A DNA stretch of 64,000 bases, from positions 372,001 through 436,000 of the forward strand of contig NZ_JPRO01000001.1 in NCBI RefSeq assembly GCF_000737785.1, in the 5' to 3' direction. The notes below the pieces were generated by a model, which worked only from the letters and a program-made list of their open reading frames with translations, ran no database searches and was not told where the DNA came from. The translations under genes were made by a program, and so were the position numbers. Source of the stretch: Chryseobacterium luteum (GTDB lineage Bacteria; Bacteroidota; Bacteroidia; Flavobacteriales; Weeksellaceae). Positions 1-64,000 of this stretch are shown in pieces (within the stretch, counting starts at the first letter, position 1; each line of letters starts with the position of its first letter).

Positions 1-1
1 T

Positions 2-1558
2 GATAATCAGAAGATCGTAGAAAAGATCAATTCCTTAAAAGCTGTTGAAATGCGGCTGGAATCTATTGAAGGAATTAAAAACAATATCGTTATCAACGAT
101 TCCTTTAATCTGGATCTGGATTCCCTGAAAACAGCCCTTCAGTTCCTGAATGAATATAAAAAATCTAAAAAATCTTTGGTTTTAACGGATATCGTAGGCG
201 TTAATTCCAATTCTGAAGAACTCTACGAAGAAGTTTCCGAACTGGTGAATGACCAGAATTTCGATTCAGTATTCCTTATCGGCGATGAAATATCAAATTT
301 TAGTGATTTATTTAAATCTAAAACTTCCACTTTCGTCAATACCCAGGAATTAATTGAAAGTAAACATCTTACAGAAATTGAAAACCAGATCATCCTGCTT
401 AAAGGAGCAAGAAAATTCGAGATCGAAAAGCTTAAAGATATTCTTGAACTCAGAAAGCACGATACCGTTCTGGAGATTAATCTGAATGCGATCCTTCATA
501 ACATCAACTATCACAAATCCCTGCTGAAGCCGGGAACGAAAATGATGGCGATGGTAAAAGCCAATGCTTACGGATTGGGCAGCTACGAAATTTCCGAATT
601 TTTACAGCATCATCACATTGATTATCTGGGTGTTGCCTATGCAGATGAAGGTATAGAACTCCGTAAAAAAGGAATTACCACTCCTATTGTGGTCATGAAT
701 CCTGAACAGCACAGCTATGAAGCCATCATTGAATATAACCTGGAACCTGAAATTTACAGTTTCAGGGTTTTAGATTTATTTTATGAGGCCGTTCAGAAAT
801 CCGGGTATGATAAAAAATACCCTATTCATATCAAAATTGAGACAGGGATGCACCGTCTTGGTTTTAAAGATTTTGAATTGGATGAGCTAAGTGAAGCTTT
901 AAATCATAAAAATGTAAAGGTTCAGAGCCTGTTCAGTCACTTATCCTCTTCCGATATGCCTGAAGAAAGGGAATTTACATTCAGGCAACTGGAGGTTTTT
1001 GAAAAGAATTCCAATTATCTTATCGAAAAGCTGGGCTACACCCCTATCCGGCATGTTCTGAATTCTTCCGGAATAACAAGTTATACTGAACATCAGTATG
1101 ATATGGTAAGAATAGGAATCGGAATGATCGGTGAATCACCATGCAGTGAAATACAAAAACAGCTTCAGTCTGTGGTAAGCTTTAAAACCGTAATTTCACA
1201 GATATCAACTGTTGATACCGGAGAGTCTGTAGGCTACAGCAGAAAATATAAACCTGATCATGCTGCAAGGATTGCTACAATTCCCGTAGGTTATGCAGAC
1301 GGGATCCCCAGACTGATAGGAAATCAGGTTGGAAATGTAGGAGTCAACAAAATACTGGCTCCTATTGTAGGAAATATCTGTATGGACATGATGATGATCA
1401 ATGTAGATCAGATTCCCTATGTAAAGGAAGGTGATACGGTCACCGTTTTTAATGCAAAACCAAGTTTAAAAGAATTCGCAGGCTACTGCAAAACGATAAC
1501 CTATGAAGTGTTAACCTCCATTTCGCCCCGGGTGAAACGGATTTATATAAAAGACTAG
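2..1558 (+). CDS. alr: MurF-alanine racemase fusion, 3' part (5' end outside window)
   Basis: The frame is open from base 2 with no stop, and the ATG at 50 lies inside the protein, so this is the 3' part of a longer gene. The first ~130 residues resemble the C-terminal domain of MurF (UDP-MurNAc-tripeptide:D-Ala-D-Ala ligase). The rest is a complete PLP-dependent alanine racemase, which makes D-alanine for peptidoglycan. Visible racemase marks are the PLP-lysine motif MVKANAYGLG (Lys codon at 557-559), the NSSGI segment, VRIGIGMIG and the catalytic-tyrosine motif VGYSRKY. The MurF-Alr fusion is usual in Bacteroidota, where full length is about 800 residues. It stops 2 bp before the patatin gene, which suggests cotranscription. 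Confidence 0.93.
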   Translation, partial: DNQKIVEKINSLKAVEMRLESIEGIKNNIVINDSFNLDLDSLKTALQFLNEYKKSKKSLVLTDIVGVNSNSEELYEEVSELVNDQNFDSVFLIGDEISNFSDLFKSKTSTFVNTQELIESKHLTEIENQIILLKGARKFEIEKLKDILELRKHDTVLEINLNAILHNINYHKSLLKPGTKMMAMVKANAYGLGSYEISEFLQHHHIDYLGVAYADEGIELRKKGITTPIVVMNPEQHSYEAIIEYNLEPEIYSFRVLDLFYEAVQKSGYDKKYPIHIKIETGMHRLGFKDFELDELSEALNHKNVKVQSLFSHLSSSDMPEEREFTFRQLEVFEKNSNYLIEKLGYTPIRHVLNSSGITSYTEHQYDMVRIGIGMIGESPCSEIQKQLQSVVSFKTVISQISTVDTGESVGYSRKYKPDHAARIATIPVGYADGIPRLIGNQVGNVGVNKILAPIVGNICMDMMMINVDQIPYVKEGDTVTVFNAKPSLKEFAGYCKTITYEVLTSISPRVKRIYIKD

Positions 1559-1560
1559 TT

Positions 1561-3717
1561 ATGAGAAAACTCCTGATCCTTCTCTTCGCATTCCAACTCC
1601 TGATGATCCATTCTCAAGTGAAAAAGGATCTGGTCATACCAAAAAATCCAAGAATCGGTCTTTCGCTTGCCGGGGGCGGTGCCAAAGGTTTTTCACACGT
1701 TGGAGTACTGAAGGTATTGGATTCATTGGGAGTAAAAATTGATTATATTTCCGGAACGAGTATGGGAGCTATTGTAGGCGGCCTGTATGCCTCAGGATAT
1801 TCCGGAAAAGAAATAGAGAAGATCGTAATGGATACCGATTTCTATTCCCTGATCATGGATCCCAAATCCAGACAGGAATCTTCTTTCTTTAATAAATCCG
1901 TGGATAAATATCTTTTATCCATTCCTCTGAAAAACGGAAAAATATCCCTACCCTCCTCTATAAGCTCAGGACAGAGAAATGTATATCTCCTGAAGGAACT
2001 TTTTAAAAATGTTTCCAATATTAATGATTTCTCCAAATTACCGATCCCTTTTATGTGTGTAGCCACCAATCTGGAAAGCGGCAACATGCAAATCTTTGAA
2101 AAGGGAGACCTCGTACAGTCAATTATGGCAAGCTCTGCATTTCCTTCCCTTATGGATCCTGTAAAAATAGGCGATAGTATTTATATAGACGGAGCGATGA
2201 CGGTAAACTACCCCTCAAAGCCTTTAAAGGACAAAGGAATTGATATCGTGATCGGCGTGGACCTTAACCAGGATTTATCAAAAAGAGAGGATTTAAACAA
2301 TATTATTTCGATCCTTAACCAGGTCATCGATTTTGGTATTAAGCGAGACACCAGGAAACAGTACAAATACACGGATATCAACATCAAGCCTAATCTTAAA
2401 GGGATGACTGCCACCAGCTACGATGACAAGAAAAAAATTCTCGACAGCGGTTATGTAGAAGGTATGAAATATACAGGAATACTCGATCAGCTTCCAAAAC
2501 GGCAGTTTGACCGTCTCAGAGAGCGTGTAAACCCAATATATTCCAATGTTTACAAAATAGACAGCATTTCATTGGACGGAGGCAGAATTTACGGTAAAAA
2601 CTACGTCTTAGGGAAAATGGGACTACGGCTCCCTTCTATGCAAACCTACGGCTCTATCAACAAAAAAATTGACAAGCTGGTTGCAACCAATAATTACCGC
2701 TTCATTAATTATGACATCATTCCGGAAAATGATGCCAGCTACCTTAAACTTTACGTTACAGAAGATGAAGCACGCCATTTCTTAAAAGTCGGACTGCACT
2801 ATGATGAAGTATTCAAGACAGGTCTTCTTCTTAATTATTCCGGAAAACGTCTTTTATTTAAAAATTCAAACCTTTCACTGGACGTTGTCATAGGTGATAA
2901 ACCAAGATATTATCTGAATTATTTTATCGATAACGGATATATTCCGGGCTTTGGTATTTATTCTTCCGGAATGAGCTTCGATCTGAAAAATGTAGACAAT
3001 AATATTGCGGATAAATGGGAATGGTTCCGGAATGAAGCCTTTATACAATCTGTCTGGAAAGATAAATTTGCCGTTGGCGGCGGAATAAGTCATGATTATT
3101 TCGGAGCGGAAATAAATGGCCAGCATGAACGCTATATGCGCTTTTTAAATCCTTATGTATTCTTAAAAAGTGATACCCAAAATGACAAAGACTTCCCTTC
3201 CCGTGGTATTTATATCAATGCAGAAGGTAAAGTAATCGATCTTTTGAAATCTGAGATTGAAAAAAGAATCATACAGGTAAAAGCAGATATCAGGATTAAT
3301 GTTCCTCTTTCAAAACAATTTTCCTATCGCCTTAATCTGTATGGCGGTGTTACAATTGGTGACGACCTTCCGGAATTTTACCAGTATAGGCTGGGTGGCG
3401 TTTTTGAGCAGAATATAATCAACTTCAAAGGTTTTGGAGGATTCTATTTTGCCCAGCTTAATGCCAATAACGTCGTTCTTATTTCCAATGATATTCAGTT
3501 TAAATTCAATAAAAACTATTTCCTAAGCGGGAATTTTAGCTTTGCCAATCTTTCGGATGATATTAATTTTGAAGATGCAGTTAAAGTAAATTATAGTTCA
3601 GTAGGACTTACTGCGGGATACAAATCTCCGTTCGGGCAGATTAAGATCAATTTTAGCCACTCACTTAAAAACAATCAAAAAGGCATATTCAGTGTTATTT
3701 TAGGACACTGGTTTTAA
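1561..3717 (+). CDS. Patatin-like phospholipase with outer-membrane barrel (type Vd-like)
   Basis: 718 residues with an N-terminal signal peptide (about 1-18). The patatin domain spans about residues 30-235. It shows the oxyanion loop GGGAKG (38-43), the nucleophile elbow GTSMG with Ser67, and the DGA motif carrying the catalytic Asp near residue 210. A POTRA-like stretch (about 330-400) and a BamA/Omp85-type beta-barrel follow to the C-terminus. This architecture is that of PlpD-type (type Vd) autotransporters. The likely role is lipid acyl hydrolysis at the outer membrane or cell surface; the substrate is unknown. It sits between alr and ybeY with 2- and 4-bp gaps, so an operon is likely. 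Confidence 0.85.
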   Translation: MRKLLILLFAFQLLMIHSQVKKDLVIPKNPRIGLSLAGGGAKGFSHVGVLKVLDSLGVKIDYISGTSMGAIVGGLYASGYSGKEIEKIVMDTDFYSLIMDPKSRQESSFFNKSVDKYLLSIPLKNGKISLPSSISSGQRNVYLLKELFKNVSNINDFSKLPIPFMCVATNLESGNMQIFEKGDLVQSIMASSAFPSLMDPVKIGDSIYIDGAMTVNYPSKPLKDKGIDIVIGVDLNQDLSKREDLNNIISILNQVIDFGIKRDTRKQYKYTDINIKPNLKGMTATSYDDKKKILDSGYVEGMKYTGILDQLPKRQFDRLRERVNPIYSNVYKIDSISLDGGRIYGKNYVLGKMGLRLPSMQTYGSINKKIDKLVATNNYRFINYDIIPENDASYLKLYVTEDEARHFLKVGLHYDEVFKTGLLLNYSGKRLLFKNSNLSLDVVIGDKPRYYLNYFIDNGYIPGFGIYSSGMSFDLKNVDNNIADKWEWFRNEAFIQSVWKDKFAVGGGISHDYFGAEINGQHERYMRFLNPYVFLKSDTQNDKDFPSRGIYINAEGKVIDLLKSEIEKRIIQVKADIRINVPLSKQFSYRLNLYGGVTIGDDLPEFYQYRLGGVFEQNIINFKGFGGFYFAQLNANNVVLISNDIQFKFNKNYFLSGNFSFANLSDDINFEDAVKVNYSSVGLTAGYKSPFGQIKINFSHSLKNNQKGIFSVILGHWF

Positions 3718-3721
3718 TACA

Positions 3722-4141
3722 ATGATACAATTCTTTTACGAAAATTTACAGGAATCTGTGAGTACAGATTATCAGAAATGGCTGGAAGATATTATTCTTT
3801 CAGAAGAAAAAAAACTAGGCGAAATCAATTATATTTTCTGTGATGACGAGTATCTGCTGAAGATCAACCAGGATTATCTGCAGCATGATTATTATACCGA
3901 TATCATCACTTTCGATTATGTAAAAGGGAAAACAATAAGCGGGGAGATTTTCGTATCTTTGCAACGAATTTCGGACAACTCCTCTACTCTGGCCAAGGAT
4001 TATGAAGAAGAATTAAAAAGGGTTCTTGCCCATGGTATCCTTCACCTTGCAGGGTACAAAGACAAGACGGAAGAGGAAGAGAAAGAGATGCGGAGAATGG
4101 AAGATCTTTATTTAGCTAAGTTTAAGGAATTGAATCCTTAA
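3722..4141 (+). CDS. ybeY: Endoribonuclease YbeY, rRNA maturation factor
   Basis: 139 residues, normal for YbeY, a single-strand metallo-endoribonuclease in 16S rRNA 3' maturation and ribosome quality control. The zinc motif is seen as HGILHLAGYKD, with His104, His108 and Asp114. The usual third ligand is His, and Asp at that place is the form I associate with Bacteroidota homologs. The acidic run after it (EEEEKEM) is also typical. It starts 4 bp after the patatin stop and is probably the last gene of that operon. Confidence 0.93.
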   Translation: MIQFFYENLQESVSTDYQKWLEDIILSEEKKLGEINYIFCDDEYLLKINQDYLQHDYYTDIITFDYVKGKTISGEIFVSLQRISDNSSTLAKDYEEELKRVLAHGILHLAGYKDKTEEEEKEMRRMEDLYLAKFKELNP

Positions 4142-4199
4142 TAAATTGAAGAATCACTTAAAGAATAATATGTAAAGTATTCAATTATAGCAACAATAA

Positions 4200-4216
4200 A
4201 CGCTCATGTGGAGCGT
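4200..4216 (+). other. Short GC-rich hairpin after ybeY
   Basis: A 6-bp perfect stem (ACGCTC / GAGCGT) with a 5-base loop lies 58 bp after ybeY. No T-tract follows, so a terminator role is doubtful. It lies just before the first parS palindrome. Confidence 0.3.
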
Positions 4217-4220
4217 ATTC

Positions 4221-4252
4221 TCTATAAATGTTTCACGTGAAACATTTATAGA
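4221..4252. promoter_or_regulatory. parS centromere site, upstream of mnmG
   Basis: A perfect 32-bp palindrome whose 16-bp core at 4229-4244 is TGTTTCACGTGAAACA. This is identical to the consensus parS bound by ParB, which nucleates the partition complex near the replication origin. The perfect symmetry continues eight bases on each side of the core. It lies in the 150-bp gap before mnmG, and a second copy follows mnmG. Confidence 0.9.
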
Positions 4253-4291
4253 AAACAGTATAATTAAAGGCTTTAAATAAGCAATATAAAA

Positions 4292-6154
4292 ATGATTTCA
4301 GATATATATGATGTAATTGTAGTAGGTGCCGGACATGCAGGTTGTGAAGCCGCTGCTGCCGCTGCGAACCTTGGTTCAAAGACCCTGCTTCTTACAATGA
4401 ATATGCAGACCATCGGACAGATGAGCTGCAACCCGGCAATGGGAGGAATCGCAAAAGGACAGATCGTAAGAGAGATTGATGCTATGGGAGGATACTCCGG
4501 AATTGTAGCAGATAAATCCGCCATCCAGTTCAAAATGCTGAACCTTTCCAAAGGCCCCGCGATGTGGTCTCCAAGAACCCAAAACGACAGAATGCTTTTT
4601 GCAGAAGAATGGAGACTCGCTTTAGAAAATACACCCAATCTTGATTTCTTTCAGGATATGGTGAAACAGCTTATTGTAGAAAATAATCAGGTAACCGGAG
4701 TTATTACTTCTTTAGGAATTGAGATTAAAAGTAAATCGGTTGTTTTGACCAACGGAACATTTCTTAATGGATTAATTCATGTTGGAGATAAACAACTAGG
4801 CGGTGGAAGAATGGGCGAACCCAGAGCATTCGGAATTACTGAACAATTGGTAGGTTTAGGTTTTGAAGCCGGAAGAATGAAAACAGGAACCCCTCCCCGT
4901 GTAGACGGAAGAAGTCTTGATTATTCTAAAATGGAAGAACAGAAAGGAGATGAAAATCCTCAAAAGTTCAGCTATACGGATACTCCGAAATTAGTAAAAC
5001 AACTAAGTTGTCATATCGTTTATACCAATGAAACGGTACATGATATTTTACGTGAAGGTTTCGACAGAAGCCCAATGTTCAATGGTACGATCCAGAGCTT
5101 AGGACCAAGATACTGTCCAAGTATTGAAGATAAGATCAACCGTTTTGCAGAAAGAACAAGACACCAGCTTTTTGTAGAACCGGAAGGATGGAAAACTGTT
5201 GAGATCTACGTAAACGGATTCAGCTCTTCTCTTCCGGAAGACGTACAGCTCAAAGCCATGAAGCATATTCCCGGTTTTGAAAATGTAAAAGTATTCCGTC
5301 CAGGCTACGCTATTGAGTATGATTACTTCCCTCCTACCCAGTTAAAGCATACCCTTGAAACAAAACTGATCGGTAATTTATATTTTGCAGGACAGATCAA
5401 CGGAACTACAGGATATGAAGAAGCTGCAGGGCAAGGATTAATCGCCGGAATCAATGCCCACAATAAAGTACACGGAAAAGAAGATTTTATTCTGAACAGA
5501 GATGAAGCTTATATCGGAGTATTAATCGACGATTTGATTACAAAAGGAACTGAAGAGCCTTATAGAATGTTCACTTCCCGTGCAGAATACAGGCTTTTAT
5601 TAAGACAGGACAATGCAGATATCAGACTAACCGAGAAAGCGTACCATTTAGGTCTTGCCACAGAAGACAGATTAAGGAAAGTTGAAACGAAAATAGCTAA
5701 GAGTCAGGAACTTGAAGAGTTTTTAAGAGAAACTTCTTTAAAACCGGGTATTATCAATCCGATATTGGAAACCATTGAAAGTAACCCTGTAGATCAGGCT
5801 TACAGAGCGGCACAGTTCCTTACCAGACCGAATATTACATTGGAAAAACTTGATACTATTGATGCCATCAGAGAATTTTCTTCAAAATATGATGATGAAG
5901 TAAGAGAACAGGCAGAAATCAATATCAAATACAAAGGCTATATTGAAAAGGAAAAAGAAAACGTAGCAAAACTTAACCGTCTGGAAAATATAAAAATTCC
6001 GGAAGATTTTGATTATAAAAGTCTTTCCAGTCTTTCTTCAGAGGCAAAACAGAAAATGTCCAATGTAAGACCGAAAACTATTGCACAGGCAGGCAGGATC
6101 AGTGGTGTTTCTCCTGCCGATATAAACGTTTTACTGGTGTATATAGGACGTTAA
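4292..6154 (+). CDS. mnmG: tRNA uridine-5-carboxymethylaminomethyl modification enzyme MnmG
   Basis: 620 residues, full length for MnmG/GidA. With MnmE and an FAD cofactor it builds the (carboxymethyl)aminomethyl group at C5 of wobble U34 in several tRNAs. The N-terminal Rossmann motif is [12 protein letters not shown] (about 10-21). Family signatures [12 protein letters not shown] and [16 protein letters not shown] are intact, and the helical C-terminal domain is complete. The gene stands alone, framed by two parS sites. In many bacteria gidA/mnmG lies near the origin, which fits the candidate origin about 3 kb downstream. Confidence 0.97.
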
Positions 6155-6159
6155 ATCAA

Positions 6160-6181
6160 AAATGTTTCACGTGAAACATTT
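6160..6181. promoter_or_regulatory. parS centromere site, downstream of mnmG
   Basis: The 16-bp core TGTTTCACGTGAAACA at 6163-6178 is identical to the copy upstream of mnmG and symmetric for three more bases on each side. The outer flanks differ from the first copy, so it is not part of a longer duplicated segment. It begins 5 bp after the mnmG stop. Confidence 0.9.
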
Positions 6182-6270
6182 GTAAATTAAAAGCAGAAAT
6201 TAAGGTATTTATAAGCGTTGAATTTTAAACAGTAAATGCCTTAATTTTAAAATATCAAGTTATTAATTCA

Positions 6271-7092
6271 ATGAGAATAAAGGATCATTTTCTTTCGCAG
6301 GAAATATTTGAAATTAAGGAAACGGAAACCAAAGGAGTTTTCAAGACCTCCCCTATTCCATCCAATATTTCCAAATATTATGAAAGCGAAGATTATATTT
6401 CCCATCATCAGGATTCAGGAAGTTTTAAAGAAAAACTTTATAAATTCTTACAGTCATTTAATCTGCAATACAAAAAAAATATCCTGGCAGACAGAATTAA
6501 AAAAGGATCTAAGGTTCTTGACTATGGCTGCGGAGCCGGAGAATTTGTAAAATATATAGAAAACGATTTTGAAACTTTCGGTTTTGAGCCTGATGCCGAT
6601 GCTAGAAAAGCAGCACTTAACAAAATATCCAAAGCAACAGTAATTGATAATATCCAGATTATTGAGGACCAAAGTCTGGATGCTATAACTTTATGGCATG
6701 TTTTTGAGCATGTAGAAAACCAGGATGAAATGCTGGAAATTTTTCACAGAAAATTAAAAAATAAAGGACTTCTTATAATTGCTGTTCCCAATCCTACTTC
6801 CTATGATGCAAAACATTACAAAGAATATTGGGCAGCTTACGATGTACCGAGACATATTTATCATTTCTCTAAAAATGGTATGGAAAATTTAATTTCAAAG
6901 AAACCGGATTGGAAAATGAGAAAAATAAAACCTTTAGTCCTTGATTCCTTCTATATCTCTATGTTGAGCGAAAAATACAAAAAATCACCCATTTTTTGGC
7001 TAAAAGCAATGATCTACGGAACGATTTCGAACATAAAGGCGCTTTTTTCGAACGAATTTTCAAGTTTGATATATATTATCGAAAAAAGATAG
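6271..7092 (+). CDS. Class I SAM-dependent methyltransferase
   Basis: 273 residues. The SAM-binding motif I is VLDYGCGAGEFV (about 87-98), followed by FGFEPD (motif II) and ITLWHVFEHV (motif IV, UbiG-like), then VPNP. The N-terminal ~70 residues carry a YYESEDYISHH segment seen in methyltransferases that act in surface-polysaccharide or lipid pathways. The substrate cannot be read from the sequence. It stands alone after the mnmG/parS block and is closed by a strong terminator. Confidence 0.75.
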   Translation: MRIKDHFLSQEIFEIKETETKGVFKTSPIPSNISKYYESEDYISHHQDSGSFKEKLYKFLQSFNLQYKKNILADRIKKGSKVLDYGCGAGEFVKYIENDFETFGFEPDADARKAALNKISKATVIDNIQIIEDQSLDAITLWHVFEHVENQDEMLEIFHRKLKNKGLLIIAVPNPTSYDAKHYKEYWAAYDVPRHIYHFSKNGMENLISKKPDWKMRKIKPLVLDSFYISMLSEKYKKSPIFWLKAMIYGTISNIKALFSNEFSSLIYIIEKR

Positions 7093-7150
7093 AAAATGGA
7101 TTTTTAAGCTATTTCTGAAGGTCAATTTTCATCAATTTCGAGATAAAAAA

Positions 7151-7182
7151 CAAAAACCCGGGAAAATTTTCCCGGGTTTTTG
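7151..7182 (+). terminator. Rho-independent terminator after the methyltransferase gene
   Basis: Perfect inverted repeat: CAAAAACCCGGGAAAA pairs with TTTTCCCGGGTTTTTG. It has a GC-rich CCCGGG core and a terminal T-run, and starts 58 bp past the stop codon. Confidence 0.85.
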
Positions 7183-7305
7183 TTTTCATTTATGCAAAAT
7201 AAAAATTAGAAACTGTTAAGAATTGACTTCCTCTGCTCCATTCCATATAAATCAAAATGATTTTCATAATTGAGCATTTCCTAAAAAGAACCTCAAATTA
7301 TAAAA

Positions 7306-7333
7306 TTGAAATTGTATGATCATACAATTTCAA
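7306..7333. repeat. 28-bp perfect palindrome
   Basis: The arms TTGAAATTGTATGA and TCATACAATTTCAA meet with no loop. Lack of loop and T-tract argues against a terminator, and the form suggests a protein-binding site. It lies between convergent genes, about 1.5 kb from the candidate origin. Confidence 0.6.
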
Positions 7334-7533
7334 AACTCAAATATTAATCTAAAAAAAGTCACTTGAAAAATCCTATCAAGAAATTTCAAAATATCTAATC
7401 TGGATATTTTAGTATAAAACTAAGATTCACAAAAAACTACAAATATTCATAACTTTAAAAAACCAGAAACTGATAATGATTTTTTAAAACATGAGTTATT
7501 TTAAAATATAAAAAGTCTCTTGATAATTAAAAT

Positions 7534-7561
7534 AAAAAAAGACCGTCAGTAGTGACGGTCT
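7534..7561 (-). terminator. Rho-independent terminator of pgk
   Basis: The stem GACCGTCA/TGACGGTC has a 4-base loop. Read on the minus strand it is followed by a run of T (the seven A at 7534-7540). It begins about 20 bp after the pgk stop. Confidence 0.85.
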
Positions 7562-7582
7562 CTTATATAAAAGATTTAAATA

Positions 7583-8773
7583 TTATTTATTGATAGCAGC
7601 AATTCCCGGAAGTTCCAAACCTTCCAGACTTTCAAGCATCGCTCCTCCTCCTGTAGAAACATAACTTACTTTTTCATCATAACCGAACTGCTTTACAAAA
7701 GCAACACTGTCACCACCTCCTACTAAAGAGAAAGCTCCTAGTTTTGTTGCTTCAGCAATGCTGTCTCCCAAAGCAACTGTTCCGCCTGAAAAGTTTGACA
7801 TTTCAAAAACTCCGATCGGTCCGTTCCAAAGAATTGTTCTTGAATTAAGAAGCACATCATTGAACTGGTCTCTCGATTTATGACCTGCATCAAGTCCCAT
7901 CCATCCTTCAGGGATAGAATAGATATCCGACTCTTTTCTTTCAGCATCGTTATTGAAAGCTTCCGCAATGATAACATCTGAAGGAAGATATACTTTAACA
8001 TTATTTTCTTTAGCCTTACCTAAGATCTCAAGGGCCAAAGGAAGCTTATCCTCTTCTACCAGTGAGTTCCCGATTTTTCCGCCTAAAGCTTTAATAAAAG
8101 TAAATGCCATACCTCCACCAATGATCAGATTATCTATGGCCGGAAGTATATTTTCTATAATGGTAATTTTAGTTGAAACTTTAGAACCCCCAAGTATCGC
8201 AGTCACAGGCTTTTCTCCTTTCCTCAAAACTCTATCAATCGCCTGAAGTTCTTTAGCCATCAGTAAACCGAAAAATTTAGTTGATTCAAAATACTGAGCT
8301 ATAACTGCTGTAGAAGCGTGTGCTCTGTGAGCTGTACCGAATGCATCATTCACAAAAGCATCTCCAAGTTTTGAAAGCTTTTCAGCAAATCCTGCGTCAC
8401 CCTTTTCCTCTTCATTGTGAAAACGAAGATTTTCCAACAATAAGATTTCACCAGGCTGAAGTTCAGAAGCAGCTTTTTCAGCCTTTTCTCCGATACACTC
8501 ATCTACAAACTTAACTTCTTTTCCTAAAACAGCGGAAACTTCATTTACAATATGCTTAAGAGAGAATTCATCTTTTACCTCGCCTTTCGGTCTCCCAAGA
8601 TGGGTCATTAAAATTACAGAACCTCCGTCATTAAGAATTTTTTCAACCGTAGGTTTTACAGCCGATATTCTTGTATTATCTGTCACTTTAAGCTGATCAT
8701 CCTGCGGAACATTGAAGTCCACTCTTACCAGAGCTTTCTTGTCTTTAAAATTGAAATCATTGATTGTTTTCAT
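7583..8773 (-). CDS. pgk: Phosphoglycerate kinase
   Basis: 396 residues, full length. It catalyses 1,3-bisphosphoglycerate + ADP to 3-phosphoglycerate + ATP in glycolysis. Seen are the N-terminal [10 protein letters not shown] motif, the substrate-binding HLGRPKG region, the GGSKVSTK segment, and the C-terminal nucleotide-binding [10 protein letters not shown] and STGGGAMLE. It has its own promoter element and terminator. Its coding strand is clearly G-rich over C (for example 5 G/19 C on the plus strand at 7621-7680). This fits leading-strand placement on the left side of an origin at about 9 kb. Confidence 0.97.
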
Positions 8774-9327
8774 AAATATCTTTGAATTTTCGTTTCACAA
8801 ATGTAAGCTTTTAAACATTTTCAAAGGAACCAATAAAACAAAACTTTTTGAAAACTTTCCCCCAACCCAATCACCCACTAATCAACAATTTTTTCTCTTT
8901 ATAAGAAAAGAATAATGTAGTTGTTGTTGAGTATTGTTAGTTTCGGGGATAAGTTTTATCAAAATAATTGGTAACAAATAATTTTTATTCAATTCATATT
9001 TAATTCACATTGTAATATCTTGTAAATCTGCCTTTTCACAGACTTATCAACAGATGTGGGTAACTTTGCCATAAAGCGATTATTAGTTATTTAATTATGG
9101 AAAAACTTTGGATTAAGTGGAGAGAACATTTTGAAAGTTGTGGTTAAAATTTTCAAATACATTTCCCATTACGAAATAAATTCATCTTTAAAAATAGAAA
9201 GTTGGAAAAAGTTTTCCACAGTTATTCACATACCTCTTCACAAATTACTAGGGATTAACTAACAGACTTTGTTATTATTCTTACCTTTGTCATGAAATAA
9301 AATCTAAAAAGACTTAATACAAGTATT
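8774..9327. other. Candidate chromosomal replication origin (oriC)
   Basis: A 554-bp gap between diverging pgk and rpiB. It holds several DnaA-box-like 9-mers: TTATTCACA (9222-9230, matches TTATNCACA), TTTTCCACA (9212-9220), TTATCAACA (9044-9052) and, on the other strand, TTACCCACA (9055-9063). TTTTCACA (9033-9040) and TCTTCACA (9235-9242) are weaker. A very AT-rich tract at about 8950-9020 could unwind. Plus-strand composition flips inside it: 3 G/19 C at 8821-8880, then 10 G/4 C at 8881-8940. The two parS sites lie 3-5 kb away. dnaA itself is not in the window. Confidence 0.5.
8798..8805 (-). promoter_or_regulatory. -7 promoter element of pgk
   Basis: On the minus strand this reads TACATTTG, a match to the Bacteroidota -7 element TAnnTTTG, 24 bp before the pgk start codon. 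A TTTG about 16 bp further upstream could be the -33 element. Confidence 0.5.
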
Positions 9328-9762
9328 ATGAAAAGAAAAATAGCTATTGCTGCAGACCATGCAGGCTATGAGTACAAAGAGATTGTTAAGAACTATCTGT
9401 CAGAACGTTTTGATGTTCAGGATTTTGGAACGTTTTCCACAGACAGTGTGGATTATCCGGACTTTGTTCACCCAGCTGCAACATCCGTGGAAAACGGTGA
9501 AAATGAACTTGGAATATTAATTTGCGGAAGTGGAAACGGGGTTCAGATCACTGCAAACAAACATCAGAAGATCAGATGCGCCCTTTGCTGGATGCCTGAG
9601 ATTGCTGTACTGGCAAGACAGCATAATGATGCGAACATGATATCAATACCGGCAAGATTTATCTCTAAGGAACTAGCCATAGAAATTGCTGAAAAATTTC
9701 TTTCCACAGACTTTGAAGGAGGAAGACACCAGACCAGAGTAGACAAAATTGCTGTTTGCTAA
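9328..9762 (+). CDS. rpiB: Ribose-5-phosphate isomerase B
   Basis: 144 residues, complete. RpiB interconverts ribose 5-phosphate and ribulose 5-phosphate in the pentose phosphate pathway. Seen are the N-terminal AADHAGYEYKE, the DFGTFSTDSVDYPDF phosphate-binding stretch and the active-site Cys motif ILICGSGNG, which with NKHQKIRCALCW typifies the RpiB/LacAB fold. Two more TTTCCACA-type 9-mers occur in the gene (9433-9441, 9700-9708). A TACCTTTG promoter element lies at 9282-9289, so transcription would start inside the candidate origin. Confidence 0.93.
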   Translation: MKRKIAIAADHAGYEYKEIVKNYLSERFDVQDFGTFSTDSVDYPDFVHPAATSVENGENELGILICGSGNGVQITANKHQKIRCALCWMPEIAVLARQHNDANMISIPARFISKELAIEIAEKFLSTDFEGGRHQTRVDKIAVC

Positions 9763-9769
9763 ACATATA

Positions 9770-9797
9770 AAGGCCTGTAAATCAAATTACAGGCCTT
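9770..9797 (+). terminator. Terminator after rpiB
   Basis: An 11-bp perfect stem, AAGGCCTGTAA / TTACAGGCCTT, with a 6-base loop and a T-rich tail, 7 bp after the stop. Confidence 0.85.
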
Positions 9798-9814
9798 ATT
9801 TATTATTTATTTTG

Positions 9815-9823
9815 TATCTTTGC
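9815..9823 (+). promoter_or_regulatory. Possible promoter element for the TSP3-repeat gene
   Basis: TATCTTTGC matches the Bacteroidota -7 element TAnnTTTG(C). It lies 178 bp before the next start codon, so the 5' leader would be long. No clear -33 element was seen. Confidence 0.35.
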
Positions 9824-10000
9824 AGCAGTTAATAGAAATTACCAGACTATTATTTCCGTACAGAACCTGGATATTTATTCAAAGGTTTTTCTCCCCTCTT
9901 CTCCATATTTGTAGTATTTTTATACAACTAAAGTTTCCATTATAAATAAATTGGAAGGAAAATTGATGCTGTTGAATTAAAAAGAGTCATATAAAACTGA

Positions 10001-10897
10001 ATGAAGATCAAAGTATCTGCCGTATTATTTTTTATAATAAGTTATTTCCATGCTCAGGAAATAAAGGATACAGATAATGATGGAATTACTGACAAGGATG
10101 ATCAGTGTTTTGAAATAGCAGGACCTTTAGAAAATAACGGTTGCCCCTGGCCGGATACAGATGGTGATGGAATTTTGGATAAAGATGATGCATGTCCAAC
10201 TGTTGCAGGGAAACCTGAGTTGAACGGATGTCCAAAAGATGATTGCACAGACAATATTAAGCTTCAAAAAAGAAATGTTGAAGATTTTGTTTTACAACAA
10301 AAGGAAATCAATTATCAGGCGTTGCAGAAACATTTTTTACAGATTTTAAAAAAGATAAATTTTAATTCAGAAATACTATTATTTTTAAATTCAAATGTGT
10401 TGGAAGGTGAAGGTCCTTCAAAGTGTCCGGGTTTAGATTTTCCAGAATATCAGGAATATTCTACAAGCAATTTAGTATGGAATGAAAGTATGCTGAATGC
10501 TTTATCCAAAACATTAGATAAAACTATTTTTCCAGTGTCATATAATTCCTGGTGGTGGGGAAATGGAGGATTTTACACAGAAAATAGTAAAGAGTTTAGA
10601 TTTTTATCCAAAAGTCAGATAAATTATATCAATAACTTACCATTATTTTCTGATGTGAAACACGGAAGAATCAGATATATTAGGGTTAAAAATAAAAAGC
10701 TGGAAGGACTGTCTAAAGATTTTAATCAAATTATCTTTCGTCAGGATAGAACAATTGTTAATGGATCATTTCAAACAGAAATTGAATTAACAATTAGCAC
10801 AAAAATAGAATTTCATGCTTATATTTTTAAGTATGATTTTGATAAAAAAAATTGGCTTTTAACATCAGATAAAAGTCAGATAACAACAATTAAATAA
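10001..10897 (+). CDS. Secreted protein with thrombospondin type 3 calcium-binding repeats
   Basis: 298 residues. A signal peptide (about 1-18, ending FHAQ) is followed by two or three Asp-rich repeats of the type [14 protein letters not shown] and [15 protein letters not shown] (about 23-80). These are the calcium-binding thrombospondin type 3 (OmpA-linker) repeats. The remaining ~215 residues match no family I recognise; there is a Trp cluster (SWWWGNGG) near 185. There is no OmpA-like C-terminal domain. It probably acts in the periplasm or at the surface. It lies 8 bp before rnr but is unlike it in function. Confidence 0.6.
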
Positions 10898-10905
10898 CAT
10901 TAAAA

Positions 10906-13059
10906 ATGCCAAGAAAAGGTAAATATATAAGCCATAAAAACGAACAGAAACTCATAGAGATCGGAAGACTGATCCTGCGTTTCATGAATACCAATTCGTC
11001 CAAGATCTACAATTATAAGCAGATTGCAGACGGAATAGAATATAAAAATCCACGCCAGAGAGAGCTGGTGATCCAGGCTCTTCACAAACTTCAGGGTTCT
11101 GAGAAGATCAAAGAAGTAGAAAAAGGAAAATTTATCGTTAACCTGAAGATTGCAGGAACTTTGACGGGAGTCATTGATTTTAACCAGTCCGGAAATGCCT
11201 ACGTGAGTGTAGAAGGTGTGGAAGATGATGTCTTTATTCATTCCAAAAACGTGAAAGATGCATTACAGGGCGATAAAGTCCTGATTGTGACCTACCATTT
11301 CAAAGGGAAAAAACTGGAAGGCTCTGTACTGGAAGTTCTGGAAAGAACCAGAACTGAATTTGTAGGAACATTCCAGGTAGTTGCCCATAAAGACTTTGGA
11401 TTTGTGGTTTGCGATAAAAAATCCATTCACACGGATATCTTTATCCCAAGATCTAAATTCGGAGGTGCCGAAAACGGCGATAAAGTCGTGGTAAAAATGA
11501 CAGAATGGAGACCGGGAGACAAAAATCCTCAGGGAGAAATCACTAAGGTATTGGGAGCTCCTGGTGAGCATGAAACCGAGATCCACTCTATCCTTGCAGA
11601 ATACGGCCTTCCTTACGAATTCCCGCAGGAAGTTGAGCTGGATGCAGATAAAATTGACAGAAGAATCACCGATGAAGAAGCTGCCAGGCGTTGGGATATG
11701 CGTGATATCTGTACATTCACCATTGACCCCAAGGATGCAAAAGATTTTGATGATGCGCTTTCAATAAGAAAATTGGAAAACGGAAACTGGGAGATCGGTG
11801 TCCACATCGCAGATGTTTCTCATTATGTAGTTCCCGGAACTATCCTGGATGATGAAGCTTACAAAAGAGCAACTTCGGTATACCTTGTAGACCGTGTGGT
11901 TCCGATGCTTCCGGAAGTTTTGAGTAACGATGTGTGCTCACTTCGCCCTAACGAAGATAAATATACGTTCTCTGCAGTTTTCCAACTAAATGATAAAGCG
12001 GAGATCCAGAAACAATGGTTCGGAAGGACAGTGATTCATTCAGACAGAAGATTTACTTACGAAGAAGCTCAGGAACGTATAGAAACAGGGCAGGGAGATC
12101 TTGCTGAGGAAATCAATACCCTTGACAGGTTAGCCAAAATTATGCGTGACGAACGTGTAAGAAACGGAGCAATTACATTTGACAGAAGTGAAGTAAGATT
12201 CAATCTGGATGAAAATAACTCGCCGATCGGGGTGTACTTTAAAATAAGTAAAGATTCCAATCACCTGATCGAAGAATTCATGCTTTTAGCCAATAAAAAA
12301 GTGTCTGAATTTGTTTCGCTGAACGGTAAAGGCGGAGTGAGCAACAATACCTTTATTTACAGGGTCCATGACGATCCGAATCCAGCTAAACTGGAAGCAT
12401 TAAGAGACTTCGTTTCCACTTTCGGATACAAAATGAACCTTGACAATACCAAAAAAGTTGCAGAATCTTTGAACAAGCTTCTTTCTGATGTCAAAGGAAA
12501 AGGAGAAGAAAATATGATCGAAACGCTTGCCATGAGAAGTATGAGCAAAGCCGTGTATTCTACAGAACCTATCGGCCACTACGGTTTAGGATTCGAATAT
12601 TACAGTCACTTTACCTCTCCTATCCGTCGTTATCCTGACCTTCTTGCCCACCGTCTTTTACAGCATTATCTTGATGGAGGAAAATCTCCAAGCAAGCAGG
12701 AGCTGGAAGATAAAGCCAAACACTGCAGTTCTATGGAAAGACTGGCTGCCGATGCAGAAAGAGATTCCATCAAGTTTATGCAGGTGAAATTTATGGAAAA
12801 ACATCTTGGAGAAACATTCACAGGAGTTATTTCAGGGGTTGCAGAATTCGGTTTCTGGGTTGAAATCCCTGAAAACGGTGCTGAAGGCTTGATCAAATTA
12901 AGAGACCTTGTGGATGATTCCTATTCTTATGATGCGAAGACCCATGCAGTTTATGGTCATAAAACCGGAAAAAGGCATCAGTTAGGGGATCAGGTCCAGA
13001 TCAAAGTAGTAAAAGCCAACCTTATTCAAAAACAGTTGGATTTTAAGATTGTTGATTAA
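10906..13059 (+). CDS. rnr: Ribonuclease R
   Basis: 717 residues. An N-terminal winged-helix segment (about 10-70) and cold-shock OB domains (about 75-220) precede the RNB catalytic domain. The catalytic stretch TIDPKDAKDFDDALSI (about 270) carries the Mg-binding aspartates. The conserved SPIRRYPDLLAHRLL follows near 580, and a C-terminal S1 domain spans about 630-715. It is a processive 3'-5' exoribonuclease that degrades structured RNA and helps rRNA quality control. Its stop TAA overlaps the ATG of the next (broken) frame as TAATG. Confidence 0.95.
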   Translation: MPRKGKYISHKNEQKLIEIGRLILRFMNTNSSKIYNYKQIADGIEYKNPRQRELVIQALHKLQGSEKIKEVEKGKFIVNLKIAGTLTGVIDFNQSGNAYVSVEGVEDDVFIHSKNVKDALQGDKVLIVTYHFKGKKLEGSVLEVLERTRTEFVGTFQVVAHKDFGFVVCDKKSIHTDIFIPRSKFGGAENGDKVVVKMTEWRPGDKNPQGEITKVLGAPGEHETEIHSILAEYGLPYEFPQEVELDADKIDRRITDEEAARRWDMRDICTFTIDPKDAKDFDDALSIRKLENGNWEIGVHIADVSHYVVPGTILDDEAYKRATSVYLVDRVVPMLPEVLSNDVCSLRPNEDKYTFSAVFQLNDKAEIQKQWFGRTVIHSDRRFTYEEAQERIETGQGDLAEEINTLDRLAKIMRDERVRNGAITFDRSEVRFNLDENNSPIGVYFKISKDSNHLIEEFMLLANKKVSEFVSLNGKGGVSNNTFIYRVHDDPNPAKLEALRDFVSTFGYKMNLDNTKKVAESLNKLLSDVKGKGEENMIETLAMRSMSKAVYSTEPIGHYGLGFEYYSHFTSPIRRYPDLLAHRLLQHYLDGGKSPSKQELEDKAKHCSSMERLAADAERDSIKFMQVKFMEKHLGETFTGVISGVAEFGFWVEIPENGAEGLIKLRDLVDDSYSYDAKTHAVYGHKTGKRHQLGDQVQIKVVKANLIQKQLDFKIVD

Positions 13060-13567
13060 TGACAAAAATTGATAAAGCGATCGTGTTCAGTCTTCTGAAT
13101 ACGATTTTGCTTGTGACAGTTATTTTTAAGACTGTCCTCAATTTTATGTATTTATAGGGGTTATCCTGTTTCTTATTGTAGTAAGTAATTTCTTAATCAA
13201 TAAAAACAGGATTAATATTGGAAATGAGGGGAAAAAATATTTTTTTTTGATTAAATTTCCGCTTGTAATTAATTTGTTTTTTCTGATCAATTTTATTACA
13301 GGGATGAATCCCACAAAAGAAACCTATTGTTATAAAGCACAATCATCTTATGTTGGAGGCGTTCATAGCCGTCAGGTAGGAAAGACTACCTATATATATT
13401 TAAGTGGAAATGCCTATGAATACGAGTATATGATAAGGAGTTTTTTCATCGATTATAAAAGGATGATGTATAAAAACCAGATTACTTATACATTTGAAAG
13501 AGGTATCTTTGGGCTAAAAATCAGGAAAGATTTCCAGTTTTTTTATAATGAAAATTGTTTAGAATAG
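13059..13567 (+). pseudogene. Frameshifted small membrane-protein gene
   Basis: From the ATG overlapping the rnr stop, a frame encodes 32 residues (begins MTKIDKAIVFSLLN, hydrophobic) and stops at 13155-13157. The -1 frame is open from about 13130 through the stop at 13565-13567 and continues the hydrophobic character (YVFIGVILFLIVVSNFLI, then FPLVINLFFLINFITG). One extra T in the TTTT run at about 13142-13145 would join both parts into one ~169-residue protein with three membrane segments and a soluble C-terminal part. It is either a real frameshift or a sequencing error. The family is not recognised. A TTG at 13247 could start only a truncated product. Confidence 0.6.
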
Positions 13568-13568
13568 A

Positions 13569-14255
13569 ATGTTTGAACTTGTACTTTCTGCCGTTGTCTT
13601 AGGATTTATGCTGAGCCTGGTTTTTATAGGACCTATTTTTTTCCTTTTAATTGAAACCAGCTTCAGCAGGGGCCCAAGACACGCTCTGGCATTGGATCTC
13701 GGAGTTATTACAGCAGATTTATTATGCATTGTTGCTGCGTATTATGCAAGTGCAGATATTGTTACCTTAATAGATAAGCATCCCGGTTTTTACAGGATCA
13801 CCTCTATACTTATTTTTGTGTACGGGATTGTTATGATGGTCACCAAGACTAAAATGCATTTGCCCGGTGAAGAAAAAATCATTGGCCAGAACTATTTTAA
13901 AACGTTTTTCAATGGTTTTTTCTTTAATCTTTTAAATGTCGGGGTTATTCTTTTCTGGCTCGTTACGGTGATCTCCGTAAGAAACCAGTACCCGGATACC
14001 AGCAGCTTTATTTTTTACATAAGTATTGTTATTGGCACCTATCTCTTCATTGATCTGGCCAAAATATTCCTTGCAAAACAATTTCACGATAAACTTACCC
14101 AGAAACTTGCCAACCAGATCAGAAGAATCGTTGGCGGGATTCTTATTGTTTTCAGTTTCTTTATCTTTCTGCAGAGCTTTAAGAAATTCAACCAGTTCGA
14201 CAGGCGTTTAGAAGAAGCTGAGAAAAAAGAAATCAAGTATCAAAAAACAGAATGA
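13569..14255 (+). CDS. LysE family translocator
   Basis: 228 residues with about six membrane segments and the N-terminal pattern FMLSLVFIGPIFFLLIETSFSRG, which is typical of LysE/RhtB exporters. These export amino acids or related small molecules across the inner membrane; the substrate is not predictable. The C-terminal tail is charged. It starts 1 bp after the broken gene and overlaps the LD-carboxypeptidase gene by 4 bp (ATGA), so the two are translationally coupled. Confidence 0.8.
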   Translation: MFELVLSAVVLGFMLSLVFIGPIFFLLIETSFSRGPRHALALDLGVITADLLCIVAAYYASADIVTLIDKHPGFYRITSILIFVYGIVMMVTKTKMHLPGEEKIIGQNYFKTFFNGFFFNLLNVGVILFWLVTVISVRNQYPDTSSFIFYISIVIGTYLFIDLAKIFLAKQFHDKLTQKLANQIRRIVGGILIVFSFFIFLQSFKKFNQFDRRLEEAEKKEIKYQKTE

Positions 14256-15181
14256 AAAAAATAATATTTCCAAAACCCCTTAAAAAAGGTTCCAAAATAG
14301 CTGTTATTTCCCCTGCCGGAGCTGTAGATATTACCCAGCTGGAAAAAGGCATAGAAATGATTAAAAACATAGGTTTTGAGCCTGTGCTGGGCGAACACCT
14401 TTATACTAAATATTCAAACGGGTATAATTACGCCGGTACGGAAGAAGAAAGAATTAAAGACATCAACTGGGCTTTAAATGATAAAGATATTTCAGCAATC
14501 TGGGCCTCACGGGGAGGCTACGGATGTCAGCATCTGGTGCAGCATTTAAAACTTAAAAACTTTACAGAAAACCCGAAATGGTACATTGGTTACTCAGATA
14601 ATACGGTTATTCAAAGTTATTTATTGAAAAAAGGTTTTGCTTCTATTCATGGACAAACCATTAAGACTTCGAGTTTTGGAGTGACGGATGAAAGCTATGA
14701 TCTGGTTTTTGATATTTTAAAAGGGAAAAGTCCTGAATATGCCTTAAAACCACATCAATTTAATAAAACAGGGAATATTGAAGGTGAACTGGTTGGGGGT
14801 AATTTAGCCCTGATCTATGCTCTTTTGGGAACTAAATATTCCTTCGATTTTAAGGATAAGATTTTATTCATTGAAGATATCGGGGAGAACTTTTATGCCC
14901 TGGACAGAATGATCATGACCCTTGAATTAGCTGGAGTTTTTAATAAAATAAAAGGATTGATCATTGGCGGAATGACCAATATGGGGGATGAAAAAGAAAA
15001 TAAAAGCTATGAAGAAAGCTTCGATGAATTTGCCTATAAACTGATCTCGGACAGAATTTCAAAATATAAATTCCCCGCTGTTTTCGGATTTCCAAATGGC
15101 CATATTAAAGATAACAGACCTTTAATTATTGGCGGAACGGTTAAAATGAAGGTTGAAACTAAGGTTAAGATTGAGTTTTAA
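14252..15181 (+). CDS. LD-carboxypeptidase (peptidase family S66)
   Basis: 309 residues, normal for S66. The N-terminal KGSKIAVISPAGAVD and the nucleophile motif YIGYSDNT (Ser near 117) are clear. IFIEDIGENFYALDRM (Glu near 210) and the late His in NGHIKDNRPLIIGG complete the Ser-Glu-His set. LdcA-type enzymes cut the L-Lys/mDAP-D-Ala bond of cytosolic murein tetrapeptides for recycling. MccF-like immunity enzymes share the fold, but nothing here suggests a microcin context. Confidence 0.85.
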   Translation: MKKIIFPKPLKKGSKIAVISPAGAVDITQLEKGIEMIKNIGFEPVLGEHLYTKYSNGYNYAGTEEERIKDINWALNDKDISAIWASRGGYGCQHLVQHLKLKNFTENPKWYIGYSDNTVIQSYLLKKGFASIHGQTIKTSSFGVTDESYDLVFDILKGKSPEYALKPHQFNKTGNIEGELVGGNLALIYALLGTKYSFDFKDKILFIEDIGENFYALDRMIMTLELAGVFNKIKGLIIGGMTNMGDEKENKSYEESFDEFAYKLISDRISKYKFPAVFGFPNGHIKDNRPLIIGGTVKMKVETKVKIEF

Positions 15182-15229
15182 ATTGATCAATGTCACACAC
15201 TCCCATCCTCAAACTCTCAAACTCAAAAG

Positions 15230-15601
15230 ATGGCAACTCACAACGATTTCGGGAAAATAGCGGAAGACCTTGCAGCAGAATATCTGCAGAAAAACGGCTA
15301 CAAGATCGTTACCAGGAATTTCCGGTTTCAGAAAGCTGAGATCGATATTATTGCTGAAAAAGAAAATTTGATCATTATTGTAGAAGTAAAAGCCCGTTCT
15401 ACAGATGCTTTTATGCTGCCTCAGGAAGCGGTTACCAAGACAAAAATCAAATCCATCGTTACCGCAGCCAATCATTATCTTGAAGAATTTGACAAAAACA
15501 GTGAAGTAAGGTTTGATATTATTTCTGTGCTTCCTGACGAAAAAAAGAAATTGATTGTTGAACATATCACCGATGCTTTTGAAGCATTTGACGCCAACTA
15601 A
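15230..15601 (+). CDS. YraN family (UPF0102) endonuclease-like protein
   Basis: 123 residues, the normal family size. The restriction-endonuclease-like core is visible: GKIAEDLAAEYLQKNGYKI, then AEIDIIAEKENLIIIVEVKAR with the D...E-x-K arrangement of Mg-dependent nucleases. The cellular role of YraN is not settled. A proline- and leucine-coding stretch upstream (15190-15229) is out of frame and not part of it. Confidence 0.85.
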   Translation: MATHNDFGKIAEDLAAEYLQKNGYKIVTRNFRFQKAEIDIIAEKENLIIIVEVKARSTDAFMLPQEAVTKTKIKSIVTAANHYLEEFDKNSEVRFDIISVLPDEKKKLIVEHITDAFEAFDAN

Positions 15602-15657
15602 AAAGTAGAAAGTATTAGTTACTTTCTATGATGTACAATTATACATTTTACAATAAA

Positions 15658-16407
15658 ATGAAAACAATACTCATCACCGGAGCTACTTCCGGAATAGGAA
15701 AATCCACTACAGAACTTCTTGCAGGACAGGGAAACAAAATCATTATCTGTGGAAGGAGAAACGAAGTTTTAGAATCATTAAAAACCCAGCTTTCTCAATT
15801 TACCGAAATATTTAGTTTAAACTTTGATGTGAGGAATCTCGAAGAAGTTGAAAAAGCAATACATTCCCTGCCTGAAGAATGGAAAACTATTGATGTTCTG
15901 ATTAATAATGCAGGAAATGCACACGGTTTAGATCCTCTTTCTGCCGGAAAGACAGATGATTGGGATTCTATGATCGATGGTAATGTAAAAGGACTGTTAT
16001 ACGTGTCCAAAATGATCATACCCTCTATGAAAGAGCGTAATTCAGGGCATATTGTAAACATTAGTTCAGTGGCGGCAAGGCAGACTTATGCCAACGGAAC
16101 CGTGTATTGTGCAACTAAAAAAGCAGTTGATGTAATTTCTGAAGGAATGCGTCTGGAACTTACTGAATTCGGTATCAAAGTGACCAATATTCAGCCGGGT
16201 GCTGTGGAAACAGACTTCTCCATGGTAAGATTCAAAGGAGACAGTGAGAGAGCGGCTACAGTATATGCAGGTTATGAAGCTTTGAAGGCCGGAGATATTG
16301 CTGATGCTATCGCTTACTGTATCAATGCTCCCAAACACGTTATGGTTTCAGATATGACCATTTATCCAAGTGCGCAGAGTGAGCCGAGAACGATCTACAG
16401 AAAATAG
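15658..16407 (+). CDS. Short-chain dehydrogenase/reductase, YdfG-like
   Basis: 249 residues from the ATG at 15658, which places the Rossmann motif TGATSGIG at residues 6-13 as in the family; an upstream in-frame ATG would add ten residues. The NNAGNA motif, the catalytic Ser (NISSVA) and the YCATK motif (Tyr-x3-Lys) are present. Closest in character is YdfG (NADP-dependent 3-hydroxy acid/serine dehydrogenase), with the late PGAVETDFS. The substrate is inferred only. It stands between yraN and tsaB with ordinary gaps. Confidence 0.85.
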   Translation: MKTILITGATSGIGKSTTELLAGQGNKIIICGRRNEVLESLKTQLSQFTEIFSLNFDVRNLEEVEKAIHSLPEEWKTIDVLINNAGNAHGLDPLSAGKTDDWDSMIDGNVKGLLYVSKMIIPSMKERNSGHIVNISSVAARQTYANGTVYCATKKAVDVISEGMRLELTEFGIKVTNIQPGAVETDFSMVRFKGDSERAATVYAGYEALKAGDIADAIAYCINAPKHVMVSDMTIYPSAQSEPRTIYRK

Positions 16408-16489
16408 TTAAAATAAAGACATAAATTTGCAGAATATCCGGAAGCAGTATTGCCTTTCGTAATTTTGCCATCAGCTTAAAATAAAAGAG

Positions 16490-17176
16490 ATGAAAATTCT
16501 ATATCTGGAAACCTCTTCCAAAAACTGTTCGGTAGCTATTTCAGACGATGAAAAGCTGCTATGCCTGTGCGAAGAAGTTTCTGAAAACTATAAACAGTCC
16601 GAAAGTCTTCACACTTATGTAGAATGGGCGTTGGAAGGAGCCGGACTCACCATGAAAGATATCGGGGCTGTTTCATTAGGTAAAGGGCCCGGTTCCTATA
16701 CCGGATTAAGGATTGGGGCCGCTTCTGCAAAAGGCTTCTGCTATGGACTTAAGGTTCCGTTAATCGCAGTGAATTCTTTAGAAAGCATGACAGAGCCTTT
16801 TTTAGGCAAAAACTACGATTATATAGTGCCATTGATCGACGCAAGGAGAATGGAGGTTTATACGGCCGTTTATGACGGCGGGACAGGAAAAGAACTTTCA
16901 CCAACCGAAGCTAAAATTTTGGACGAAACTTCGTTTGAAGAATTTAAAGATAAAAAAGTAATTTTTGTAGGAGACGGTGCAAAAAAAGCAAAGGAAATCC
17001 TGAATCTTCCGGATGCTGATTTTAAGGATGACGTCTACCCTTCCGCACAATACCTGATCAAAAGGACTATGGAAAAGATAGATCAGAAAGAGTTTGAAGA
17101 CATCGCCTACTTTGAACCCTTTTATCTCAAAGATTTCCATGGAGTAAAGAAAAAGAAATCTTCAGATTCTATATGA
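16490..17176 (+). CDS. tsaB: tRNA t6A biosynthesis protein TsaB
   Basis: 228 residues. It begins MKILYLETSSKNCSVAI, and the conserved GKGPGSYTGLRIGAASAKG segment is intact (about 65-83). TsaB is the non-catalytic ASKHA-fold partner of TsaD in N6-threonylcarbamoyladenosine synthesis at A37 of ANN-decoding tRNAs. Two TAnnTTTGC elements lie upstream (16422-16430 and 16460-16468), so the gene probably has its own promoter. Confidence 0.92.
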   Translation: MKILYLETSSKNCSVAISDDEKLLCLCEEVSENYKQSESLHTYVEWALEGAGLTMKDIGAVSLGKGPGSYTGLRIGAASAKGFCYGLKVPLIAVNSLESMTEPFLGKNYDYIVPLIDARRMEVYTAVYDGGTGKELSPTEAKILDETSFEEFKDKKVIFVGDGAKKAKEILNLPDADFKDDVYPSAQYLIKRTMEKIDQKEFEDIAYFEPFYLKDFHGVKKKKSSDSI

Positions 17177-17202
17177 CCATAAAAAAATAAACAATTACAT
17201 AC

Positions 17203-17231
17203 AAAAAGCGAAGAATAACTCTTCGCTTTTT
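17203..17231. terminator. Bidirectional terminator between tsaB and sprE
   Basis: The stem GCGAAGA/TCTTCGC has a 5-base loop and is flanked by A5 on one side and T6 on the other. It can serve the two convergent genes. Confidence 0.85.
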
Positions 17232-17235
17232 TATT

Positions 17236-19812
17236 TTATTTAGGCATTGCAGGAATCGCATCAGGATTTTTTTCTTTGTCCTGGTCTTTATCCTTTTTCA
17301 ATTTCTTAGGTTTTTTAGGTTCGGTATCTGTCTGCTGTATTAATTGCTGAAGCTGACCGTTTTTATCATTTCCGGCAGGATTCTGAGGGATACCGTTATT
17401 TATATCCTGTACAGGCTGTGCCGGCACTTGTGGCTGCTGTGAAAGGGAATTTCCTTTATTATCAGTGGCCTGGAAAGAAAGCTCACTTTTCAGATAATTC
17501 AGCATTTCCTTTGCCCTGATGCCTTCCGGAGTTTTAGAATAATTCAGGGCAATCTGCTCAAGCTGCAGGATCATGACCTCTTTCCCGCTGCTTTTTCCTG
17601 TATTAAAAGCATTCAGCAGATGGAATTTAGGAATAAGGGCATCTTTGGGATATTTCTGTATCGTCTGTTGTATAATGTCCCGGCTTTCTGCAAACTTTTC
17701 AGATTCATAAAGAGCGTATGCTTTTTTATATTCGTTTTCAACATCTTCTGATGACTTTACGAATGAATTATTCTTAGGATTTCTCGCGAATTCAGCATAA
17801 GAAGTATAAGGATAATCGGCCAAAAGGATCTGTTTTGCTCTTTCGGAAGCCTGGGGATTCTTTTGGTAATTCATTGCAAAGATTTCATAAAGTGCCTGGA
17901 GCATTACTTTTTCCTCAGGCTTTACATCAACAAGATCATATAAAGTCTTTGTTGCCAAAGGTGTATTGGTGAAATAATTCTGGTACATCACTCCCAAACC
18001 TAGAGAAGCAGTGTCCCTGTCTTTCTTCAGCTGACCCAGTTTTTCCTGATCTGTAGGAATCTGTTCAATGTAAAAGGTGGGTTCAAAACGTCTTGGATTA
18101 GGTGCTGAAGTAACGCCAAGTGCTTCATTCTTCATATCTTCAATGGTCGCCATTTTTTTGGAATAACGCCAGTTATCGGCTAATGCCCGGTCTCCCCAGA
18201 TCTGCTTAAATGAAGAGGAACCTTTGCTTATCGTTCCTGTATTGCTGAAATAAAATCCTTTGGTAGTTACCCCGAAATCTTCAAACGAATTGGTATTATT
18301 GGCAAATATTGAATTCGCGTTGTAATCTCCGGAATCAAAACCTTTGCTTCTTTCTGCACGTCTTCTCTCCTGCTCTTCTTTTTCTTCCTTCGCTTTCAGT
18401 TTTGCGATATATTTTGAGAAAAAATCAGTTTTCTGAGCATCGCTCATCTTCGCTAAAGAAAGAATGCTGTCATTCTTCTTGATCAGATAATAATTTTTGG
18501 AGATCTTCTTAATGTATTCAGACTGGTCTTTTAAAAGAATCTTTGAAGGTTCGTAGGTCATCACCGTAAGAGCAGAATCATAATACGTCCCTGCACCGAT
18601 ATAATCGTTTTTTTCGAGATAGCTCTTCCCTATTTCGTAATAGGTAAGGCCTCTAACCTGCGGATCGGATACCTTCTCAAACAGGGATTTTTTGAAGAAT
18701 TCCTGAGCTTCATCCTTTTTTCCGGCTTTGTTGGCCATTAAACCTAAAGCATAATAAAATTCGTTCTTTCTTGAACCGTAAGTTCCCTTCTTGCTGATGC
18801 CTTCCAGATAGTTTTTAGCGCCGTTATAATCCCCTTTTCCATTGAATGTTTTAGCAATTGCAATTTGGGATTTCACTTCAAATTCAAAATCGTTGGCATA
18901 TTTATAAGCCTGGGTAAAACTTTCACGTGCTTTATCATTTTGACCAAGATTTTCAGAAACCTGTCCTCTCAGATAAGAGATCCTGCTTTTCAGTTTTCTG
19001 TCAGAGTTCAGCTCAAAAGCCCTGTCCAGCTCAGCTCCGGCTTCCTCCAGTTTTCCTGCGTCCAGAAGAGCTTCAGAATGATAGATACTCAGCAGTTTAG
19101 CATAACTTTTATTAATATCCTCCCCTTTCAGTTTGGCAAAAGTTTCGTTGGCTTTATGATAATCTTTAATCTGCGCATATGCTACCCCCTGATAAATTCT
19201 AGCCAAAGGGAGCCTTTTATCATCCTTCATGTGTGTGAAAACATAGTTCAGGGCATCCAGAGCCTGCACAGCTTTATTCTGGTAAATTCTGGACTGCACA
19301 AGGATCATGTAGGCATCAAAGATCTTCTTATTCTTTTCTTCACCGTTTCTGATAACGGAATATTTGTTGATGGCTTTTTGAGCCTTTGCCTCGGCAATTT
19401 CTAATGTAGTTGCTCCTTTATTCTGAAGTTCATCCGGCATTCCCGGAGTTGCAGATCCCTGAGCACCGGGCATTCCGGGTGGTACTCCCGGAGCTCCTCT
19501 TCCGGAAGAAGGTCTGTTCACTTCAGCCATTTTCATGGAATTTTCAGCGAATGCGGCAGATTGTCCCAGATCACTTCCCAAAGGCTGATCTTCAATGGTA
19601 AGAATAGGAATATAAGGAGCATAAAAATTGTCCTTATGTCCCTTGTCTCTGCTCGTAAATTCACTGTTTAACGCATCTTTTGCATTAAAAAGGGTATTAT
19701 AATAGGTGTTGAATCCTTTCATGAATTTAGATCGCTGTTCCGGTTTTTTAGTCTTGGTCGCACAGGAAGCAACGATGCACATGATTAAAAGGAATAAAAT
19801 ATTCTTTTTCAT
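17236..19812 (-). CDS. sprE: SprE/PorW-type TPR lipoprotein of gliding motility and type IX secretion
   Basis: 858 residues. A lipoprotein signal peptide ends in the lipobox VASC (Cys about 17). The segment FNTYYNTLFNAKDAL follows, then about 12 degenerate TPR units, then a Gln/Pro-rich, Lys-rich tail. Order, length and the NTYYN motif fit SprE (PorW), the periplasmic outer-membrane-anchored lipoprotein needed for type IX secretion and gliding in Flavobacteriia. A low-complexity Gly/Pro/Ala insert lies at about residues 98-125. The name rests on recognition without a search. The gene has 85 bp of upstream space before maf. Confidence 0.75.
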   Translation of the reverse strand: MKKNILFLLIMCIVASCATKTKKPEQRSKFMKGFNTYYNTLFNAKDALNSEFTSRDKGHKDNFYAPYIPILTIEDQPLGSDLGQSAAFAENSMKMAEVNRPSSGRGAPGVPPGMPGAQGSATPGMPDELQNKGATTLEIAEAKAQKAINKYSVIRNGEEKNKKIFDAYMILVQSRIYQNKAVQALDALNYVFTHMKDDKRLPLARIYQGVAYAQIKDYHKANETFAKLKGEDINKSYAKLLSIYHSEALLDAGKLEEAGAELDRAFELNSDRKLKSRISYLRGQVSENLGQNDKARESFTQAYKYANDFEFEVKSQIAIAKTFNGKGDYNGAKNYLEGISKKGTYGSRKNEFYYALGLMANKAGKKDEAQEFFKKSLFEKVSDPQVRGLTYYEIGKSYLEKNDYIGAGTYYDSALTVMTYEPSKILLKDQSEYIKKISKNYYLIKKNDSILSLAKMSDAQKTDFFSKYIAKLKAKEEKEEQERRRAERSKGFDSGDYNANSIFANNTNSFEDFGVTTKGFYFSNTGTISKGSSSFKQIWGDRALADNWRYSKKMATIEDMKNEALGVTSAPNPRRFEPTFYIEQIPTDQEKLGQLKKDRDTASLGLGVMYQNYFTNTPLATKTLYDLVDVKPEEKVMLQALYEIFAMNYQKNPQASERAKQILLADYPYTSYAEFARNPKNNSFVKSSEDVENEYKKAYALYESEKFAESRDIIQQTIQKYPKDALIPKFHLLNAFNTGKSSGKEVMILQLEQIALNYSKTPEGIRAKEMLNYLKSELSFQATDNKGNSLSQQPQVPAQPVQDINNGIPQNPAGNDKNGQLQQLIQQTDTEPKKPKKLKKDKDQDKEKNPDAIPAMPK

Positions 19813-19897
19813 TATTCAATATAACTCTCTTATCTGCTTTTTATTATAAGCAGCTGATGATTTTGTAAAAATAACAAAATTTTGTAATGAATAATAT

Positions 19898-20452
19898 TTA
19901 TATTTCTTTCAAAATTTTATAAACCAAATGGGTAGGAAGTCCCATGATCGTATAAAAGCTTCCGTTCATCCTGCTGATCTTTGCCATACCCAGCCATTCC
20001 TGGATGCCATAGCTGCCTGCTTTATCGAACGGTTTGTAATTTTGAACGTAATATTCTATTTCATCATCGGTAATTTCATCAAATTCTACATCCGCAACAT
20101 CGGTTTCAGTCCATGTTTTACTAACGGATTTTATGGTAATTCCCGTATAAACCTGATGCGTTTTTCCTGAAAGCAGGCGCAGCATATTTCTGGCTTCATC
20201 CTCATCTTTCGGTTTTCCAAGGATCTTATTATCTATTGCAACTACGGTATCGGCAGTGAGCAGTACTTCATCACCGGCTAACTCTCTGAATGCCTCTGCC
20301 TTTAATTCTGACAGATAAGCTGCGGCCTCTCCTATTTGGATGTCTTCGGGAAGAATTTCTTCACAGTCTATTTTTACCACCTCAAAATCGAACCCTAAGC
20401 TTGAAAGCAGTTCTTTTCTTCTCGGTGACTGGGATGCTAAAAGTAATTTCAT
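19898..20452 (-). CDS. maf: Maf family nucleoside triphosphate pyrophosphatase
   Basis: 184 residues. It begins LLLASQSPRRKELLSSLG, the Maf signature, followed by TADTVVAIDNKILGKPKDEDEA and the KAGSYGIQ motif. Maf proteins hydrolyse dTTP/UTP or modified NTPs to the monophosphate, cleansing nucleotide pools. It is 3 bp downstream of kdsC in a minus-strand operon with kdsC and the DUF2520-type gene. Confidence 0.92.
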   Translation of the reverse strand: MKLLLASQSPRRKELLSSLGFDFEVVKIDCEEILPEDIQIGEAAAYLSELKAEAFRELAGDEVLLTADTVVAIDNKILGKPKDEDEARNMLRLLSGKTHQVYTGITIKSVSKTWTETDVADVEFDEITDDEIEYYVQNYKPFDKAGSYGIQEWLGMAKISRMNGSFYTIMGLPTHLVYKILKEI

Positions 20453-20455
20453 AAG

Positions 20456-20974
20456 TTATACAGATTGCGTATTATCATCATGCCAGTTCCCCTGAACTTT
20501 CATTACCTGCTCTATTACATCACGTACTGCCCCGCTCCCTCCTTTTTTTTCTGAAATATAGTCCGATATTCCCTTTACTTCAGGAACGGCATTTTCGGGA
20601 CATGCTGAAATAGCGGAATTTTCCATGATGTGGATATCGGGAAGGTCATCTCCCATCGTGAGGATTTCTTCGTTTTTAAGATTGTATTTCTTTTTAAAAT
20701 CTTCAAAATCAGCCATTTTATCATGCGATTTTGGATAATAATCCTCTATTCCAAGATAATTGATCCTGTGCTTTACCATTTCATCGTTTCCACCGGTAAT
20801 TACTCCTATTAAATAGTTGTTTTTTAATGCTTTAACTACTGCATATCCATCCAGGACATTCATTACCCTGCACATATTTCCTCCGGGCATCAGGTAAACG
20901 CTTCCATCTGTAAAAACTCCGTCTACATCAAATACAAACGCCTTAATATCTTTTAATTTCTCTTTATAGCTCAT
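20456..20974 (-). CDS. kdsC: KDO-8-phosphate phosphatase (HAD family, KdsC-like)
   Basis: 172 residues, a cap-less HAD phosphatase of subclass C0. Motif I is FDVDGVFTDG (about 15-24), motif II is VITGG, and motif III/IV is MGDDLPDI. KdsC hydrolyses KDO-8-phosphate in the LPS inner-core pathway. The C0 family also contains the phosphatase domain of bifunctional enzymes, but size and motifs fit KdsC. The start overlaps the preceding gene by 11 bp. Confidence 0.85.
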   Translation of the reverse strand: MSYKEKLKDIKAFVFDVDGVFTDGSVYLMPGGNMCRVMNVLDGYAVVKALKNNYLIGVITGGNDEMVKHRINYLGIEDYYPKSHDKMADFEDFKKKYNLKNEEILTMGDDLPDIHIMENSAISACPENAVPEVKGISDYISEKKGGSGAVRDVIEQVMKVQGNWHDDNTQSV

Positions 20975-21713
20975 ACATTTTTTGAATAGAATGATTCATT
21001 GTTTTATAAATCTCAATACTTTCGTCTTTTAATAGCTGCTCATGTAATTCCAGCACCCTTACATCATTTCTTACGGCCGGTCCCGTTTGTGCTGCTTTAG
21101 GCTCGATTTCGTGAATTTTCTGAACTGTTTCGTCAATAAGGGGAAGAAAATAATCAAACGGAATTTCCTGTGAATCTGAAATTTCTTTTGCCCTGGCGAA
21201 AAGATGATTCACAAAATTGCAGGCAAAAACTGCAGTCAGGTGGATGTATTTTCTCTTTTCGTAGCTGCTTTCCATTACATTCTCCGAAATTTTGGAAGCA
21301 ATTTCAAAAAGGAGATGCTTGTCCTGTTGATTTTCAGTTTCAACAAAGAAAGGAATCTTTTCGTAATCTAGCTCTTTCGATTTTGAAAATGTCTGCAAAG
21401 GATAAAAGCTTGATTTTCTGTACTCCCCTTTCAGAATCTCTTTGGGAAGTGATCCTGAAGTATGGGCAACCAGACAGTCTTTTTTAGTGATAAGCTGAGA
21501 AACACTTTCAACCGAATTGTCACTTACGCAAATGATGTAGAGGTTTGCATTCTCCAAATTTTCAGTAGAATAAGGGATATCCAGTTCGTTAGAAATTTTC
21601 TTCAGTTCTTCCCCGTTTCTTCCAAATATCTGCAGTAATGGAATTTTTTTCAGACTAAAAGCTTTTGCCATGTGGTAGGCCACATTTCCGGAACCTATAA
21701 TTACAATTTGCAT
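20964..21713 (-). CDS. Rossmann-fold DUF2520 protein
   Basis: 249 residues. The N-terminal dinucleotide-binding motif is IVIIGSGNVAYHMAKAF. CVSDNSVESVS and HTSGSLP follow, as in NADP oxidoreductase-like proteins with a C-terminal DUF2520 helical domain (about 120-249). The fold resembles ketopantoate or pyrroline-5-carboxylate reductases, but the reaction is not known. It is the first gene of the operon with kdsC and maf. Confidence 0.75.
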   Translation of the reverse strand: MQIVIIGSGNVAYHMAKAFSLKKIPLLQIFGRNGEELKKISNELDIPYSTENLENANLYIICVSDNSVESVSQLITKKDCLVAHTSGSLPKEILKGEYRKSSFYPLQTFSKSKELDYEKIPFFVETENQQDKHLLFEIASKISENVMESSYEKRKYIHLTAVFACNFVNHLFARAKEISDSQEIPFDYFLPLIDETVQKIHEIEPKAAQTGPAVRNDVRVLELHEQLLKDESIEIYKTMNHSIQKMYEL

Positions 21714-21831
21714 CTAACAAAGATAAGATTTTAAAGGAAGATGAAAGCAGAAGAACGGAAGTTATTATTGCCCGTTGCCTAAAGGTCAGATCATAACGTT
21801 ATCCTATTATTTTAAATATTTGGACTGAAAA

Positions 21832-21864
21832 TTGAATAAGTAATTTAACTTTCGGCTATTTTTG
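21832..21864 (+). promoter_or_regulatory. Promoter of the ECF sigma operon
   Basis: TTG at 21832-21834 and TATTTTTG at 21857-21864 match the Bacteroidota -33 and -7 elements with a 22-bp spacer. The start codon is 26 bp further on. Confidence 0.5.
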
Positions 21865-21889
21865 TAATCCAAAACAGTGAAAGCATCTT

Positions 21890-22441
21890 ATGAAGATTAA
21901 GGACGCGGAAATTATTTCGTTGATGCAGAATCCACGGACCCAGGAAAAAGGTGTCCGTGCCTTGATGGATGCTTATCAAAGCAGACTGTACTGGCACATC
22001 AGAAGGATTATTGTGGATGGAGATCTTGCCCAGGATACGCTGCAGGAGACTTTTATTAAAGCCTATCAGAATTTCCACCAGTTCAAAAATGACAGTCAGC
22101 TGTATACCTGGCTTTACAGGATTGCTACCAACGAAGCATTACAGCAGGTGAATAAGTTGAAGAAAATGCAGAAAACGGATGAAGATCCTGAGTATTATAT
22201 GCAGAACCTGGTGGCCGACAATACGGAAGGAGATGCGGAAGAAATACAGCTGCTGCTCCAGAATGCCATACAAAGCCTGCCCGAAAAGCAGAAACTGGTA
22301 TTTATGATGCGGTATTATGATGATCTGCCCTATGAAGAGATATCAAAAATTGTAGATATGTCAGTAGGGACTTTAAAGACCAATTATCATTATGCCAAAC
22401 AGAAAATAGAAGAATATATTAAAGAAAATTACGAGAGATAA
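21890..22441 (+). CDS. ECF-type RNA polymerase sigma factor
   Basis: 183 residues with sigma region 2 (about 25-90, with DLAQDTLQETFIKAYQNF) and region 4 (about 125-175, with LPEKQKLVFMMRYYDDLPYEEIS and the helix-turn-helix SVGTLKTNYHYAKQKI). It directs RNA polymerase to a small regulon. The next gene, a one-pass membrane protein, is the likely anti-sigma factor, and the third encodes a secreted protein. The promoter upstream looks housekeeping rather than ECF-type. Confidence 0.92.
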   Translation: MKIKDAEIISLMQNPRTQEKGVRALMDAYQSRLYWHIRRIIVDGDLAQDTLQETFIKAYQNFHQFKNDSQLYTWLYRIATNEALQQVNKLKKMQKTDEDPEYYMQNLVADNTEGDAEEIQLLLQNAIQSLPEKQKLVFMMRYYDDLPYEEISKIVDMSVGTLKTNYHYAKQKIEEYIKENYER

Positions 22442-22458
22442 TTTTTTGACCCAACAAG

Positions 22459-22992
22459 ATGAAAGAGTTCGACATAGAAAAACTAGAACGCAAGAATATT
22501 TACAAAGTTCCGGATCATTTATTTGAAAATATCCAGAATAATGTAATGAACGAAGTGAAAGCGAATAAAAAGGCACCGGTTTTCAAACTGAACTGGATGT
22601 ATGCTGCTGCTGCATCGCTGGCTTTGATATTCGGAGTAACGTATGTTTTTAATTCTGGCAACGATCCTGCGAAAGATGTGTTGAATTCAAAAACATTAGC
22701 TGTCAATGATCAGAAGGCTAAAACAGAAAGCGAACGTGCTTATGAAACTCTTAAGGAAGATTTAACTTCTGTTGAAAACAATAATCAAACAATTAGTAAT
22801 CAGGGAGGTAATTCTGTTTCATATGTTCCCAAAAAAGAAACTGAAAGTATTACGGACCCGAAAACGGTAAAAGCTCCGGCTAAAAAAGAAGAAATTAAAA
22901 TGAATGAATATCTGGATTCGTTTTCCAACTCTGAAATATCAGAACTGGCAAGCAATTCAACTCAGGACGTTTATTTAGATTTATATAATTAA
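22459..22992 (+). CDS. Probable anti-sigma factor, one membrane segment
   Basis: 177 residues: a charged cytoplasmic N-terminus (about 1-37), one membrane helix (about 48-65, WMYAAAASLALIFGVTYVF) and a periplasmic part rich in Asn, Ser and Lys. This layout 17 bp after an ECF sigma gene indicates an anti-sigma factor. No zinc-binding HxxxCxxC motif is seen, so it is not a ZAS-type protein. Confidence 0.6.
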   Translation: MKEFDIEKLERKNIYKVPDHLFENIQNNVMNEVKANKKAPVFKLNWMYAAAASLALIFGVTYVFNSGNDPAKDVLNSKTLAVNDQKAKTESERAYETLKEDLTSVENNNQTISNQGGNSVSYVPKKETESITDPKTVKAPAKKEEIKMNEYLDSFSNSEISELASNSTQDVYLDLYN

Positions 22993-22997
22993 GAAAG

Positions 22998-23513
22998 ATG
23001 AAAAAGATATTATTTACACTTTTTATTATTTATGGTTTTGGTCTGAATGCTCAGAATTCAGATTATGACTGGAAAAAAATGGACCCTAAACAACGAAAAG
23101 AGGTAATAAACAATCTTTCTCCTGAAGAGAGAAAAGAACTCCTTAAGAAGTTTAGGAATAATATGGTGGTGGAAAATCTTGAAATTGATGCAGGTGATAA
23201 AACAGAATTTACTCAGCTTTATAACGAGTATCTGGATAATCAGAAGCAGATAAAAAGCCAGTTTAATCCTAATTTTAATCCGGAAACATTATCTGATGAT
23301 GAGGCGAAGGCTAAACTTCAGCAGAGTTTCGAAGTAGGACAGAAGCTGCTGGATAACAGAAAAAAATATGCTGACAAGATGCAGCAGGTGATTCCCTGCC
23401 AGAAAGTATTAAAATTATTTCAGTCCGAAGGGATGATGAGAGATAAAATGAATGAGAGAAAACCTCATACCGGGCACAATAATAATATGGCAAAGCCCAA
23501 ACAAAACCCATAA
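22998..23513 (+). CDS. Secreted sensor-like protein of the ECF module
   Basis: 171 residues. A signal peptide (about 1-19, ending LNAQ) precedes a helical, highly charged protein (LSPEERKELLKKF, then long Lys/Gln helices). The pattern recalls CpxP/Spy-like periplasmic proteins that modulate sigma/anti-sigma pairs in Flavobacteriia. It is 5 bp after the anti-sigma gene. The function is inferred from context. Confidence 0.55.
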   Translation: MKKILFTLFIIYGFGLNAQNSDYDWKKMDPKQRKEVINNLSPEERKELLKKFRNNMVVENLEIDAGDKTEFTQLYNEYLDNQKQIKSQFNPNFNPETLSDDEAKAKLQQSFEVGQKLLDNRKKYADKMQQVIPCQKVLKLFQSEGMMRDKMNERKPHTGHNNNMAKPKQNP

Positions 23514-23535
23514 TAGTTTATTTTTTTAATGTTGG

Positions 23536-23569
23536 ACGGCTCTTACAGACAATTGTTTGTGGGAGCCGT
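23536..23569 (+). terminator. Hairpin terminator of the ECF operon
   Basis: The stem ACGGCTC/GAGCCGT extends imperfectly inward through ACAGACAA/TTGTTTGT. The T-tail is short, so confidence is moderate. Confidence 0.55.
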
Positions 23570-23718
23570 TTGGTTTTAAAAAACTTAACAATAACAATAT
23601 TGATGATAAAAATATCGCCGATATAAAAGGTTTATATAGATTCTTTAACAGGCGCTTATGTCTTTGAAAAATAAATTTTACACTGTAAATTAAACCAGGA
23701 TAATCTCTCGCTTTTTTT

Positions 23719-23727
23719 TATCTTTGC
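23719..23727 (+). promoter_or_regulatory. -7 promoter element of lepA
   Basis: TATCTTTGC matches TAnnTTTG(C) and lies 18 bp before the lepA ATG. Confidence 0.5.
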
Positions 23728-23745
23728 AAATTACAACGTTCTTAA

Positions 23746-25542
23746 ATGAAAAACATACGAAATTTTTGCATAATCGCTCATATTGACCACGGTAAAAGTA
23801 CTTTGGCAGACCGTCTTTTGGAGTATACCAACACAGTTACTCAGAGAGAGCTGCAGTCTCAGACCCTGGATGATATGGATTTGGAGAAAGAACGCGGGAT
23901 CACCATCAAGTCTCACGCGATCCAGATGGATTATGAGTATAAAGGAGAAAAATATATCTTAAATCTTATTGATACACCGGGACACGTAGACTTTTCTTAC
24001 GAGGTTTCCCGTTCTATTGCTGCCTGTGAAGGCGCACTTCTTATTGTAGATGCTGCACAGAGTATCCAGGCACAGACCATCAGTAATCTTTACCTGGCAT
24101 TAGAAAATGATTTGGAAATTATTCCGATTCTGAATAAGATAGACCTTCCATCTGCAAACCCCGAAGAAGTTACCGATGAAATTATGGGACTTTTGGGCTG
24201 TAAATATGAAGATGTTCTTAGAGTTTCCGGAAAAACAGGTGAAGGGGTTCATGATCTGCTTGAGCAGATTGTCAACAGAATTCCTGCTCCCGTTGGAGAT
24301 CCGAAAGCGCCTCTTCAGGCATTGATATTTGATTCTGTTTACAACCCGTTCAGAGGGATTGAAGCGTATTTCAAAGTAGTAAACGGAAGTATTTCTAAAA
24401 ACGAGAAAATCAAATTTTTCGCTACAGGAAAAGAATACGGTGCAGATGAAGTAGGAACTTTAAAACTGAAACAGGTTCCGAAAAAGATAATTGAATGTGG
24501 TGATGTAGGTTACATTATTTCCGGGATTAAAGATGCAAGAGAAGTGAAAGTGGGTGATACCATTACCTCTTTTGTGAATCCTGCCGATGCTGCGATTGAC
24601 GGTTTTGAAGAAGTAAAGCCAATGGTTTTTGCCGGAATTTATCCTATTGAATCTGAAGATTTTGAAGAATTAAGATTCTCACTTGAAAAATTAAGACTGA
24701 ATGATGCTTCTCTGGTTTTCGAACCTGAGAGTTCTGCAGCACTTGGTTTCGGTTTCCGTTGCGGATTCTTGGGAATGCTTCACATGGAAATCGTACAGGA
24801 ACGTCTTGAGAGAGAATTTGATATGAACGTAATTACTACGGTTCCCAACGTTTCATATCACGGATTTTCTAAGAAAGATCCTGAAACCGCAATTTTAATC
24901 AACAACCCATCAGAAATGATTGATCCCAATCTTTTGGATAGGGTTGAAGAACCGTATATAAAGGCTTCCATTATTACTAAATCCGATTTCGTAGGTGCTG
25001 TAATGACCCTTTGTATCGAAAAAAGAGGGGAGATTGTCAACCAAAGTTATTTAACGGCAGACAGGGTAGAATTGACATTCAATATGCCTTTGGCAGAAGT
25101 TGTTTTCGACTTTTACGACCGTCTGAAATCCATTTCTAAGGGATATGCGTCATTTGATTATTCACCAATCGGAATGCGTTCTTCCAAATTGGTTAAAATG
25201 GATATTCTGATCAACGGAGATATGGTAGATGCTTTATCATCATTGATTCACGACAGTAATGCTTATTATATCGGTAAAAAGATGTGTGAAAAACTTCGTG
25301 AACTGATCCCCAGACAGCAGTTTGATATTGCAGTTCAGGCAGCGTTGGGAGCGAAAGTTATCGCCAGAGAAACCATTAAGGCATTAAGAAAAGACGTTAC
25401 CGCAAAATGTTACGGAGGAGATATTTCCAGAAAGAGAAAACTTCTTGAAAAACAGAAAGAAGGTAAAAAGAAAATGAAGCAGATTGGTAGAGTAGAAGTA
25501 CCGCAGTCAGCGTTCATGGCAGTATTAAAACTAAACGATTAA
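23746..25542 (+). CDS. lepA: Elongation factor 4 (LepA), ribosome back-translocase GTPase
   Basis: 598 residues, full length. The G domain shows AHIDHGKST (G1), RGITIKS (G2), DTPGHVDF (G3) and NKIDLP (G4). Domains II, III and V follow, and the LepA-specific C-terminal domain ends [21 protein letters not shown]. LepA/EF4 acts on stalled or assembling ribosomes. The gene is single, with its own promoter and terminator. Its G over C excess on the coding strand is marked (15 G/4 C at 24481-24540). Confidence 0.97.
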
Positions 25543-25545
25543 TAT

Positions 25546-25575
25546 AAAAAGACCGGTAATTTTTACCGGTCTTTT
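25546..25575. terminator. Bidirectional terminator after lepA
   Basis: AAAAAGACCGGTAA pairs with TTACCGGTCTTTT across a 3-base loop. Flanking A and T tracts let it serve lepA and the facing small gene. Confidence 0.85.
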
Positions 25576-25580
25576 ATTTT

Positions 25581-25790
25581 TCACAAATTTCGCTGTTTCT
25601 CAGTCAGATTAGCCTGTATTACCAAAGCTCCGAGGCCAAGGATTACTTCCGCGATGCCTAATGTTCGTATAAGGTTAACTCCGCATACAATACATTCAGG
25701 TTTCGGGAAAGGCTTTTTCCCCACAACAATGATCAATACTCCTCCTAAGATGATAATGACCACGATAAAGACTCTTAATAATGTTTTCAT
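25581..25790 (-). CDS. Small two-helix membrane protein
   Basis: 69 residues. An N-terminal helix (FIVVIIILGGVLIIVVG) and a second helix (about 42-60, LGIAEVILGLGALVI) flank a loop with a Cys-x2-Cys pair (CIVC). No family is recognised. A terminator immediately follows the stop, which supports a real transcript. It could also be a spurious reading frame. Confidence 0.45.
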   Translation of the reverse strand: MKTLLRVFIVVIIILGGVLIIVVGKKPFPKPECIVCGVNLIRTLGIAEVILGLGALVIQANLTEKQRNL

Positions 25791-25887
25791 GATGGTATAA
25801 ATTTTTATTTTCTATACCAAAGTTGAGCATATCTGTCATGAAATAATAAGGAAAAGCACTGTTTCATGGAAGTGGTTTTTCCGGTTT

Positions 25888-26520
25888 TTAGTTCTTTCTG
25901 GTGAATTTTATTTCCATGGTTTTATATTCCTTCCCTGTTTTAGAATCAGGTCCGTACATTTCCATCACGTGATTGTTGGCATCGGTAAAAGTATAAACCT
26001 CTCTGAAATCACAGTCTTTTCCGGGTCTTGCGGGATCTGTCATTTTACCTTTCAGTTCAATAGATTTCTGAGCAGGGTTCCAGTCTCCTTCCGCATGCAT
26101 AATGCCGGTTCCCATGTTGTCGATCCATGTACTTACAAATTTTTTCTTAGCGTTATCATAGCCCATGATACTCATTCCTTCAAACGGCATTCCCATAAAG
26201 CTGCCTTTATAAGTGCTGTGCTGATATCTGCCATCGAAAATCATTTTATTAGTACATTCGGACTGGCTTATTTCCGGTTTTGCACCGTTCTCCATCCATG
26301 TGGAAGTTACTCCTGTCCAGTTTCCGTCATATGATGCTAATGTTTTGTGCATCTCACCGGGTGTGGCATATTCCATCCAGGCTTTCGTCGCAACAGTAGA
26401 GTCTACGGGTTTCCATTCTGCAGAATCCGTTTTAGCTGAGTTTTTTTCAGTTACAGACTTTCCTTTTTCACAAGCTGTCAAAAGAAAAGTAATTGAGAAT
26501 AAGAATAATAGATTTTTCAT
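25888..26520 (-). CDS. DUF1579 family lipoprotein
   Basis: 210 residues from the ATG at 26520; another ATG two codons upstream is possible. A lipoprotein signal peptide ends LLTAC. The mature part begins charged, then shows TPGEMHKTLASYDGNWTG, MEMYGPDSKTGKEYKTMEIKFTRK and a barrel-like pattern typical of DUF1579. The function of that family is unknown. It has its own gap on both sides. Confidence 0.7.
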   Translation of the reverse strand: MKNLLFLFSITFLLTACEKGKSVTEKNSAKTDSAEWKPVDSTVATKAWMEYATPGEMHKTLASYDGNWTGVTSTWMENGAKPEISQSECTNKMIFDGRYQHSTYKGSFMGMPFEGMSIMGYDNAKKKFVSTWIDNMGTGIMHAEGDWNPAQKSIELKGKMTDPARPGKDCDFREVYTFTDANNHVMEMYGPDSKTGKEYKTMEIKFTRKN

Positions 26521-26612
26521 AATCATTTAATTTTAAGTAGGTTATTGGAAATAAAGTTAGTTAATTCTATTATTCTGCAATTCTTTTTTTGATATCATTT
26601 ATAAATCTTACC

Positions 26613-26633
26613 TTTGTGTATTCATAACGCAAA
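26613..26633. promoter_or_regulatory. Operator copy A, 21-bp palindrome before the Nudix regulator gene
   Basis: Arms TTTGTGTA and AACGCAAA with a 5-bp centre. It overlaps the -7 element (TACCTTTG, 26609-26616) of the regulator gene and ends 8 bp before its ATG. The same palindrome occurs at three places downstream (consensus arms TTwGyGTw and AACrCAAw). The position fits autorepression. Confidence 0.65.
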
Positions 26634-26641
26634 CTAAAATT

Positions 26642-27337
26642 ATGGGGTCTCCAAAAAAAATTCAGGATATTAAAGTGGCTGTCGATGCCGTTATTTTTGG
26701 TTACTTTGACAAACAGGACCTTCAGCTTCTCCTGATCAAAAGAAAGATTGATCCTTTCAAAGGAGGCTGGGCACTTCCCGGAGGTCTCGTTCTGGATGAT
26801 GAAAACCTGGATGATGCGGTGAAAAGAGAACTGTATGAAGAAGCCGGCATAAAACCCGATTTTTTGGAACAACTCTATACCTTTGGTAACGTAGGGCGCG
26901 ATCCCCGGAACAGAGTAGTTTCTGTGGCTTATTTAGGCCTTGTAAACCCATCCTATCATGAACTCTTCGCAGACTCTGACGCAGAAGATGCTCAATGGTT
27001 CAGCGTACATAAACTTCCGTCGCTTGCCTTCGACCATAAATCTATTATTGATATTGCGTTAAACAGACTTCGTACCAAGCTTCAGTACCAGCCCATCGGC
27101 TTTAATCTTCTGAATGAAGAGTTTCCTTTTTCTGACCTTGAAAATCTTTACAGAACCATTGTAGGACGTGAAATAGACCGCAGAAATTTCCGCAAAAAAA
27201 TCATGAGCTATGGCCTGCTTAATGAAACCAATAATGTCAAAAAAGAAGGCAGCGGCAGACCCGGAAAACTTTTTACTTTCAATAAAGAGAAGTACGAAGA
27301 ACTTGAAAAAGAAGGCTTTTATTTCGAAATCAAATAA
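26642..27337 (+). CDS. NrtR-type transcriptional regulator (Nudix + winged helix)
   Basis: 231 residues. A Nudix domain (about 8-145) contains a complete Nudix box: G48-x5-E54-x7-REL-x-EE-x-G-I (62-70). A winged-helix domain (about 155-228) carries the RRNFRKKIMSYGLL and GSGRPGKLF segments of the NrtR/AraR family. Known family members bind DNA and respond to NAD-derived or sugar-phosphate ligands. Because the Nudix box is intact, hydrolysis of an ADP-ribose-like ligand is possible. The adjacent ADP-ribose gene run and shared palindromes mark this as its likely regulator. Confidence 0.85.
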   Translation: MGSPKKIQDIKVAVDAVIFGYFDKQDLQLLLIKRKIDPFKGGWALPGGLVLDDENLDDAVKRELYEEAGIKPDFLEQLYTFGNVGRDPRNRVVSVAYLGLVNPSYHELFADSDAEDAQWFSVHKLPSLAFDHKSIIDIALNRLRTKLQYQPIGFNLLNEEFPFSDLENLYRTIVGREIDRRNFRKKIMSYGLLNETNNVKKEGSGRPGKLFTFNKEKYEELEKEGFYFEIK

Positions 27338-27511
27338 TTTATTCAAAATTATCCAGTCCACATTTATATCAAAAACCTCTTATTTTACATTTCAAAACAA
27401 ACAAACTAAAACTTTAGTTTAATAAGTGTTTGTGCTATTGGTGAAAACATTAATGTTACTTGTATTTTAAAATATTTAATTTTTAACATTGATAATCAGT
27501 TAATTAAATAT

Positions 27512-27532
27512 TTAGCGTTAAAATAACACAAA
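27512..27532. promoter_or_regulatory. Operator copy B, upstream of the NADAR promoter
   Basis: Arms TTAGCGTT and AACACAAA with a 5-bp centre. It lies 54 bp (start to start, about five helical turns) before operator copy C, upstream of the -33 element. This suits looping or cooperative binding. Confidence 0.6.
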
Positions 27533-27538
27533 TAAATT

Positions 27539-27569
27539 TTGTTCATAAAATTATATTGTTTTACATTTG
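27539..27569 (+). promoter_or_regulatory. Promoter of the ADP-ribose operon
   Basis: TTG at 27539-27541 and TACATTTG at 27562-27569, with 20 bp between, match the Bacteroidota -33/-7 promoter. The -7 element shares its TTTG with operator copy C. The predicted transcript starts about 10 bp before the NADAR ATG, so the leader is very short. Confidence 0.65.
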
Positions 27570-27586
27570 TGTAATAATAACACAAT
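27566..27586. promoter_or_regulatory. Operator copy C, at the NADAR start
   Basis: Arms TTTGTGTA and AACACAAT, 17 of 21 bases identical to copy A. It covers the end of the -7 element and the predicted transcription start, and stops 1 bp before the ATG at 27588. This is a typical repressor position. Confidence 0.65.
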
Positions 27587-27587
27587 T

Positions 27588-28130
27588 ATGAAATACACCT
27601 TACAAAATAGTATTGAAAGATATCAGAGAAAAGAAAGACCTGAAATTCTGTTCTTCTGGGGTCATACAGTAAAAGATGAGATCACTAAATCTTGTTTCAG
27701 TCAGTGGTTTCCAATACAGTTTGAGGAAAATGGAACCGTGTATAAAACAGCTGAACATTATATGATGTCCGGAAAAGCAAAATTATTTGATGATCGGGAG
27801 ATTTTAGAAAAGATTTTAAGATCTGAAACACCTGACCAGGTCAAAAGCTTAGGAAGAAAAGTCAAAAATTTTGATCCGAAACTTTGGGATGAGCATAAAT
27901 ATGAAATAGTAAAAAGAGCTAATCTTTTGAAATTCTCCCAAAATTCAAAATTTAAAGATTTCTTATTATCAACCGATGATAAGATTCTGGTAGAGGCCAG
28001 CCCTTATGACAGGATCTGGGGAATAGGAATGCTGGAAACTGATCCCAGAGCCAAGGATCCGCTTCTTTGGGATGGAGAAAACCTGCTGGGTTTTGCTTTG
28101 ATGGAAGTAAGAGACGAGTTAAGAAAATAA
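27588..28130 (+). CDS. NADAR domain protein (YbiA-like ADP-ribosyl-guanine hydrolase family)
   Basis: 180 residues from the ATG at 27588. An upstream in-frame TTG lies within the promoter and operator and is rejected. Family marks: EILFFWGHT, CFSQWFPIQF, YKTAEHYMMSGKAKLF, LGRKVKNFDPKLWDEHKYEIV, and the C-terminal WGIGMLETDP followed by W-x-GENLLGFALMEVRDEL. NADAR proteins act on N-glycosidic bonds. Some hydrolyse ADP-ribosyl-guanine in nucleic acid, and YbiA/RibX-type members act on riboflavin intermediates. The neighbours favour the ADP-ribose role. It is the first gene of the run. Confidence 0.88.
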   Translation: MKYTLQNSIERYQRKERPEILFFWGHTVKDEITKSCFSQWFPIQFEENGTVYKTAEHYMMSGKAKLFDDREILEKILRSETPDQVKSLGRKVKNFDPKLWDEHKYEIVKRANLLKFSQNSKFKDFLLSTDDKILVEASPYDRIWGIGMLETDPRAKDPLLWDGENLLGFALMEVRDELRK

Positions 28131-28158
28131 ACACAATCACCAAACATAAAATAGTATC

Positions 28159-28707
28159 ATGGAAAAGACAGAACTTCATCCGCAGATATTTCTGATTGAA
28201 GATTTCCTGACCTCCGATGAATGTGATGAATATATTGCGATGGCACAGGGAAAAGTATTTGAAGAAGCGAAAATCAATATGAATGGACGACAGATGATGA
28301 GCAAAGGCATCAGGAATAACGACAGGCTGATGGTTTTTGATCATGATTTAGCAGAAAATCTTTTCAGAAAAGCAGAACAATTTCTACCTCAGGAACATGA
28401 AAATTATAAGCTTCAGAATTTCAATGAAATGTTTAGAATTTATAAATATTCTCCTGGACAGCGGTTTAAAATGCATAGGGACGGAAGCTATATCCGCAAT
28501 GAATATGAAAAAAGTTTCCACACTTTTCTGATCTATCTGAATGATGATTTTGAAGGAGGAGAAACGGAATTTGAAAACTTATTTACAATTGCTCCAAAAA
28601 AGGGATCTGCACTGGTTTTTTACCATCCGCTGAGACACGAAGGAAAAACCCTCATCAGTGGACAGAAATATGTTTTGAGAACGGATGTAATGTATTCCAA
28701 TAAGTAA
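28159..28707 (+). CDS. 2-oxoglutarate/Fe(II) dioxygenase, prolyl-4-hydroxylase-like
   Basis: 182 residues. The facial triad is seen as H106-x-D108 (HRDGSY) and H160 (RHEGK), with R174 (YVLRTD) for 2-oxoglutarate. The sheet segment FLIYLNDDFEGGETEF is typical of the P4H-like branch. Such enzymes hydroxylate proteins, nucleic acids or small molecules, and the substrate is unknown. It is 28 bp after the NADAR gene. Confidence 0.85.
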   Translation: MEKTELHPQIFLIEDFLTSDECDEYIAMAQGKVFEEAKINMNGRQMMSKGIRNNDRLMVFDHDLAENLFRKAEQFLPQEHENYKLQNFNEMFRIYKYSPGQRFKMHRDGSYIRNEYEKSFHTFLIYLNDDFEGGETEFENLFTIAPKKGSALVFYHPLRHEGKTLISGQKYVLRTDVMYSNK

Positions 28708-28745
28708 TAATCTGTAAAGGATATGCATTACTATGTCTATTTTGA

Positions 28746-28766
28746 TTAGCGTAAAAACAACACAAA
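28746..28766. promoter_or_regulatory. Operator copy D, inside the ADP-ribose gene run
   Basis: Arms TTAGCGTA and AACACAAA, 19 of 21 bases identical to copy B. It lies in the 72-bp gap before the coiled-coil gene and 13 bp before its ATG. The upstream TATTTTG is an imperfect -7 element, so an internal regulated promoter is likely. Confidence 0.6.
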
Positions 28767-28779
28767 ATAAATAAAAAAG

Positions 28780-29115
28780 ATGGAAGACGAACTGAAGCCA
28801 AGATTCATCGAGTCATTACAGAGAAATAATGATCAGATCAGAGAAGACCGTGCACGAACCATCGGAGCAGATTCCGAATTGATCTACAGACGCAGGGTTG
28901 AAGATATTGAACTGAAAATAAAGAGACTGGAGCGCGAGCAGGAAGGGCTTATCGATATCAGTCCTTTAGACAGAAACAGCCTGACATTTGCTGATTTCCA
29001 GCCGGAAGCATTTGTTCAGAAAGACATCGAATATTCATTAACAATCAGAAATTTAAATATTCAGTTAGAAATCGCAGTGAAGAGATTTGAATATTTATTT
29101 GGTAAAACATTTTAA
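28780..29115 (+). CDS. Small coiled-coil protein of the ADP-ribose operon
   Basis: 111 residues, highly charged, with predicted helices at about 35-70 (RRVEDIELKIKRLEREQEGL) and 80-108 (heptad-like ...LTIRNLNIQLEIAVKRFEYLF). There is no signal peptide and no family I recognise. It stops 2 bp before the VWA-like gene, so the two products probably work together, possibly as partner proteins. Confidence 0.6.
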   Translation: MEDELKPRFIESLQRNNDQIREDRARTIGADSELIYRRRVEDIELKIKRLEREQEGLIDISPLDRNSLTFADFQPEAFVQKDIEYSLTIRNLNIQLEIAVKRFEYLFGKTF

Positions 29116-29117
29116 TT

Positions 29118-29972
29118 ATGGGAAGTACAAGATATGACATGGACGCTCGTTTCGACAGAGCAAGAAAAGCAGGTTACGGATCCAAATCCGCAGGTGAAAT
29201 TTTCACTCAGAATGCAAAAAGAATGGCACATGAATCTATGAATCCTAAAGGAATTTCTTTCAGGGAATCAAGAGATTCCGAAGTACACCCGAACTCTGTT
29301 CCCATCATTCTGGGACTGGATGTAACGGGCAGTATGGGACATATCCCCCACGAGCTCATCAAAGAAGGACTTCCAAAATTAATGGGCGGAATTATCCAGG
29401 GAGGAGTTCCGGATCCTGCATTATTATTTCTGGGAATAGGGGATCATGAATGTGATTCGTATCCTTTACAGGTCGGGCAGTTTGAATCCGGAGACGAAGA
29501 ACTGGATATGTGGCTTACCCGCACTTATATTGAATCCGGAGGTGGTGGAAATGCCGGAGAAAGTTACCTGTTAGCATGGTATTTTGCCGCTTTCCATACG
29601 AGAACGGATGCTTTTGAGAAAAGAAACCAGAAAGGGATCTTGTTTACAGTAGGTGATGAGCCCTGCTTAAAAAAACTCCCGGCATCGGCCATCAGGGAGA
29701 TTATGGGATCCGGACAACAGACCTATACTCACTTTGAGTTACTGGAAGAAGCGAAAAAGCGATACGAAATCTATCATATCAACGTTCTGCATTCCGATCA
29801 GGCTATGAGGGCAGATAAGGGCTGGAAAGAATTATTAGGTCAAAACTGTTTATCAATAACTGACCACAGAGAAATTCCGGATGTAATTAAAAGAGTGATC
29901 TGCAATACATTTAAAAATAAAACCTCCGGATCAACGGACGGGGGAGAATTTGATCATATTCAAATGTTTTAA
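29118..29972 (+). CDS. VWA-like domain protein
   Basis: 284 residues. The motif LGLDVTGSMG (D68-x-T70-x-S72) is a MIDAS-type metal site of von Willebrand A folds. GGGGNAGES and ILFTVGDEP supply the later conserved loops. The N-terminus is basic (DMDARFDRARKAGYG). VWA proteins often scaffold complexes with ATPases, but no AAA+ partner is here. The neighbours are a coiled-coil gene 2 bp upstream and an adenylosuccinate-synthetase-like gene 3 bp downstream. The role is unknown. Confidence 0.7.
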   Translation: MGSTRYDMDARFDRARKAGYGSKSAGEIFTQNAKRMAHESMNPKGISFRESRDSEVHPNSVPIILGLDVTGSMGHIPHELIKEGLPKLMGGIIQGGVPDPALLFLGIGDHECDSYPLQVGQFESGDEELDMWLTRTYIESGGGGNAGESYLLAWYFAAFHTRTDAFEKRNQKGILFTVGDEPCLKKLPASAIREIMGSGQQTYTHFELLEEAKKRYEIYHINVLHSDQAMRADKGWKELLGQNCLSITDHREIPDVIKRVICNTFKNKTSGSTDGGEFDHIQMF

Positions 29973-29975
29973 ATC

Positions 29976-31046
29976 ATGAAAAAGGCACAAATAGTAATAG
30001 GCCTGGGTTTTGGTGATGAAGGAAAGGGAATCACTACGGATTTCCTGGCGCAGCAAAACCCAGAGTCTGTTGTCATCAGGTTTTCCGGAGGCCAGCAGGC
30101 GGCTCATACAGTGATGATTGAGGATAAAAAGCATATCCATTCCAGTTTTGCAAGCGGAGCACTTCGGGGACTGCCTTCCTATTTTACAGAACACTGTACC
30201 ATTCATCCGGTATTTTTACTGAATGAAAGAAAGGAATTGATAGAGAAAAATGGAAACATTGAACTGCATATCCACCCACTGGCAAAAGTGACCACTCCGT
30301 TTGATGTCTGGCAAAACAGAACCAATGCGAAAAACCTGGAACACGGAACCTGCGGAAAAGGTGTTGGAGCAACGATGAAAAGACACGAAAGTCCTTATAA
30401 ACTATTTGCTGCCGATTTAATAGCTCCAAGAGAAATGCTGATTGAAAAATTAAAAGGAATTGCCTATTACTATGGTTTTATGGATGATGATCAGCTGGAG
30501 GAAACGCTTCATATTTTTTTAAATGCGGTAGATCAGATCGACTGGAAAATAGATGATTATACTTATCTGAATTCATTTGAAAACCTCATTTTTGAGGGCA
30601 GCCAGGGAATTCTTCTGGATATGGATCACGGTGTATTTCCCAATGTAACGTATGCCAATACCACTTCAAAAAATGCTTACGGGATCTGCAGGCTGTTGAA
30701 AATTGAGGATATTGAAATGTATTACGTGACAAGGATTTATTCCACACGTCATGGAAACGGCTGGATGAGCAATGAAAAAGAATTGATGCTGAAAAATAAT
30801 GAAGAGGAAACCTGTGTCTTCAATGATTATCAGAAAGAACTCCGGTTTGGGGATTTAGACTATGATTTATTGAATTATGCCCTTCTTCTGGATGGAGCTT
30901 ATGTTGCAGCAACCAAAAAGAACCTGATTGTAACGTGTCTTGATCAAACAGATGAACAATTTAAAACAGAAAATTTAAAAGTGAAATTTGATACAGTCTA
31001 CGGATCATATTCCCCATTTTCAAAAGACTTTAAACAAATTTTTTAA
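29976..31046 (+). CDS. Divergent adenylosuccinate-synthetase-like enzyme
   Basis: 356 residues against about 430 for PurA. The P-loop equivalent is FGDEGKG (catalytic Asp D14 kept), and the IMP-side loop is GGQQAAHT (H44 kept, usual GGHNAGHT changed). FEGSQGILLDMDHGVFPNVTYANTT matches the PurA core closely, and YSTRHGNGW follows. The aspartate-binding loop TTGRPRR of PurA is replaced by NDYQKELRFG, so the amine substrate probably differs. It may attach something other than aspartate to a purine nucleotide. The gene context suggests ADP-ribose or NAD-derived nucleotides. Confidence 0.75.
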   Translation: MKKAQIVIGLGFGDEGKGITTDFLAQQNPESVVIRFSGGQQAAHTVMIEDKKHIHSSFASGALRGLPSYFTEHCTIHPVFLLNERKELIEKNGNIELHIHPLAKVTTPFDVWQNRTNAKNLEHGTCGKGVGATMKRHESPYKLFAADLIAPREMLIEKLKGIAYYYGFMDDDQLEETLHIFLNAVDQIDWKIDDYTYLNSFENLIFEGSQGILLDMDHGVFPNVTYANTTSKNAYGICRLLKIEDIEMYYVTRIYSTRHGNGWMSNEKELMLKNNEEETCVFNDYQKELRFGDLDYDLLNYALLLDGAYVAATKKNLIVTCLDQTDEQFKTENLKVKFDTVYGSYSPFSKDFKQIF

Positions 31047-31102
31047 ACCAGATAATGGTTTTATATTTAGTGACAGAATAAAGGTAAACACAATTTAAAC
31101 TG

Positions 31103-31516
31103 ATGAAAACAAAAATATTATACAGACCGGTCGGAGAAAAAGAAATGATCCTGATTGCAGAGAGCGGATATAAAAAATTTCCGCCAAGGCTGGAGTGGCA
31201 GCCCGTTTTTTATCCGGTTCTGAATGAAAGCTATGCTTCGGAAATTGCTGAAAAATGGAATACAAGGGATGAAGCTGGAAATTATCTGGGTTTTGTTACC
31301 CGTTTTGAAGCACAGGAAGATGCTGTTAATCAATATCCGGAACAGAATGTTGGTGCCGGAAACCATAATGAATTGTGGATTCCTTCTGAAGAGCTGGAAA
31401 GTTTTAATGATGCGATTATTGGAGATATTGAAGTAATCAATGTTTTTGTAGGAAATGATTTTGAAAGATCTGAAAATGAAGAAATTAATACCCTGATCAC
31501 AAAGCTGCAGAACTGA
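31103..31516 (+). CDS. Small protein of the ADP-ribosylation/crystallin J1 type
   Basis: 137 residues. It begins KTKILYRPVGEKEM and contains FPPRLEWQPVFYPVLN, GFVTRFE and a Trp motif HNELWIPSEELESFN. I recall this pattern as a family often labelled ADP-ribosylation/crystallin J1; the label describes company more than proven function. YRP near the start and the late H-N-E-L-W could be substrate-binding residues. It ends in a TGATG overlap with the macrodomain gene, implying coupled translation. Confidence 0.6.
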   Translation: MKTKILYRPVGEKEMILIAESGYKKFPPRLEWQPVFYPVLNESYASEIAEKWNTRDEAGNYLGFVTRFEAQEDAVNQYPEQNVGAGNHNELWIPSEELESFNDAIIGDIEVINVFVGNDFERSENEEINTLITKLQN

Positions 31517-31989
31517 TGAAAAAGATAAATTATTTAAAAGGAGATGCAACAAACCCTCCGACAAAAGGAAATAAGATCATCACTCATATCTGCAACGATA
31601 TCGGAGGCTGGGGAAAAGGATTTGTAGTAGCAATTTCTAAAAAATGGAAGCAGCCTGAAAAAGAATATAGGGAATGGTTTAAAAGCAATGAAAATTTTAA
31701 ACTTGGAGAAATCCAAATAGTTCAGGTTGAAACAGATATCTGGGTTTGTAATATGATTGCGCAGCATAAAATTATGACGAGTTCAAACGGAGTTCCGCCA
31801 ATACGATATGATGCTTTAGAAGAATGTCTGGAAAAACTAACTCATAAGGCATTAAAACTTAATGCAGAAGTGCATATGCCGAGAATAGGGTGTGGTCTGG
31901 CAGGAGGTAAGTGGGAAGAGATTGAACCGATTATTGAAAAAACATTACTCAGATATGATGTATCGGTGTATGTTTATGATTTTGAATAA
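31516..31989 (+). CDS. Macrodomain protein, Poa1/TARG1-like
   Basis: 157 residues, a single macrodomain. It begins INYLKGDATNPPTKGNKIITHICND, then GGWGKGFVVAISKKWKQPEKEY and near the end MPRIGCGLAGGKWEEIEPII. This is the ALC1/TARG1/Poa1p branch rather than MacroD. Members bind or hydrolyse ADP-ribose derivatives: ADP-ribose-1''-phosphate, Glu-linked ADP-ribose and, in DarG, DNA-linked ADP-ribose. It is a likely eraser of a nucleic-acid or protein mark. Confidence 0.88.
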   Translation: MKKINYLKGDATNPPTKGNKIITHICNDIGGWGKGFVVAISKKWKQPEKEYREWFKSNENFKLGEIQIVQVETDIWVCNMIAQHKIMTSSNGVPPIRYDALEECLEKLTHKALKLNAEVHMPRIGCGLAGGKWEEIEPIIEKTLLRYDVSVYVYDFE

Positions 31990-32051
31990 TAGAAAAATAA
32001 ATGGGTTACAGTTTAAGAAAGAAGAAAAAATAAAGCCATTTGAAGAATATC

Positions 32052-32699
32052 ATGAAACTCAAATTAAAAAAATATAAAGAACAACTACAGGATTGGCCTC
32101 AAAAAGGGCATCATATCATGATCATGGCACAATACGATGATGAAAAAATCATTGTTTATCAGTCTTATCGAAAGGAAATTGGTGAATTTGCTTTTAAAAA
32201 TCAATATTTTGGAGGAGAATTCAGCCTGGAAAGAATGACCTGGATAAAACCCAATTTTCTTTGGATGATGTATAGAAATGGATGGGGTGCAAAAGAAGGT
32301 CAGGAATGTGTTTTAGCGATTCATTTAAAAATGTCTGCCTTTAAAAGATATCTGGAAAATGCAGTATATTCTTCTTATAATGACCGTTTAGGGCTTTCTC
32401 AGGAAGAATGGCAAGAGCAGGTGAAAGAATCTTCTGTGAGGTTACAATGGGATCCAGATCATGATCCTTTCGGAAATAAGTTGGAAAGAAGAGCAATACA
32501 AATTGGCTTGAGAAATGAATTTACCCGTTCTTTTGCTCAGGAGGACATTCTTTTAATTGAGAATATTTCAGATTTTGTGAAAGAACAGTATAAGTTTGTT
32601 TTAAATGATGATTTGGGTAATTTGCTTATTCCTGAAGAGAAACCTTTGTTGTTCAATGATGAAAGTTTAAATAAAAAGCTAAGGTTAGATCAGAACTAA
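32052..32699 (+). CDS. DUF4291 family protein
   Basis: 215 residues from the ATG at 32052; a TTG four codons earlier is weaker. The DUF4291 signature is clear: [17 protein letters not shown] (24-40), then [15 protein letters not shown] (61-75) and [23 protein letters not shown] near 138-160. The function is unproven. Frequent company with macrodomain, sirtuin and ADP-ribosylglycohydrolase genes is my recollection, so a part in NAD/ADP-ribose metabolism is inferred. It sits between the two macrodomain genes. Confidence 0.8.
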
Positions 32700-32704
32700 T
32701 TGCT

Positions 32705-33211
32705 ATGAACATTGAAGTAATAAAAGCAGACATCACAAAAATCCCCGCAGACGCTATCGTCAATGCAGCCAATTCCTCTTTGCTTGGCGGTGGTGGAGTG
32801 GATGGAGCCATCCATCGTGCAGGAGGAAAACAGATTCTGGAAGAATGTATCCAGATCAGAAACCGTCAGGGAAAATGTAATACCGGAGAAGCTGTGGTAA
32901 CGGCAGCGGGAAATCTTCCGGCAAAGTATGTGATTCATACCGTTGGACCTGTTTGGAATGGAGACGAAGATAAAAGCTCAAAACTTTTGGAAGACTGTTA
33001 TAAAAATTCTTTACAATTGGCAGAAAGCCTGGGTGTTAAAACGATTGCTTTTCCAAATATCAGCACAGGAATTTATAAGTTTCCTAAAGAGCTGGCCGGA
33101 AGAATCGCTGTGGAAACAGTACGGAATTTTCAGTCAGATAACATTGAGAAAGTTATTTTTGTATGCTTTGATGAAGAAAATGAAATGATTTACAAAAAAT
33201 TATTAGATTAA
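32705..33211 (+). CDS. Macrodomain protein, MacroD/YmdB-like ADP-ribose hydrolase
   Basis: 168 residues. The MacroD signature is full: [34 protein letters not shown] with D9, N20, N23, D33 and H37, then [12 protein letters not shown] for the diphosphate. These enzymes hydrolyse mono-ADP-ribose from Asp/Glu and deacetylate O-acetyl-ADP-ribose, the sirtuin product. The sirtuin gene follows 5 bp later, so a product-substrate link is likely. Confidence 0.92.
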
Positions 33212-33216
33212 GACAA

Positions 33217-33903
33217 ATGAAAAAACTAACCATATTAAGCGGCGCGGGAATCAGTGCCGAAAGCGGAATAAAAACATTCAGAGACGGAGATGGTCTCTGG
33301 GAAAATCATAGTATAACAGATGTGGCAAGTCCAGAAGGATGGAGAAAAAACAGGGAATTGGTTCTGGAATTTTACAACCAGAGAAGAAGACAGCTTCATG
33401 AAGTACAGCCCAATGAAGCCCATCAATTGCTGGCAGAACTGGAAAAATATTTTGACGTTCAGATCATTACCCAAAATATAGACGATCTGCATGAAAGAGC
33501 CGGGTCAACAAATATTCTGCACATTCATGGAGAATTGTTCAAGTCTTGCTCGTGCAGCAATAAAAAACTCATCTATGAACAGAAAGGAGATATCCGCATT
33601 GGAGATAAAGCAGAAGATGGAGCTCAGTTAAGGCCATTCATCGTTTGGTTCGGGGAAGATGTTCCTTTGATGAAAGAAGCGACTAAAAAAGCAAAAGAAG
33701 CAGATATTTTCTTAGTAATCGGAACGTCTTTACAGGTGTATCCGGCTGCGGGATTGCTTCATGACATCAAAGGCGACTGTCTGCTCATTGTCATCAATCC
33801 CAACGAAACAGGATTCGGATACGGGCAAAGAGCCATAGTGATGAAAGAATCTGCAACAAGAGGAATGCAGTTACTGTTTGATAAACTGGTAAATCTTGCT
33901 TAA
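33217..33903 (+). CDS. Sir2-family NAD-dependent deacylase without zinc tetrad
   Basis: 228 residues. Rossmann motif GAGISAESGIKTFR (9-22), QNIDDLHERAG (86-96), catalytic His104 in HIHGE, LRPFIVWFGE and IGTSLQVYPAA. Tyr53 and Arg56 (YNQR) are the class III pair linked to desuccinylation and demalonylation in SIRT5/CobB. Only one Cys pair (Cys111, Cys113) is seen and the second CxxC is absent, so it probably binds no zinc. It overlaps the ADP-ribosylglycohydrolase start by 1 bp (TAATG). Confidence 0.9.
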   Translation: MKKLTILSGAGISAESGIKTFRDGDGLWENHSITDVASPEGWRKNRELVLEFYNQRRRQLHEVQPNEAHQLLAELEKYFDVQIITQNIDDLHERAGSTNILHIHGELFKSCSCSNKKLIYEQKGDIRIGDKAEDGAQLRPFIVWFGEDVPLMKEATKKAKEADIFLVIGTSLQVYPAAGLLHDIKGDCLLIVINPNETGFGYGQRAIVMKESATRGMQLLFDKLVNLA

Positions 33904-34844
33904 TGGAACATATTGTAAAAGCCGGAATTTTTGGAGTGTGCATTGGGGATGCTCTGGGTGTTCCGGTTGAATTTAAGAAAAGAGAAGATTTAAAAAAAAT
34001 TCCTGTTAAAGGTTATATGGAATTTATGTCATGGAACCAGCCCAAAGGAACATGGAGTGATGACAGTTCGTTAACTCTTTGTCTTGCAGAAGAACTCACA
34101 AAGGGTTATAATTTAGAAAAGATCGGACAAAGCTTTGTAAAATGGAACAAATATGGACACTGGACAGCTCATGGAAGACTTTTTGATATTGGTGGAACCA
34201 CAAGACATTCCATTGCAAGATTGATCAAAGGGGAAAGTGCAAAGTTTTCAGGAAATATTTTTGAGGAAGATAATGGGAATGGTTCTTTAATGAGGATTCT
34301 TCCTTTGGCATTTTATCTTAAAGATGAAAAGAATATTGAGAAACTATACCAAACTGTTAAAGAAGTTTCTGCAATTACGCATGGCCATTTCCGTTCTGTT
34401 TTCGCATGCTTCATCTATGTTGTTTTTGCTATAGAGTTAATAAAAAGGAAAAACAAAAAAGAAGCTTATGTTTATATGCAGAAGATTGCATTGGAATATT
34501 CATCAAATCAAGGTTTTAATCCTAAAGAGATTGAACTTTTCCAAAGGGTTTTGAAAAATGATATTTCAGCTTATCCTGAAGACCAGATTAAAAGCAGCGG
34601 TTACGTCCTCCACAGTTTAGAAGCTTCCCTCTGGTGTTTTCTCAACTCTGAAACCTATGCCGAAGCTGTATTGAAAGCTGTAAATTTAGGAGAAGATACC
34701 GATACAACCGGAGCTATCACAGGAGGAATTGCAGGAATTTATTACGGTTTTGAAAACATTCCTGAAGAATGGATTTCTGAGTTAGTGAGGAAAGAAGATA
34801 TCGAAATCTTATGTAGTAAATTAGAAAACAAATTAATGAAATAA
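33903..34844 (+). CDS. ADP-ribosylglycohydrolase (ARH/DraG family)
   Basis: 313 residues. It begins AGIFGVCIGDALGVPVEF. The first Mg cluster is WSDDSSLT (D53, D54) and the second GEDTDTTGAITGGIAG (D265, D267). NGNGSLMR near residue 125 completes the pattern. ARH/DraG enzymes remove ADP-ribose from arginine, and some act on serine, O-acetyl-ADP-ribose or thymidine-linked ADP-ribose. The target cannot be read. It is coupled to the sirtuin gene. Confidence 0.93.
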   Translation: MEHIVKAGIFGVCIGDALGVPVEFKKREDLKKIPVKGYMEFMSWNQPKGTWSDDSSLTLCLAEELTKGYNLEKIGQSFVKWNKYGHWTAHGRLFDIGGTTRHSIARLIKGESAKFSGNIFEEDNGNGSLMRILPLAFYLKDEKNIEKLYQTVKEVSAITHGHFRSVFACFIYVVFAIELIKRKNKKEAYVYMQKIALEYSSNQGFNPKEIELFQRVLKNDISAYPEDQIKSSGYVLHSLEASLWCFLNSETYAEAVLKAVNLGEDTDTTGAITGGIAGIYYGFENIPEEWISELVRKEDIEILCSKLENKLMK

Positions 34845-34854
34845 AATACCAACC

Positions 34855-35400
34855 ATGAACGAACAACAAAAGAAAAAAATAAGCAAATTCCTGAGCTACG
34901 TTCTCAGGCATCATCCAGAACTTATCGGTTTGAACCTGGATGAAAACGGATGGGCAAATGTTGATGAATTAATCACAAAATCAAAAAGAGAATCTCATCA
35001 AGGTCTTACCTTTGAAGAATTGGATGAAATCGTACAAACCAACGAAAAAAAGCGTTTTGCTTTTAATGAAGATAAAACGAGGATCAGAGCCAGTCAGGGA
35101 CATTCGATTGAGATCAATTTAGCTTTAATTCCACAACAACCGCCGGAATTTCTCTATCACGGAACGGCCCAAAGTAATATCGAATCCATTTTAGAAAAAG
35201 GAATTGAGAAAAGAGGCCGACAACACGTTCATTTGAGTCAGGATAAAGAAACCGCTACCAAAGTAGGGATGCGCCACGGAAAGCCGGTTATTCTAACGGT
35301 CAGAACACAAAAAATGTTCGAAGATGGAATCGAATTTTATCTTTCAGATAATGAAGTTTGGCTGACAGATTTTGTAGATGCAAAATACATTTCAAATTAA
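34855..35400 (+). CDS. kptA: RNA 2'-phosphotransferase Tpt1/KptA
   Basis: 181 residues. The N-lobe has SKFLSYVLRHHPELIGL with R18, and INGWANVDELI-like LDENGWANVDELI. The junction RIRASQGHS carries H83, and the NAD-binding C-lobe has FLYHGTAQSNIESIL and GRQHVHLSQD. Tpt1 transfers an internal RNA 2'-phosphate to NAD, giving ADP-ribose-1'',2''-cyclic phosphate. Bacterial forms can also ADP-ribosylate RNA 5'-phosphates. In bacteria, which do not splice tRNA this way, it may repair RNA. It starts 10 bp after the glycohydrolase gene. Confidence 0.93.
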   Translation: MNEQQKKKISKFLSYVLRHHPELIGLNLDENGWANVDELITKSKRESHQGLTFEELDEIVQTNEKKRFAFNEDKTRIRASQGHSIEINLALIPQQPPEFLYHGTAQSNIESILEKGIEKRGRQHVHLSQDKETATKVGMRHGKPVILTVRTQKMFEDGIEFYLSDNEVWLTDFVDAKYISN

Positions 35401-36156
35401 ATGAAAAGAATATTAGTAATCGGTGACATTCACGGCGGATTCAAAGCTTTGCAACAGGTTTTTGAAAGAGCTAATATTACTGAAAGAGACAAATTAATTT
35501 TCCTCGGAGATTATGTTGATGGCTGGAGTGAATCTTCCCAAATCATCCAATTTTTAATAGAACTTTCCGGAAAACAGGAATGTATTTTCATCAAAGGAAA
35601 TCACGATGCCTGGTGTGAGGATTGGATGTCTCTTGGAGAAGCTCCGGATGTATGGCTCTTCAACGGGGGAAAAAGCACTGTTGAAAGTTATAATGACTAC
35701 TCATTGGAAGATCTGGCTTTGCACCTTGAATTCTTTCAGAGAATGAAGCATTACCACGTAGATGACAAGAACAGGCTGTTTATTCATGCTGGCTATTCCT
35801 CAATGCACGGTCCTGAAAAAGAAGTTTATTCCAGTAATTACCGTTGGGACAGAACCTTGTGGGAAACTGCTGTTGCAATGGACCAGAAATTGTCGAAAAA
35901 TTCGGCATTCTATCCGAAAAGACTGCTTTTATATAATGAGATATTTATAGGACATACTCCGACATTGGATATAGGAATAAAGCATCCGGTCAATAAAGCC
36001 AACGTCTGGAATATGGATACCGGAGCCGCTTTTGCGGGTGCTTTGTCAGTAATGGATATTGAGACCAAAGAATTCTGGCAGAGCGATCCGCTTCCGTCCT
36101 TATACCCCGAAGAAAAAGGAAGAAATACTGACTTCATAAAGACAGAAACCCTGTGA
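35401..36156 (+). CDS. Metallophosphoesterase of the ADP-ribose operon
   Basis: 251 residues of the PPP/bis(5'-nucleosyl)-tetraphosphatase type. Motifs in order: GDIHGGFKAL (9-18), LGDYVDGW, KGNHDAW, HAGY near residue 124 and IGHTPT near 183, then NMDTGAAFAG. It follows kptA with no spacer. The products of KptA and of macrodomain/glycohydrolase chemistry are phospho-sugars and cyclic phosphates, so clean-up of such products is plausible. Protein or dinucleoside polyphosphate targets are equally possible. Confidence 0.85.
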   Translation: MKRILVIGDIHGGFKALQQVFERANITERDKLIFLGDYVDGWSESSQIIQFLIELSGKQECIFIKGNHDAWCEDWMSLGEAPDVWLFNGGKSTVESYNDYSLEDLALHLEFFQRMKHYHVDDKNRLFIHAGYSSMHGPEKEVYSSNYRWDRTLWETAVAMDQKLSKNSAFYPKRLLLYNEIFIGHTPTLDIGIKHPVNKANVWNMDTGAAFAGALSVMDIETKEFWQSDPLPSLYPEEKGRNTDFIKTETL

Positions 36157-36184
36157 GAATATATCCAGGATCTTTAAAACACCC

Positions 36185-36217
36185 AAACCTTATAGGTTTT
36201 TAAAACCTATAAGGTTT
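36185..36217 (+). terminator. Hairpin after the ADP-ribose operon
   Basis: A 16-bp perfect stem, AAACCTTATAGGTTTT pairing with AAAACCTATAAGGTTT, with a 1-base loop, 29 bp after the last stop. GC content is low and no T-tract follows, so it may be a terminator or a binding site. It closes the gene run. Confidence 0.55.
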
Positions 36218-36359
36218 CTATGTGTAATAAAACAGCATTAGCATCAGGATCATTGCGCCTTAGCGTTGATCCGGCTTTATTATATACAATAACAATTTTC
36301 CCTTTTTCTCTTCCGCACCCAAATCATATTAAGTAATTTTGAAGCTCAAAACTGCTTCA

Positions 36360-38084
36360 ATGAAACTGAAATACTTCTTGATTTTCCTCAGCACATCCTT
36401 GTTTTTAGCCCAAAATTCATTTCAGACGCCCTTTGAAAAAGGAAACAGAAACCAAACGGTTACCTATGACGAAATGAATACGTATTATCAGGACCTTGCT
36501 AAAAACTTTAATACCATTCAATACCTTAAAAAAGGACAGGATGATAACGGAAAACCCATTTATGTGGTCATTTACAACCCTTTTCCCGGAAAAGATTTGG
36601 AACAACTGAGAAAAGATAAAGCTGTTCTTTTCGTCAACAACGGAATTCACCCGGGCGAGCCGGACGGAATAGATGCCACCATGATGCTCATGCGTGATCT
36701 CGCAACCGGAAAAATAAAAACACCCCGCAACTTTATCATCGCAGCTGTTTCTGCCTATAATGTCAGCGGAATGCTGAACAGAGGTTCCCATTCCAGGGCC
36801 AATCAGAATGGTCCTGAGCAGTACGGATTCAGGGGAAATGCCAGGAATTATGATCTGAACAGGGATTTCATTAAAGCAGATTCAAAAAATGCCAGAAGCT
36901 TCCAGGAAATTTACCAGTGGTTTCAACCCGATGTTTTTATTGATAATCATGTAAGCAACGGGGCTGATTATCAGTATACTTTTACCTATATTTCAACCTT
37001 CAAGGAACGCCTTGGAAATACTTTGGGTAATTATTTTTACAATGATTATCAGGCTAAAAACCTTGAGGATATGAAGAAACTGGGTTATGAAAGTACTCCT
37101 TATGTCAATATTCACGGGGATATTCCGGATGAAGGATTTGCTGCTTTTGAGGACTCTCCAAGATATTCCACGGGTTATACATCGTTGTTCAACTCTCTGG
37201 GAACCGTTCCCGAAACCCATATGCTAAAGCCTTACGACAAAAGAGTGGATGCAACGTATAAATATATGCTGGTGAATCTTCAGAATTTAGATAAAGACTA
37301 CAAAAAAATAAAACAGCTTCGCCTCGAAAATTTAAAACAATACAAAGCCGGAATGCAGTACGGGATCCGCTGGAAGATAGATTCCACACGGTTTTCTACA
37401 ATGGATTTCAAAGGATATGAAGGAAAATACAAGCCAAGTGACATTTCCGGAAAGCCAAGACTCTATTACGACAGAAACAAGCCTTTTACAAAGAAAATCA
37501 AGCTTTTTACCACCGCAGTTCCTACCGGATATATCAGGATCCCGAAATACTATGTGGTTCCGCAATCCCAATACCGTGTCATAGAAGAGATGAAAAGGAA
37601 TAAGATCCTTATGACTGCTCTTAAAAAAGACAGCACTGCAATGGTTGAAGCTTATAAGATTAAAGACTTTAAAACGGTGAAAAACCCTTACGAAGGACAT
37701 TATCTTCACTATGACACAAGTGTGGAAACCGCGAATAGGAGCATGAATTTTACAGCCGGAGATTATTTGATCCCAACAGATCAGCCTGGTGTAAAATATC
37801 TCATTGAAACACTTGAACCTGAAGCTTTAGACTCATTTTTCAACTGGAATTTCTTTGATGGAATCCTCGCACAGAAAGAATATTATTCCGCCTACATTTT
37901 TGAAGACACAGCCTCAGAACTATTAAAGACAGATAAAAAGCTGAAAGATGCGTTTGAAACAAAAAAATCAGCGGATAAAAAGTTGGCAGAAGACGGAACA
38001 GCACAACTCGACTGGATCTACAGGAATTCTCCGTACTTTGAAGAAAAAACATTCAGACAATATCCTGTTTACAGAATATTATAG
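36360..38084 (+). CDS. M14-family metallocarboxypeptidase, secreted
   Basis: 574 residues from the ATG at 36360; an upstream in-frame TTG is less likely because it would disturb the signal peptide. A signal peptide (about 1-18, ending LAQN) precedes the zinc-peptidase domain. GIHPGEPDGIDA supplies HxxE, followed by NYDLNRDFIK, DVFIDNHVSNG (third zinc His) and EDSPRYSTGY. The C-terminal ~250 residues are unassigned. It is a periplasmic or secreted peptidase of the type common in Flavobacteriia. It is separated from the ADP-ribose operon by a hairpin and 200 bp. Confidence 0.8.
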   Translation: MKLKYFLIFLSTSLFLAQNSFQTPFEKGNRNQTVTYDEMNTYYQDLAKNFNTIQYLKKGQDDNGKPIYVVIYNPFPGKDLEQLRKDKAVLFVNNGIHPGEPDGIDATMMLMRDLATGKIKTPRNFIIAAVSAYNVSGMLNRGSHSRANQNGPEQYGFRGNARNYDLNRDFIKADSKNARSFQEIYQWFQPDVFIDNHVSNGADYQYTFTYISTFKERLGNTLGNYFYNDYQAKNLEDMKKLGYESTPYVNIHGDIPDEGFAAFEDSPRYSTGYTSLFNSLGTVPETHMLKPYDKRVDATYKYMLVNLQNLDKDYKKIKQLRLENLKQYKAGMQYGIRWKIDSTRFSTMDFKGYEGKYKPSDISGKPRLYYDRNKPFTKKIKLFTTAVPTGYIRIPKYYVVPQSQYRVIEEMKRNKILMTALKKDSTAMVEAYKIKDFKTVKNPYEGHYLHYDTSVETANRSMNFTAGDYLIPTDQPGVKYLIETLEPEALDSFFNWNFFDGILAQKEYYSAYIFEDTASELLKTDKKLKDAFETKKSADKKLAEDGTAQLDWIYRNSPYFEEKTFRQYPVYRIL

Positions 38085-38225
38085 ATTTTTTAAATTTAAC
38101 TTAAAATATTGACAATCAGTATTTAATTTACAGGTTTTACACGCACGGAATTAGGGTGTTTTTCCTGTTATTTTTCACCGTATTCAGGCGAAATTTGCTT
38201 TATAAAACCAATAAAAACTATAGTT

Positions 38226-38507
38226 ATGGCAACTAAAAAGCATTTTTTCGTTTCACTGGATGGGGTAGACATCTCGGACGAACAGTTGAAAAACATTGAC
38301 AGAGGAATTCAGAACGTTGTTCTTTCTGAGCTTTCCAAAATTGATAATACCCAGGCATTCGGAGCTCACAGGGACTTCAAAGGATTGGTAAGGCCCCTGA
38401 AAATTAAAGACTGGTTTCCCTGGGGAATCGTTATTTTCAAGCCGGGAATTGATATTCAGACCCAGATGAAAGATATCCAGTCTCAAATAAAAAACTATGG
38501 AGGCTAA
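38226..38507 (+). CDS. Unrecognised 93-residue protein
   Basis: It begins MATKKHFFVSLDGVDISDEQLK, which looks conserved-like, and ends with an aromatic stretch KDWFPWGIVIFKPG and a Gly-Gly terminus. There is no signal peptide or membrane helix. It overlaps the following Cys-rich gene by 11 bp, and its ATG lies in a GGTTTTA-rich leader, so the pair is probably cotranscribed. The Gly-Gly end invites comparison with peptide precursors, but nothing else supports it. Confidence 0.6.
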   Translation: MATKKHFFVSLDGVDISDEQLKNIDRGIQNVVLSELSKIDNTQAFGAHRDFKGLVRPLKIKDWFPWGIVIFKPGIDIQTQMKDIQSQIKNYGG

Positions 38508-38907
38508 TTCCAATGCTTCAAAAAAGATGTGTCCCAGTTATTTAGGAAAAGTTGGGGCACAGCTTTTTGGTGTAGTAGGCAAAGACGGTAAGGTGCAGTT
38601 TATCACACCGCTCACCGTTACAGAAGACTTTCTTCAACAGAATAAGGATAAAAACAGCCTGGAGCAGAGATTCCGTTTTACCGGAAAATGTGTCGAAAAA
38701 GGCTGCGCACAATGGGATAAAGAAGAATCTAAATGCTCTCTTTCCCAAAAAGTACAGAATTTAGAGATAAATAAAGAAACCGAACTTTTCTTTTGCCCAA
38801 TCAGAACCCAGTGCAGATGGTTTTCCCAGGATGGAAAAGAAGCCTGCTTTTCGTGCAATGAGGTCACGAGAAATATGGAGGAACTTCTGGTCAGTACTCA
38901 ACAATAA
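38497..38907 (+). CDS. Cys-rich 136-residue protein
   Basis: Eight cysteines: C12, C65, C70, C80, C100, C106, C117 and C120. The spacing (x4, x9, x19, x5, x10, x2) suggests a metal or iron-sulfur centre. There is no signal peptide. No family is recognised. It is translationally coupled to the 93-residue gene, and a JmjC/cupin gene faces it across a shared terminator. Confidence 0.6.
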   Translation: MEANSNASKKMCPSYLGKVGAQLFGVVGKDGKVQFITPLTVTEDFLQQNKDKNSLEQRFRFTGKCVEKGCAQWDKEESKCSLSQKVQNLEINKETELFFCPIRTQCRWFSQDGKEACFSCNEVTRNMEELLVSTQQ

Positions 38908-38937
38908 AAAAGACGCTTCAATTTGAAACGTCTTTTT
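38906..38937. terminator. Shared terminator between Cys-rich and JmjC genes
   Basis: AAAAAAGACG pairs with CGTCTTTTT around an inner CTTCAATTTGAAA loop region. It has A and T tracts on both sides and so is bidirectional. Confidence 0.8.
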
Positions 38938-38940
38938 GTT

Positions 38941-39822
38941 TTATTTGGGTAAGCATCTTTTTAAGGCCATTTCTGCGGTTTTAACGGCTGCTTTTTCTTT
39001 CCAGTCCATATATGTATTTTTAAAATTGGACTTCATAATATCGTCAAACTTACGCTGTACAGTAAGATTCCATATGGAGTGAGCCTTCACTGCCCAGGAT
39101 TTGTCCCATGCTCTGAGAGAAATGGAGAAACTTCCGTCCAGGTATTTCATCCAGTGCCACCATCCGGTAGGCATAAAAAGTGTATCGCCGTGCTCCAGGA
39201 AGCATTCAATTCCCTCTACGCCGTCAAGAGCGGGATATTTTTCGAAATCAGGATTATCGATATCATAATCTTCCAGTGCATAGGTTGCATACGGAAGCTT
39301 ATACAGCCTTTCCTTCCACTTGTATTCAAACAGCTTTACATGCTTTCTTCCATTGAAGTGGGTATGGAAAATATGCGCCATATCAATATCGAAATGAAGA
39401 AATGTGACAGAGCTTTTTCCGCCAAAAAACATAGATGGATATTTATCTAAAAATCCTCCCATGAGTTCTTTGGGTGCAATAAAATCATCCATTAATTTAT
39501 TGGCGTGTTTTATCGGGTCAAAAAAGAAAATTCTAAGATCCGTAGGCTCTCTCTGGATGAGATCTATATAATCGCCAAACTTCATTTTTGTGGTAGGCGT
39601 ATTGATGGGGGCACCCGGATCAGCTTTTTTGGAATCATAAAGAGGAACCTCTACATCACCCACCACTTCTTTCACATAGTCCATCGTCCACTTCTGGTAG
39701 GCAGGCCAGTTTCTTGCCATATTTTTCATGACAACGGGCCTTCTCGGCTTTAGATATTTTTCTAAAAACTCTTCCCGAGTAATATTATCTACAACATCTA
39801 TAGGCTTTAAAATAATTCCCAT
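38941..39822 (-). CDS. Cupin-like (JmjC/cupin_8) Fe(II)/2-oxoglutarate oxygenase
   Basis: 293 residues. It begins with a PRRPVVMKNMARNWPAYQKW segment typical of cupin_8/JmjC hydroxylases. The metal motif is HFDID (HxD) near 143 and the distal His is in GWWHWM near 223. Such enzymes hydroxylate proteins or small molecules; the substrate is unknown. On the minus strand a TAATTTTG promoter element lies at 39841-39848. It faces the two small unrecognised genes. Confidence 0.8.
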   Translation of the reverse strand: MGIILKPIDVVDNITREEFLEKYLKPRRPVVMKNMARNWPAYQKWTMDYVKEVVGDVEVPLYDSKKADPGAPINTPTTKMKFGDYIDLIQREPTDLRIFFFDPIKHANKLMDDFIAPKELMGGFLDKYPSMFFGGKSSVTFLHFDIDMAHIFHTHFNGRKHVKLFEYKWKERLYKLPYATYALEDYDIDNPDFEKYPALDGVEGIECFLEHGDTLFMPTGWWHWMKYLDGSFSISLRAWDKSWAVKAHSIWNLTVQRKFDDIMKSNFKNTYMDWKEKAAVKTAEMALKRCLPK

Positions 39823-40260
39823 TCTATAAATTTTATATTACAAAATTATTAAATAAATATATATGAATCAGTGTTTAAGTTGATTTTAATCTATGATTCA
39901 AATCATTTTTAACTATTTAGTCTAAATAAAAAATTGAAATGCTATTCTTTTTTAGATTTCGCCGGACTTTTCCTTTATTATCAGGCATTTTTCTAACCAA
40001 AAGTGTCAAACTTTAAGAGAATAATTATTGATTTATTTCCAAATTTTATAAACAGATTTTGAAGATTTTATATACCAAATAAATTATCGAAATGAAATTT
40101 ACATATTTATTATCTCAAATAATCTGCTAAAACATTGAACATATAAAAAATATCACTAAGTTTATAGTTTTAAAACATTTAACCTTTATCATTAAAATAC
40201 ATCTTTATAAAAGTGTAACAAAAAACAGAAGCTGCAAACTAATTAAGCAAATAATAAACT
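39823..40260. other. 438-bp gap before the outer-membrane barrel gene
   Basis: Very AT-rich, with a minus-strand -7 element for the JmjC gene (39841-39848, TAATTTTG). I see no gene, hairpin or operator in the rest. A promoter for the downstream gene is presumed but not located. Confidence 0.4.
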
Positions 40261-42936
40261 ATGAAAGGAAAGATTTCTTTATTTCTGATGCTCTTTTTTA
40301 CCGTGCTCACCTTTGCACAGAAAACAGTGTCAGGGAAAATTACAGATGAAGACGGATCTGCTGTACCCAGCGCCAGCGTTACCATAGAAGAGCCTGGCAA
40401 AGATGCTATTTTGGCATACGGGATTACCAATTCCAAAGGGGAATACAAAGTAACGTTTACATCTGCAGAACCCAATGTGGATCTGAAAGTGAAAGCATTC
40501 AACCAAAAACCTCTGACTAAACAAATCAGTAACAGCGATCAGACACTGACGTTCAAAATGCAGTCTGAAGCGACAGAAATAAAAGAAGTCCAGTTAAAAA
40601 CCAAGATGATCACCGCAAGAGGAGACACCATTGCCTATGATCTTAAAGCGTTTGACAGTAAAAGCGACAGGACACTTGCTGATGTAATGAGAAAAATTCC
40701 GGGAATTGAAGTCAATAAAGACGGAACTATCCTTTACCAGGGAAATGCCATCAATAAATTTTATGTCAACGGAAAAGACCTTATGGAAGGCGGTTACGGA
40801 ACGATCAACAACTCGCTTCCCAAAGATGCCGTGCAGAAAGTGGAAGTTCTTGAAAACCACCAGCCCGTAAAGATTCTTCAGGATAAAGTGCCTTCTGATC
40901 AGGCCGCGATCAACATCAAGTTAAAAAACTCGGTTACCATGACCGGAAGAGGAGAAGTGGGAACCGGTTTTGGAGATCCGTGGCTGTGGAACGTGAAGCT
41001 GACTCCCATGTTTTTCGGGCAGAAAAGTCAGTGGGTAGTTAACTACAAAACCAACAATATGGGTGAGCAGGTGGAAAATGAAGGAAACATCCTGGCTTTC
41101 GGGAACAGGTTTGAAGGAAGAAGAACCAATACTTCTCAGAACGACTGGCTGAATGTAGAAAATGCAAGCACACCCAATCTTCCGGTAAAAAGATATTTGA
41201 TGAACAATGTGCATTATCTGTCGGCCAACTATCTTACCAATATCGACAAAAAGAAAGAATGGGAACTTAAAGCCAATGCCAACTATACCAATAATGCCGT
41301 TGAAAGAGAATCTTACAGCCAGACAGATTATTTCGGGGGAAGCTCTAATATTGTAAACATTCTGAATAATTTTTATACGGATAAGGCAAAAGGAGAATTG
41401 ATATTTACAAAAAATGCGAAAAAAGGATTCTTCAAAAACACCACAAGCTTTTCTCAGTTCTGGAATGCAGACAGGGGAATCGTTGACAGAACGGATGCCG
41501 CAAACGGAGTGAAAAGACACGGCGATCAGGCAATAGAGTCGCCGACAACATCTTTCCAGAACTCCCTGAGTACCATTATTCCGTGGAAAGAAAAAATGGT
41601 GAATATTTTATCTTTTGTAAGTTATCAGACAGACAGGCAGACCTTGAAAGTTTTTCCGGCCTCTTATCTGGATATTCCAGGATTTACTCCTGAACCTATG
41701 AATTTTGCCAAACAAAACCTTAGACTTAAAACAATCGAAGCAAACCATTCTGCCAATATCGGATTCTCTAAAAAAGGATGGACATTCACTCCGGAAGTCG
41801 GATTTAACTTTAAAACAACGGATCTGGTTTCAGATTTATCAAATGTTATAACACCGGGAGCACTTCCCACAGCATATAGTAATGATCTTACCTATACTAC
41901 AGCAACACCTTACGGAAGCCTGGGAGTAAACTATAAAAATGATTCATGGATGTTGTATGCCAATTTTCCTGTAAACTCTAATAACATTAAAGCGGAAGAT
42001 CCATTAAGAAATGTGGCTAAAGATATAAATAAAGTGACTTTTGAGCCAAGCGTTTTTGCACAGTATACCTTTGCCTCTTTTTGGAAAGCTTCGGTAAATG
42101 CCAATATCAATAACAATTTTGGGGAAATAAATACTGCTTATTCAGGATTCTTAATGACCTCCCCAAGCGGAATCAATGCAATGGATATCAATAATCCTAT
42201 CCCTCAGAATAATAATAAATCTGCAGGAACAAGACTGGAATACAGAAACCCTCTGAACAATTTATTCTTCAACATCAGTTACAGATTTTCTGATGCTAAA
42301 AGAAACCTGATTTCAAACCCGTTGATTAACGGAGCAGGTTATACCGTAATGCAATATATAGAACAGGATAATAATATATTAAATAATACCTACAGCTTAG
42401 AAGTAGGAAAATACTTTCCAAAGTTTAAAACAAATGCCTCTCTTAGCTACAGCAACAATACCGCAAAATCTGATGCATTCCTGAATAACAATGCCTTTAC
42501 CAACAACAACAACAGCCAGTCATACGGAATCAAATTCAATAACACTTATTTCAGCTGGATGAGCATAGATTATAACGCAAATATGTCCAGAACAAAACAA
42601 ACCAGTACCGGAAAGATAAACACCAGTGCTACCAGAACTGGATTCACTCATAATCTTGGAGCGTTCTTCTATCCGGTAGAAAACCATACTGTCGGGTTCA
42701 ACTGGGATCAGGTAAATACAAATGCAGCCAACCAAAAATACCACAACGGATTCTATGACGTTTCATATCAGTTTACCTGGGCAAAAAAGAAAATTGATTT
42801 TGAACTTAAATGGATGAACATTGCCAACAAAAAAGTATTCGAAACATATGATATCAATACCACAAATATTACTTTTACAAGATATCAGCTCCGTCCAAGC
42901 CAGGTTATGTTTACAGTAAAATTTAACTTTAAATAG
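40261..42936 (+). CDS. Outer-membrane beta-barrel protein, TonB-receptor-like
   Basis: 891 residues. A signal peptide (about 1-19) is followed by a carboxypeptidase-regulatory-like domain (VSGKITDEDGSAVPSASVTI, about 22-100), then a plug-like segment (IPGIEVNKDGTILYQGNAINKFYVNGKDLMEGG split over about 145-180) and a long C-terminal barrel rich in Asn, Tyr and Phe. The C-terminus ends MFTVKFNFK with a final aromatic. No TonB box is evident, so it belongs with the outer-membrane-barrel family rather than certain TonB receptors. The later GLPGLI gene is its usual kind of companion. Confidence 0.85.
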   Translation: MKGKISLFLMLFFTVLTFAQKTVSGKITDEDGSAVPSASVTIEEPGKDAILAYGITNSKGEYKVTFTSAEPNVDLKVKAFNQKPLTKQISNSDQTLTFKMQSEATEIKEVQLKTKMITARGDTIAYDLKAFDSKSDRTLADVMRKIPGIEVNKDGTILYQGNAINKFYVNGKDLMEGGYGTINNSLPKDAVQKVEVLENHQPVKILQDKVPSDQAAINIKLKNSVTMTGRGEVGTGFGDPWLWNVKLTPMFFGQKSQWVVNYKTNNMGEQVENEGNILAFGNRFEGRRTNTSQNDWLNVENASTPNLPVKRYLMNNVHYLSANYLTNIDKKKEWELKANANYTNNAVERESYSQTDYFGGSSNIVNILNNFYTDKAKGELIFTKNAKKGFFKNTTSFSQFWNADRGIVDRTDAANGVKRHGDQAIESPTTSFQNSLSTIIPWKEKMVNILSFVSYQTDRQTLKVFPASYLDIPGFTPEPMNFAKQNLRLKTIEANHSANIGFSKKGWTFTPEVGFNFKTTDLVSDLSNVITPGALPTAYSNDLTYTTATPYGSLGVNYKNDSWMLYANFPVNSNNIKAEDPLRNVAKDINKVTFEPSVFAQYTFASFWKASVNANINNNFGEINTAYSGFLMTSPSGINAMDINNPIPQNNNKSAGTRLEYRNPLNNLFFNISYRFSDAKRNLISNPLINGAGYTVMQYIEQDNNILNNTYSLEVGKYFPKFKTNASLSYSNNTAKSDAFLNNNAFTNNNNSQSYGIKFNNTYFSWMSIDYNANMSRTKQTSTGKINTSATRTGFTHNLGAFFYPVENHTVGFNWDQVNTNAANQKYHNGFYDVSYQFTWAKKKIDFELKWMNIANKKVFETYDINTTNITFTRYQLRPSQVMFTVKFNFK

Positions 42937-42942
42937 AAAAAT

Positions 42943-42972
42943 AAAAACCAATCTCACTGAGGTTGGTTTTTT
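42943..42972 (+). terminator. Terminator after the barrel gene
   Basis: AAAAACCAAtCTC pairs with GAGgTTGGTTTTTT around ACT, followed by a T run. It can also serve the facing DinB gene. Confidence 0.8.
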
Positions 42973-42993
42973 GTTTACAATACCTATTCGTAT

Positions 42994-43491
42994 CTAAAAC
43001 CCAGGATTATCCGCAGACGGTCCATAGCTTCCCGGCAGCGGAATACCGTTCATCCTGTAATAAACCCCGAGTTGTGCCCTGTGGTGGGTAATCTGGTTCA
43101 GGCTGTGACGGATCGATCCGTACTTGGACCATTTTGCCATTTCCTCACCGTTATTTTTCAAAGCCCATGTTTCGTTGAGGTCCTCTTCTTTAGCTTGGTC
43201 AAGGGCCTTCTGTGCAGATTTAAAATTCTCATCAAGAGTCTGTATAAGATCTTCTTTTGTGGAAAGATGCTTAGGCTGGAAATCACCTTTGGCAAAATCC
43301 AGATCCGAAGTTTTCAGCATCACATCCGGCCATCCGAAAATTTCCGAAATATGAGTGGCAAGAGGCATCATTTTCATGCTTTTCTCATGAGGGGCATAGT
43401 CATTTTTTCCTTCAGGATAGACTTCAAAAAATTTCCTGGTCGTGTCGTACTCAGTTTTAAGCTCATCTTTGAATTGTGATAAAGTATCCAT
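42994..43491 (-). CDS. DinB family protein
   Basis: 165 residues, the usual DinB four-helix size. His residues in the metal-binding positions are seen in PLATHISEIFGWP (about 45-58) and ITHHRAQLGVYYRMNGIPLPGSYGPS (about 131-156). Members are metal-dependent transferase or hydrolase relatives such as bacillithiol S-transferases; the reaction here is unknown. It lies on the opposite strand between the barrel gene and the GLPGLI gene. Confidence 0.85.
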   Translation of the reverse strand: MDTLSQFKDELKTEYDTTRKFFEVYPEGKNDYAPHEKSMKMMPLATHISEIFGWPDVMLKTSDLDFAKGDFQPKHLSTKEDLIQTLDENFKSAQKALDQAKEEDLNETWALKNNGEEMAKWSKYGSIRHSLNQITHHRAQLGVYYRMNGIPLPGSYGPSADNPGF

Positions 43492-43742
43492 AACATTTTG
43501 TTTTTAAATTACTTAAAGATAACACTTTTGAAACGGAAAATGTTTTAACGGAATTATAATTTATTCTCCAACGGATCCGGATGATCAATTTAATTTTCAG
43601 AAAATCCGGCTGTGTTTAATGGTCTACAGTCTGTACAGTACATCGTTGATGATCAGAAGTATACACCGGACTGAATAAAATTTTGAAAAAAAACTGTAAC
43701 ATATTTCAACAATTGATAACTAATTAGTAAACAGTTATTACA

Positions 43743-44651
43743 ATGAAAAAGCTATTTTCTGTATTCTTTATTGCTCTTTTCGCATTTACGTGGGCTCAGG
43801 ATTCCAAAGAATCGGCCAACCGTTTCTTCTACGAACTGACGTTTAAGCCGAAGAAAGATTCTACCAAGATGGATAAAGTAATTACCATTCTGGATATTAC
43901 AGACAAAAACAGATCAGTTTATCAGGATTATACAGTGATTGCACAGGATTCTATTATGAAAATTGAAATTGAAGCCATGCAGAAAGCGGGAGTCATGAAA
44001 GACCTGTCAAAAACCATTAAAACTCCTAAAATTTCAGCCAGAATATACAAGTCATATCCGGGCATGAAAGTTCAGTACGTGGACAAGATTGCCAATGGAT
44101 TTACACCAAGCAATATAGGCTATAGCGAAGACATCAAATTCAACTGGAATATCCTTAACGACAAACAAAAAATCGGTGAGTATAATGCTCAGAAAGCAAC
44201 CACTGAATTTGGCGGAAGAAAATGGATTGCCTGGTTCAGTACAGATTTACCATTTCAGGACGGACCTTACAAATTCTTTGGACTTCCGGGTTTGATCGTT
44301 AAAATTGAAGATGACCAGAAAAATTACTCCTGGGTGCTTCAGGGAAATAAGAAGATTAAAGATTATACGGAATACTCCTATATTGAAAACCTCATGCAGG
44401 CAAAAGGAGGAAAAGTGAATGAATTGACAAGAGAAAAATTTGAAAAGACCTTCAGCGATTTCAAAAAAGACCCTTTTGCATCCATAAGACCTATGATGAC
44501 ACAGGAAATGCTGTCTAAAACAGTTCCGGGAATGGATGGCACAGTTGGCGATATGGTGAAAAAACAGGAGAAGCAGTATAAAGATTTTTATAACGCCAAT
44601 GACAATCCCATAGAAATATCACCGGTACAGCAGGATAAAAAGAAAAAATAA
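43743..44651 (+). CDS. GLPGLI family secreted protein
   Basis: 302 residues. A signal peptide (about 1-18, ending TWAQ) and the family-defining motif FFGLPGLIVKIEDD near 180 are seen, with preceding GRKWIAWFSTDLPFQDGPYKF. GLPGLI proteins occur with outer-membrane barrels in Bacteroidota and their function is unknown. It lies downstream of such a barrel, separated by the inverted DinB gene. Confidence 0.92.
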   Translation: MKKLFSVFFIALFAFTWAQDSKESANRFFYELTFKPKKDSTKMDKVITILDITDKNRSVYQDYTVIAQDSIMKIEIEAMQKAGVMKDLSKTIKTPKISARIYKSYPGMKVQYVDKIANGFTPSNIGYSEDIKFNWNILNDKQKIGEYNAQKATTEFGGRKWIAWFSTDLPFQDGPYKFFGLPGLIVKIEDDQKNYSWVLQGNKKIKDYTEYSYIENLMQAKGGKVNELTREKFEKTFSDFKKDPFASIRPMMTQEMLSKTVPGMDGTVGDMVKKQEKQYKDFYNANDNPIEISPVQQDKKKK

Positions 44652-44680
44652 GCTTCATATCAACTAAATTATATTTTTAA

Positions 44681-44716
44681 AATCAACCCGGATGCAGCAA
44701 TGCATTTGGGTTGATT
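44681..44716 (+). terminator. Terminator after the GLPGLI gene
   Basis: AATCAACCC pairs with GGGTTGATT across an inner ATGCA/TGCAT stem. The tail TTCTTTC is moderately T-rich. Confidence 0.7.
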
Positions 44717-44758
44717 TCTTTCATACCCTGTCGTTATTTAGATTAAATTTAAATAGCG

Positions 44759-44767
44759 TATATTTGC
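44759..44767 (+). promoter_or_regulatory. -7 promoter element of feoAB
   Basis: TATATTTGC matches the Bacteroidota -7 element, 19 bp before the feoA TTG start. No Fur box was identified with confidence. Confidence 0.5.
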
Positions 44768-44786
44768 CCCTACAAAAAATCCGGCT

Positions 44787-45041
44787 TTGAAAGAGATTAA
44801 CTTACATAAATTAAGCGGTTTCCCTAAAAACAAAATGGGGAAGATTTTGGGTTATGATAACGATCACCTGAGAATGCCCAACAAGATCATAGAAATGGGA
44901 CTTCTGCCGGAAACCGTTTTCAGGATATTGTACCAGGCGCCTTTCAATGGCCCCATGTATGTAGAATTTGGAGAGGAAAAAAGCCGTATCGCCCTTCGTG
45001 AAGAAGAGGGAGACTATATCATTGTTGAAGAATTGAATTAA
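44787..45041 (+). CDS. feoA: FeoA ferrous iron transport protein
   Basis: 84 residues, an SH3-like FeoA domain. Start: a TTG at 44787 gives LKEINLHKLSGFPKN, with no ATG at a suitable place. The segments RMPNKIIEMGLLPETVFRILYQAPFNGPMYVEFG and IALREEEGDYIIVEEL match the family. FeoA assists FeoB at the inner membrane. Its TAA overlaps the feoB ATG (TAATG). Confidence 0.9.
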   Translation: MKEINLHKLSGFPKNKMGKILGYDNDHLRMPNKIIEMGLLPETVFRILYQAPFNGPMYVEFGEEKSRIALREEEGDYIIVEELN

Positions 45042-47074
45042 TGCAGGAAAATAAGAAAAAACAGGTCCTTTTAGTCGGGAATCCTAATGTAGGGAAGTCT
45101 ACGGTTTTCAATGCACTGTGCAACAAAAAGCAGAAGACAGGAAACTACGCAGGGGTTACCGTTGCGAGCCATTCCGGGAATTATACCTATAAAAATGAAG
45201 AGGTTGAGGTGATCGACCTGCCGGGCTCGTACAGCGTCTATCCAAGCTCAGAAGACGAAGCTATTTTTTCCAAATTTCTTATTGACGAGCAGAAAAACTA
45301 TGAAGGCGTTATCTATATCCTTGAAGCACTAAGCTTAAAAAGAGGATTGCTTCTCTTCCAGCAGATACAGGACCTGGGTATACCCATGATCTTGGTGGTC
45401 AACCAGATCGATCAGGCAGAAAGAAGAGGAATTACCATTGATATTCAGAAATTTTCAGATGCTTTAGGCATTAAAATTATTCAGACCAATGCCAAAGAAC
45501 AAATTGGAATAGAGGAGATCAAAGAAGCTGTCCTGAAAAATGGATTTAAAAAAGCAGACAGCATCTCCTTTGAAACACCGAACGAACACAAAGATTTTAT
45601 TCAGAAAATAGCGGCCCACAAAGGTCTGGACAATGAATATAAAGCCTGGATGAGCCTTTCCCTGGGCTCTGATCCCGGAAGAATAGAATCAATAAAAGAC
45701 CTGCTGAATGAGCGGGATGCCAAAAGCCTGGTTCCGAAACGGCTTCAGGTTCAGGAAACCGTAAGAAGGTATCAGGCCGTAGATAAAATATTAGCAGATG
45801 TAATCTCTAAAAAAGCCCAGTTCAAAGAGCTTTTAACAGAAAAATTAGATAAAGTCCTGGTTCATAAATTCTGGGGTTATGTCGTTTTCATGCTTATCCT
45901 GCTGATTATTTTCCAAAGCGTTTTCTTCCTTGCAGAATATCCGATGAACTGGATAGATGATTCCTTTTCATGGCTGGCTGCCTTTACAAGAGAACACCTG
46001 CCGGAAGGCCCCGTCAATTCATTGATTTCAAGCGGAATTATTCCCGGAATCGGAGGAATTGTGGTATTTGCACCACAGATCGGGATTTTACTATACTTCC
46101 TTTACCTGCTGGAAGATTCAGGATATATGGCCAGGGTGGTATTCCTCATGGACAGGCTGCTCCGACCTTTTGGACTGAATGGGAAAAGTATTGTACCGCT
46201 TGTGTCGGGAACGGCCTGCGCCATTCCCGCTGTGATTTCTACAAGAAATATCGAAAATGTAAAAGAAAGGCTGCTCACCATCCTTGTTACCCCGTTTATG
46301 ACCTGTTCTGCAAGACTTCCGGTCTACAGTATTATTATAGGGCTCATTATTTCAGACGGATCCGTCCTGGGAATCAAGTATAAAGCACTGGTGCTGATGG
46401 GGATGTACCTTTTAGGTTTCCTTGTGGCACTGTTTTCAGCAGCAGTTTTGAAAAGATTTATCAAAAATAAAGACAAGACCTACCTTGTAATGGATCTGCC
46501 TACCTATAAAAAACCGCTTTTTGGATACGATCTTAAAATGGTTCTGGGTAAAGTTTGGGATTTCGTTACAGGAGCAGGGAAGATTATTTTTATTGTGAGC
46601 ATCATTGTGTGGTTTTTAAGCTATTTCGGACCTAAACAGAACCCCGGTCAATTTGTAGCAACAAATGTAAAGCTAGACCATTCCTATCTTGCCAAAATGG
46701 GTAAGGGAATTGAACCCCTTATCGCACCTCTTGGTTACGACTGGAAAATGGGAGTGGGAATTCTGACAAGTTTTGTTGCAAGAGAAGTTTTCGTGGGAAC
46801 CATGTCCACGCTGTACAGCCTTGAAGACGATGCTCCCGAAGTAAAAGTGATCGATAAAATGAGAAGAGACGTAAAACCTGATGGAGAAAAAGTTTTCAGC
46901 TTTGCAACAGGAATTTCCGTACTTTTATTTTATGCATTTGCAATGCAGTGTGTTTCCACACTTGCAGTAGTCTACAGAGAAACCAAAAGCTGGAAATGGA
47001 CCGGCTTCCAGGTTGTGATGATGACCGGTTTGGCCTATTTTGTGTCGTTAATAGCCTATCAGATTTTAAAATAA
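45041..47074 (+). CDS. feoB: FeoB ferrous iron permease
   Basis: 677 residues. The N-terminal G domain has GNPNVGKST (13-21), DLPGSYS and NQIDQAE. The membrane part (about 270-675) has the Feo Gate motifs, including the segment SGTACAIPAVISTRNIENVKERLLTI. FeoB takes up Fe(II) under low oxygen or reducing conditions. The stop overlaps the ATG of a small Cys-rich gene (TAATG), completing a three-gene operon. Confidence 0.97.
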   Translation: MQENKKKQVLLVGNPNVGKSTVFNALCNKKQKTGNYAGVTVASHSGNYTYKNEEVEVIDLPGSYSVYPSSEDEAIFSKFLIDEQKNYEGVIYILEALSLKRGLLLFQQIQDLGIPMILVVNQIDQAERRGITIDIQKFSDALGIKIIQTNAKEQIGIEEIKEAVLKNGFKKADSISFETPNEHKDFIQKIAAHKGLDNEYKAWMSLSLGSDPGRIESIKDLLNERDAKSLVPKRLQVQETVRRYQAVDKILADVISKKAQFKELLTEKLDKVLVHKFWGYVVFMLILLIIFQSVFFLAEYPMNWIDDSFSWLAAFTREHLPEGPVNSLISSGIIPGIGGIVVFAPQIGILLYFLYLLEDSGYMARVVFLMDRLLRPFGLNGKSIVPLVSGTACAIPAVISTRNIENVKERLLTILVTPFMTCSARLPVYSIIIGLIISDGSVLGIKYKALVLMGMYLLGFLVALFSAAVLKRFIKNKDKTYLVMDLPTYKKPLFGYDLKMVLGKVWDFVTGAGKIIFIVSIIVWFLSYFGPKQNPGQFVATNVKLDHSYLAKMGKGIEPLIAPLGYDWKMGVGILTSFVAREVFVGTMSTLYSLEDDAPEVKVIDKMRRDVKPDGEKVFSFATGISVLLFYAFAMQCVSTLAVVYRETKSWKWTGFQVVMMTGLAYFVSLIAYQILK

Positions 47075-47226
47075 TGGATACCTCGTTAATTTTTCAGTAC
47101 ATCATTATCATATTGGTCGTTGCATTTGCCTGTTACTCCCTGTTTAAAGTACTCAGAAAGAACTTTGCACCGAAAAAATTCAGCTCCAAAAGGACCAAGT
47201 GCGACAAAGACTGCGGATGCTCATAA
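47074..47226 (+). CDS. FeoB-associated Cys-rich membrane protein
   Basis: 50 residues from the ATG overlapping the feoB stop. One membrane helix (about 6-28, IFQYIIIILVVAFACYSLFKVL) precedes a basic tail ending KCDKDCGCS, with three cysteines in a metal-binding-like cluster. This matches the FeoB-associated Cys-rich membrane protein family (the FeoC position in this phylum). A longer in-frame reading starting inside feoB is rejected, because the translation overlap fixes the start. Confidence 0.75.
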   Translation: MDTSLIFQYIIIILVVAFACYSLFKVLRKNFAPKKFSSKRTKCDKDCGCS

Positions 47227-47295
47227 TCCTGTTTTTAAGCTTATAATTGAAAAAATTGTAGTAATTTCATTTTTTAATACTAAAACCATTTCGAT

Positions 47296-48321
47296 TTGAG
47301 CCCGAAATCAGCAGCTGTCTTTTTACTCTCTCTTCTGGCCGTTTTGGCAAAAGCCCAGGTTGATACTGCCAGAATCAAGTCCTATGCAGATCAGATAATG
47401 GTCCGCATAAATCTTGATACCAATGTTGAAAATTACATTTTTACGGAAGGCCCGGAGGATAACCCCTTAGAAACCATTTTTTCGATCAATAACAAAACAA
47501 GAGCTTCTTTTTCTGTTGATTACAGAATTATAAGTGCAACTATTTCATTTACCCCCGGTTTTCTTCCGGGAAATAATGACGATGCACTCAAGGGCAATAG
47601 CTCTTATACAGACCTGAGATTCAGGTTTTTTCCCAAAAAGTTTATTCAGACCGTTTACTACAAAAATGTAAAAGGATTTTACATGGAAAACATGAGTGAC
47701 TTTTTCCCGGAATGGAAAGAAGGAACGGATCCGTACCTCCAGTTTCCTGATCTTAGAGTTCAGAGCTTCGGGGGATCTACTGCCTATGTACTCAAAGATA
47801 ATTTTTCCCTCAAAAGCATTTATACACAGGGCGAATGGCAGAAAGAAAGCCGCGGGAGCTGGGTTCCTTTCGTGGATTATGACCTTTCTGTATTCAGAGA
47901 TATTTTAAACAGGCAGAAAAGTAAAGAGACCCAGTACAGCTTCGGAGCCAATATGGGCTATTTTTACAATTGGGTACTGGGTGCCGGAAAAAGAGTAAAT
48001 ATTGCGCCCAATATCTCACTGGGACTGGGTGGAATGTTTTCCAACAGCTGGGATATTCGTGATGACGGGACAAAATTCAATAAAGAAAATACCCAATACC
48101 TGACCCTGAGATTTGCGGCAGGCCTTCATATAGGATACAATACAGACCGGTTTCTGTTCGGAGGAAAATTTAATGTAAACGCATATGCTTACAATGAGGA
48201 TAACCAGAATGTACAAAACAATAACGTGTACGGCTTGCTTTATATAGGTTACCGTTTTCCACCACCGAAGGCTGTACAAAGAAATTACGACAAGATCCGG
48301 GAAAAGATACCTGTTTTATAA
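47296..48321 (+). CDS. Outer-membrane protein, DUF4421-like
   Basis: 341 residues from a TTG at 47296. A signal peptide (about 1-22, ending AKAQ) is followed by a repeated aromatic/alternating pattern (ASFSVDYRIISATISFTPGF, SFGANMGYFYNWVLGAG, SLGLGGMFSNSWDIRDDGT) of a beta-barrel, as in DUF4421. Substrate and role are unknown. It is a monocistronic unit between the feo operon and glmM. Confidence 0.6.
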   Translation: MSPKSAAVFLLSLLAVLAKAQVDTARIKSYADQIMVRINLDTNVENYIFTEGPEDNPLETIFSINNKTRASFSVDYRIISATISFTPGFLPGNNDDALKGNSSYTDLRFRFFPKKFIQTVYYKNVKGFYMENMSDFFPEWKEGTDPYLQFPDLRVQSFGGSTAYVLKDNFSLKSIYTQGEWQKESRGSWVPFVDYDLSVFRDILNRQKSKETQYSFGANMGYFYNWVLGAGKRVNIAPNISLGLGGMFSNSWDIRDDGTKFNKENTQYLTLRFAAGLHIGYNTDRFLFGGKFNVNAYAYNEDNQNVQNNNVYGLLYIGYRFPPPKAVQRNYDKIREKIPVL

Positions 48322-48383
48322 CTTATAAGTCTTTTAAGTATCTTTGCCAAGAATAAAAACCAATTAAATAAAATAAGAACAGA

Positions 48384-49766
48384 ATGTCATTAATAAAATC
48401 TATTTCAGGGATCAGAGGGACAATCGGCGGAAAAGTAAATGATAACTTGACGCCTCTGGATGTAGTGAAATTTGCATCTGCGTTCGGAACCTGGCTTCAG
48501 AATACACAGAATAAAAAGAATTTAACCCTGGTCATAGGAAGAGACGCCAGAATTTCCGGGGAAATGGTTTCCTCTCTGGTTAGTGCAACTTTACAGGGTC
48601 TTGGGATCAATGTTGTTGATTTAGGACTTTCCACCACTCCGACTGTCGAAATAATGGTTCCGGAACTGAAAGCAGACGGAGGAATCATTCTTACCGCTTC
48701 CCACAATCCAAAACAGTGGAATGCTCTTAAGCTGCTGAACGGCAAAGGAGAATTCATCAGCGGAGATGACGGGGCAAAAGTCCTTGCTCTGGCTGAAAGT
48801 GAAGATTTCAATTACGCAGAAGTGGATGACCTTGGAAAATATGAAACAAGAGATGATGCTTTTGATATTCATATTCAGCAGATTTTAGAATTACCGATGG
48901 TAGATGTTGAAGCCATTAAAGCTAAAAAATTCAAAATCGTTCTCGATGCCGTAAATTCTACAGGAGGAATTGCAATTCCAATGCTGCTGGACAAATTGGG
49001 CTGCGAGACTATAAAATTATACTGCGAACCGAACGGACAGTTCCCACACAACCCTGAACCTTTGAAAGAGCATTTGGGAGATATCTGTGAGCTTGTAAAA
49101 AAAGAAAGTGCAGATGTAGGAATTGTTGTAGATCCGGATGTAGACAGATTGGCCTTAATTGATGAAAAAGGCGAAATGTTCGGGGAAGAATATACCCTGG
49201 TTGCCGTAGCAGATTATTTACTGAAACATAAAAAAGGCGTTGCTGTGTCAAACCTTTCTTCAAGCCGTGCATTGAGAGATGTTGCCAGAAGCCACGATTC
49301 AGAATACTTTGCCAGTGCTGTAGGAGAAGTGAACGTAGTAAACCTTATGAAAGAGAAAAATGCTGTGATCGGAGGAGAAGGAAACGGAGGAATTATCTAT
49401 CCTGACCTTCATTATGGAAGAGATTCTTTGGTAGGTGCTGCATTGTTCTTAACCCATCTAGCAAAAGAAAACAAAACAGTTTCCCAGCTGAGAGCCGGAT
49501 ATCCGGAATATTTCATGGGTAAAAAGAAGATAGAGCTTACCCCGGAGATTAATGTAGATGATATTTTAGCCAAAATGGAAAAAGAATATCAGAATGAAGA
49601 AGTTTCCACGGTAGATGGCGTTAAGATCGACTTTGAAAAGAACTGGGTGCATCTGAGAAAATCCAATACGGAACCCATCATCAGAATCTACACCGAGGCC
49701 CACTCACAGGAAGAAGCCGATAAGCTTGGAGATGATATTATTGCTAAAATCAAATCTTTAATTTAA
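48384..49766 (+). CDS. glmM: Phosphoglucosamine mutase
   Basis: 460 residues, the normal size for the phosphohexomutase family. The phosphoserine motif is TASHNPKQWNALK (Ser near 100), the Mg loop VDPDVDRLAL (DxDxD near 250), the sugar-binding GEGNGGI near 335 and the phosphate-binding RKSNTEPIIRIYTEA near 425. It converts glucosamine-6-phosphate to glucosamine-1-phosphate for UDP-GlcNAc. Related enzymes with phosphomannomutase activity look similar; assignment to GlmM follows the motif set, with moderate certainty. Confidence 0.85.
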   Translation: MSLIKSISGIRGTIGGKVNDNLTPLDVVKFASAFGTWLQNTQNKKNLTLVIGRDARISGEMVSSLVSATLQGLGINVVDLGLSTTPTVEIMVPELKADGGIILTASHNPKQWNALKLLNGKGEFISGDDGAKVLALAESEDFNYAEVDDLGKYETRDDAFDIHIQQILELPMVDVEAIKAKKFKIVLDAVNSTGGIAIPMLLDKLGCETIKLYCEPNGQFPHNPEPLKEHLGDICELVKKESADVGIVVDPDVDRLALIDEKGEMFGEEYTLVAVADYLLKHKKGVAVSNLSSSRALRDVARSHDSEYFASAVGEVNVVNLMKEKNAVIGGEGNGGIIYPDLHYGRDSLVGAALFLTHLAKENKTVSQLRAGYPEYFMGKKKIELTPEINVDDILAKMEKEYQNEEVSTVDGVKIDFEKNWVHLRKSNTEPIIRIYTEAHSQEEADKLGDDIIAKIKSLI

Positions 49767-49773
49767 ACAGAAC

Positions 49774-49805
49774 AGAACGGAACAGAAATGCTCCGTTCTT
49801 TTTTT
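49774..49805 (+). terminator. Terminator after glmM
   Basis: AGAACGGA pairs with TCCGTTCT across a 10-base loop and is followed by a T run. Confidence 0.8.
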
Positions 49806-50111
49806 ACAGAAATTTACTTTCAAAAATTCTCTGAAAATTTGATAAAAAACAGGCCTGGAGTGTCGGAATTATGAGTGGCAAAAGACTCGCTGTGATTATT
49901 TAACCACAATTTCCGTTTTTTATCCACAATCCTTTTATCTCTTTTCTTTTTTTACTATCTTTAATATAGAAATTTATGAAAAATTAATTCAAAAAAAAGT
50001 TGCAACTTTGCATAAACATTTGAATTTCAGTTTCAGAGGTTATTATTAATTAATAAAGTTTGCCGAGGTTTGTAAGTATATTCAGACATCGGGCCGACAA
50101 AGACAACACTA
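49806..50111. other. 306-bp gap with DnaA-box-like 9-mers
   Basis: No gene. TTATCCACA (49920-49928), a perfect consensus DnaA box, and TTAACCACA (49900-49908) lie 20 bp apart. A TTTGC motif at about 50008-50012 could belong to the promoter of the TPR gene. The rest is AT-rich with nothing else seen. Confidence 0.4.
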
Positions 50112-51494
50112 TTGGAAGAGTATTTTGGAAATGAACTTGTAAAAAAGTTCGAGGAAATGATGGAAAATAATGATGAATTCTACTTCGATACCGAAGAGTT
50201 AGAAGACATTATTGTTTATTATTTGGAGCTGGGTGATTTTAACTACGCAGACAATGCCGTTAACTATGGCCTGAAGCTTCATCCCAATTCATTGGATATC
50301 AAGATCAAAAGACTTGAGATTCTTTTGGAATGGGAAGATTATAATACCGCAAAAGAACTCATTGACGAACTAAAAGGCTCATCAATGGAAAATACAGACT
50401 TTATGGTCTGCTACGCGAAGTATTATTCGAACCTGGGAAACCCCAGAAAAGCCATTGACATCTGCAAAAAAGCTTTAGAACTGCAGGAAGAAGAGAACTT
50501 CCTTCACAACTTTATTGCAGACGAATATGTAAATTTGGGAGACCCCTTTAACGCTCTTAAACATTACAGAAAAGCTCTGAAAGAAGATCCTACGGATGAA
50601 TATTCACTTGAAAACTGTATGATCTGTTTCAGCGACCTGAATAAGAGCGAGGAGGCTATTGCCTTTCTTAATGAATATTTAGATGAATTTGCCTATTCCG
50701 AAACCGCATGGTTCGAATACGGACAGTTCTACTTCAACAGAAAGAATTATGAAGAAGCCATAAAAGGATATGATTATCTGCTGGCCATTAATTCAAGTTC
50801 TGTAGGAGTATATGCTAACAAAGCAGCATGCTACGAAGCCTTAGGACAATATCAGAAGGCAGTAGAAGTATATGAGGAAATGCTTGAGCTTGAATATACC
50901 AAAGCATTTACATTTTACAAGATAGGATTGTGTTATAAAGCACAGAAACAGTCCATAATGGCACTTAATGCATTCCAGAGATCGTTGAGAGAAGACCCGC
51001 AGTTTTATCTTGCGATGATGGAGCAGTCTTATCTGTATGAAGAAATGGGAGGTATGAAAGAAGCGCTGCATTTTGCAATAGAAGCCACCCAGCTCAATGA
51101 CAGTAACCTTGACTATCAGAAAAGGCTGGCGTTTCTGTTAATTGATTCCGGAAAATTTGAAGAAAGCCTTTCCTGCCTGAAAAAGCTGGTGGATGCCGAA
51201 CCTTCAAGATTTTACAACTGGTATGCCTATTCAGAAGTACTGATGCTTCTTGGAGAATATGAAGAAGCAGTAACTATTCTGAACAACGCCATCAAGGTAC
51301 ATGACAGAGCTGAACTTTATTATCAGCTCAGCAACTGTTATTTCAATCTGAGAAATCCGGAAAAAGGGACAGAATCCCTTCAGAAAGCTTTAAGCATAGA
51401 TTCATCTCTGGCTACGGATATGCAGAAGAAATATCCCTTTATTAAAGATGAGGTGAAGAAAGTCAAAGCCAAAGTGAAAAAGAAAAATTCTTAG
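50112..51494 (+). CDS. Tetratricopeptide repeat protein, cytoplasmic
   Basis: 460 residues from a TTG at 50112 (N-terminus then EEYFGNELVKKFEEMMENNDE); an internal ATG 15 codons later would lose the conserved-looking start. About ten TPR units of 34 residues fill the protein (for example ALKHYRKALKEDPTDEYSL and EEAVTILNNAIKVHDRAELYYQLSNCYFNL). There is no signal peptide. The C-terminus is Lys-rich. It is probably a scaffold in protein complexes; the partner is unknown. Confidence 0.75.
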   Translation: MEEYFGNELVKKFEEMMENNDEFYFDTEELEDIIVYYLELGDFNYADNAVNYGLKLHPNSLDIKIKRLEILLEWEDYNTAKELIDELKGSSMENTDFMVCYAKYYSNLGNPRKAIDICKKALELQEEENFLHNFIADEYVNLGDPFNALKHYRKALKEDPTDEYSLENCMICFSDLNKSEEAIAFLNEYLDEFAYSETAWFEYGQFYFNRKNYEEAIKGYDYLLAINSSSVGVYANKAACYEALGQYQKAVEVYEEMLELEYTKAFTFYKIGLCYKAQKQSIMALNAFQRSLREDPQFYLAMMEQSYLYEEMGGMKEALHFAIEATQLNDSNLDYQKRLAFLLIDSGKFEESLSCLKKLVDAEPSRFYNWYAYSEVLMLLGEYEEAVTILNNAIKVHDRAELYYQLSNCYFNLRNPEKGTESLQKALSIDSSLATDMQKKYPFIKDEVKKVKAKVKKKNS

Positions 51495-51591
51495 GAAGTT
51501 GGAAGAGAGGGAATTTAAGATCGAAAGATCTGCCTTAATTCTCTTTAGCAGCTTAAAATTCTTAATGGTTTAAATTAAAATCAATAATAAT

Positions 51592-51617
51592 AAATCCTGT
51601 AGCAATGCAGGATTTTT
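51592..51617 (+). terminator. Terminator after the TPR gene
   Basis: AAATCCTG pairs with CAGGATTT across an 8-base loop and ends in TTTTTATTTT. Confidence 0.7.
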
Positions 51618-51910
51618 ATTTTAATCCAAGTTTTGAGTAAATAATATAGTACGTTCAACAGCTCAATTAGGAGTGAAATGTAAAACTTGAAGAAAAATTA
51701 ACCTGCTTTTAACACGAAACCTAGTTCTGATATTATAAATTGATACAAAGAGGATTCAATTGCATTGATTTAAAGCGAACGTTTATCCACGAACTTAATC
51801 AGCGGTTTTGCTTTCCTCCAAGTAAAAAGCATTTTTCATAAACCCTTGCGTGAACATGAATTAAAAGCAAAAATGTTTTTTCCAGCCACTCACCATATAA
51901 AGAGTGGAAC
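51618..51910. other. Gap between the TPR gene and the EamA gene
   Basis: No gene or promoter seen for the minus-strand neighbour, whose 3' end it contains. A piece at 51841-51875 contains CCTTGCGTG, a possible copy of a degenerate intergenic repeat discussed in the findings. Confidence 0.35.
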
Positions 51911-52801
51911 TTACTTTTTTACAGCAACGGATTTAGCCCTTAAAAAGATCAGGCCCCCAATAATAACTCCTGCTCCCACAAACTGTAATACACTCAGTTT
52001 TTCACCATCTAGAAATCCCCAGATAATAGCAACAATAGGCATCAGCAGCGTTACTGTTGAGGCAAATAATGGGGTAGATACTTTCAGTAAACGGTAATTC
52101 AAAGTCATGGCCAGCCCGGTCCCAAAGACGGATAAAAGACCTACAAACATCAGTCCCAGCATATTATCTTCATTAAAGCTGAAGGTAGAAAAGAATCCTG
52201 TGAACATTAAAGAAATAAGGGAAGGGAAAAATAAAACAAATGAAAAAACAAAAGCTGATAAAATGGTGGAAGAAACATCCATAAGTTTAGATTTCACGGT
52301 GGTAGTGCTTAAGGCATAGCATAATGTAGCCACTAATAACAGCAATATCGGAATAAGCTTAAACTTTCCGCCTTCTCCATCCCCTCCGAATGCCAGTAAA
52401 CAGACTCCCGCAAAACTGATCAGCGTTCCTACCATCTGTCTTTTGGTTGTTTCAAATTTCCAGATCAGTGCTCCCACAATAATCACGAATATCGGCATCA
52501 TGGAATTGATAATTCCCGCAATGCTGCTGCTCACTTCCGTTTCTGCGATCGGAAACAGGAACATAGGAATAAAATTTCCTGTAAATGCAGCCAGAATAAG
52601 CCATTTCAGATGCTTTTTAGGGAAAAGCCTGTATTTCGAAATGGCAACCGGCATTAAAATGATTCCTGCAATTAAAACCCTGAGTGCTCCCACCTGGTAC
52701 GGATTAAAATGCTCCAGAGACTTTTTGATCAGGATAAAAGAAGATCCCCAGATAAGAGTCAGTATGATAAGAAGAATCCATTTTTCTTTATCCGCGTTCA
52801 T
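51911..52801 (-). CDS. EamA/DMT family transporter
   Basis: 296 residues with about ten membrane helices in two EamA halves. Typical pieces are LTLIWGSSFILIKKSLEHFNP near the start and VGLLSVFGTGLAMTLNYRLL and IVAIIWGFLDGE near the end. The DMT superfamily exports metabolites or amino acids; the substrate is not predictable. Its start overlaps the aat coding end by 14 bp, so the two are coupled. Confidence 0.85.
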   Translation of the reverse strand: MNADKEKWILLIILTLIWGSSFILIKKSLEHFNPYQVGALRVLIAGIILMPVAISKYRLFPKKHLKWLILAAFTGNFIPMFLFPIAETEVSSSIAGIINSMMPIFVIIVGALIWKFETTKRQMVGTLISFAGVCLLAFGGDGEGGKFKLIPILLLLVATLCYALSTTTVKSKLMDVSSTILSAFVFSFVLFFPSLISLMFTGFFSTFSFNEDNMLGLMFVGLLSVFGTGLAMTLNYRLLKVSTPLFASTVTLLMPIVAIIWGFLDGEKLSVLQFVGAGVIIGGLIFLRAKSVAVKK

Positions 52802-53441
52802 TGTTTTTGTGTAAGATTTTTAAAAATTCTTTTTTGGGAATCATTTTTGCGCCCAAACTTTCCAGGTGCTCGGTATGAGACTGGCAGTCAATTAGGTCCA
52901 GGGTGTCTTTGTTGCTTTCCACAAAGTGAATAAAGCCGGCTTTAGAGGCATTGCTTACTTTCGCAAACATACTTTCCCCGCAGAAGACATTGCCGATCTG
53001 AAGACCATAAAATCCGCCGACGAGTTCTCCATCCAGCCATACTTCAATACTTTTGGCCAGGCCGTAGTCGTGAAGTTTGATGAAAGACTCCATCAGTTCG
53101 TCCGAAAGCCAGGTTCCCGTCTGCTCTTTCCGGCTGGTTTGCTGGCAGTTTCGGATCACTTCCCTGAAATTTTTGTTCTCCGAAAATGTAAAAGTTCCCC
53201 TGTTCATTATCTTTCTCATGGATTTAGACACTTTCAGCTCATCCGGATACAGGACAAACCTGGGATCCGGGCTCCACCACAGGATTTCTTCACCGGGATT
53301 GTACCACGGAAAGATTCCCAGCTGGTAGGCGAACCAAATACGTTCAATGGACAGATCACCGCCGAAGGCAATCAGGCCTTTATGACCGTCATAAAGTTCA
53401 GGGTCGGGGAAAGAAATCTCGTTTTCGTCTAGTCGGACCAT
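52788..53441 (-). CDS. aat: Leucyl/phenylalanyl-tRNA-protein transferase
   Basis: 217 residues. LIAFGGDLSIERIWFAYQLGIFPWYNPGEEILWWSPDPRF spans the nucleotide- and tRNA-binding core (about 26-65), followed by the EIWL-like VEVWLDGELVGGFYGLQIGNVFCGESMF. Aat adds Leu or Phe to N-terminal Arg/Lys of proteins, marking them for ClpAP (N-degron pathway). It is upstream of and coupled to the EamA gene. Confidence 0.95.
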   Translation of the reverse strand: MVRLDENEISFPDPELYDGHKGLIAFGGDLSIERIWFAYQLGIFPWYNPGEEILWWSPDPRFVLYPDELKVSKSMRKIMNRGTFTFSENKNFREVIRNCQQTSRKEQTGTWLSDELMESFIKLHDYGLAKSIEVWLDGELVGGFYGLQIGNVFCGESMFAKVSNASKAGFIHFVESNKDTLDLIDCQSHTEHLESLGAKMIPKKEFLKILHKNNERG

Positions 53442-53450
53442 TTTTTGGGA

Positions 53451-53480
53451 AAAAAAATCCTACTTGAGCAAGCAGGATTT
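53451..53480 (-). terminator. Terminator of the DUF3127 gene
   Basis: AAATCCT and AGGATTT are outer arms around CTTG/CAAG. Read on the minus strand it is followed by a T-tract. It lies 22 bp past the DUF3127 stop. Confidence 0.75.
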
Positions 53481-53502
53481 ATATTGGATCTTATTCTTTT
53501 AA

Positions 53503-53880
53503 TTAAAAAGGTAAATCATCGTCATCGTCGCCAGCGAAAGGGTTTTCGTTGGAAACCGGAGATGCAGACTGAGAAGGAGAGGCCTGAGTAGGCTCAGATC
53601 CGCTGTCCATCACTTTTTCAATTTTCCATCCTGTAATAGAATTGAAATATTTAGTTTCACCCTGAGGAGAAACCCATTCTCTTCCTCTGATGTTGATTCC
53701 CACTTTTACATTCTCACCTTCCTTAAGATGATCTAATAAACTGATCTTATCAGACAAAAATTCTATGTTTATCGGCTGTGGGTACTGTTCCTGGGTTAAA
53801 ATAACCATTTCTCTTTTTTGAAAACCACTTGCAAATGTCTGAGCATCAAAAAGTTTCTTTACCGTTCCTTGTAATTCCAT
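53503..53880 (-). CDS. DUF3127 OB-fold-like protein with SSB-like acidic C-tip
   Basis: 125 residues from the ATG at 53880, which gives MELQGTVKKLFDAQTF. A longer upstream reading is rejected because it would be low-complexity and runs into the tRNA promoter area. The body (about 1-90) is beta-rich, with NINIRGREWVSPQGETKYFNSITGW-like segments of the DUF3127 family, and resembles an OB fold. The last residues, DDDDDLPF, match the C-terminal tip by which single-strand DNA-binding protein recruits partners. Binding of nucleic acid is inferred. Confidence 0.75.
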   Translation of the reverse strand: MELQGTVKKLFDAQTFASGFQKREMVILTQEQYPQPINIEFLSDKISLLDHLKEGENVKVGINIRGREWVSPQGETKYFNSITGWKIEKVMDSGSEPTQASPSQSASPVSNENPFAGDDDDDLPF

Positions 53881-54000
53881 ATTGTAATTATTAACGTTGT
53901 AAAAGTAAGAAAATGAAATGTAATAATAGAACGAGTGGGAAAAAAATCTATGAATTTTAATTTTTTTTTCTGAAAAGTTTGGAGGGAAAAGAAAATGTCC

Positions 54001-54009
54001 TATATTTGC
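54001..54009 (+). promoter_or_regulatory. -7 promoter element of the first tRNA cluster
   Basis: TATATTTGC precedes tRNA-Leu(UAG) by 41 bp and matches the Bacteroidota -7 element. The same TATATTTG lies before the second tRNA-Leu(UAG) copy. Confidence 0.5.
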
Positions 54010-54050
54010 ACTCACAAAAACGAAGCAAGCTCTTTAAAATAAACAAACCA

Positions 54051-54135
54051 GCGGATGTGGTGTAATTGGTAGCCACGCCAGACTTAGGATCTGGTGCCGT
54101 GAGGCGTGGGGGTTCGAGTCCCTTCATCCGCACCA
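54051..54135 (+). tRNA. tRNA-Leu(UAG), copy 1
   Basis: Acceptor GCGGATG/CATCCGC, anticodon loop CTTAGGA giving UAG (54085-54087), a long variable arm (class II) and a T-loop GGTTCGAGTCC. The CCA end (54133-54135) is encoded. The sequence is identical to the copy at 54480. Confidence 0.97.
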
Positions 54136-54136
54136 T

Positions 54137-54212
54137 GCGAAAATAGCTCAGCTGGTAGAGCACAACCTTGCCAAGGTTGGGGTCGCGGGTTCGAGTCCCG
54201 TTTTTCGCTCCA
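54137..54212 (+). tRNA. tRNA-Gly(GCC)
   Basis: Acceptor GCGAAAA/TTTTCGC, D-loop AGCTCAGCTGGTAGAGC, anticodon loop with GCC in CTTGCCAAG, T-loop GGTTCGAGTCC, and CCA encoded (54210-54212). It begins 1 bp after copy 1 of tRNA-Leu(UAG). Confidence 0.97.
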
Positions 54213-54217
54213 CACCT

Positions 54218-54301
54218 GCCCTGGTGGTGGAACTGGTAGACACGCAGGACTTAAAATCCTGTGTTCGTAAGAACGTGCGGGTTCAAGTCCCGCCCGGGGT
54301 A
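54218..54301 (+). tRNA. tRNA-Leu(UAA)
   Basis: Acceptor GCCCTGG/CCGGGGT with discriminator A, anticodon loop CTTAAAA (UAA), a long variable arm and T-loop GGTTCAAGTCC. Full CCA is not encoded after the discriminator (reads CA then AAA), so CCA must be added post-transcriptionally, in contrast to its two neighbours. Confidence 0.93.
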
Positions 54302-54302
54302 C

Positions 54303-54337
54303 AAAACTCTCTGTAGAATTTCGACAGAGAGTTTTTT
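54303..54337 (+). terminator. Terminator of the first tRNA cluster
   Basis: AAAACTCTCTGT pairs with ACAGAGAGTTTT, followed by a T run. The second cluster ends in the same stem. Confidence 0.85.
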
Positions 54338-54429
54338 GTTTTAAGAAGGTTTGTAAAAGATAATGCTTCTGTATTCGCTTTTTGTGAGTATTTATGTTTT
54401 TTTTAGTTCTTATTTTAAGACAAATGTTT

Positions 54430-54437
54430 TATATTTG
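54430..54437 (+). promoter_or_regulatory. -7 promoter element of the second tRNA-Leu(UAG)
   Basis: TATATTTG, 42 bp before tRNA-Leu(UAG) copy 2, matching the spacing of the first copy. Confidence 0.5.
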
Positions 54438-54479
54438 TGGTCTCAAAAGGAATTAAGTTCTTTAAATAAAGAAAAACCA

Positions 54480-54564
54480 GCGGATGTGGTGTAATTGGTA
54501 GCCACGCCAGACTTAGGATCTGGTGCCGTGAGGCGTGGGGGTTCGAGTCCCTTCATCCGCACCA
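54480..54564 (+). tRNA. tRNA-Leu(UAG), copy 2
   Basis: Identical over its whole length to the copy at 54051, including CCA (54562-54564). The upstream context (CTTTAAAT-A-AA...ACCAG) and the downstream terminator stem resemble those of the first cluster, so the copies arose by local duplication. Confidence 0.97.
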
Positions 54565-54567
54565 CAC

Positions 54568-54601
54568 AAAAACTCTCTGTATTGTTTACAGAGAGTTTTT
54601 T
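54568..54601 (+). terminator. Terminator of the second tRNA-Leu(UAG)
   Basis: AAAACTCTCTGT pairs with ACAGAGAGTTTT with a T run; the stem is the same as the first cluster terminator but the loop differs. Confidence 0.85.
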
Positions 54602-54831
54602 GTTTTATGACTTAGCATAAACTGTTATTGAAAGCACTGCTTATCCTGATTAATTCTGCCTTTGCGGTAAAAATAAAATTGTTTTCAGGCATTTTCTTAT
54701 ACCGAATTCAGTTTTTAAATAAGAAAACTTTGCTTTTCATTATCTAAGATTTTTACGATCATAGAGTTTTGCTTTCTCTGTCTTCATTCCTATTCGCTCT
54801 TTTTCCCTATTTTTGTGAAATTCCTTATTCA

Positions 54832-55539
54832 ATGAAAAAGATTATCCTCATCGAAGACGAAACCAGCGTTGTATCTTTTATAAAAAAAGGACTTCAGGAG
54901 AACGGGTACGAAGTTTCCGTTGCTTTTGACGGGCGTACAGGTGTACAGCTGGTGCAGGCCAACGATTTCGATCTGGTGGTTTTGGATATTATGCTGCCGG
55001 AAATGAACGGGCTGGATGTCTGCAAAGAGATCAGGAAAACCAACCTGCATGTTCCGATCCTGTTTTTAACAGCATTGGGAACCTCCGAAAATATTGTTCT
55101 GGGGCTTGAAAGCGGAGGAGATGACTACCTGGTAAAGCCTTTCAAGTTTATTGAATTAGTTGCCCGCGTGAAATCACTATTAAGAAGAAGCCACAGTATC
55201 AGTGTGCAGGAAATTGCTGAACCGGAACCGGACAATGAACATGTATTCCAGTTTTCAGACCTGGTCGTTAATGATTATACGAAGAAAGTGACCCGTGCCG
55301 GGGAAGAAATTTCTTTGACCTCTACAGAATATAAACTGCTGCTATACTTTCTCAATAATCCTGAAAAAGTAATTTCAAGAGCTGAAATCCTGGACGCAGT
55401 TTGGGGTGTCAATTATGATCTGGGAACGAATGTGGTAGATGTCTATGTGAATTATTTAAGAAAAAAGCTGGACAGTCAGGATGATAATAAGCTGATTCAT
55501 ACGGTGATAGGGATGGGGTATGTGCTGAAAAAATCTTAA
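54832..55539 (+). CDS. OmpR-family response regulator
   Basis: 235 residues from the ATG at 54832; an upstream in-frame reading is rejected since the receiver domain starts directly at MKKIILIEDE. Receiver: phosphoacceptor Asp52 (VVLDIMLPEMNG) and Lys in DYLVKPF near 102. Winged-helix effector: TSTEYKLLLYFLNNPEKVISRAEILDAVWG and NVVDVYVNYLRKKLD. The sensor kinase gene follows after 3 bp. Confidence 0.93.
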   Translation: MKKIILIEDETSVVSFIKKGLQENGYEVSVAFDGRTGVQLVQANDFDLVVLDIMLPEMNGLDVCKEIRKTNLHVPILFLTALGTSENIVLGLESGGDDYLVKPFKFIELVARVKSLLRRSHSISVQEIAEPEPDNEHVFQFSDLVVNDYTKKVTRAGEEISLTSTEYKLLLYFLNNPEKVISRAEILDAVWGVNYDLGTNVVDVYVNYLRKKLDSQDDNKLIHTVIGMGYVLKKS

Positions 55540-55542
55540 TGA

Positions 55543-56946
55543 ATGTTTAATAAAGTGGTTACAAATCAGACCAAAACAATGGTGCTCCTTATGCTGGTGT
55601 TCACTGCCATCATTCTGCTGTTCAGTGGGTTGGTTTACTTTTCGATTGTCAACTTTTCACACCAGAGATTTTATGAGCTGCTGAAGATCCGTACAGCAAC
55701 AATTGTTCAGATCGAAAAAAGCAAAGACCATTTAGATCTTCCCGAAAATCATATCCTTAGCAGCCTGAATGATGAAGAGCTTCCTATGGAGAGGGATTAT
55801 GTTTTTGCGGTTCCTTCGGATTCCAATTTCAGGAAAATTTCACAGGAAGTCCACATTCCCGATTATTTTTTCAAAAGTATTGTCAGAAAAGGAGAGGCCA
55901 ATTATAATGACAAAGAATTCTATTACATCGGGCAGACCTTTAAATATGATGATAAAGACTATATCGCCATTGCTTCTGCCAAGAATCATTATGTGATCTA
56001 TTATCTCGGATTTTTAAAGAGGACACTGATCACCTGTATTGTACTTTCCCTGTTTTTCAGCATGATTTTTTCTTTTTATCTGTCTAAAACTTTATTCAGG
56101 CCTATTCTTAAAATTACCGGAAAAGTAAAAGAGATCAGCTCTGAAAATCTTCACCTCAGATTGGAGCCGCAACCGGATAACAAGGAGCTGAATGAGCTGG
56201 TAGACACTTTCAACGGAATGCTGAACCGTATAGAAACTTCATTTGAAACCCAAAACCACCTGATCGGAAATGTTTCCCACGAACTGAGAACCCCCCTCAC
56301 CTCCATCATGGGAGAGGCAGACGTAGCACTTTCCATCAGCAGGACAGCAGACGAATATAAGGATACATTGGAGATCATCCTTGATGAAGCGGAAAAACTG
56401 GATAAAAAGATCAAAGCCTTACTTATGATCGCTCAGACCGGTTTCGACGGCAAGATCCAGAAAATGGATAAAGTAAGGATTGATCAGCTGCTTTGGGACG
56501 TGATTGAAACCCTCCGGAAAATTGATTCCAGAAATAATATCTATCTGGATATCAGTATGCTTCCTGATAATCCTAAAAAATTAAAAGTACAGGGCAATGA
56601 GCAGCTGCTGCATCTCGCAGTGGCTAATATCATCAGCAACGGCTGTAAATATTCTAATTTCCAGCAGGTAAAGGTTTCTCTGGGAGCCACAGATACGGAT
56701 GTTTATATCATTGTAAAAGATTTCGGGATAGGAATTCCGGAAGTTGAGATGAACAAGATCTATGATCCTTTCTTCAGGGCTTCCAACACCAAAAACTACG
56801 AAGGCTACGGAATCGGGCTTCCACTGGCGAGAAATATCGTAAGAATGCACCAGGGTGAACTGATTGTAAGCTCCCATGAAAACCAGGGAACTACCGTTCA
56901 AATGCGTTTTCCTAATTTCTATAGCACAAGGCCGGAAGGGGTTTAG
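55543..56946 (+). CDS. Sensor histidine kinase
   Basis: 467 residues. Membrane helices at about 13-36 and 162-185 flank a periplasmic sensor. A HAMP segment (about 186-235), dimerisation/phosphoacceptor motif NVSHELRTPLTSIMGEAD, and ATPase motifs (N-box, VKDFGIGIPEVEM, YEGYGIGLPLARNIV) follow. It phosphorylates the adjacent OmpR-type regulator. The periplasmic domain has no family I recognise, so the signal is unknown. Confidence 0.93.
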   Translation: MFNKVVTNQTKTMVLLMLVFTAIILLFSGLVYFSIVNFSHQRFYELLKIRTATIVQIEKSKDHLDLPENHILSSLNDEELPMERDYVFAVPSDSNFRKISQEVHIPDYFFKSIVRKGEANYNDKEFYYIGQTFKYDDKDYIAIASAKNHYVIYYLGFLKRTLITCIVLSLFFSMIFSFYLSKTLFRPILKITGKVKEISSENLHLRLEPQPDNKELNELVDTFNGMLNRIETSFETQNHLIGNVSHELRTPLTSIMGEADVALSISRTADEYKDTLEIILDEAEKLDKKIKALLMIAQTGFDGKIQKMDKVRIDQLLWDVIETLRKIDSRNNIYLDISMLPDNPKKLKVQGNEQLLHLAVANIISNGCKYSNFQQVKVSLGATDTDVYIIVKDFGIGIPEVEMNKIYDPFFRASNTKNYEGYGIGLPLARNIVRMHQGELIVSSHENQGTTVQMRFPNFYSTRPEGV

Positions 56947-57079
56947 TGGCAAAAATCAAATTCAAAGTAAGCAGAATGTAAAATCTGCCCAATCTCTTAA
57001 ATCTGGGAGAAATCTATATACTTTATTCTCATCACTAATCTCTCAAAACGTTCGTATTAACGGCAGTTAACAATATTCT

Positions 57080-57114
57080 AATCTCATTTTAATCTCTTTA
57101 ATCACATTTTAATT
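57080..57114 (+). repeat. Direct repeat before the UspA-like gene
   Basis: Two copies of AATCwCATTTTAATy (57080-57094 and 57100-57114), 13 of 15 bases the same, start-to-start 20 bp (two helical turns). They lie 32-66 bp before the -7 element, a usual position for OmpR-type activators. Binding by the neighbouring response regulator is inferred. Confidence 0.4.
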
Positions 57115-57145
57115 CCGTTCCAAAGGGCTTTTAATCTTGCCGCTT

Positions 57146-57153
57146 TAGTTTTG
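57146..57153 (+). promoter_or_regulatory. -7 promoter element before the UspA-like gene
   Basis: TAGTTTTG matches TAnnTTTG and lies 13 bp before the ATG at 57166. No good -33 element, as expected of an activated promoter. Confidence 0.4.
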
Positions 57154-57165
57154 TATCATCAAAAT

Positions 57166-57687
57166 ATGACAACAAACCTAAATCTAAAAGATATGACCAA
57201 AACCATCTTAATCGCCACGGATTACTCTCTTGAGTCACTGAACATATTGAAAAAAGTACTGAAAGAGAAAGAAGCATCGGAAGACCAGGACCAGTATAAT
57301 ATTCTTTTGGTTTCAGGATACGATCCCGGGGATTCCATAAGAGACCTTCTGTTTAACACAAAAAGCATCATTTTTAACAAGATCAGGCCGCAGGAATTCT
57401 GTGATGCATACGGAATCATCAGGAATAAATATCCTCACCTGGTTAATAAAATCATCTGCGATATTTTCACAGGAAGCTTTCAGAGGGCATTCAACAATTA
57501 TGTGAAAGCGGAAAATATCCAGGAAGCTTACTATTCTCCATCCATTAAAAGTAAGGGCAAAGGAAAATTTGATATTGCTCCGTATATCAAAAAATGCAGG
57601 GAACTTCAGGTTCATGAAATTAAGGTGCAGACCGCCGAAAGGCTTCCGGAAAGAGGAAGACTGGCCGAAATCTTTGTTGAGGTTTGA
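57166..57687 (+). CDS. UspA-like nucleotide-binding protein
   Basis: 173 residues from the ATG at 57166 (an alternative is 57193; an upstream TTG overlaps the promoter and is rejected). TKTILIATDYSLESLNILKKVL (about 11-32) resembles the start of a universal stress protein domain. The rest is not clearly Usp, with no GSxxxS nucleotide motif seen, so the label is weak. It stands 36 bp before the DUF1275 gene and just after a two-component pair. Confidence 0.5.
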   Translation: MTTNLNLKDMTKTILIATDYSLESLNILKKVLKEKEASEDQDQYNILLVSGYDPGDSIRDLLFNTKSIIFNKIRPQEFCDAYGIIRNKYPHLVNKIICDIFTGSFQRAFNNYVKAENIQEAYYSPSIKSKGKGKFDIAPYIKKCRELQVHEIKVQTAERLPERGRLAEIFVEV

Positions 57688-57723
57688 AAAATGAATAAAG
57701 CACAATTATTAAAAGAATAAAAA

Positions 57724-58551
57724 ATGTTAAGAAATTATAGTAACAGCCGAACGTTGGGAGACAATATCAGATTGGGAACGCTGACTGCATTTACTGCAGG
57801 GACTATAAATATTGCCTCCCTGTTGATTTTTCTCTCTTTTACATCAAATGTAACAGGGCACTACGCCATATTGGCGGCGGAAATCAGTAAAGGAAACTGG
57901 ACGCAGGTAGCTGTGGTAGGAGTGTGGATCTTCCTGTTCTTCTTCGGAAGCTTTCTGTCCAACTTTATAGTGATCAACTTTAATAAAAAGAGTAAATATT
58001 TTGCCCATTCCATGCCTCTTGTTCTGGAAATCATATGTCTGCTGTTTGTGGGAATATACGGGCAGTTTTATTATCAGAAAACACTGGAAGAAACAGAATA
58101 TCTGGTTGCGCTGATGCTTTTTGCAACCGGACTTCAGAATGGTCTTACGGCAAGTATCTCCAATTTCTCGGTGAAAACGACCCACCTTACGGGTACCACT
58201 ACCGACCTTGGAATCCTGCTTTCCATGTTTACCCAGAAAAAATACAGGAAAAACGGGGAGCTGATCGGAAGAGCAAAGCTGCTTATGAGCATCATGGCCG
58301 CCTATGTTTTAGGAGCTGTTTTCTCCGGGCTTACGTATTACTATCTTGAATTCAGGGTGTTTTATGTGATCAGTTTGTGTCTTTTGACTGTAATCGGGTA
58401 TGATGCTTATAAAATCCATATAAGACACTTCAATACCAGGTACCGTTACAGCAGGATTTATAAAAAGCCCACCCTGTTAGCTTATCTGTACGATAAGGTC
58501 CATGGAATTCCAAAAAGAAAAGAAAAAAGAACACTTGTTTTTGATAAGTAA
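57724..58551 (+). CDS. YoaK/DUF1275 family membrane protein
   Basis: 275 residues with about six membrane helices. Features: TAFTAGTINIASLLIFLSFTSNVTGHYAILA near the start, ALMLFATGLQNGLTAS, and VKTTHLTGTTTDLGILL, the signature of DUF1275 (YoaK). The function is unknown. The C-terminus is basic and cytoplasmic. It is preceded by the UspA-like gene in a likely two-gene operon. Confidence 0.85.
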   Translation: MLRNYSNSRTLGDNIRLGTLTAFTAGTINIASLLIFLSFTSNVTGHYAILAAEISKGNWTQVAVVGVWIFLFFFGSFLSNFIVINFNKKSKYFAHSMPLVLEIICLLFVGIYGQFYYQKTLEETEYLVALMLFATGLQNGLTASISNFSVKTTHLTGTTTDLGILLSMFTQKKYRKNGELIGRAKLLMSIMAAYVLGAVFSGLTYYYLEFRVFYVISLCLLTVIGYDAYKIHIRHFNTRYRYSRIYKKPTLLAYLYDKVHGIPKRKEKRTLVFDK

Positions 58552-58597
58552 GGAAAATAAATATCAGTATTATTTTTTGTGTAAACTAGCTGTGAAT

Positions 58598-58632
58598 CAC
58601 TCCTTTTCGATGGTAGAAAAGGGGTGGTTTTT
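58598..58632 (+). terminator. Terminator after the DUF1275 gene
   Basis: CACTCCTTTTC pairs with GAAAAGGGGTG (one G-T pair), followed by a T run. Confidence 0.8.
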
Positions 58633-58957
58633 TGTTTGCTAAAACACAAAATTATTTAACACAAAGGTTGACCAATCCTATTCATATTTAAGCCTGAAAG
58701 GATGGAATCATCCAGACAGATGTATTATCCATTGGCGAAGCACATCTCTTTGCCCAACTGAAAACTAAAGCAATTCATCATTAAACTTTGCGTTAAAAAC
58801 ACAAGCTTATTTTTTCAATATTTTTTCCAGCCATAGATAAAAATAGAACCGGACAGCAAATTGTGATTAAAATGTTGATAATTAAATTTTAATTCCCGGT
58901 TTTATTGTTTTAATTCCCGTTTCCATTGTCTATTTTTGTAAGTTGATTATACGTTTT
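58633..58957. other. Gap before mutL
   Basis: No gene. AACTTTGCGTTAAAAACAC (about 58782-58800) looks like a copy of a degenerate intergenic repeat (see findings). A direct repeat TTTTAATTCCCG occurs twice about 20 bp apart just before the promoter (about 58887 and 58908). Confidence 0.4.
58931..58938 (+). promoter_or_regulatory. -7 promoter element of mutL
   Basis: TATTTTTG, 19 bp before the ATG at 58958, matches the TAnnTTTG element; a TTG at 58905-58907 could be the -33 element at a slightly long spacing. Confidence 0.5.
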
Positions 58958-60754
58958 ATGTCAGATATTATTCAGCTTTTACCGGATCATGTAGCTAACC
59001 AGATTGCAGCAGGAGAAGTGGTGCAGAGACCCGCATCCATTGTGAAGGAACTTTTGGAAAATGCTATTGATGCAGGTGCGTCCAAGATAGAATTGATTAT
59101 CAGGGATGCCGGAAAAAACCTGATCCAGGTGGTGGACGACGGAAAGGGAATGTCTGAAACCGATGCCAGAATGGCTTTTGAAAGACATGCTACGTCAAAG
59201 ATCAGAGCAACAGAAGATATTTTCAAAATTGCTACGAAAGGATTCAGGGGTGAAGCATTGGCTTCTATCGCTGCGGTTTCACAGGTTGAACTGAGAACGA
59301 AGCAGAATGACGCTAAAATAGGCACAAATATCTATATTGAAGGTGGCGTGTTTCAGTTTCAGGACCCGATACAGACTGCCGACGGATCAAATTTTCTGGT
59401 GAAAAACCTCTTCTACAATGTTCCTGCCAGAAGAAAATTCCTGAAAAATAATAATGTTGAGTTCAGGCATGTCATTGACGAGTTCCAGCGTGTTGCATTA
59501 GCTCACGAAAACCTGGAGTTTTCCCTTTTTCATGATGATGAGGCTGTTTTCAGGCTGAGAAAAGGAAGCCAGATGCAGCGTATTGTAGATGTTTTCGGGC
59601 GCAAACTGCAGCCACAGCTGATTCCTATCAAAGAAGATATTATCTGGTGTAAACTTCATGGATTTGTTGCAAAACCTGAAGGTGCCAAAAAATCGAGAGG
59701 AGAGCAGTTTCTTTTCGTCAACGGAAGATATTTCAGAAGTCCATATTTTAATAAAGCGGTTCAGGAAGCTTTTGAAGGTCTGCTTCAACCAAGCTATGTT
59801 CCTACTTTTTTTCTTTATCTGGAAATGGATCCGGAAAAAATAGATGTGAATATCCATCCTCAGAAAACCGAGGTGAAATTTGAAGATGAACATCTCATCT
59901 TTGCATTGCTCCGTTCCACTATTAAAAGATCTTTAGGGATTTATAACGTTTCTCCGAGCCTTGATTTTGATAAAGATCCTGAAATGGATGCGATGATGAA
60001 CAAACCGTTCCCAAGTAAGGGGAACAGCGGTGGAGGGATGCTCAAAATGCCGGAAATCACAGTAGACAAGGACTATAATCCGTTTATTGAAGAAAGGAAT
60101 GTACGTCCCGAAGAGATCCAGAATCTTACGGAAATGTACCACCAGAATATTACAGCAGAACCTTCAAAGATCAATTTATTTGAAGACGAAGATTTTGATG
60201 AGGATCTGATGAGATTGCCGAACGGCTACTGGCTTTTCAATAAAGGAGATGTAACCCTGATGCTGGATTTGGGAAGAATGCACAGGCTGGTTGTTGCTGA
60301 AAACAACAAAACATCAAGGAAGAGCAATCTCAATATCAACCCAAACAGCCATTCACTTCTGTTTTCCCTGGAGTACCATATGAATGAAATAGAAAAGAAT
60401 AAATATAATTCTTTCAAAAAATTTCTTCCTGAACTCGGGTTTGACATGAAAATTGCACATGAAAGCGTGCTGAGGATAGATGCGCTTCCCGAAGGACTGA
60501 AAGAAACCCAGGCCATGAAGTTCCTGGAGAATCTTTTTGAGATCCTGGAGTATAAGACAGAAGAAGAATTCATGCAGTTTTATCTCAATCAGTGGAGCAA
60601 AATGCATTCAAAATCAAGATTTGACTTTATCTATAAAAAAGATGCGGAACAGGTGATCAAAGATTTTACAGCGCTAGGCTTCCCGGAATTTTTACCGGAT
60701 GGCAAAAGATGCTTTTATGAAGTTCCGTTTAATGATTTTAAAAACAAATTTTAA
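58958..60754 (+). CDS. mutL: DNA mismatch repair protein MutL
   Basis: 598 residues from the ATG at 58958 (MSDIIQLLPDHVANQIAAGEVV); an upstream TTG is rejected because it lies downstream of the promoter's start site only by a few bases. GHKL ATPase motifs: ELLENAIDAGASKI, VDDGKGM and TKGFRGEALASI (about 28-100). The N-domain VNGRYF and QKTEVKF are present, and the C-terminal dimerisation domain is about 400-598. The DQHAxxExxxY endonuclease motif is not apparent, so a non-endonuclease type is possible; I did not align it. MutL couples MutS to excision. Confidence 0.93.
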   Translation: MSDIIQLLPDHVANQIAAGEVVQRPASIVKELLENAIDAGASKIELIIRDAGKNLIQVVDDGKGMSETDARMAFERHATSKIRATEDIFKIATKGFRGEALASIAAVSQVELRTKQNDAKIGTNIYIEGGVFQFQDPIQTADGSNFLVKNLFYNVPARRKFLKNNNVEFRHVIDEFQRVALAHENLEFSLFHDDEAVFRLRKGSQMQRIVDVFGRKLQPQLIPIKEDIIWCKLHGFVAKPEGAKKSRGEQFLFVNGRYFRSPYFNKAVQEAFEGLLQPSYVPTFFLYLEMDPEKIDVNIHPQKTEVKFEDEHLIFALLRSTIKRSLGIYNVSPSLDFDKDPEMDAMMNKPFPSKGNSGGGMLKMPEITVDKDYNPFIEERNVRPEEIQNLTEMYHQNITAEPSKINLFEDEDFDEDLMRLPNGYWLFNKGDVTLMLDLGRMHRLVVAENNKTSRKSNLNINPNSHSLLFSLEYHMNEIEKNKYNSFKKFLPELGFDMKIAHESVLRIDALPEGLKETQAMKFLENLFEILEYKTEEEFMQFYLNQWSKMHSKSRFDFIYKKDAEQVIKDFTALGFPEFLPDGKRCFYEVPFNDFKNKF

Positions 60755-60757
60755 AAA

Positions 60758-61486
60758 ATGTTTAACAATATACCGCCTATCACAAGGAATATTATTATTA
60801 TCAACATAATCGTATTCATTGGTACTTACTTTCTTGGAAACCAGGTAATCGGTTATCTTGCCGGCTTTTACCCGTTTTCTCCTTTTTTCCATTCGTGGCA
60901 GATCATTACCCACATGTTTATGCATGGAAGCATTATGCATATTTTGTTTAATATGCTGACACTGTACAGTTTCGGGCCTATCCTGGAGCAGGCTTTGGGT
61001 GAGAAAAAGTATCTTATCCTTTATTTTCTGAGCGGATTGGGAGCTTTCTTCCTTTTCAATTTATGGAATTTTGTTGAAGCCCAGCAGCTTACAAATGAAT
61101 TGCAGCAGCTTGGGTTCAATGTCAATGCCTATCTATCCGGAGCAAGCGTAGGTTTTAGTGGAGACGCGGCATCCGTTCTTAAGCAAAAAGAGTTATTGGA
61201 AAGCTTTAAAGGGATTGTAGCAACCCCTATGGTCGGTGCTTCCGGAGCTATTTTCGGAGTTGTGGCAGCTTTTGCTACCCTGTATCCCGATTCCAAGATT
61301 ATGATGATGTTTATTCCGATTCCAATCAAGGTAAAATACCTGATGCCGATCGTCATTGTAGTTTCCATATATCTTGGAGTTTCCGGAAACGGAGGAGGCA
61401 TTGCCCATCTCGCTCACGTTGGAGGAGCATTAGTGGGCTGGATTCTTGCAAGGATCTGGAGAAAACATCTGTATAGATTCAATTAG
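60758..61486 (+). CDS. Rhomboid family intramembrane serine protease
   Basis: 242 residues with about six helices. Catalytic Ser162 in GASGAIFG (160-167), His220 in HLAHVGGALVG, and the conserved HMFMHGSIMHILFNM (52-66). A long loop (about 103-155) between membrane segments is larger than in GlpG. Rhomboids cleave substrates in the membrane; the substrate is unknown. It starts 3 bp after mutL and ends 4 bp before the EEP gene. Confidence 0.9.
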   Translation: MFNNIPPITRNIIIINIIVFIGTYFLGNQVIGYLAGFYPFSPFFHSWQIITHMFMHGSIMHILFNMLTLYSFGPILEQALGEKKYLILYFLSGLGAFFLFNLWNFVEAQQLTNELQQLGFNVNAYLSGASVGFSGDAASVLKQKELLESFKGIVATPMVGASGAIFGVVAAFATLYPDSKIMMMFIPIPIKVKYLMPIVIVVSIYLGVSGNGGGIAHLAHVGGALVGWILARIWRKHLYRFN

Positions 61487-61490
61487 AACT

Positions 61491-62480
61491 GTGAAAATCT
61501 TCCGTCTTATCATATTGATTCTGCATGTAGGCATTTTGTTCCTGCTGCTTTGCACTCTTTTGAACGCCTATGTACCACCGAAAATATTTCCGTGGTTTAA
61601 TCTGCTTTCTTTAGGGTTTCCTGTTCTTATTGTCACCTATGCCGTGTTTACGCTTTTCTGGCTTTTCAGCTGGAAAAAGAGAACATTTGTATTCATGCTG
61701 GCCGGACTTATTTTTATCAGTCCTGTACAAAGATGGGTGAATTTTTCTTCCGGTAAAAAAGAAACAGCAGATCTGAAAGTGATTACTTTTAATATCAAAG
61801 CGGGCTTGATGGGAGCTTCTGACATCGAGAAATATCTGAATAATGCCAACGCTGATGTCATTATGTTGCAGGAGGCGGGCAAAAAAGTTTCTGTCAGAGA
61901 TATGAATGTAGTTGATAAGAATGGAATCCTCAAAGTCTTTTCAAAACATAAAATTATAGACTCCAAAGAGCTTATCAAGAGTGATTATGAGAATAATAAT
62001 GCCTATGCTTCTCAGGCTGATATTGAAATCCGGGGAAAAGTATACCGTTTCATCAATATTTATCTGGAACCGTTTAAGTTTGAAAAAAGCATGGTCAAAG
62101 TGGATGGGCTCAAAGAGGAAGACGAGAGAAAGCTGAAAAATATTGTAAAAAGACTTATTCCGGTTTTTAAAAAACACCAGGATCAGATAGAGAGTATTAA
62201 AGAAGGAATTGAAAATTCACCTTATCCTGTGATTGTTATGGGAGACCTTAATTCTGTTCCCAATTCTTATGAATATTACCATTTGTCTGACGGGCTTCAG
62301 GATGCTTTTGTAAAAGCGGGAAAAGGAAGTGCAACAAGCTTCCACGACTACAAATTTCCAATCAGGATCGACTATATTTTTACATCAAAAACCATACGGC
62401 CAATTACCTATAAAGTTGACCGGACTGTAAAGTTTTCAGACCATTATCCGGTTACCGCAACATTTTCACTAAATAACTAA
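61491..62480 (+). CDS. Endonuclease/exonuclease/phosphatase protein, membrane-anchored, paralog 1
   Basis: 329 residues from a GTG at 61491; an in-frame TTG at 61446 lies inside the rhomboid gene and is less likely. Two or three membrane helices (about 5-85) precede an EEP domain with KVITFNIKAG (about 110), VIMLQEAG, VMGDLNSVPNSYEYY and DYIFTSK plus SDHYPV (about 310-320). EEP enzymes are Mg-dependent phosphodiesterases or nucleases or phosphatases; the target is unknown. A paralog follows downstream. Confidence 0.85.
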   Translation: MKIFRLIILILHVGILFLLLCTLLNAYVPPKIFPWFNLLSLGFPVLIVTYAVFTLFWLFSWKKRTFVFMLAGLIFISPVQRWVNFSSGKKETADLKVITFNIKAGLMGASDIEKYLNNANADVIMLQEAGKKVSVRDMNVVDKNGILKVFSKHKIIDSKELIKSDYENNNAYASQADIEIRGKVYRFINIYLEPFKFEKSMVKVDGLKEEDERKLKNIVKRLIPVFKKHQDQIESIKEGIENSPYPVIVMGDLNSVPNSYEYYHLSDGLQDAFVKAGKGSATSFHDYKFPIRIDYIFTSKTIRPITYKVDRTVKFSDHYPVTATFSLNN

Positions 62481-62557
62481 TAATCATAAAATTAGTTAAA
62501 GCTGACAGTCTTGGTAGGGTTTTTGATTAAAAGAAACCGTACCCAGAATGTTATTTC

Positions 62558-63532
62558 ATGAAGCCGAGCCAATTACTCCTGTTTATACATATCGTTGTTG
62601 CCGTGTTGCTGCTATGCACACTGGGGAACGCGTGGATCCCGCCTAATTTTTTAGGTGTCCTTAACCTGCTTTCCCTTGGATTCCCTTATCTGATTTTAGT
62701 ATATGTTCTGCTGACGCTGATATGGGTTTTTAAAAGAAAAAAAGTGGCCATTGCTTTTGCACTTGGAGCCCTTCTTTTTTACAATCCGGTAAGACGGTGG
62801 GTGAATTTTTCCCCAAAAACAGAAAGTTTAAAGTCGATCAGAGATATTAAGGTCCTGACCTTTAACGTAAAATATGGAGATTTTGGCTGGGACAAAGTAA
62901 AAAAATATATCGCAGATCAGGATGCTGATATTATCCTTGTTCAGGAAAAAGATACCAACAGGGCGATAAGCCGTGATATGATAAAATATCCTTCGGTGAT
63001 CTTAAAAACAAAGCATAAGATTTTAAGACAGGAACCCCTGATCGAAGAAAAAGCAAGAGGAAACTCTTTCTATGCAGATATAGATATCAACGGAAAAATC
63101 ATACGTGTAGTGAATGTGTATCTGGAGCCTTTCAGACTGCAAAAAGCCATGTTTAAGTTTGAAGGTTTGGCGAAAGAAGGAGGGAAAATTGCGACTCTTC
63201 TATCTCATATGACCCCTACCTTCAAAGCACATGAAGACCAGATTCGTAAGATCCGGAAAGTAATTGATTTTTCACCTTACCCGGTGATTCTGGCGGGAGA
63301 TTTCAATTCCGTACCCAATTCATATGAATATTATAACCTCGGAAAAGATCTTCAGGATGCTTTCCTTACGGTAGGAAATGGGGCTTCCACGAGTTTTCAT
63401 GATTACAAGGTGCCGCTGAGGATTGACTATATTTTCACTTCAAAATCCATTATTCCCTTAAGCTATAAAGTGGATCACTCTGTAAAATTATCGGATCACT
63501 ATCCTGTAATTGCAGAATTTCTGCTAAATTAG
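62558..63532 (+). CDS. Endonuclease/exonuclease/phosphatase protein, membrane-anchored, paralog 2
   Basis: 324 residues with the same plan as the preceding gene: N-terminal helices (about 5-80), then KVLTFNVKYG, IILVQEKD, LAGDFNSVPNSYEYY, RIDYIFTSKS and SDHYPV. The two share long stretches, such as the SVPNSYEYY box and CTLGNAWIPP/CTLLNAYVPP. The pair therefore arose by tandem duplication. The 77-bp gap holds a weak inverted repeat (about 62512-62545). Confidence 0.85.
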   Translation: MKPSQLLLFIHIVVAVLLLCTLGNAWIPPNFLGVLNLLSLGFPYLILVYVLLTLIWVFKRKKVAIAFALGALLFYNPVRRWVNFSPKTESLKSIRDIKVLTFNVKYGDFGWDKVKKYIADQDADIILVQEKDTNRAISRDMIKYPSVILKTKHKILRQEPLIEEKARGNSFYADIDINGKIIRVVNVYLEPFRLQKAMFKFEGLAKEGGKIATLLSHMTPTFKAHEDQIRKIRKVIDFSPYPVILAGDFNSVPNSYEYYNLGKDLQDAFLTVGNGASTSFHDYKVPLRIDYIFTSKSIIPLSYKVDHSVKLSDHYPVIAEFLLN

Positions 63533-63536
63533 TTCC

Positions 63537-63899
63537 ATGAAAAATTTACTGTCTGCCGTTTTTATTGTATCACTGTTATTAATGGCCTGTTCAAAGAAGG
63601 AAACCCCGGGTTTTACAACTGAACAGCCGGTGAAGGTGCAATACGATACAGTTGCTGTAGACTCATTTTCAACAGGCGCCACATCGGTAGATATTGTCCG
63701 CCAGATCAGAATGTCGTCACAGAAATATCAGGACTCTATAAAACAGGCTGAAAAACTTCAGAAAGAAGAGCAGAAGCTGAAAGCAGAGCTTGAGAAAGAA
63801 AATAAAAAGAAGCTGGAAGAAGAAAAGAAAAAAACCGAGACGGAAAAGAAACCGAAAATTTCTGACAATCAATCTTCTGCCGGGGCGAAAACAGAATAA
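63537..63899 (+). CDS. Small lipoprotein with Lys/Glu coiled coil
   Basis: 120 residues. A lipoprotein signal peptide ends LLMAC. The mature part is mostly a Lys/Glu-rich helix (about 60-108) with low complexity, ending in an unstructured tail. No family is recognised. It is 4 bp after paralog 2. Confidence 0.55.
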   Translation: MKNLLSAVFIVSLLLMACSKKETPGFTTEQPVKVQYDTVAVDSFSTGATSVDIVRQIRMSSQKYQDSIKQAEKLQKEEQKLKAELEKENKKKLEEEKKKTETEKKPKISDNQSSAGAKTE

Positions 63900-63936
63900 G
63901 ATTCACAATTAGAAAACATTTAAAAAAATATACAAT

Positions 63937-64000
63937 ATGAAAAAACAAATTTTAGCCGCCGCTGCAATAGCAGTACTTGCTGTATCATGTACAAAGTCAT
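63937..64000 (+). CDS. Lipoprotein gene start (cut by window edge)
   Basis: Twenty-one residues are visible: MKKQILAAAAIAVLAVSCTKS, a signal peptide with lipobox AVSC. The rest is outside the window. A short A-rich stretch precedes the ATG. Confidence 0.5.
   Translation, partial: MKKQILAAAAIAVLAVSCTKS

Follow-up and report, generated by a model that had tools for sequence, protein, structure and literature searches.

The gap between the divergent pgk and rpiB genes is very probably the chromosomal origin, far from dnaA, of a Chryseobacterium-type genome

The window analysed in this study covers 64 kb of contig C1 (bases 372001-436000); the draft genome to which it belongs comprises 49 contigs and 4.71 Mb. 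Judged by rpiB, its nearest relatives with a name are Chryseobacterium species. Near its left end, a 554-bp gap (8774-9327) separates the divergent genes pgk (7583-8773, minus strand) and rpiB (9328-9762, plus strand). The pgk side of the gap carries alr, a gene for a patatin-like protein, ybeY, mnmG and a gene for a methyltransferase-like protein, and the rpiB side carries one further ORF and then rnr. Transcription from alr to mnmG (50-6154) runs towards the putative origin, head-on to a leftward fork, and mnmG has a parS site on both sides. An Rfam scan of 8500-9600 returned one sub-threshold match only, and the single-strand DNA fold of 8840-8960 has a z of -2.43 (3/200 shuffles). The features of the locus are collected in Table 1.

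We compared the locus with 80 named loci, and the gap alignment holds the window and 71 of the 80. It omits L078, L079, L080, L084 and L109, which have a long insert, and L087, L103, L105 and L112, which have no adjacent pgk. The close set (50 gaps) consists of the window and 49 loci (up to L083, and L092), and the distant set of 22 loci from L085 on, including Chryseobacterium, Epilithonimonas, Kaistella, Bergeyella and Soonwooa as well as MAG records. A further 29 pgk loci represent 27 other genera plus two named Riemerella species. L234 was omitted as a repeat of L233.

Table 1. Features of the pgk-rpiB locus and its surroundings, in window coordinates
Feature	Position	Strand	Sequence or remark
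parS copy 1, between ybeY and mnmG	4229..4244		exact TGTTTCACGTGAAACA
parS copy 2, just after mnmG	6163..6178		exact TGTTTCACGTGAAACA
Very probable oriC region between divergent pgk and rpiB	8774..9327		box cluster, skew switch, nearby parS, kept as a block
TAnnTTTG promoter-like -7 element for pgk	8798..8805	-	TACATTTG
C-rich left arm of the putative opening element	8851..8888		TAATCAACA at 8879-8887; inverted repeats I6, I7
AT-rich T-tract/A-tract centre, candidate unwinding start	8889..8921		T-tract then A-tract in 25/25 gaps inspected; split in E. mollis
CTCAACAACA, AACAACA core where DnaA-trios are expected	8922..8931	-	AACAACA in 68/72 gaps
Degenerate tandem second DnaA box	8935..8943	-	AAACTAACA; from tandem-box tables; weak in the window itself
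DnaA box, right-arm anchor	8944..8952	-	TTATCCCCG (2 mismatches); at most 2 mismatches in 72/72 gaps
DnaA box	9044..9052	+	TTATCAACA; at most 2 mismatches in 55/72 gaps
DnaA box, inverted relative to the 9044 box	9055..9063	-	TTACCCACA; at most 2 mismatches in 63/72 gaps
DnaA box-like 9-mer	9139..9147	-	TTAACCACA; within one mismatch of TTATCCACA
DnaA box	9212..9220	+	TTTTCCACA; at most 2 mismatches in 72/72 gaps
DnaA box	9222..9230	+	TTATTCACA; at most 2 mismatches in 49/72 gaps, 47 of these close-set
TAnnTTTG promoter-like element for rpiB	9282..9289	+	TACCTTTG

The initial annotation had proposed an origin in this gap, with a skew minimum elsewhere named beforehand as one observation that would speak against it. 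The skew sampled in two congeners left the proposal standing, with coarse fits about 80-200 kb off. The sampling covered two complete congeners only, G042 and G075, as 20-kb stretches round each chromosome; the halves and the fit of G075 use 38 of its 40 samples, the two beside the gap being omitted. In the orientation of rpiB, the skew of G042 is positive in 18/20 samples on the rpiB side and negative in 18/20 on the pgk side, and coding direction follows the skew (0.64 vs 0.42). The skew of G075 is positive in 14/18 samples on the rpiB side, the other 4/18 having the wrong sign, and negative in 17/20 on the pgk side. The cumulative skew maximum lies about opposite the gap (relative position 0.45-0.48). 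Tiling of G042 near the gap (1702 kb) shows the switch at the gap, with values of -0.096 and -0.106 at 1650-1690 kb (-0.106 at 1670-1690 kb), -0.027 in the stretch containing the gap, and +0.038 to +0.082 in eight stretches to its right up to 1885 kb (+0.042 at 1710-1725 kb). The stretches of the wrong sign lie at 1590-1630 kb and 1890-1910 kb. The coarse step fit gives 1505-1620 kb in G042, with a 5-95% range that begins 255 kb and ends 25 kb to the left of the gap and so leaves the gap just outside, and 3540-3670 kb in G075, with a range of -111 to +545 kb relative to the gap; the two fits miss the gap by about 80-200 kb (about 150 kb in G075), on opposite sides. The fit and the cumulative minimum of G042 are displaced leftwards from the gap by about 80-200 kb because 1590-1630 kb, a block of plus-strand genes, is positive. 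In the draft genome itself, all seven samples left of the window are negative, the 8.9 kb adjoining the gap on the left have a skew of about zero, and the five 11-kb bins right of the gap are positive (the last 100-base bin of the window was dropped). Further along the contig, the samples at 436-456 and 480-500 kb are negative, whereas that at 540-560 kb is positive. The negative-to-positive change expected at an oriC is seen in the samples of both congeners, and in tiled G042 it falls at the gap.

The DnaA-box-like 9-mers described earlier for the gap were confirmed, and they form a cluster well above chance. Five of them (9044+, 9055-, 9139-, 9212+ and 9222+) have at most one mismatch to TTATCCACA, against a mean of 0.26 in dinucleotide shuffles of the gap, none of 2000 of which reaches five, and a window average of 0.25 boxes per 554 bp. 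The pgk-rpiB locus is the densest box cluster of the window, with seven boxes in 554 bp, including two inside rpiB. A scan for 600-bp clusters over 2.28 Mb, made up of the window and 111 further stretches, ranks the pgk-rpiB loci of the window's genome and of G075 as the two densest and the G042 locus as the fourth. The conservation of the individual boxes (Table 1) is to be read against a background, at up to two mismatches, of 3-4% on average per position and strand, with single other positions reaching 96% in the close set and 64% in the distant set. The box at 8944 has two mismatches in 50/50 close-set gaps, and the same site is TTATCCACA in several other genera. An inverted pair of DnaA-like boxes is found at 9433-9455 within the rpiB coding sequence. 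The AT-rich, easily melted tract that had been noted is present as well, and its weakest spot at the 50-bp scale (8955-9004) belongs to the weakest 0.23% of window positions; it is not the weakest duplex of the window, ten places elsewhere being weaker.

A parS pair had been placed 3-5 kb from the gap. The pair does lie nearby, as two perfect 16-mers at a distance of 2.6-4.5 kb. These are the two exact parS 14-mers of the genome (window 4230 and 6164), which also has a one-mismatch 14-mer outside the window, 2.5 kb beyond its left end (C1:369541). The 21 complete genomes of congeners together hold 41 exact 16-mers, all 3.5-8.7 kb from rpiB and none elsewhere, with two copies in 20/21 genomes and one in 1/21, and exact parS is present in 134/197 genomes of the wider family. 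The arrangement is like that of a ParB-parS segregation system in having exact parS 16-mers beside the origin, but unlike it in that the window has only two exact copies, 1.9 kb apart, flanking mnmG.

The flip of G and C within the gap, which had been read as the skew inversion of an origin, is exact in its counts (3 G/19 C at 8821-8880 and 10 G/4 C at 8881-8940), and no other place in the window reaches this contrast (45 bp left vs 60 bp right; best split at about 8899). The reading as replichore skew was ruled out, since the flip extends over only about 50 bp on either side of 8904. In the mean of the 72 gaps, the excess of G over C per 20-bp bin amounts to -6.6 at -50 and -4.6 at -30 from 8904, and to +5.8 at +10 and +6.1 at +30, with the neighbouring bins at about zero. 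C exceeds G at -50 to -31 in 72/72 gaps and at -30 to -11 in 71/72, and G exceeds C at both +10 to +29 and +30 to +49 in 72/72; the stretch 8951-9327 of the window holds 46 G and 50 C. The flip is a conserved local element and no change of replichore; it probably marks the unwinding element. The excess of C over G reported to the left is likewise real and local. The companion argument from a G-rich lepA to the right fails: lepA (23746-25542) lies 14 kb from the gap, and little can be read from its G-richness, since alr to mnmG, left of the gap, are also G-rich, being on the same strand as lepA. Over about 100 bp, the element runs from the C-rich left arm through a T-tract, an A-tract and TGTTGTTG to a G-rich right arm with a minus-strand DnaA box. 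The AACAACA core falls on the minus strand within 8915-8934 in the gaps that have it, and 8922-8928 form seven consecutive columns, each at least 95% conserved.

This element can be compared with the basal unwinding system (BUS) of the Bacillus subtilis oriC and its relatives known from bioinformatics, for which the published layout is a box, a tandem box, a spacer and a repeat, with at least three NAN trios within 16 bp of the box (PMC8287927). The same paper suspects that deviant trios exist (PMC8287927), and in B. subtilis the middle base of the trio is recognised via its amino group (PMC10721633). Like the BUS, the window has a DnaA box, a candidate weaker tandem box, a short spacer and a repeated short motif running into AT-rich DNA, and the distance from the box to CTCAACAACA is 12 nt, inside the published limit of 16. 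Read leftwards from the right arm, the window gives TTATCCCCG, AAACTAACA, ATA and CTCAACAACAACTACATTATT, and L093 gives TTATCCACA, TTTTCCACA, G and CTACAACAACATCATTC. Unlike in the BUS, the repeat in these gaps is CT(C/A)AACAACA-like. A first box with at most two mismatches is found in 72/72 gaps, and a second box with at most four mismatches in 64/72 at the best of five offsets, a count without a chance control. Three or more middle-A (NAN) trios 0-16 bp behind the right-arm box are found in 0/50 close and 0/22 distant gaps; shuffles of the bases behind the box give at least three in 137/360 cases. With any box of up to two mismatches in 8880-8953 as the anchor, the trio rule is passed by 2/50 close and 4/22 distant gaps. 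Several of these passes anchor on TTAACAACA, so AACAACA could be serving as a weak DnaA box in its own right; it may also be a separate motif read by another factor. The general BUS pattern, sought anywhere in the gap, is uninformative because most shuffles pass it (180/250 and 82/110 shuffled gaps, as well as 72/72 real ones); one such place in the window is the left-arm TAATCAACA with the T-tract. In the 29 other pgk loci, a run of at least three trios behind a box 150-180 bp from pgk was found in 10, some of them plain T-tracts; this search, less strict than that on the 72 gaps, accepts any box within 200 bp. The most trio-like are GTGCTAATAATA in G117, ATTATCATTATCATT in G115, ATATTACTA in G112 and ATTATCATA in G111, and G113 has CTATTATTACAACTATTATTATT behind its tandem box pair. 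We infer from these alignments that the element is BUS-like with a diverged repeat, one that keeps the box-spacer-repeat layout and drops the trio rule. The more trio-like relatives in outlying genera of the family make the change traceable and testable.

The block is conserved apart from its neighbouring genes. Divergent pgk and rpiB are kept in 76/80 named loci, with a gap of 547-892 bp in 71 and of 2145-2221 bp in five. The five long gaps have an ORF of 487-527 aa between the block and rpiB, and the block remains at pgk. The extra ORF is a DUF4139 gene in L080 (L080:8421-9992) and takes the same place in L078, L079, L084 and L109. Among the 29 other pgk loci, a strong block match is found in 21 and an absent or weak one (E 0.003 or worse) in eight. 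In nine loci rpiB is not within 1.5 kb of pgk, and 6/9 of these have a strong match; the six include R. anatipestifer, R. columbipharyngis and Bergeyella cardium, all three with perfect TTATCCACA boxes.

Epilithonimonas mollis DSM 18016 (L087, NZ_FRAM01000002.1) offers a natural split origin. Its rpiB (36.1-36.5 kb, minus strand) and pgk (92.4 kb, plus strand) are still divergent on one contig, and an insert of about 55 kb (about 37.1-92.3 kb; L087:1-9410 and L257-L260) parts the block at the AT-rich centre. The left arm is at pgk, and the AT centre, the right arm and the downstream boxes are together at rpiB. The insert is a conjugative element with CTnDOT-type TraG, TraM and TraJ homologues, a coupling protein, a relaxase and a topoisomerase; a tyrosine recombinase lies at the rpiB-side junction, and the two middle pieces have 42.7% G+C vs 36.4% in host DNA. 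Relatives of the integrase occur in 113/197 family genomes. Among 30 loci from the best-matching genomes, only L261, with an integrase identical to that of E. mollis, adjoins the origin block. The 14 integrase loci inspected end in AAAAAGATTA-type sequence beside varied, mostly AT-rich DNA, so the insertion at the origin looks like the one-off use of an AT-rich target. A literature search on integration in oriC gave no paper with an oriC phrase among the matches listed. Should E. mollis still initiate replication at this locus, the left arm would not be essential.

The sampled skew, the box cluster, parS, the conservation of the block and its persistence through rearrangements support an oriC between pgk and rpiB, and on this comparative evidence the gap is very probably the chromosomal origin of this Chryseobacterium-type genome. 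In the mechanism that we propose, DnaA from a distant locus would load at two places, the boxes at 9044-9230 and the right-arm pair (8935-8952). A DnaA oligomer would then grow leftwards across CTCAACAACA until it enters the AT-rich centre (8889-8921), which it would melt; helicases would be loaded at the melted centre, and forks would leave both ways, while ParB on the parS pair would separate the new origins. Opening is most likely directed by the right arm alone, with the left arm in an accessory role.

A different opening at the same origin, by two convergent DnaA assemblies that each occupy one arm of a dyad and each load one helicase, seems unlikely to us. It would fit the close set, in which the arms are imperfect inverted copies beyond local composition (z>2 in 45/50 with half-wise and in 41/50 with quarter-wise dinucleotide shuffles; 0/150 half-wise shuffles for the window itself), the inward-facing TAATCAACA and TACTCAACA that flank the AT centre, and the presence of the C-to-G flip in 71-72/72 gaps. 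However, the dyad of the distant set does not rise above composition-matched shuffles (z>2 in 2/22), and a profile of one arm hardly finds the other (at most 2/50 above 5 bits); arm profiles searched across the close and distant sets found next to nothing. The two arms of one genome match on average no better than arms across genomes, and the left arm of E. mollis lies about 55 kb away. The convergent-arm model is weakened. Whole-segment shuffles, which ignore the C-rich and G-rich halves, give z>2 in 18/23 gaps (23 of the 72 used) and in 62/72 gaps, and with this control seven of the 29 pgk-upstream loci also have z>2. We hold with similar reserve the broader proposal that the family has a variant opening element, in which the highly conserved CT(C/A)AACAACA-like motif replaces the DnaA-trios and which in Chryseobacterium forms a near-symmetric dyad whose inward-facing arms would co-open the centre, with one helicase per strand. 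If this doubtful proposal were true, dyad symmetry would explain the loading of the second helicase. A symmetric origin would be of interest because this loading is described as unclear in a paper that gives a DnaD-based proposal for B. subtilis (PMC10201434). The literature search on dyad symmetry with an unwinding element found no paper.

The gap could instead be no more than a promoter region shared by the divergent pgk and rpiB, with the boxes serving to regulate these genes through DnaA and the origin lying elsewhere. TAnnTTTG, a promoter-like -7 motif of Bacteroidota, is indeed found at both ends, within 80 bp of pgk in 36/72 gaps and within 90 bp of rpiB in 65/72, vs 7% and 5% of shuffles, respectively. 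The block, however, persists at pgk without rpiB in the six loci described above and stays mostly at rpiB without pgk in E. mollis. Such a reading also leaves the skew switch and parS unexplained, and we rejected it as very improbable.

An origin within the gap has to act at a distance from dnaA, which the initial annotation had rightly described as not adjacent. The gene is on another contig (C14) of the draft, and in the 21 complete genomes it lies 1.16-2.02 Mb from rpiB (rounded lengths), or 0.24-0.42 of the chromosome from the gap; in G063 (75% complete), one of the 21, the dnaA match is broken into sub-threshold pieces. dnaA-linked origins are the commonest arrangement, but an origin beside dnaA, with the gap as a DnaA-titrating (datA-like) site, is scarcely credible here, given this distance, a skew around dnaA in G042 that keeps its sign (3,230-3,460 kb all positive) and the few boxes at dnaA (at most one per 600 bp in the window's genome and at most two in G042).

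The preferred reading, an oriC between pgk and rpiB, has a possible counterpart in Elizabethkingia meningoseptica G4076, for which Ori-Finder predicted an oriC of 649 bp with three boxes and with dnaA 1.87 Mb away along the record (PMC8994065). The two are alike in being box-bearing and far from dnaA. That text names neither pgk nor rpiB, and its account of the prediction does not describe the unwinding element of the present locus, so identity of the two loci is not proven, and the E. meningoseptica oriC may be the same locus (PMC8994065). Predictions in DoriC are described as not always right (PMC13342612). A search for an experimental Chryseobacterium origin gave none by title or abstract among the matches listed, with subscription journals outside its scope. 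Knowing where a large genus probably has its origin, far from dnaA, would help in orienting genomes and in estimating replication rates from sequencing depth.

Several minor observations were made elsewhere in the sequences examined. L144 (G042 3565001-3585000) has no stop-bounded open frame of at least 150 codons in 20 kb, as if it were one giant gene. In the window, TTAACCACA and the only perfect TTATCCACA lie 20 bp apart at 49900-49928, between ORFs ending at 49766 and starting at 50112. G042 has a second box cluster (L122:6809-7385, at about 1.042 Mb) with six DnaA boxes, three of them perfect and five between ORFs, and this could possibly be a DnaA-titrating site. The 801-bp stretch of this second cluster has no match in the window's own genome, and 12/15 genomes match it, best in the ORF part.
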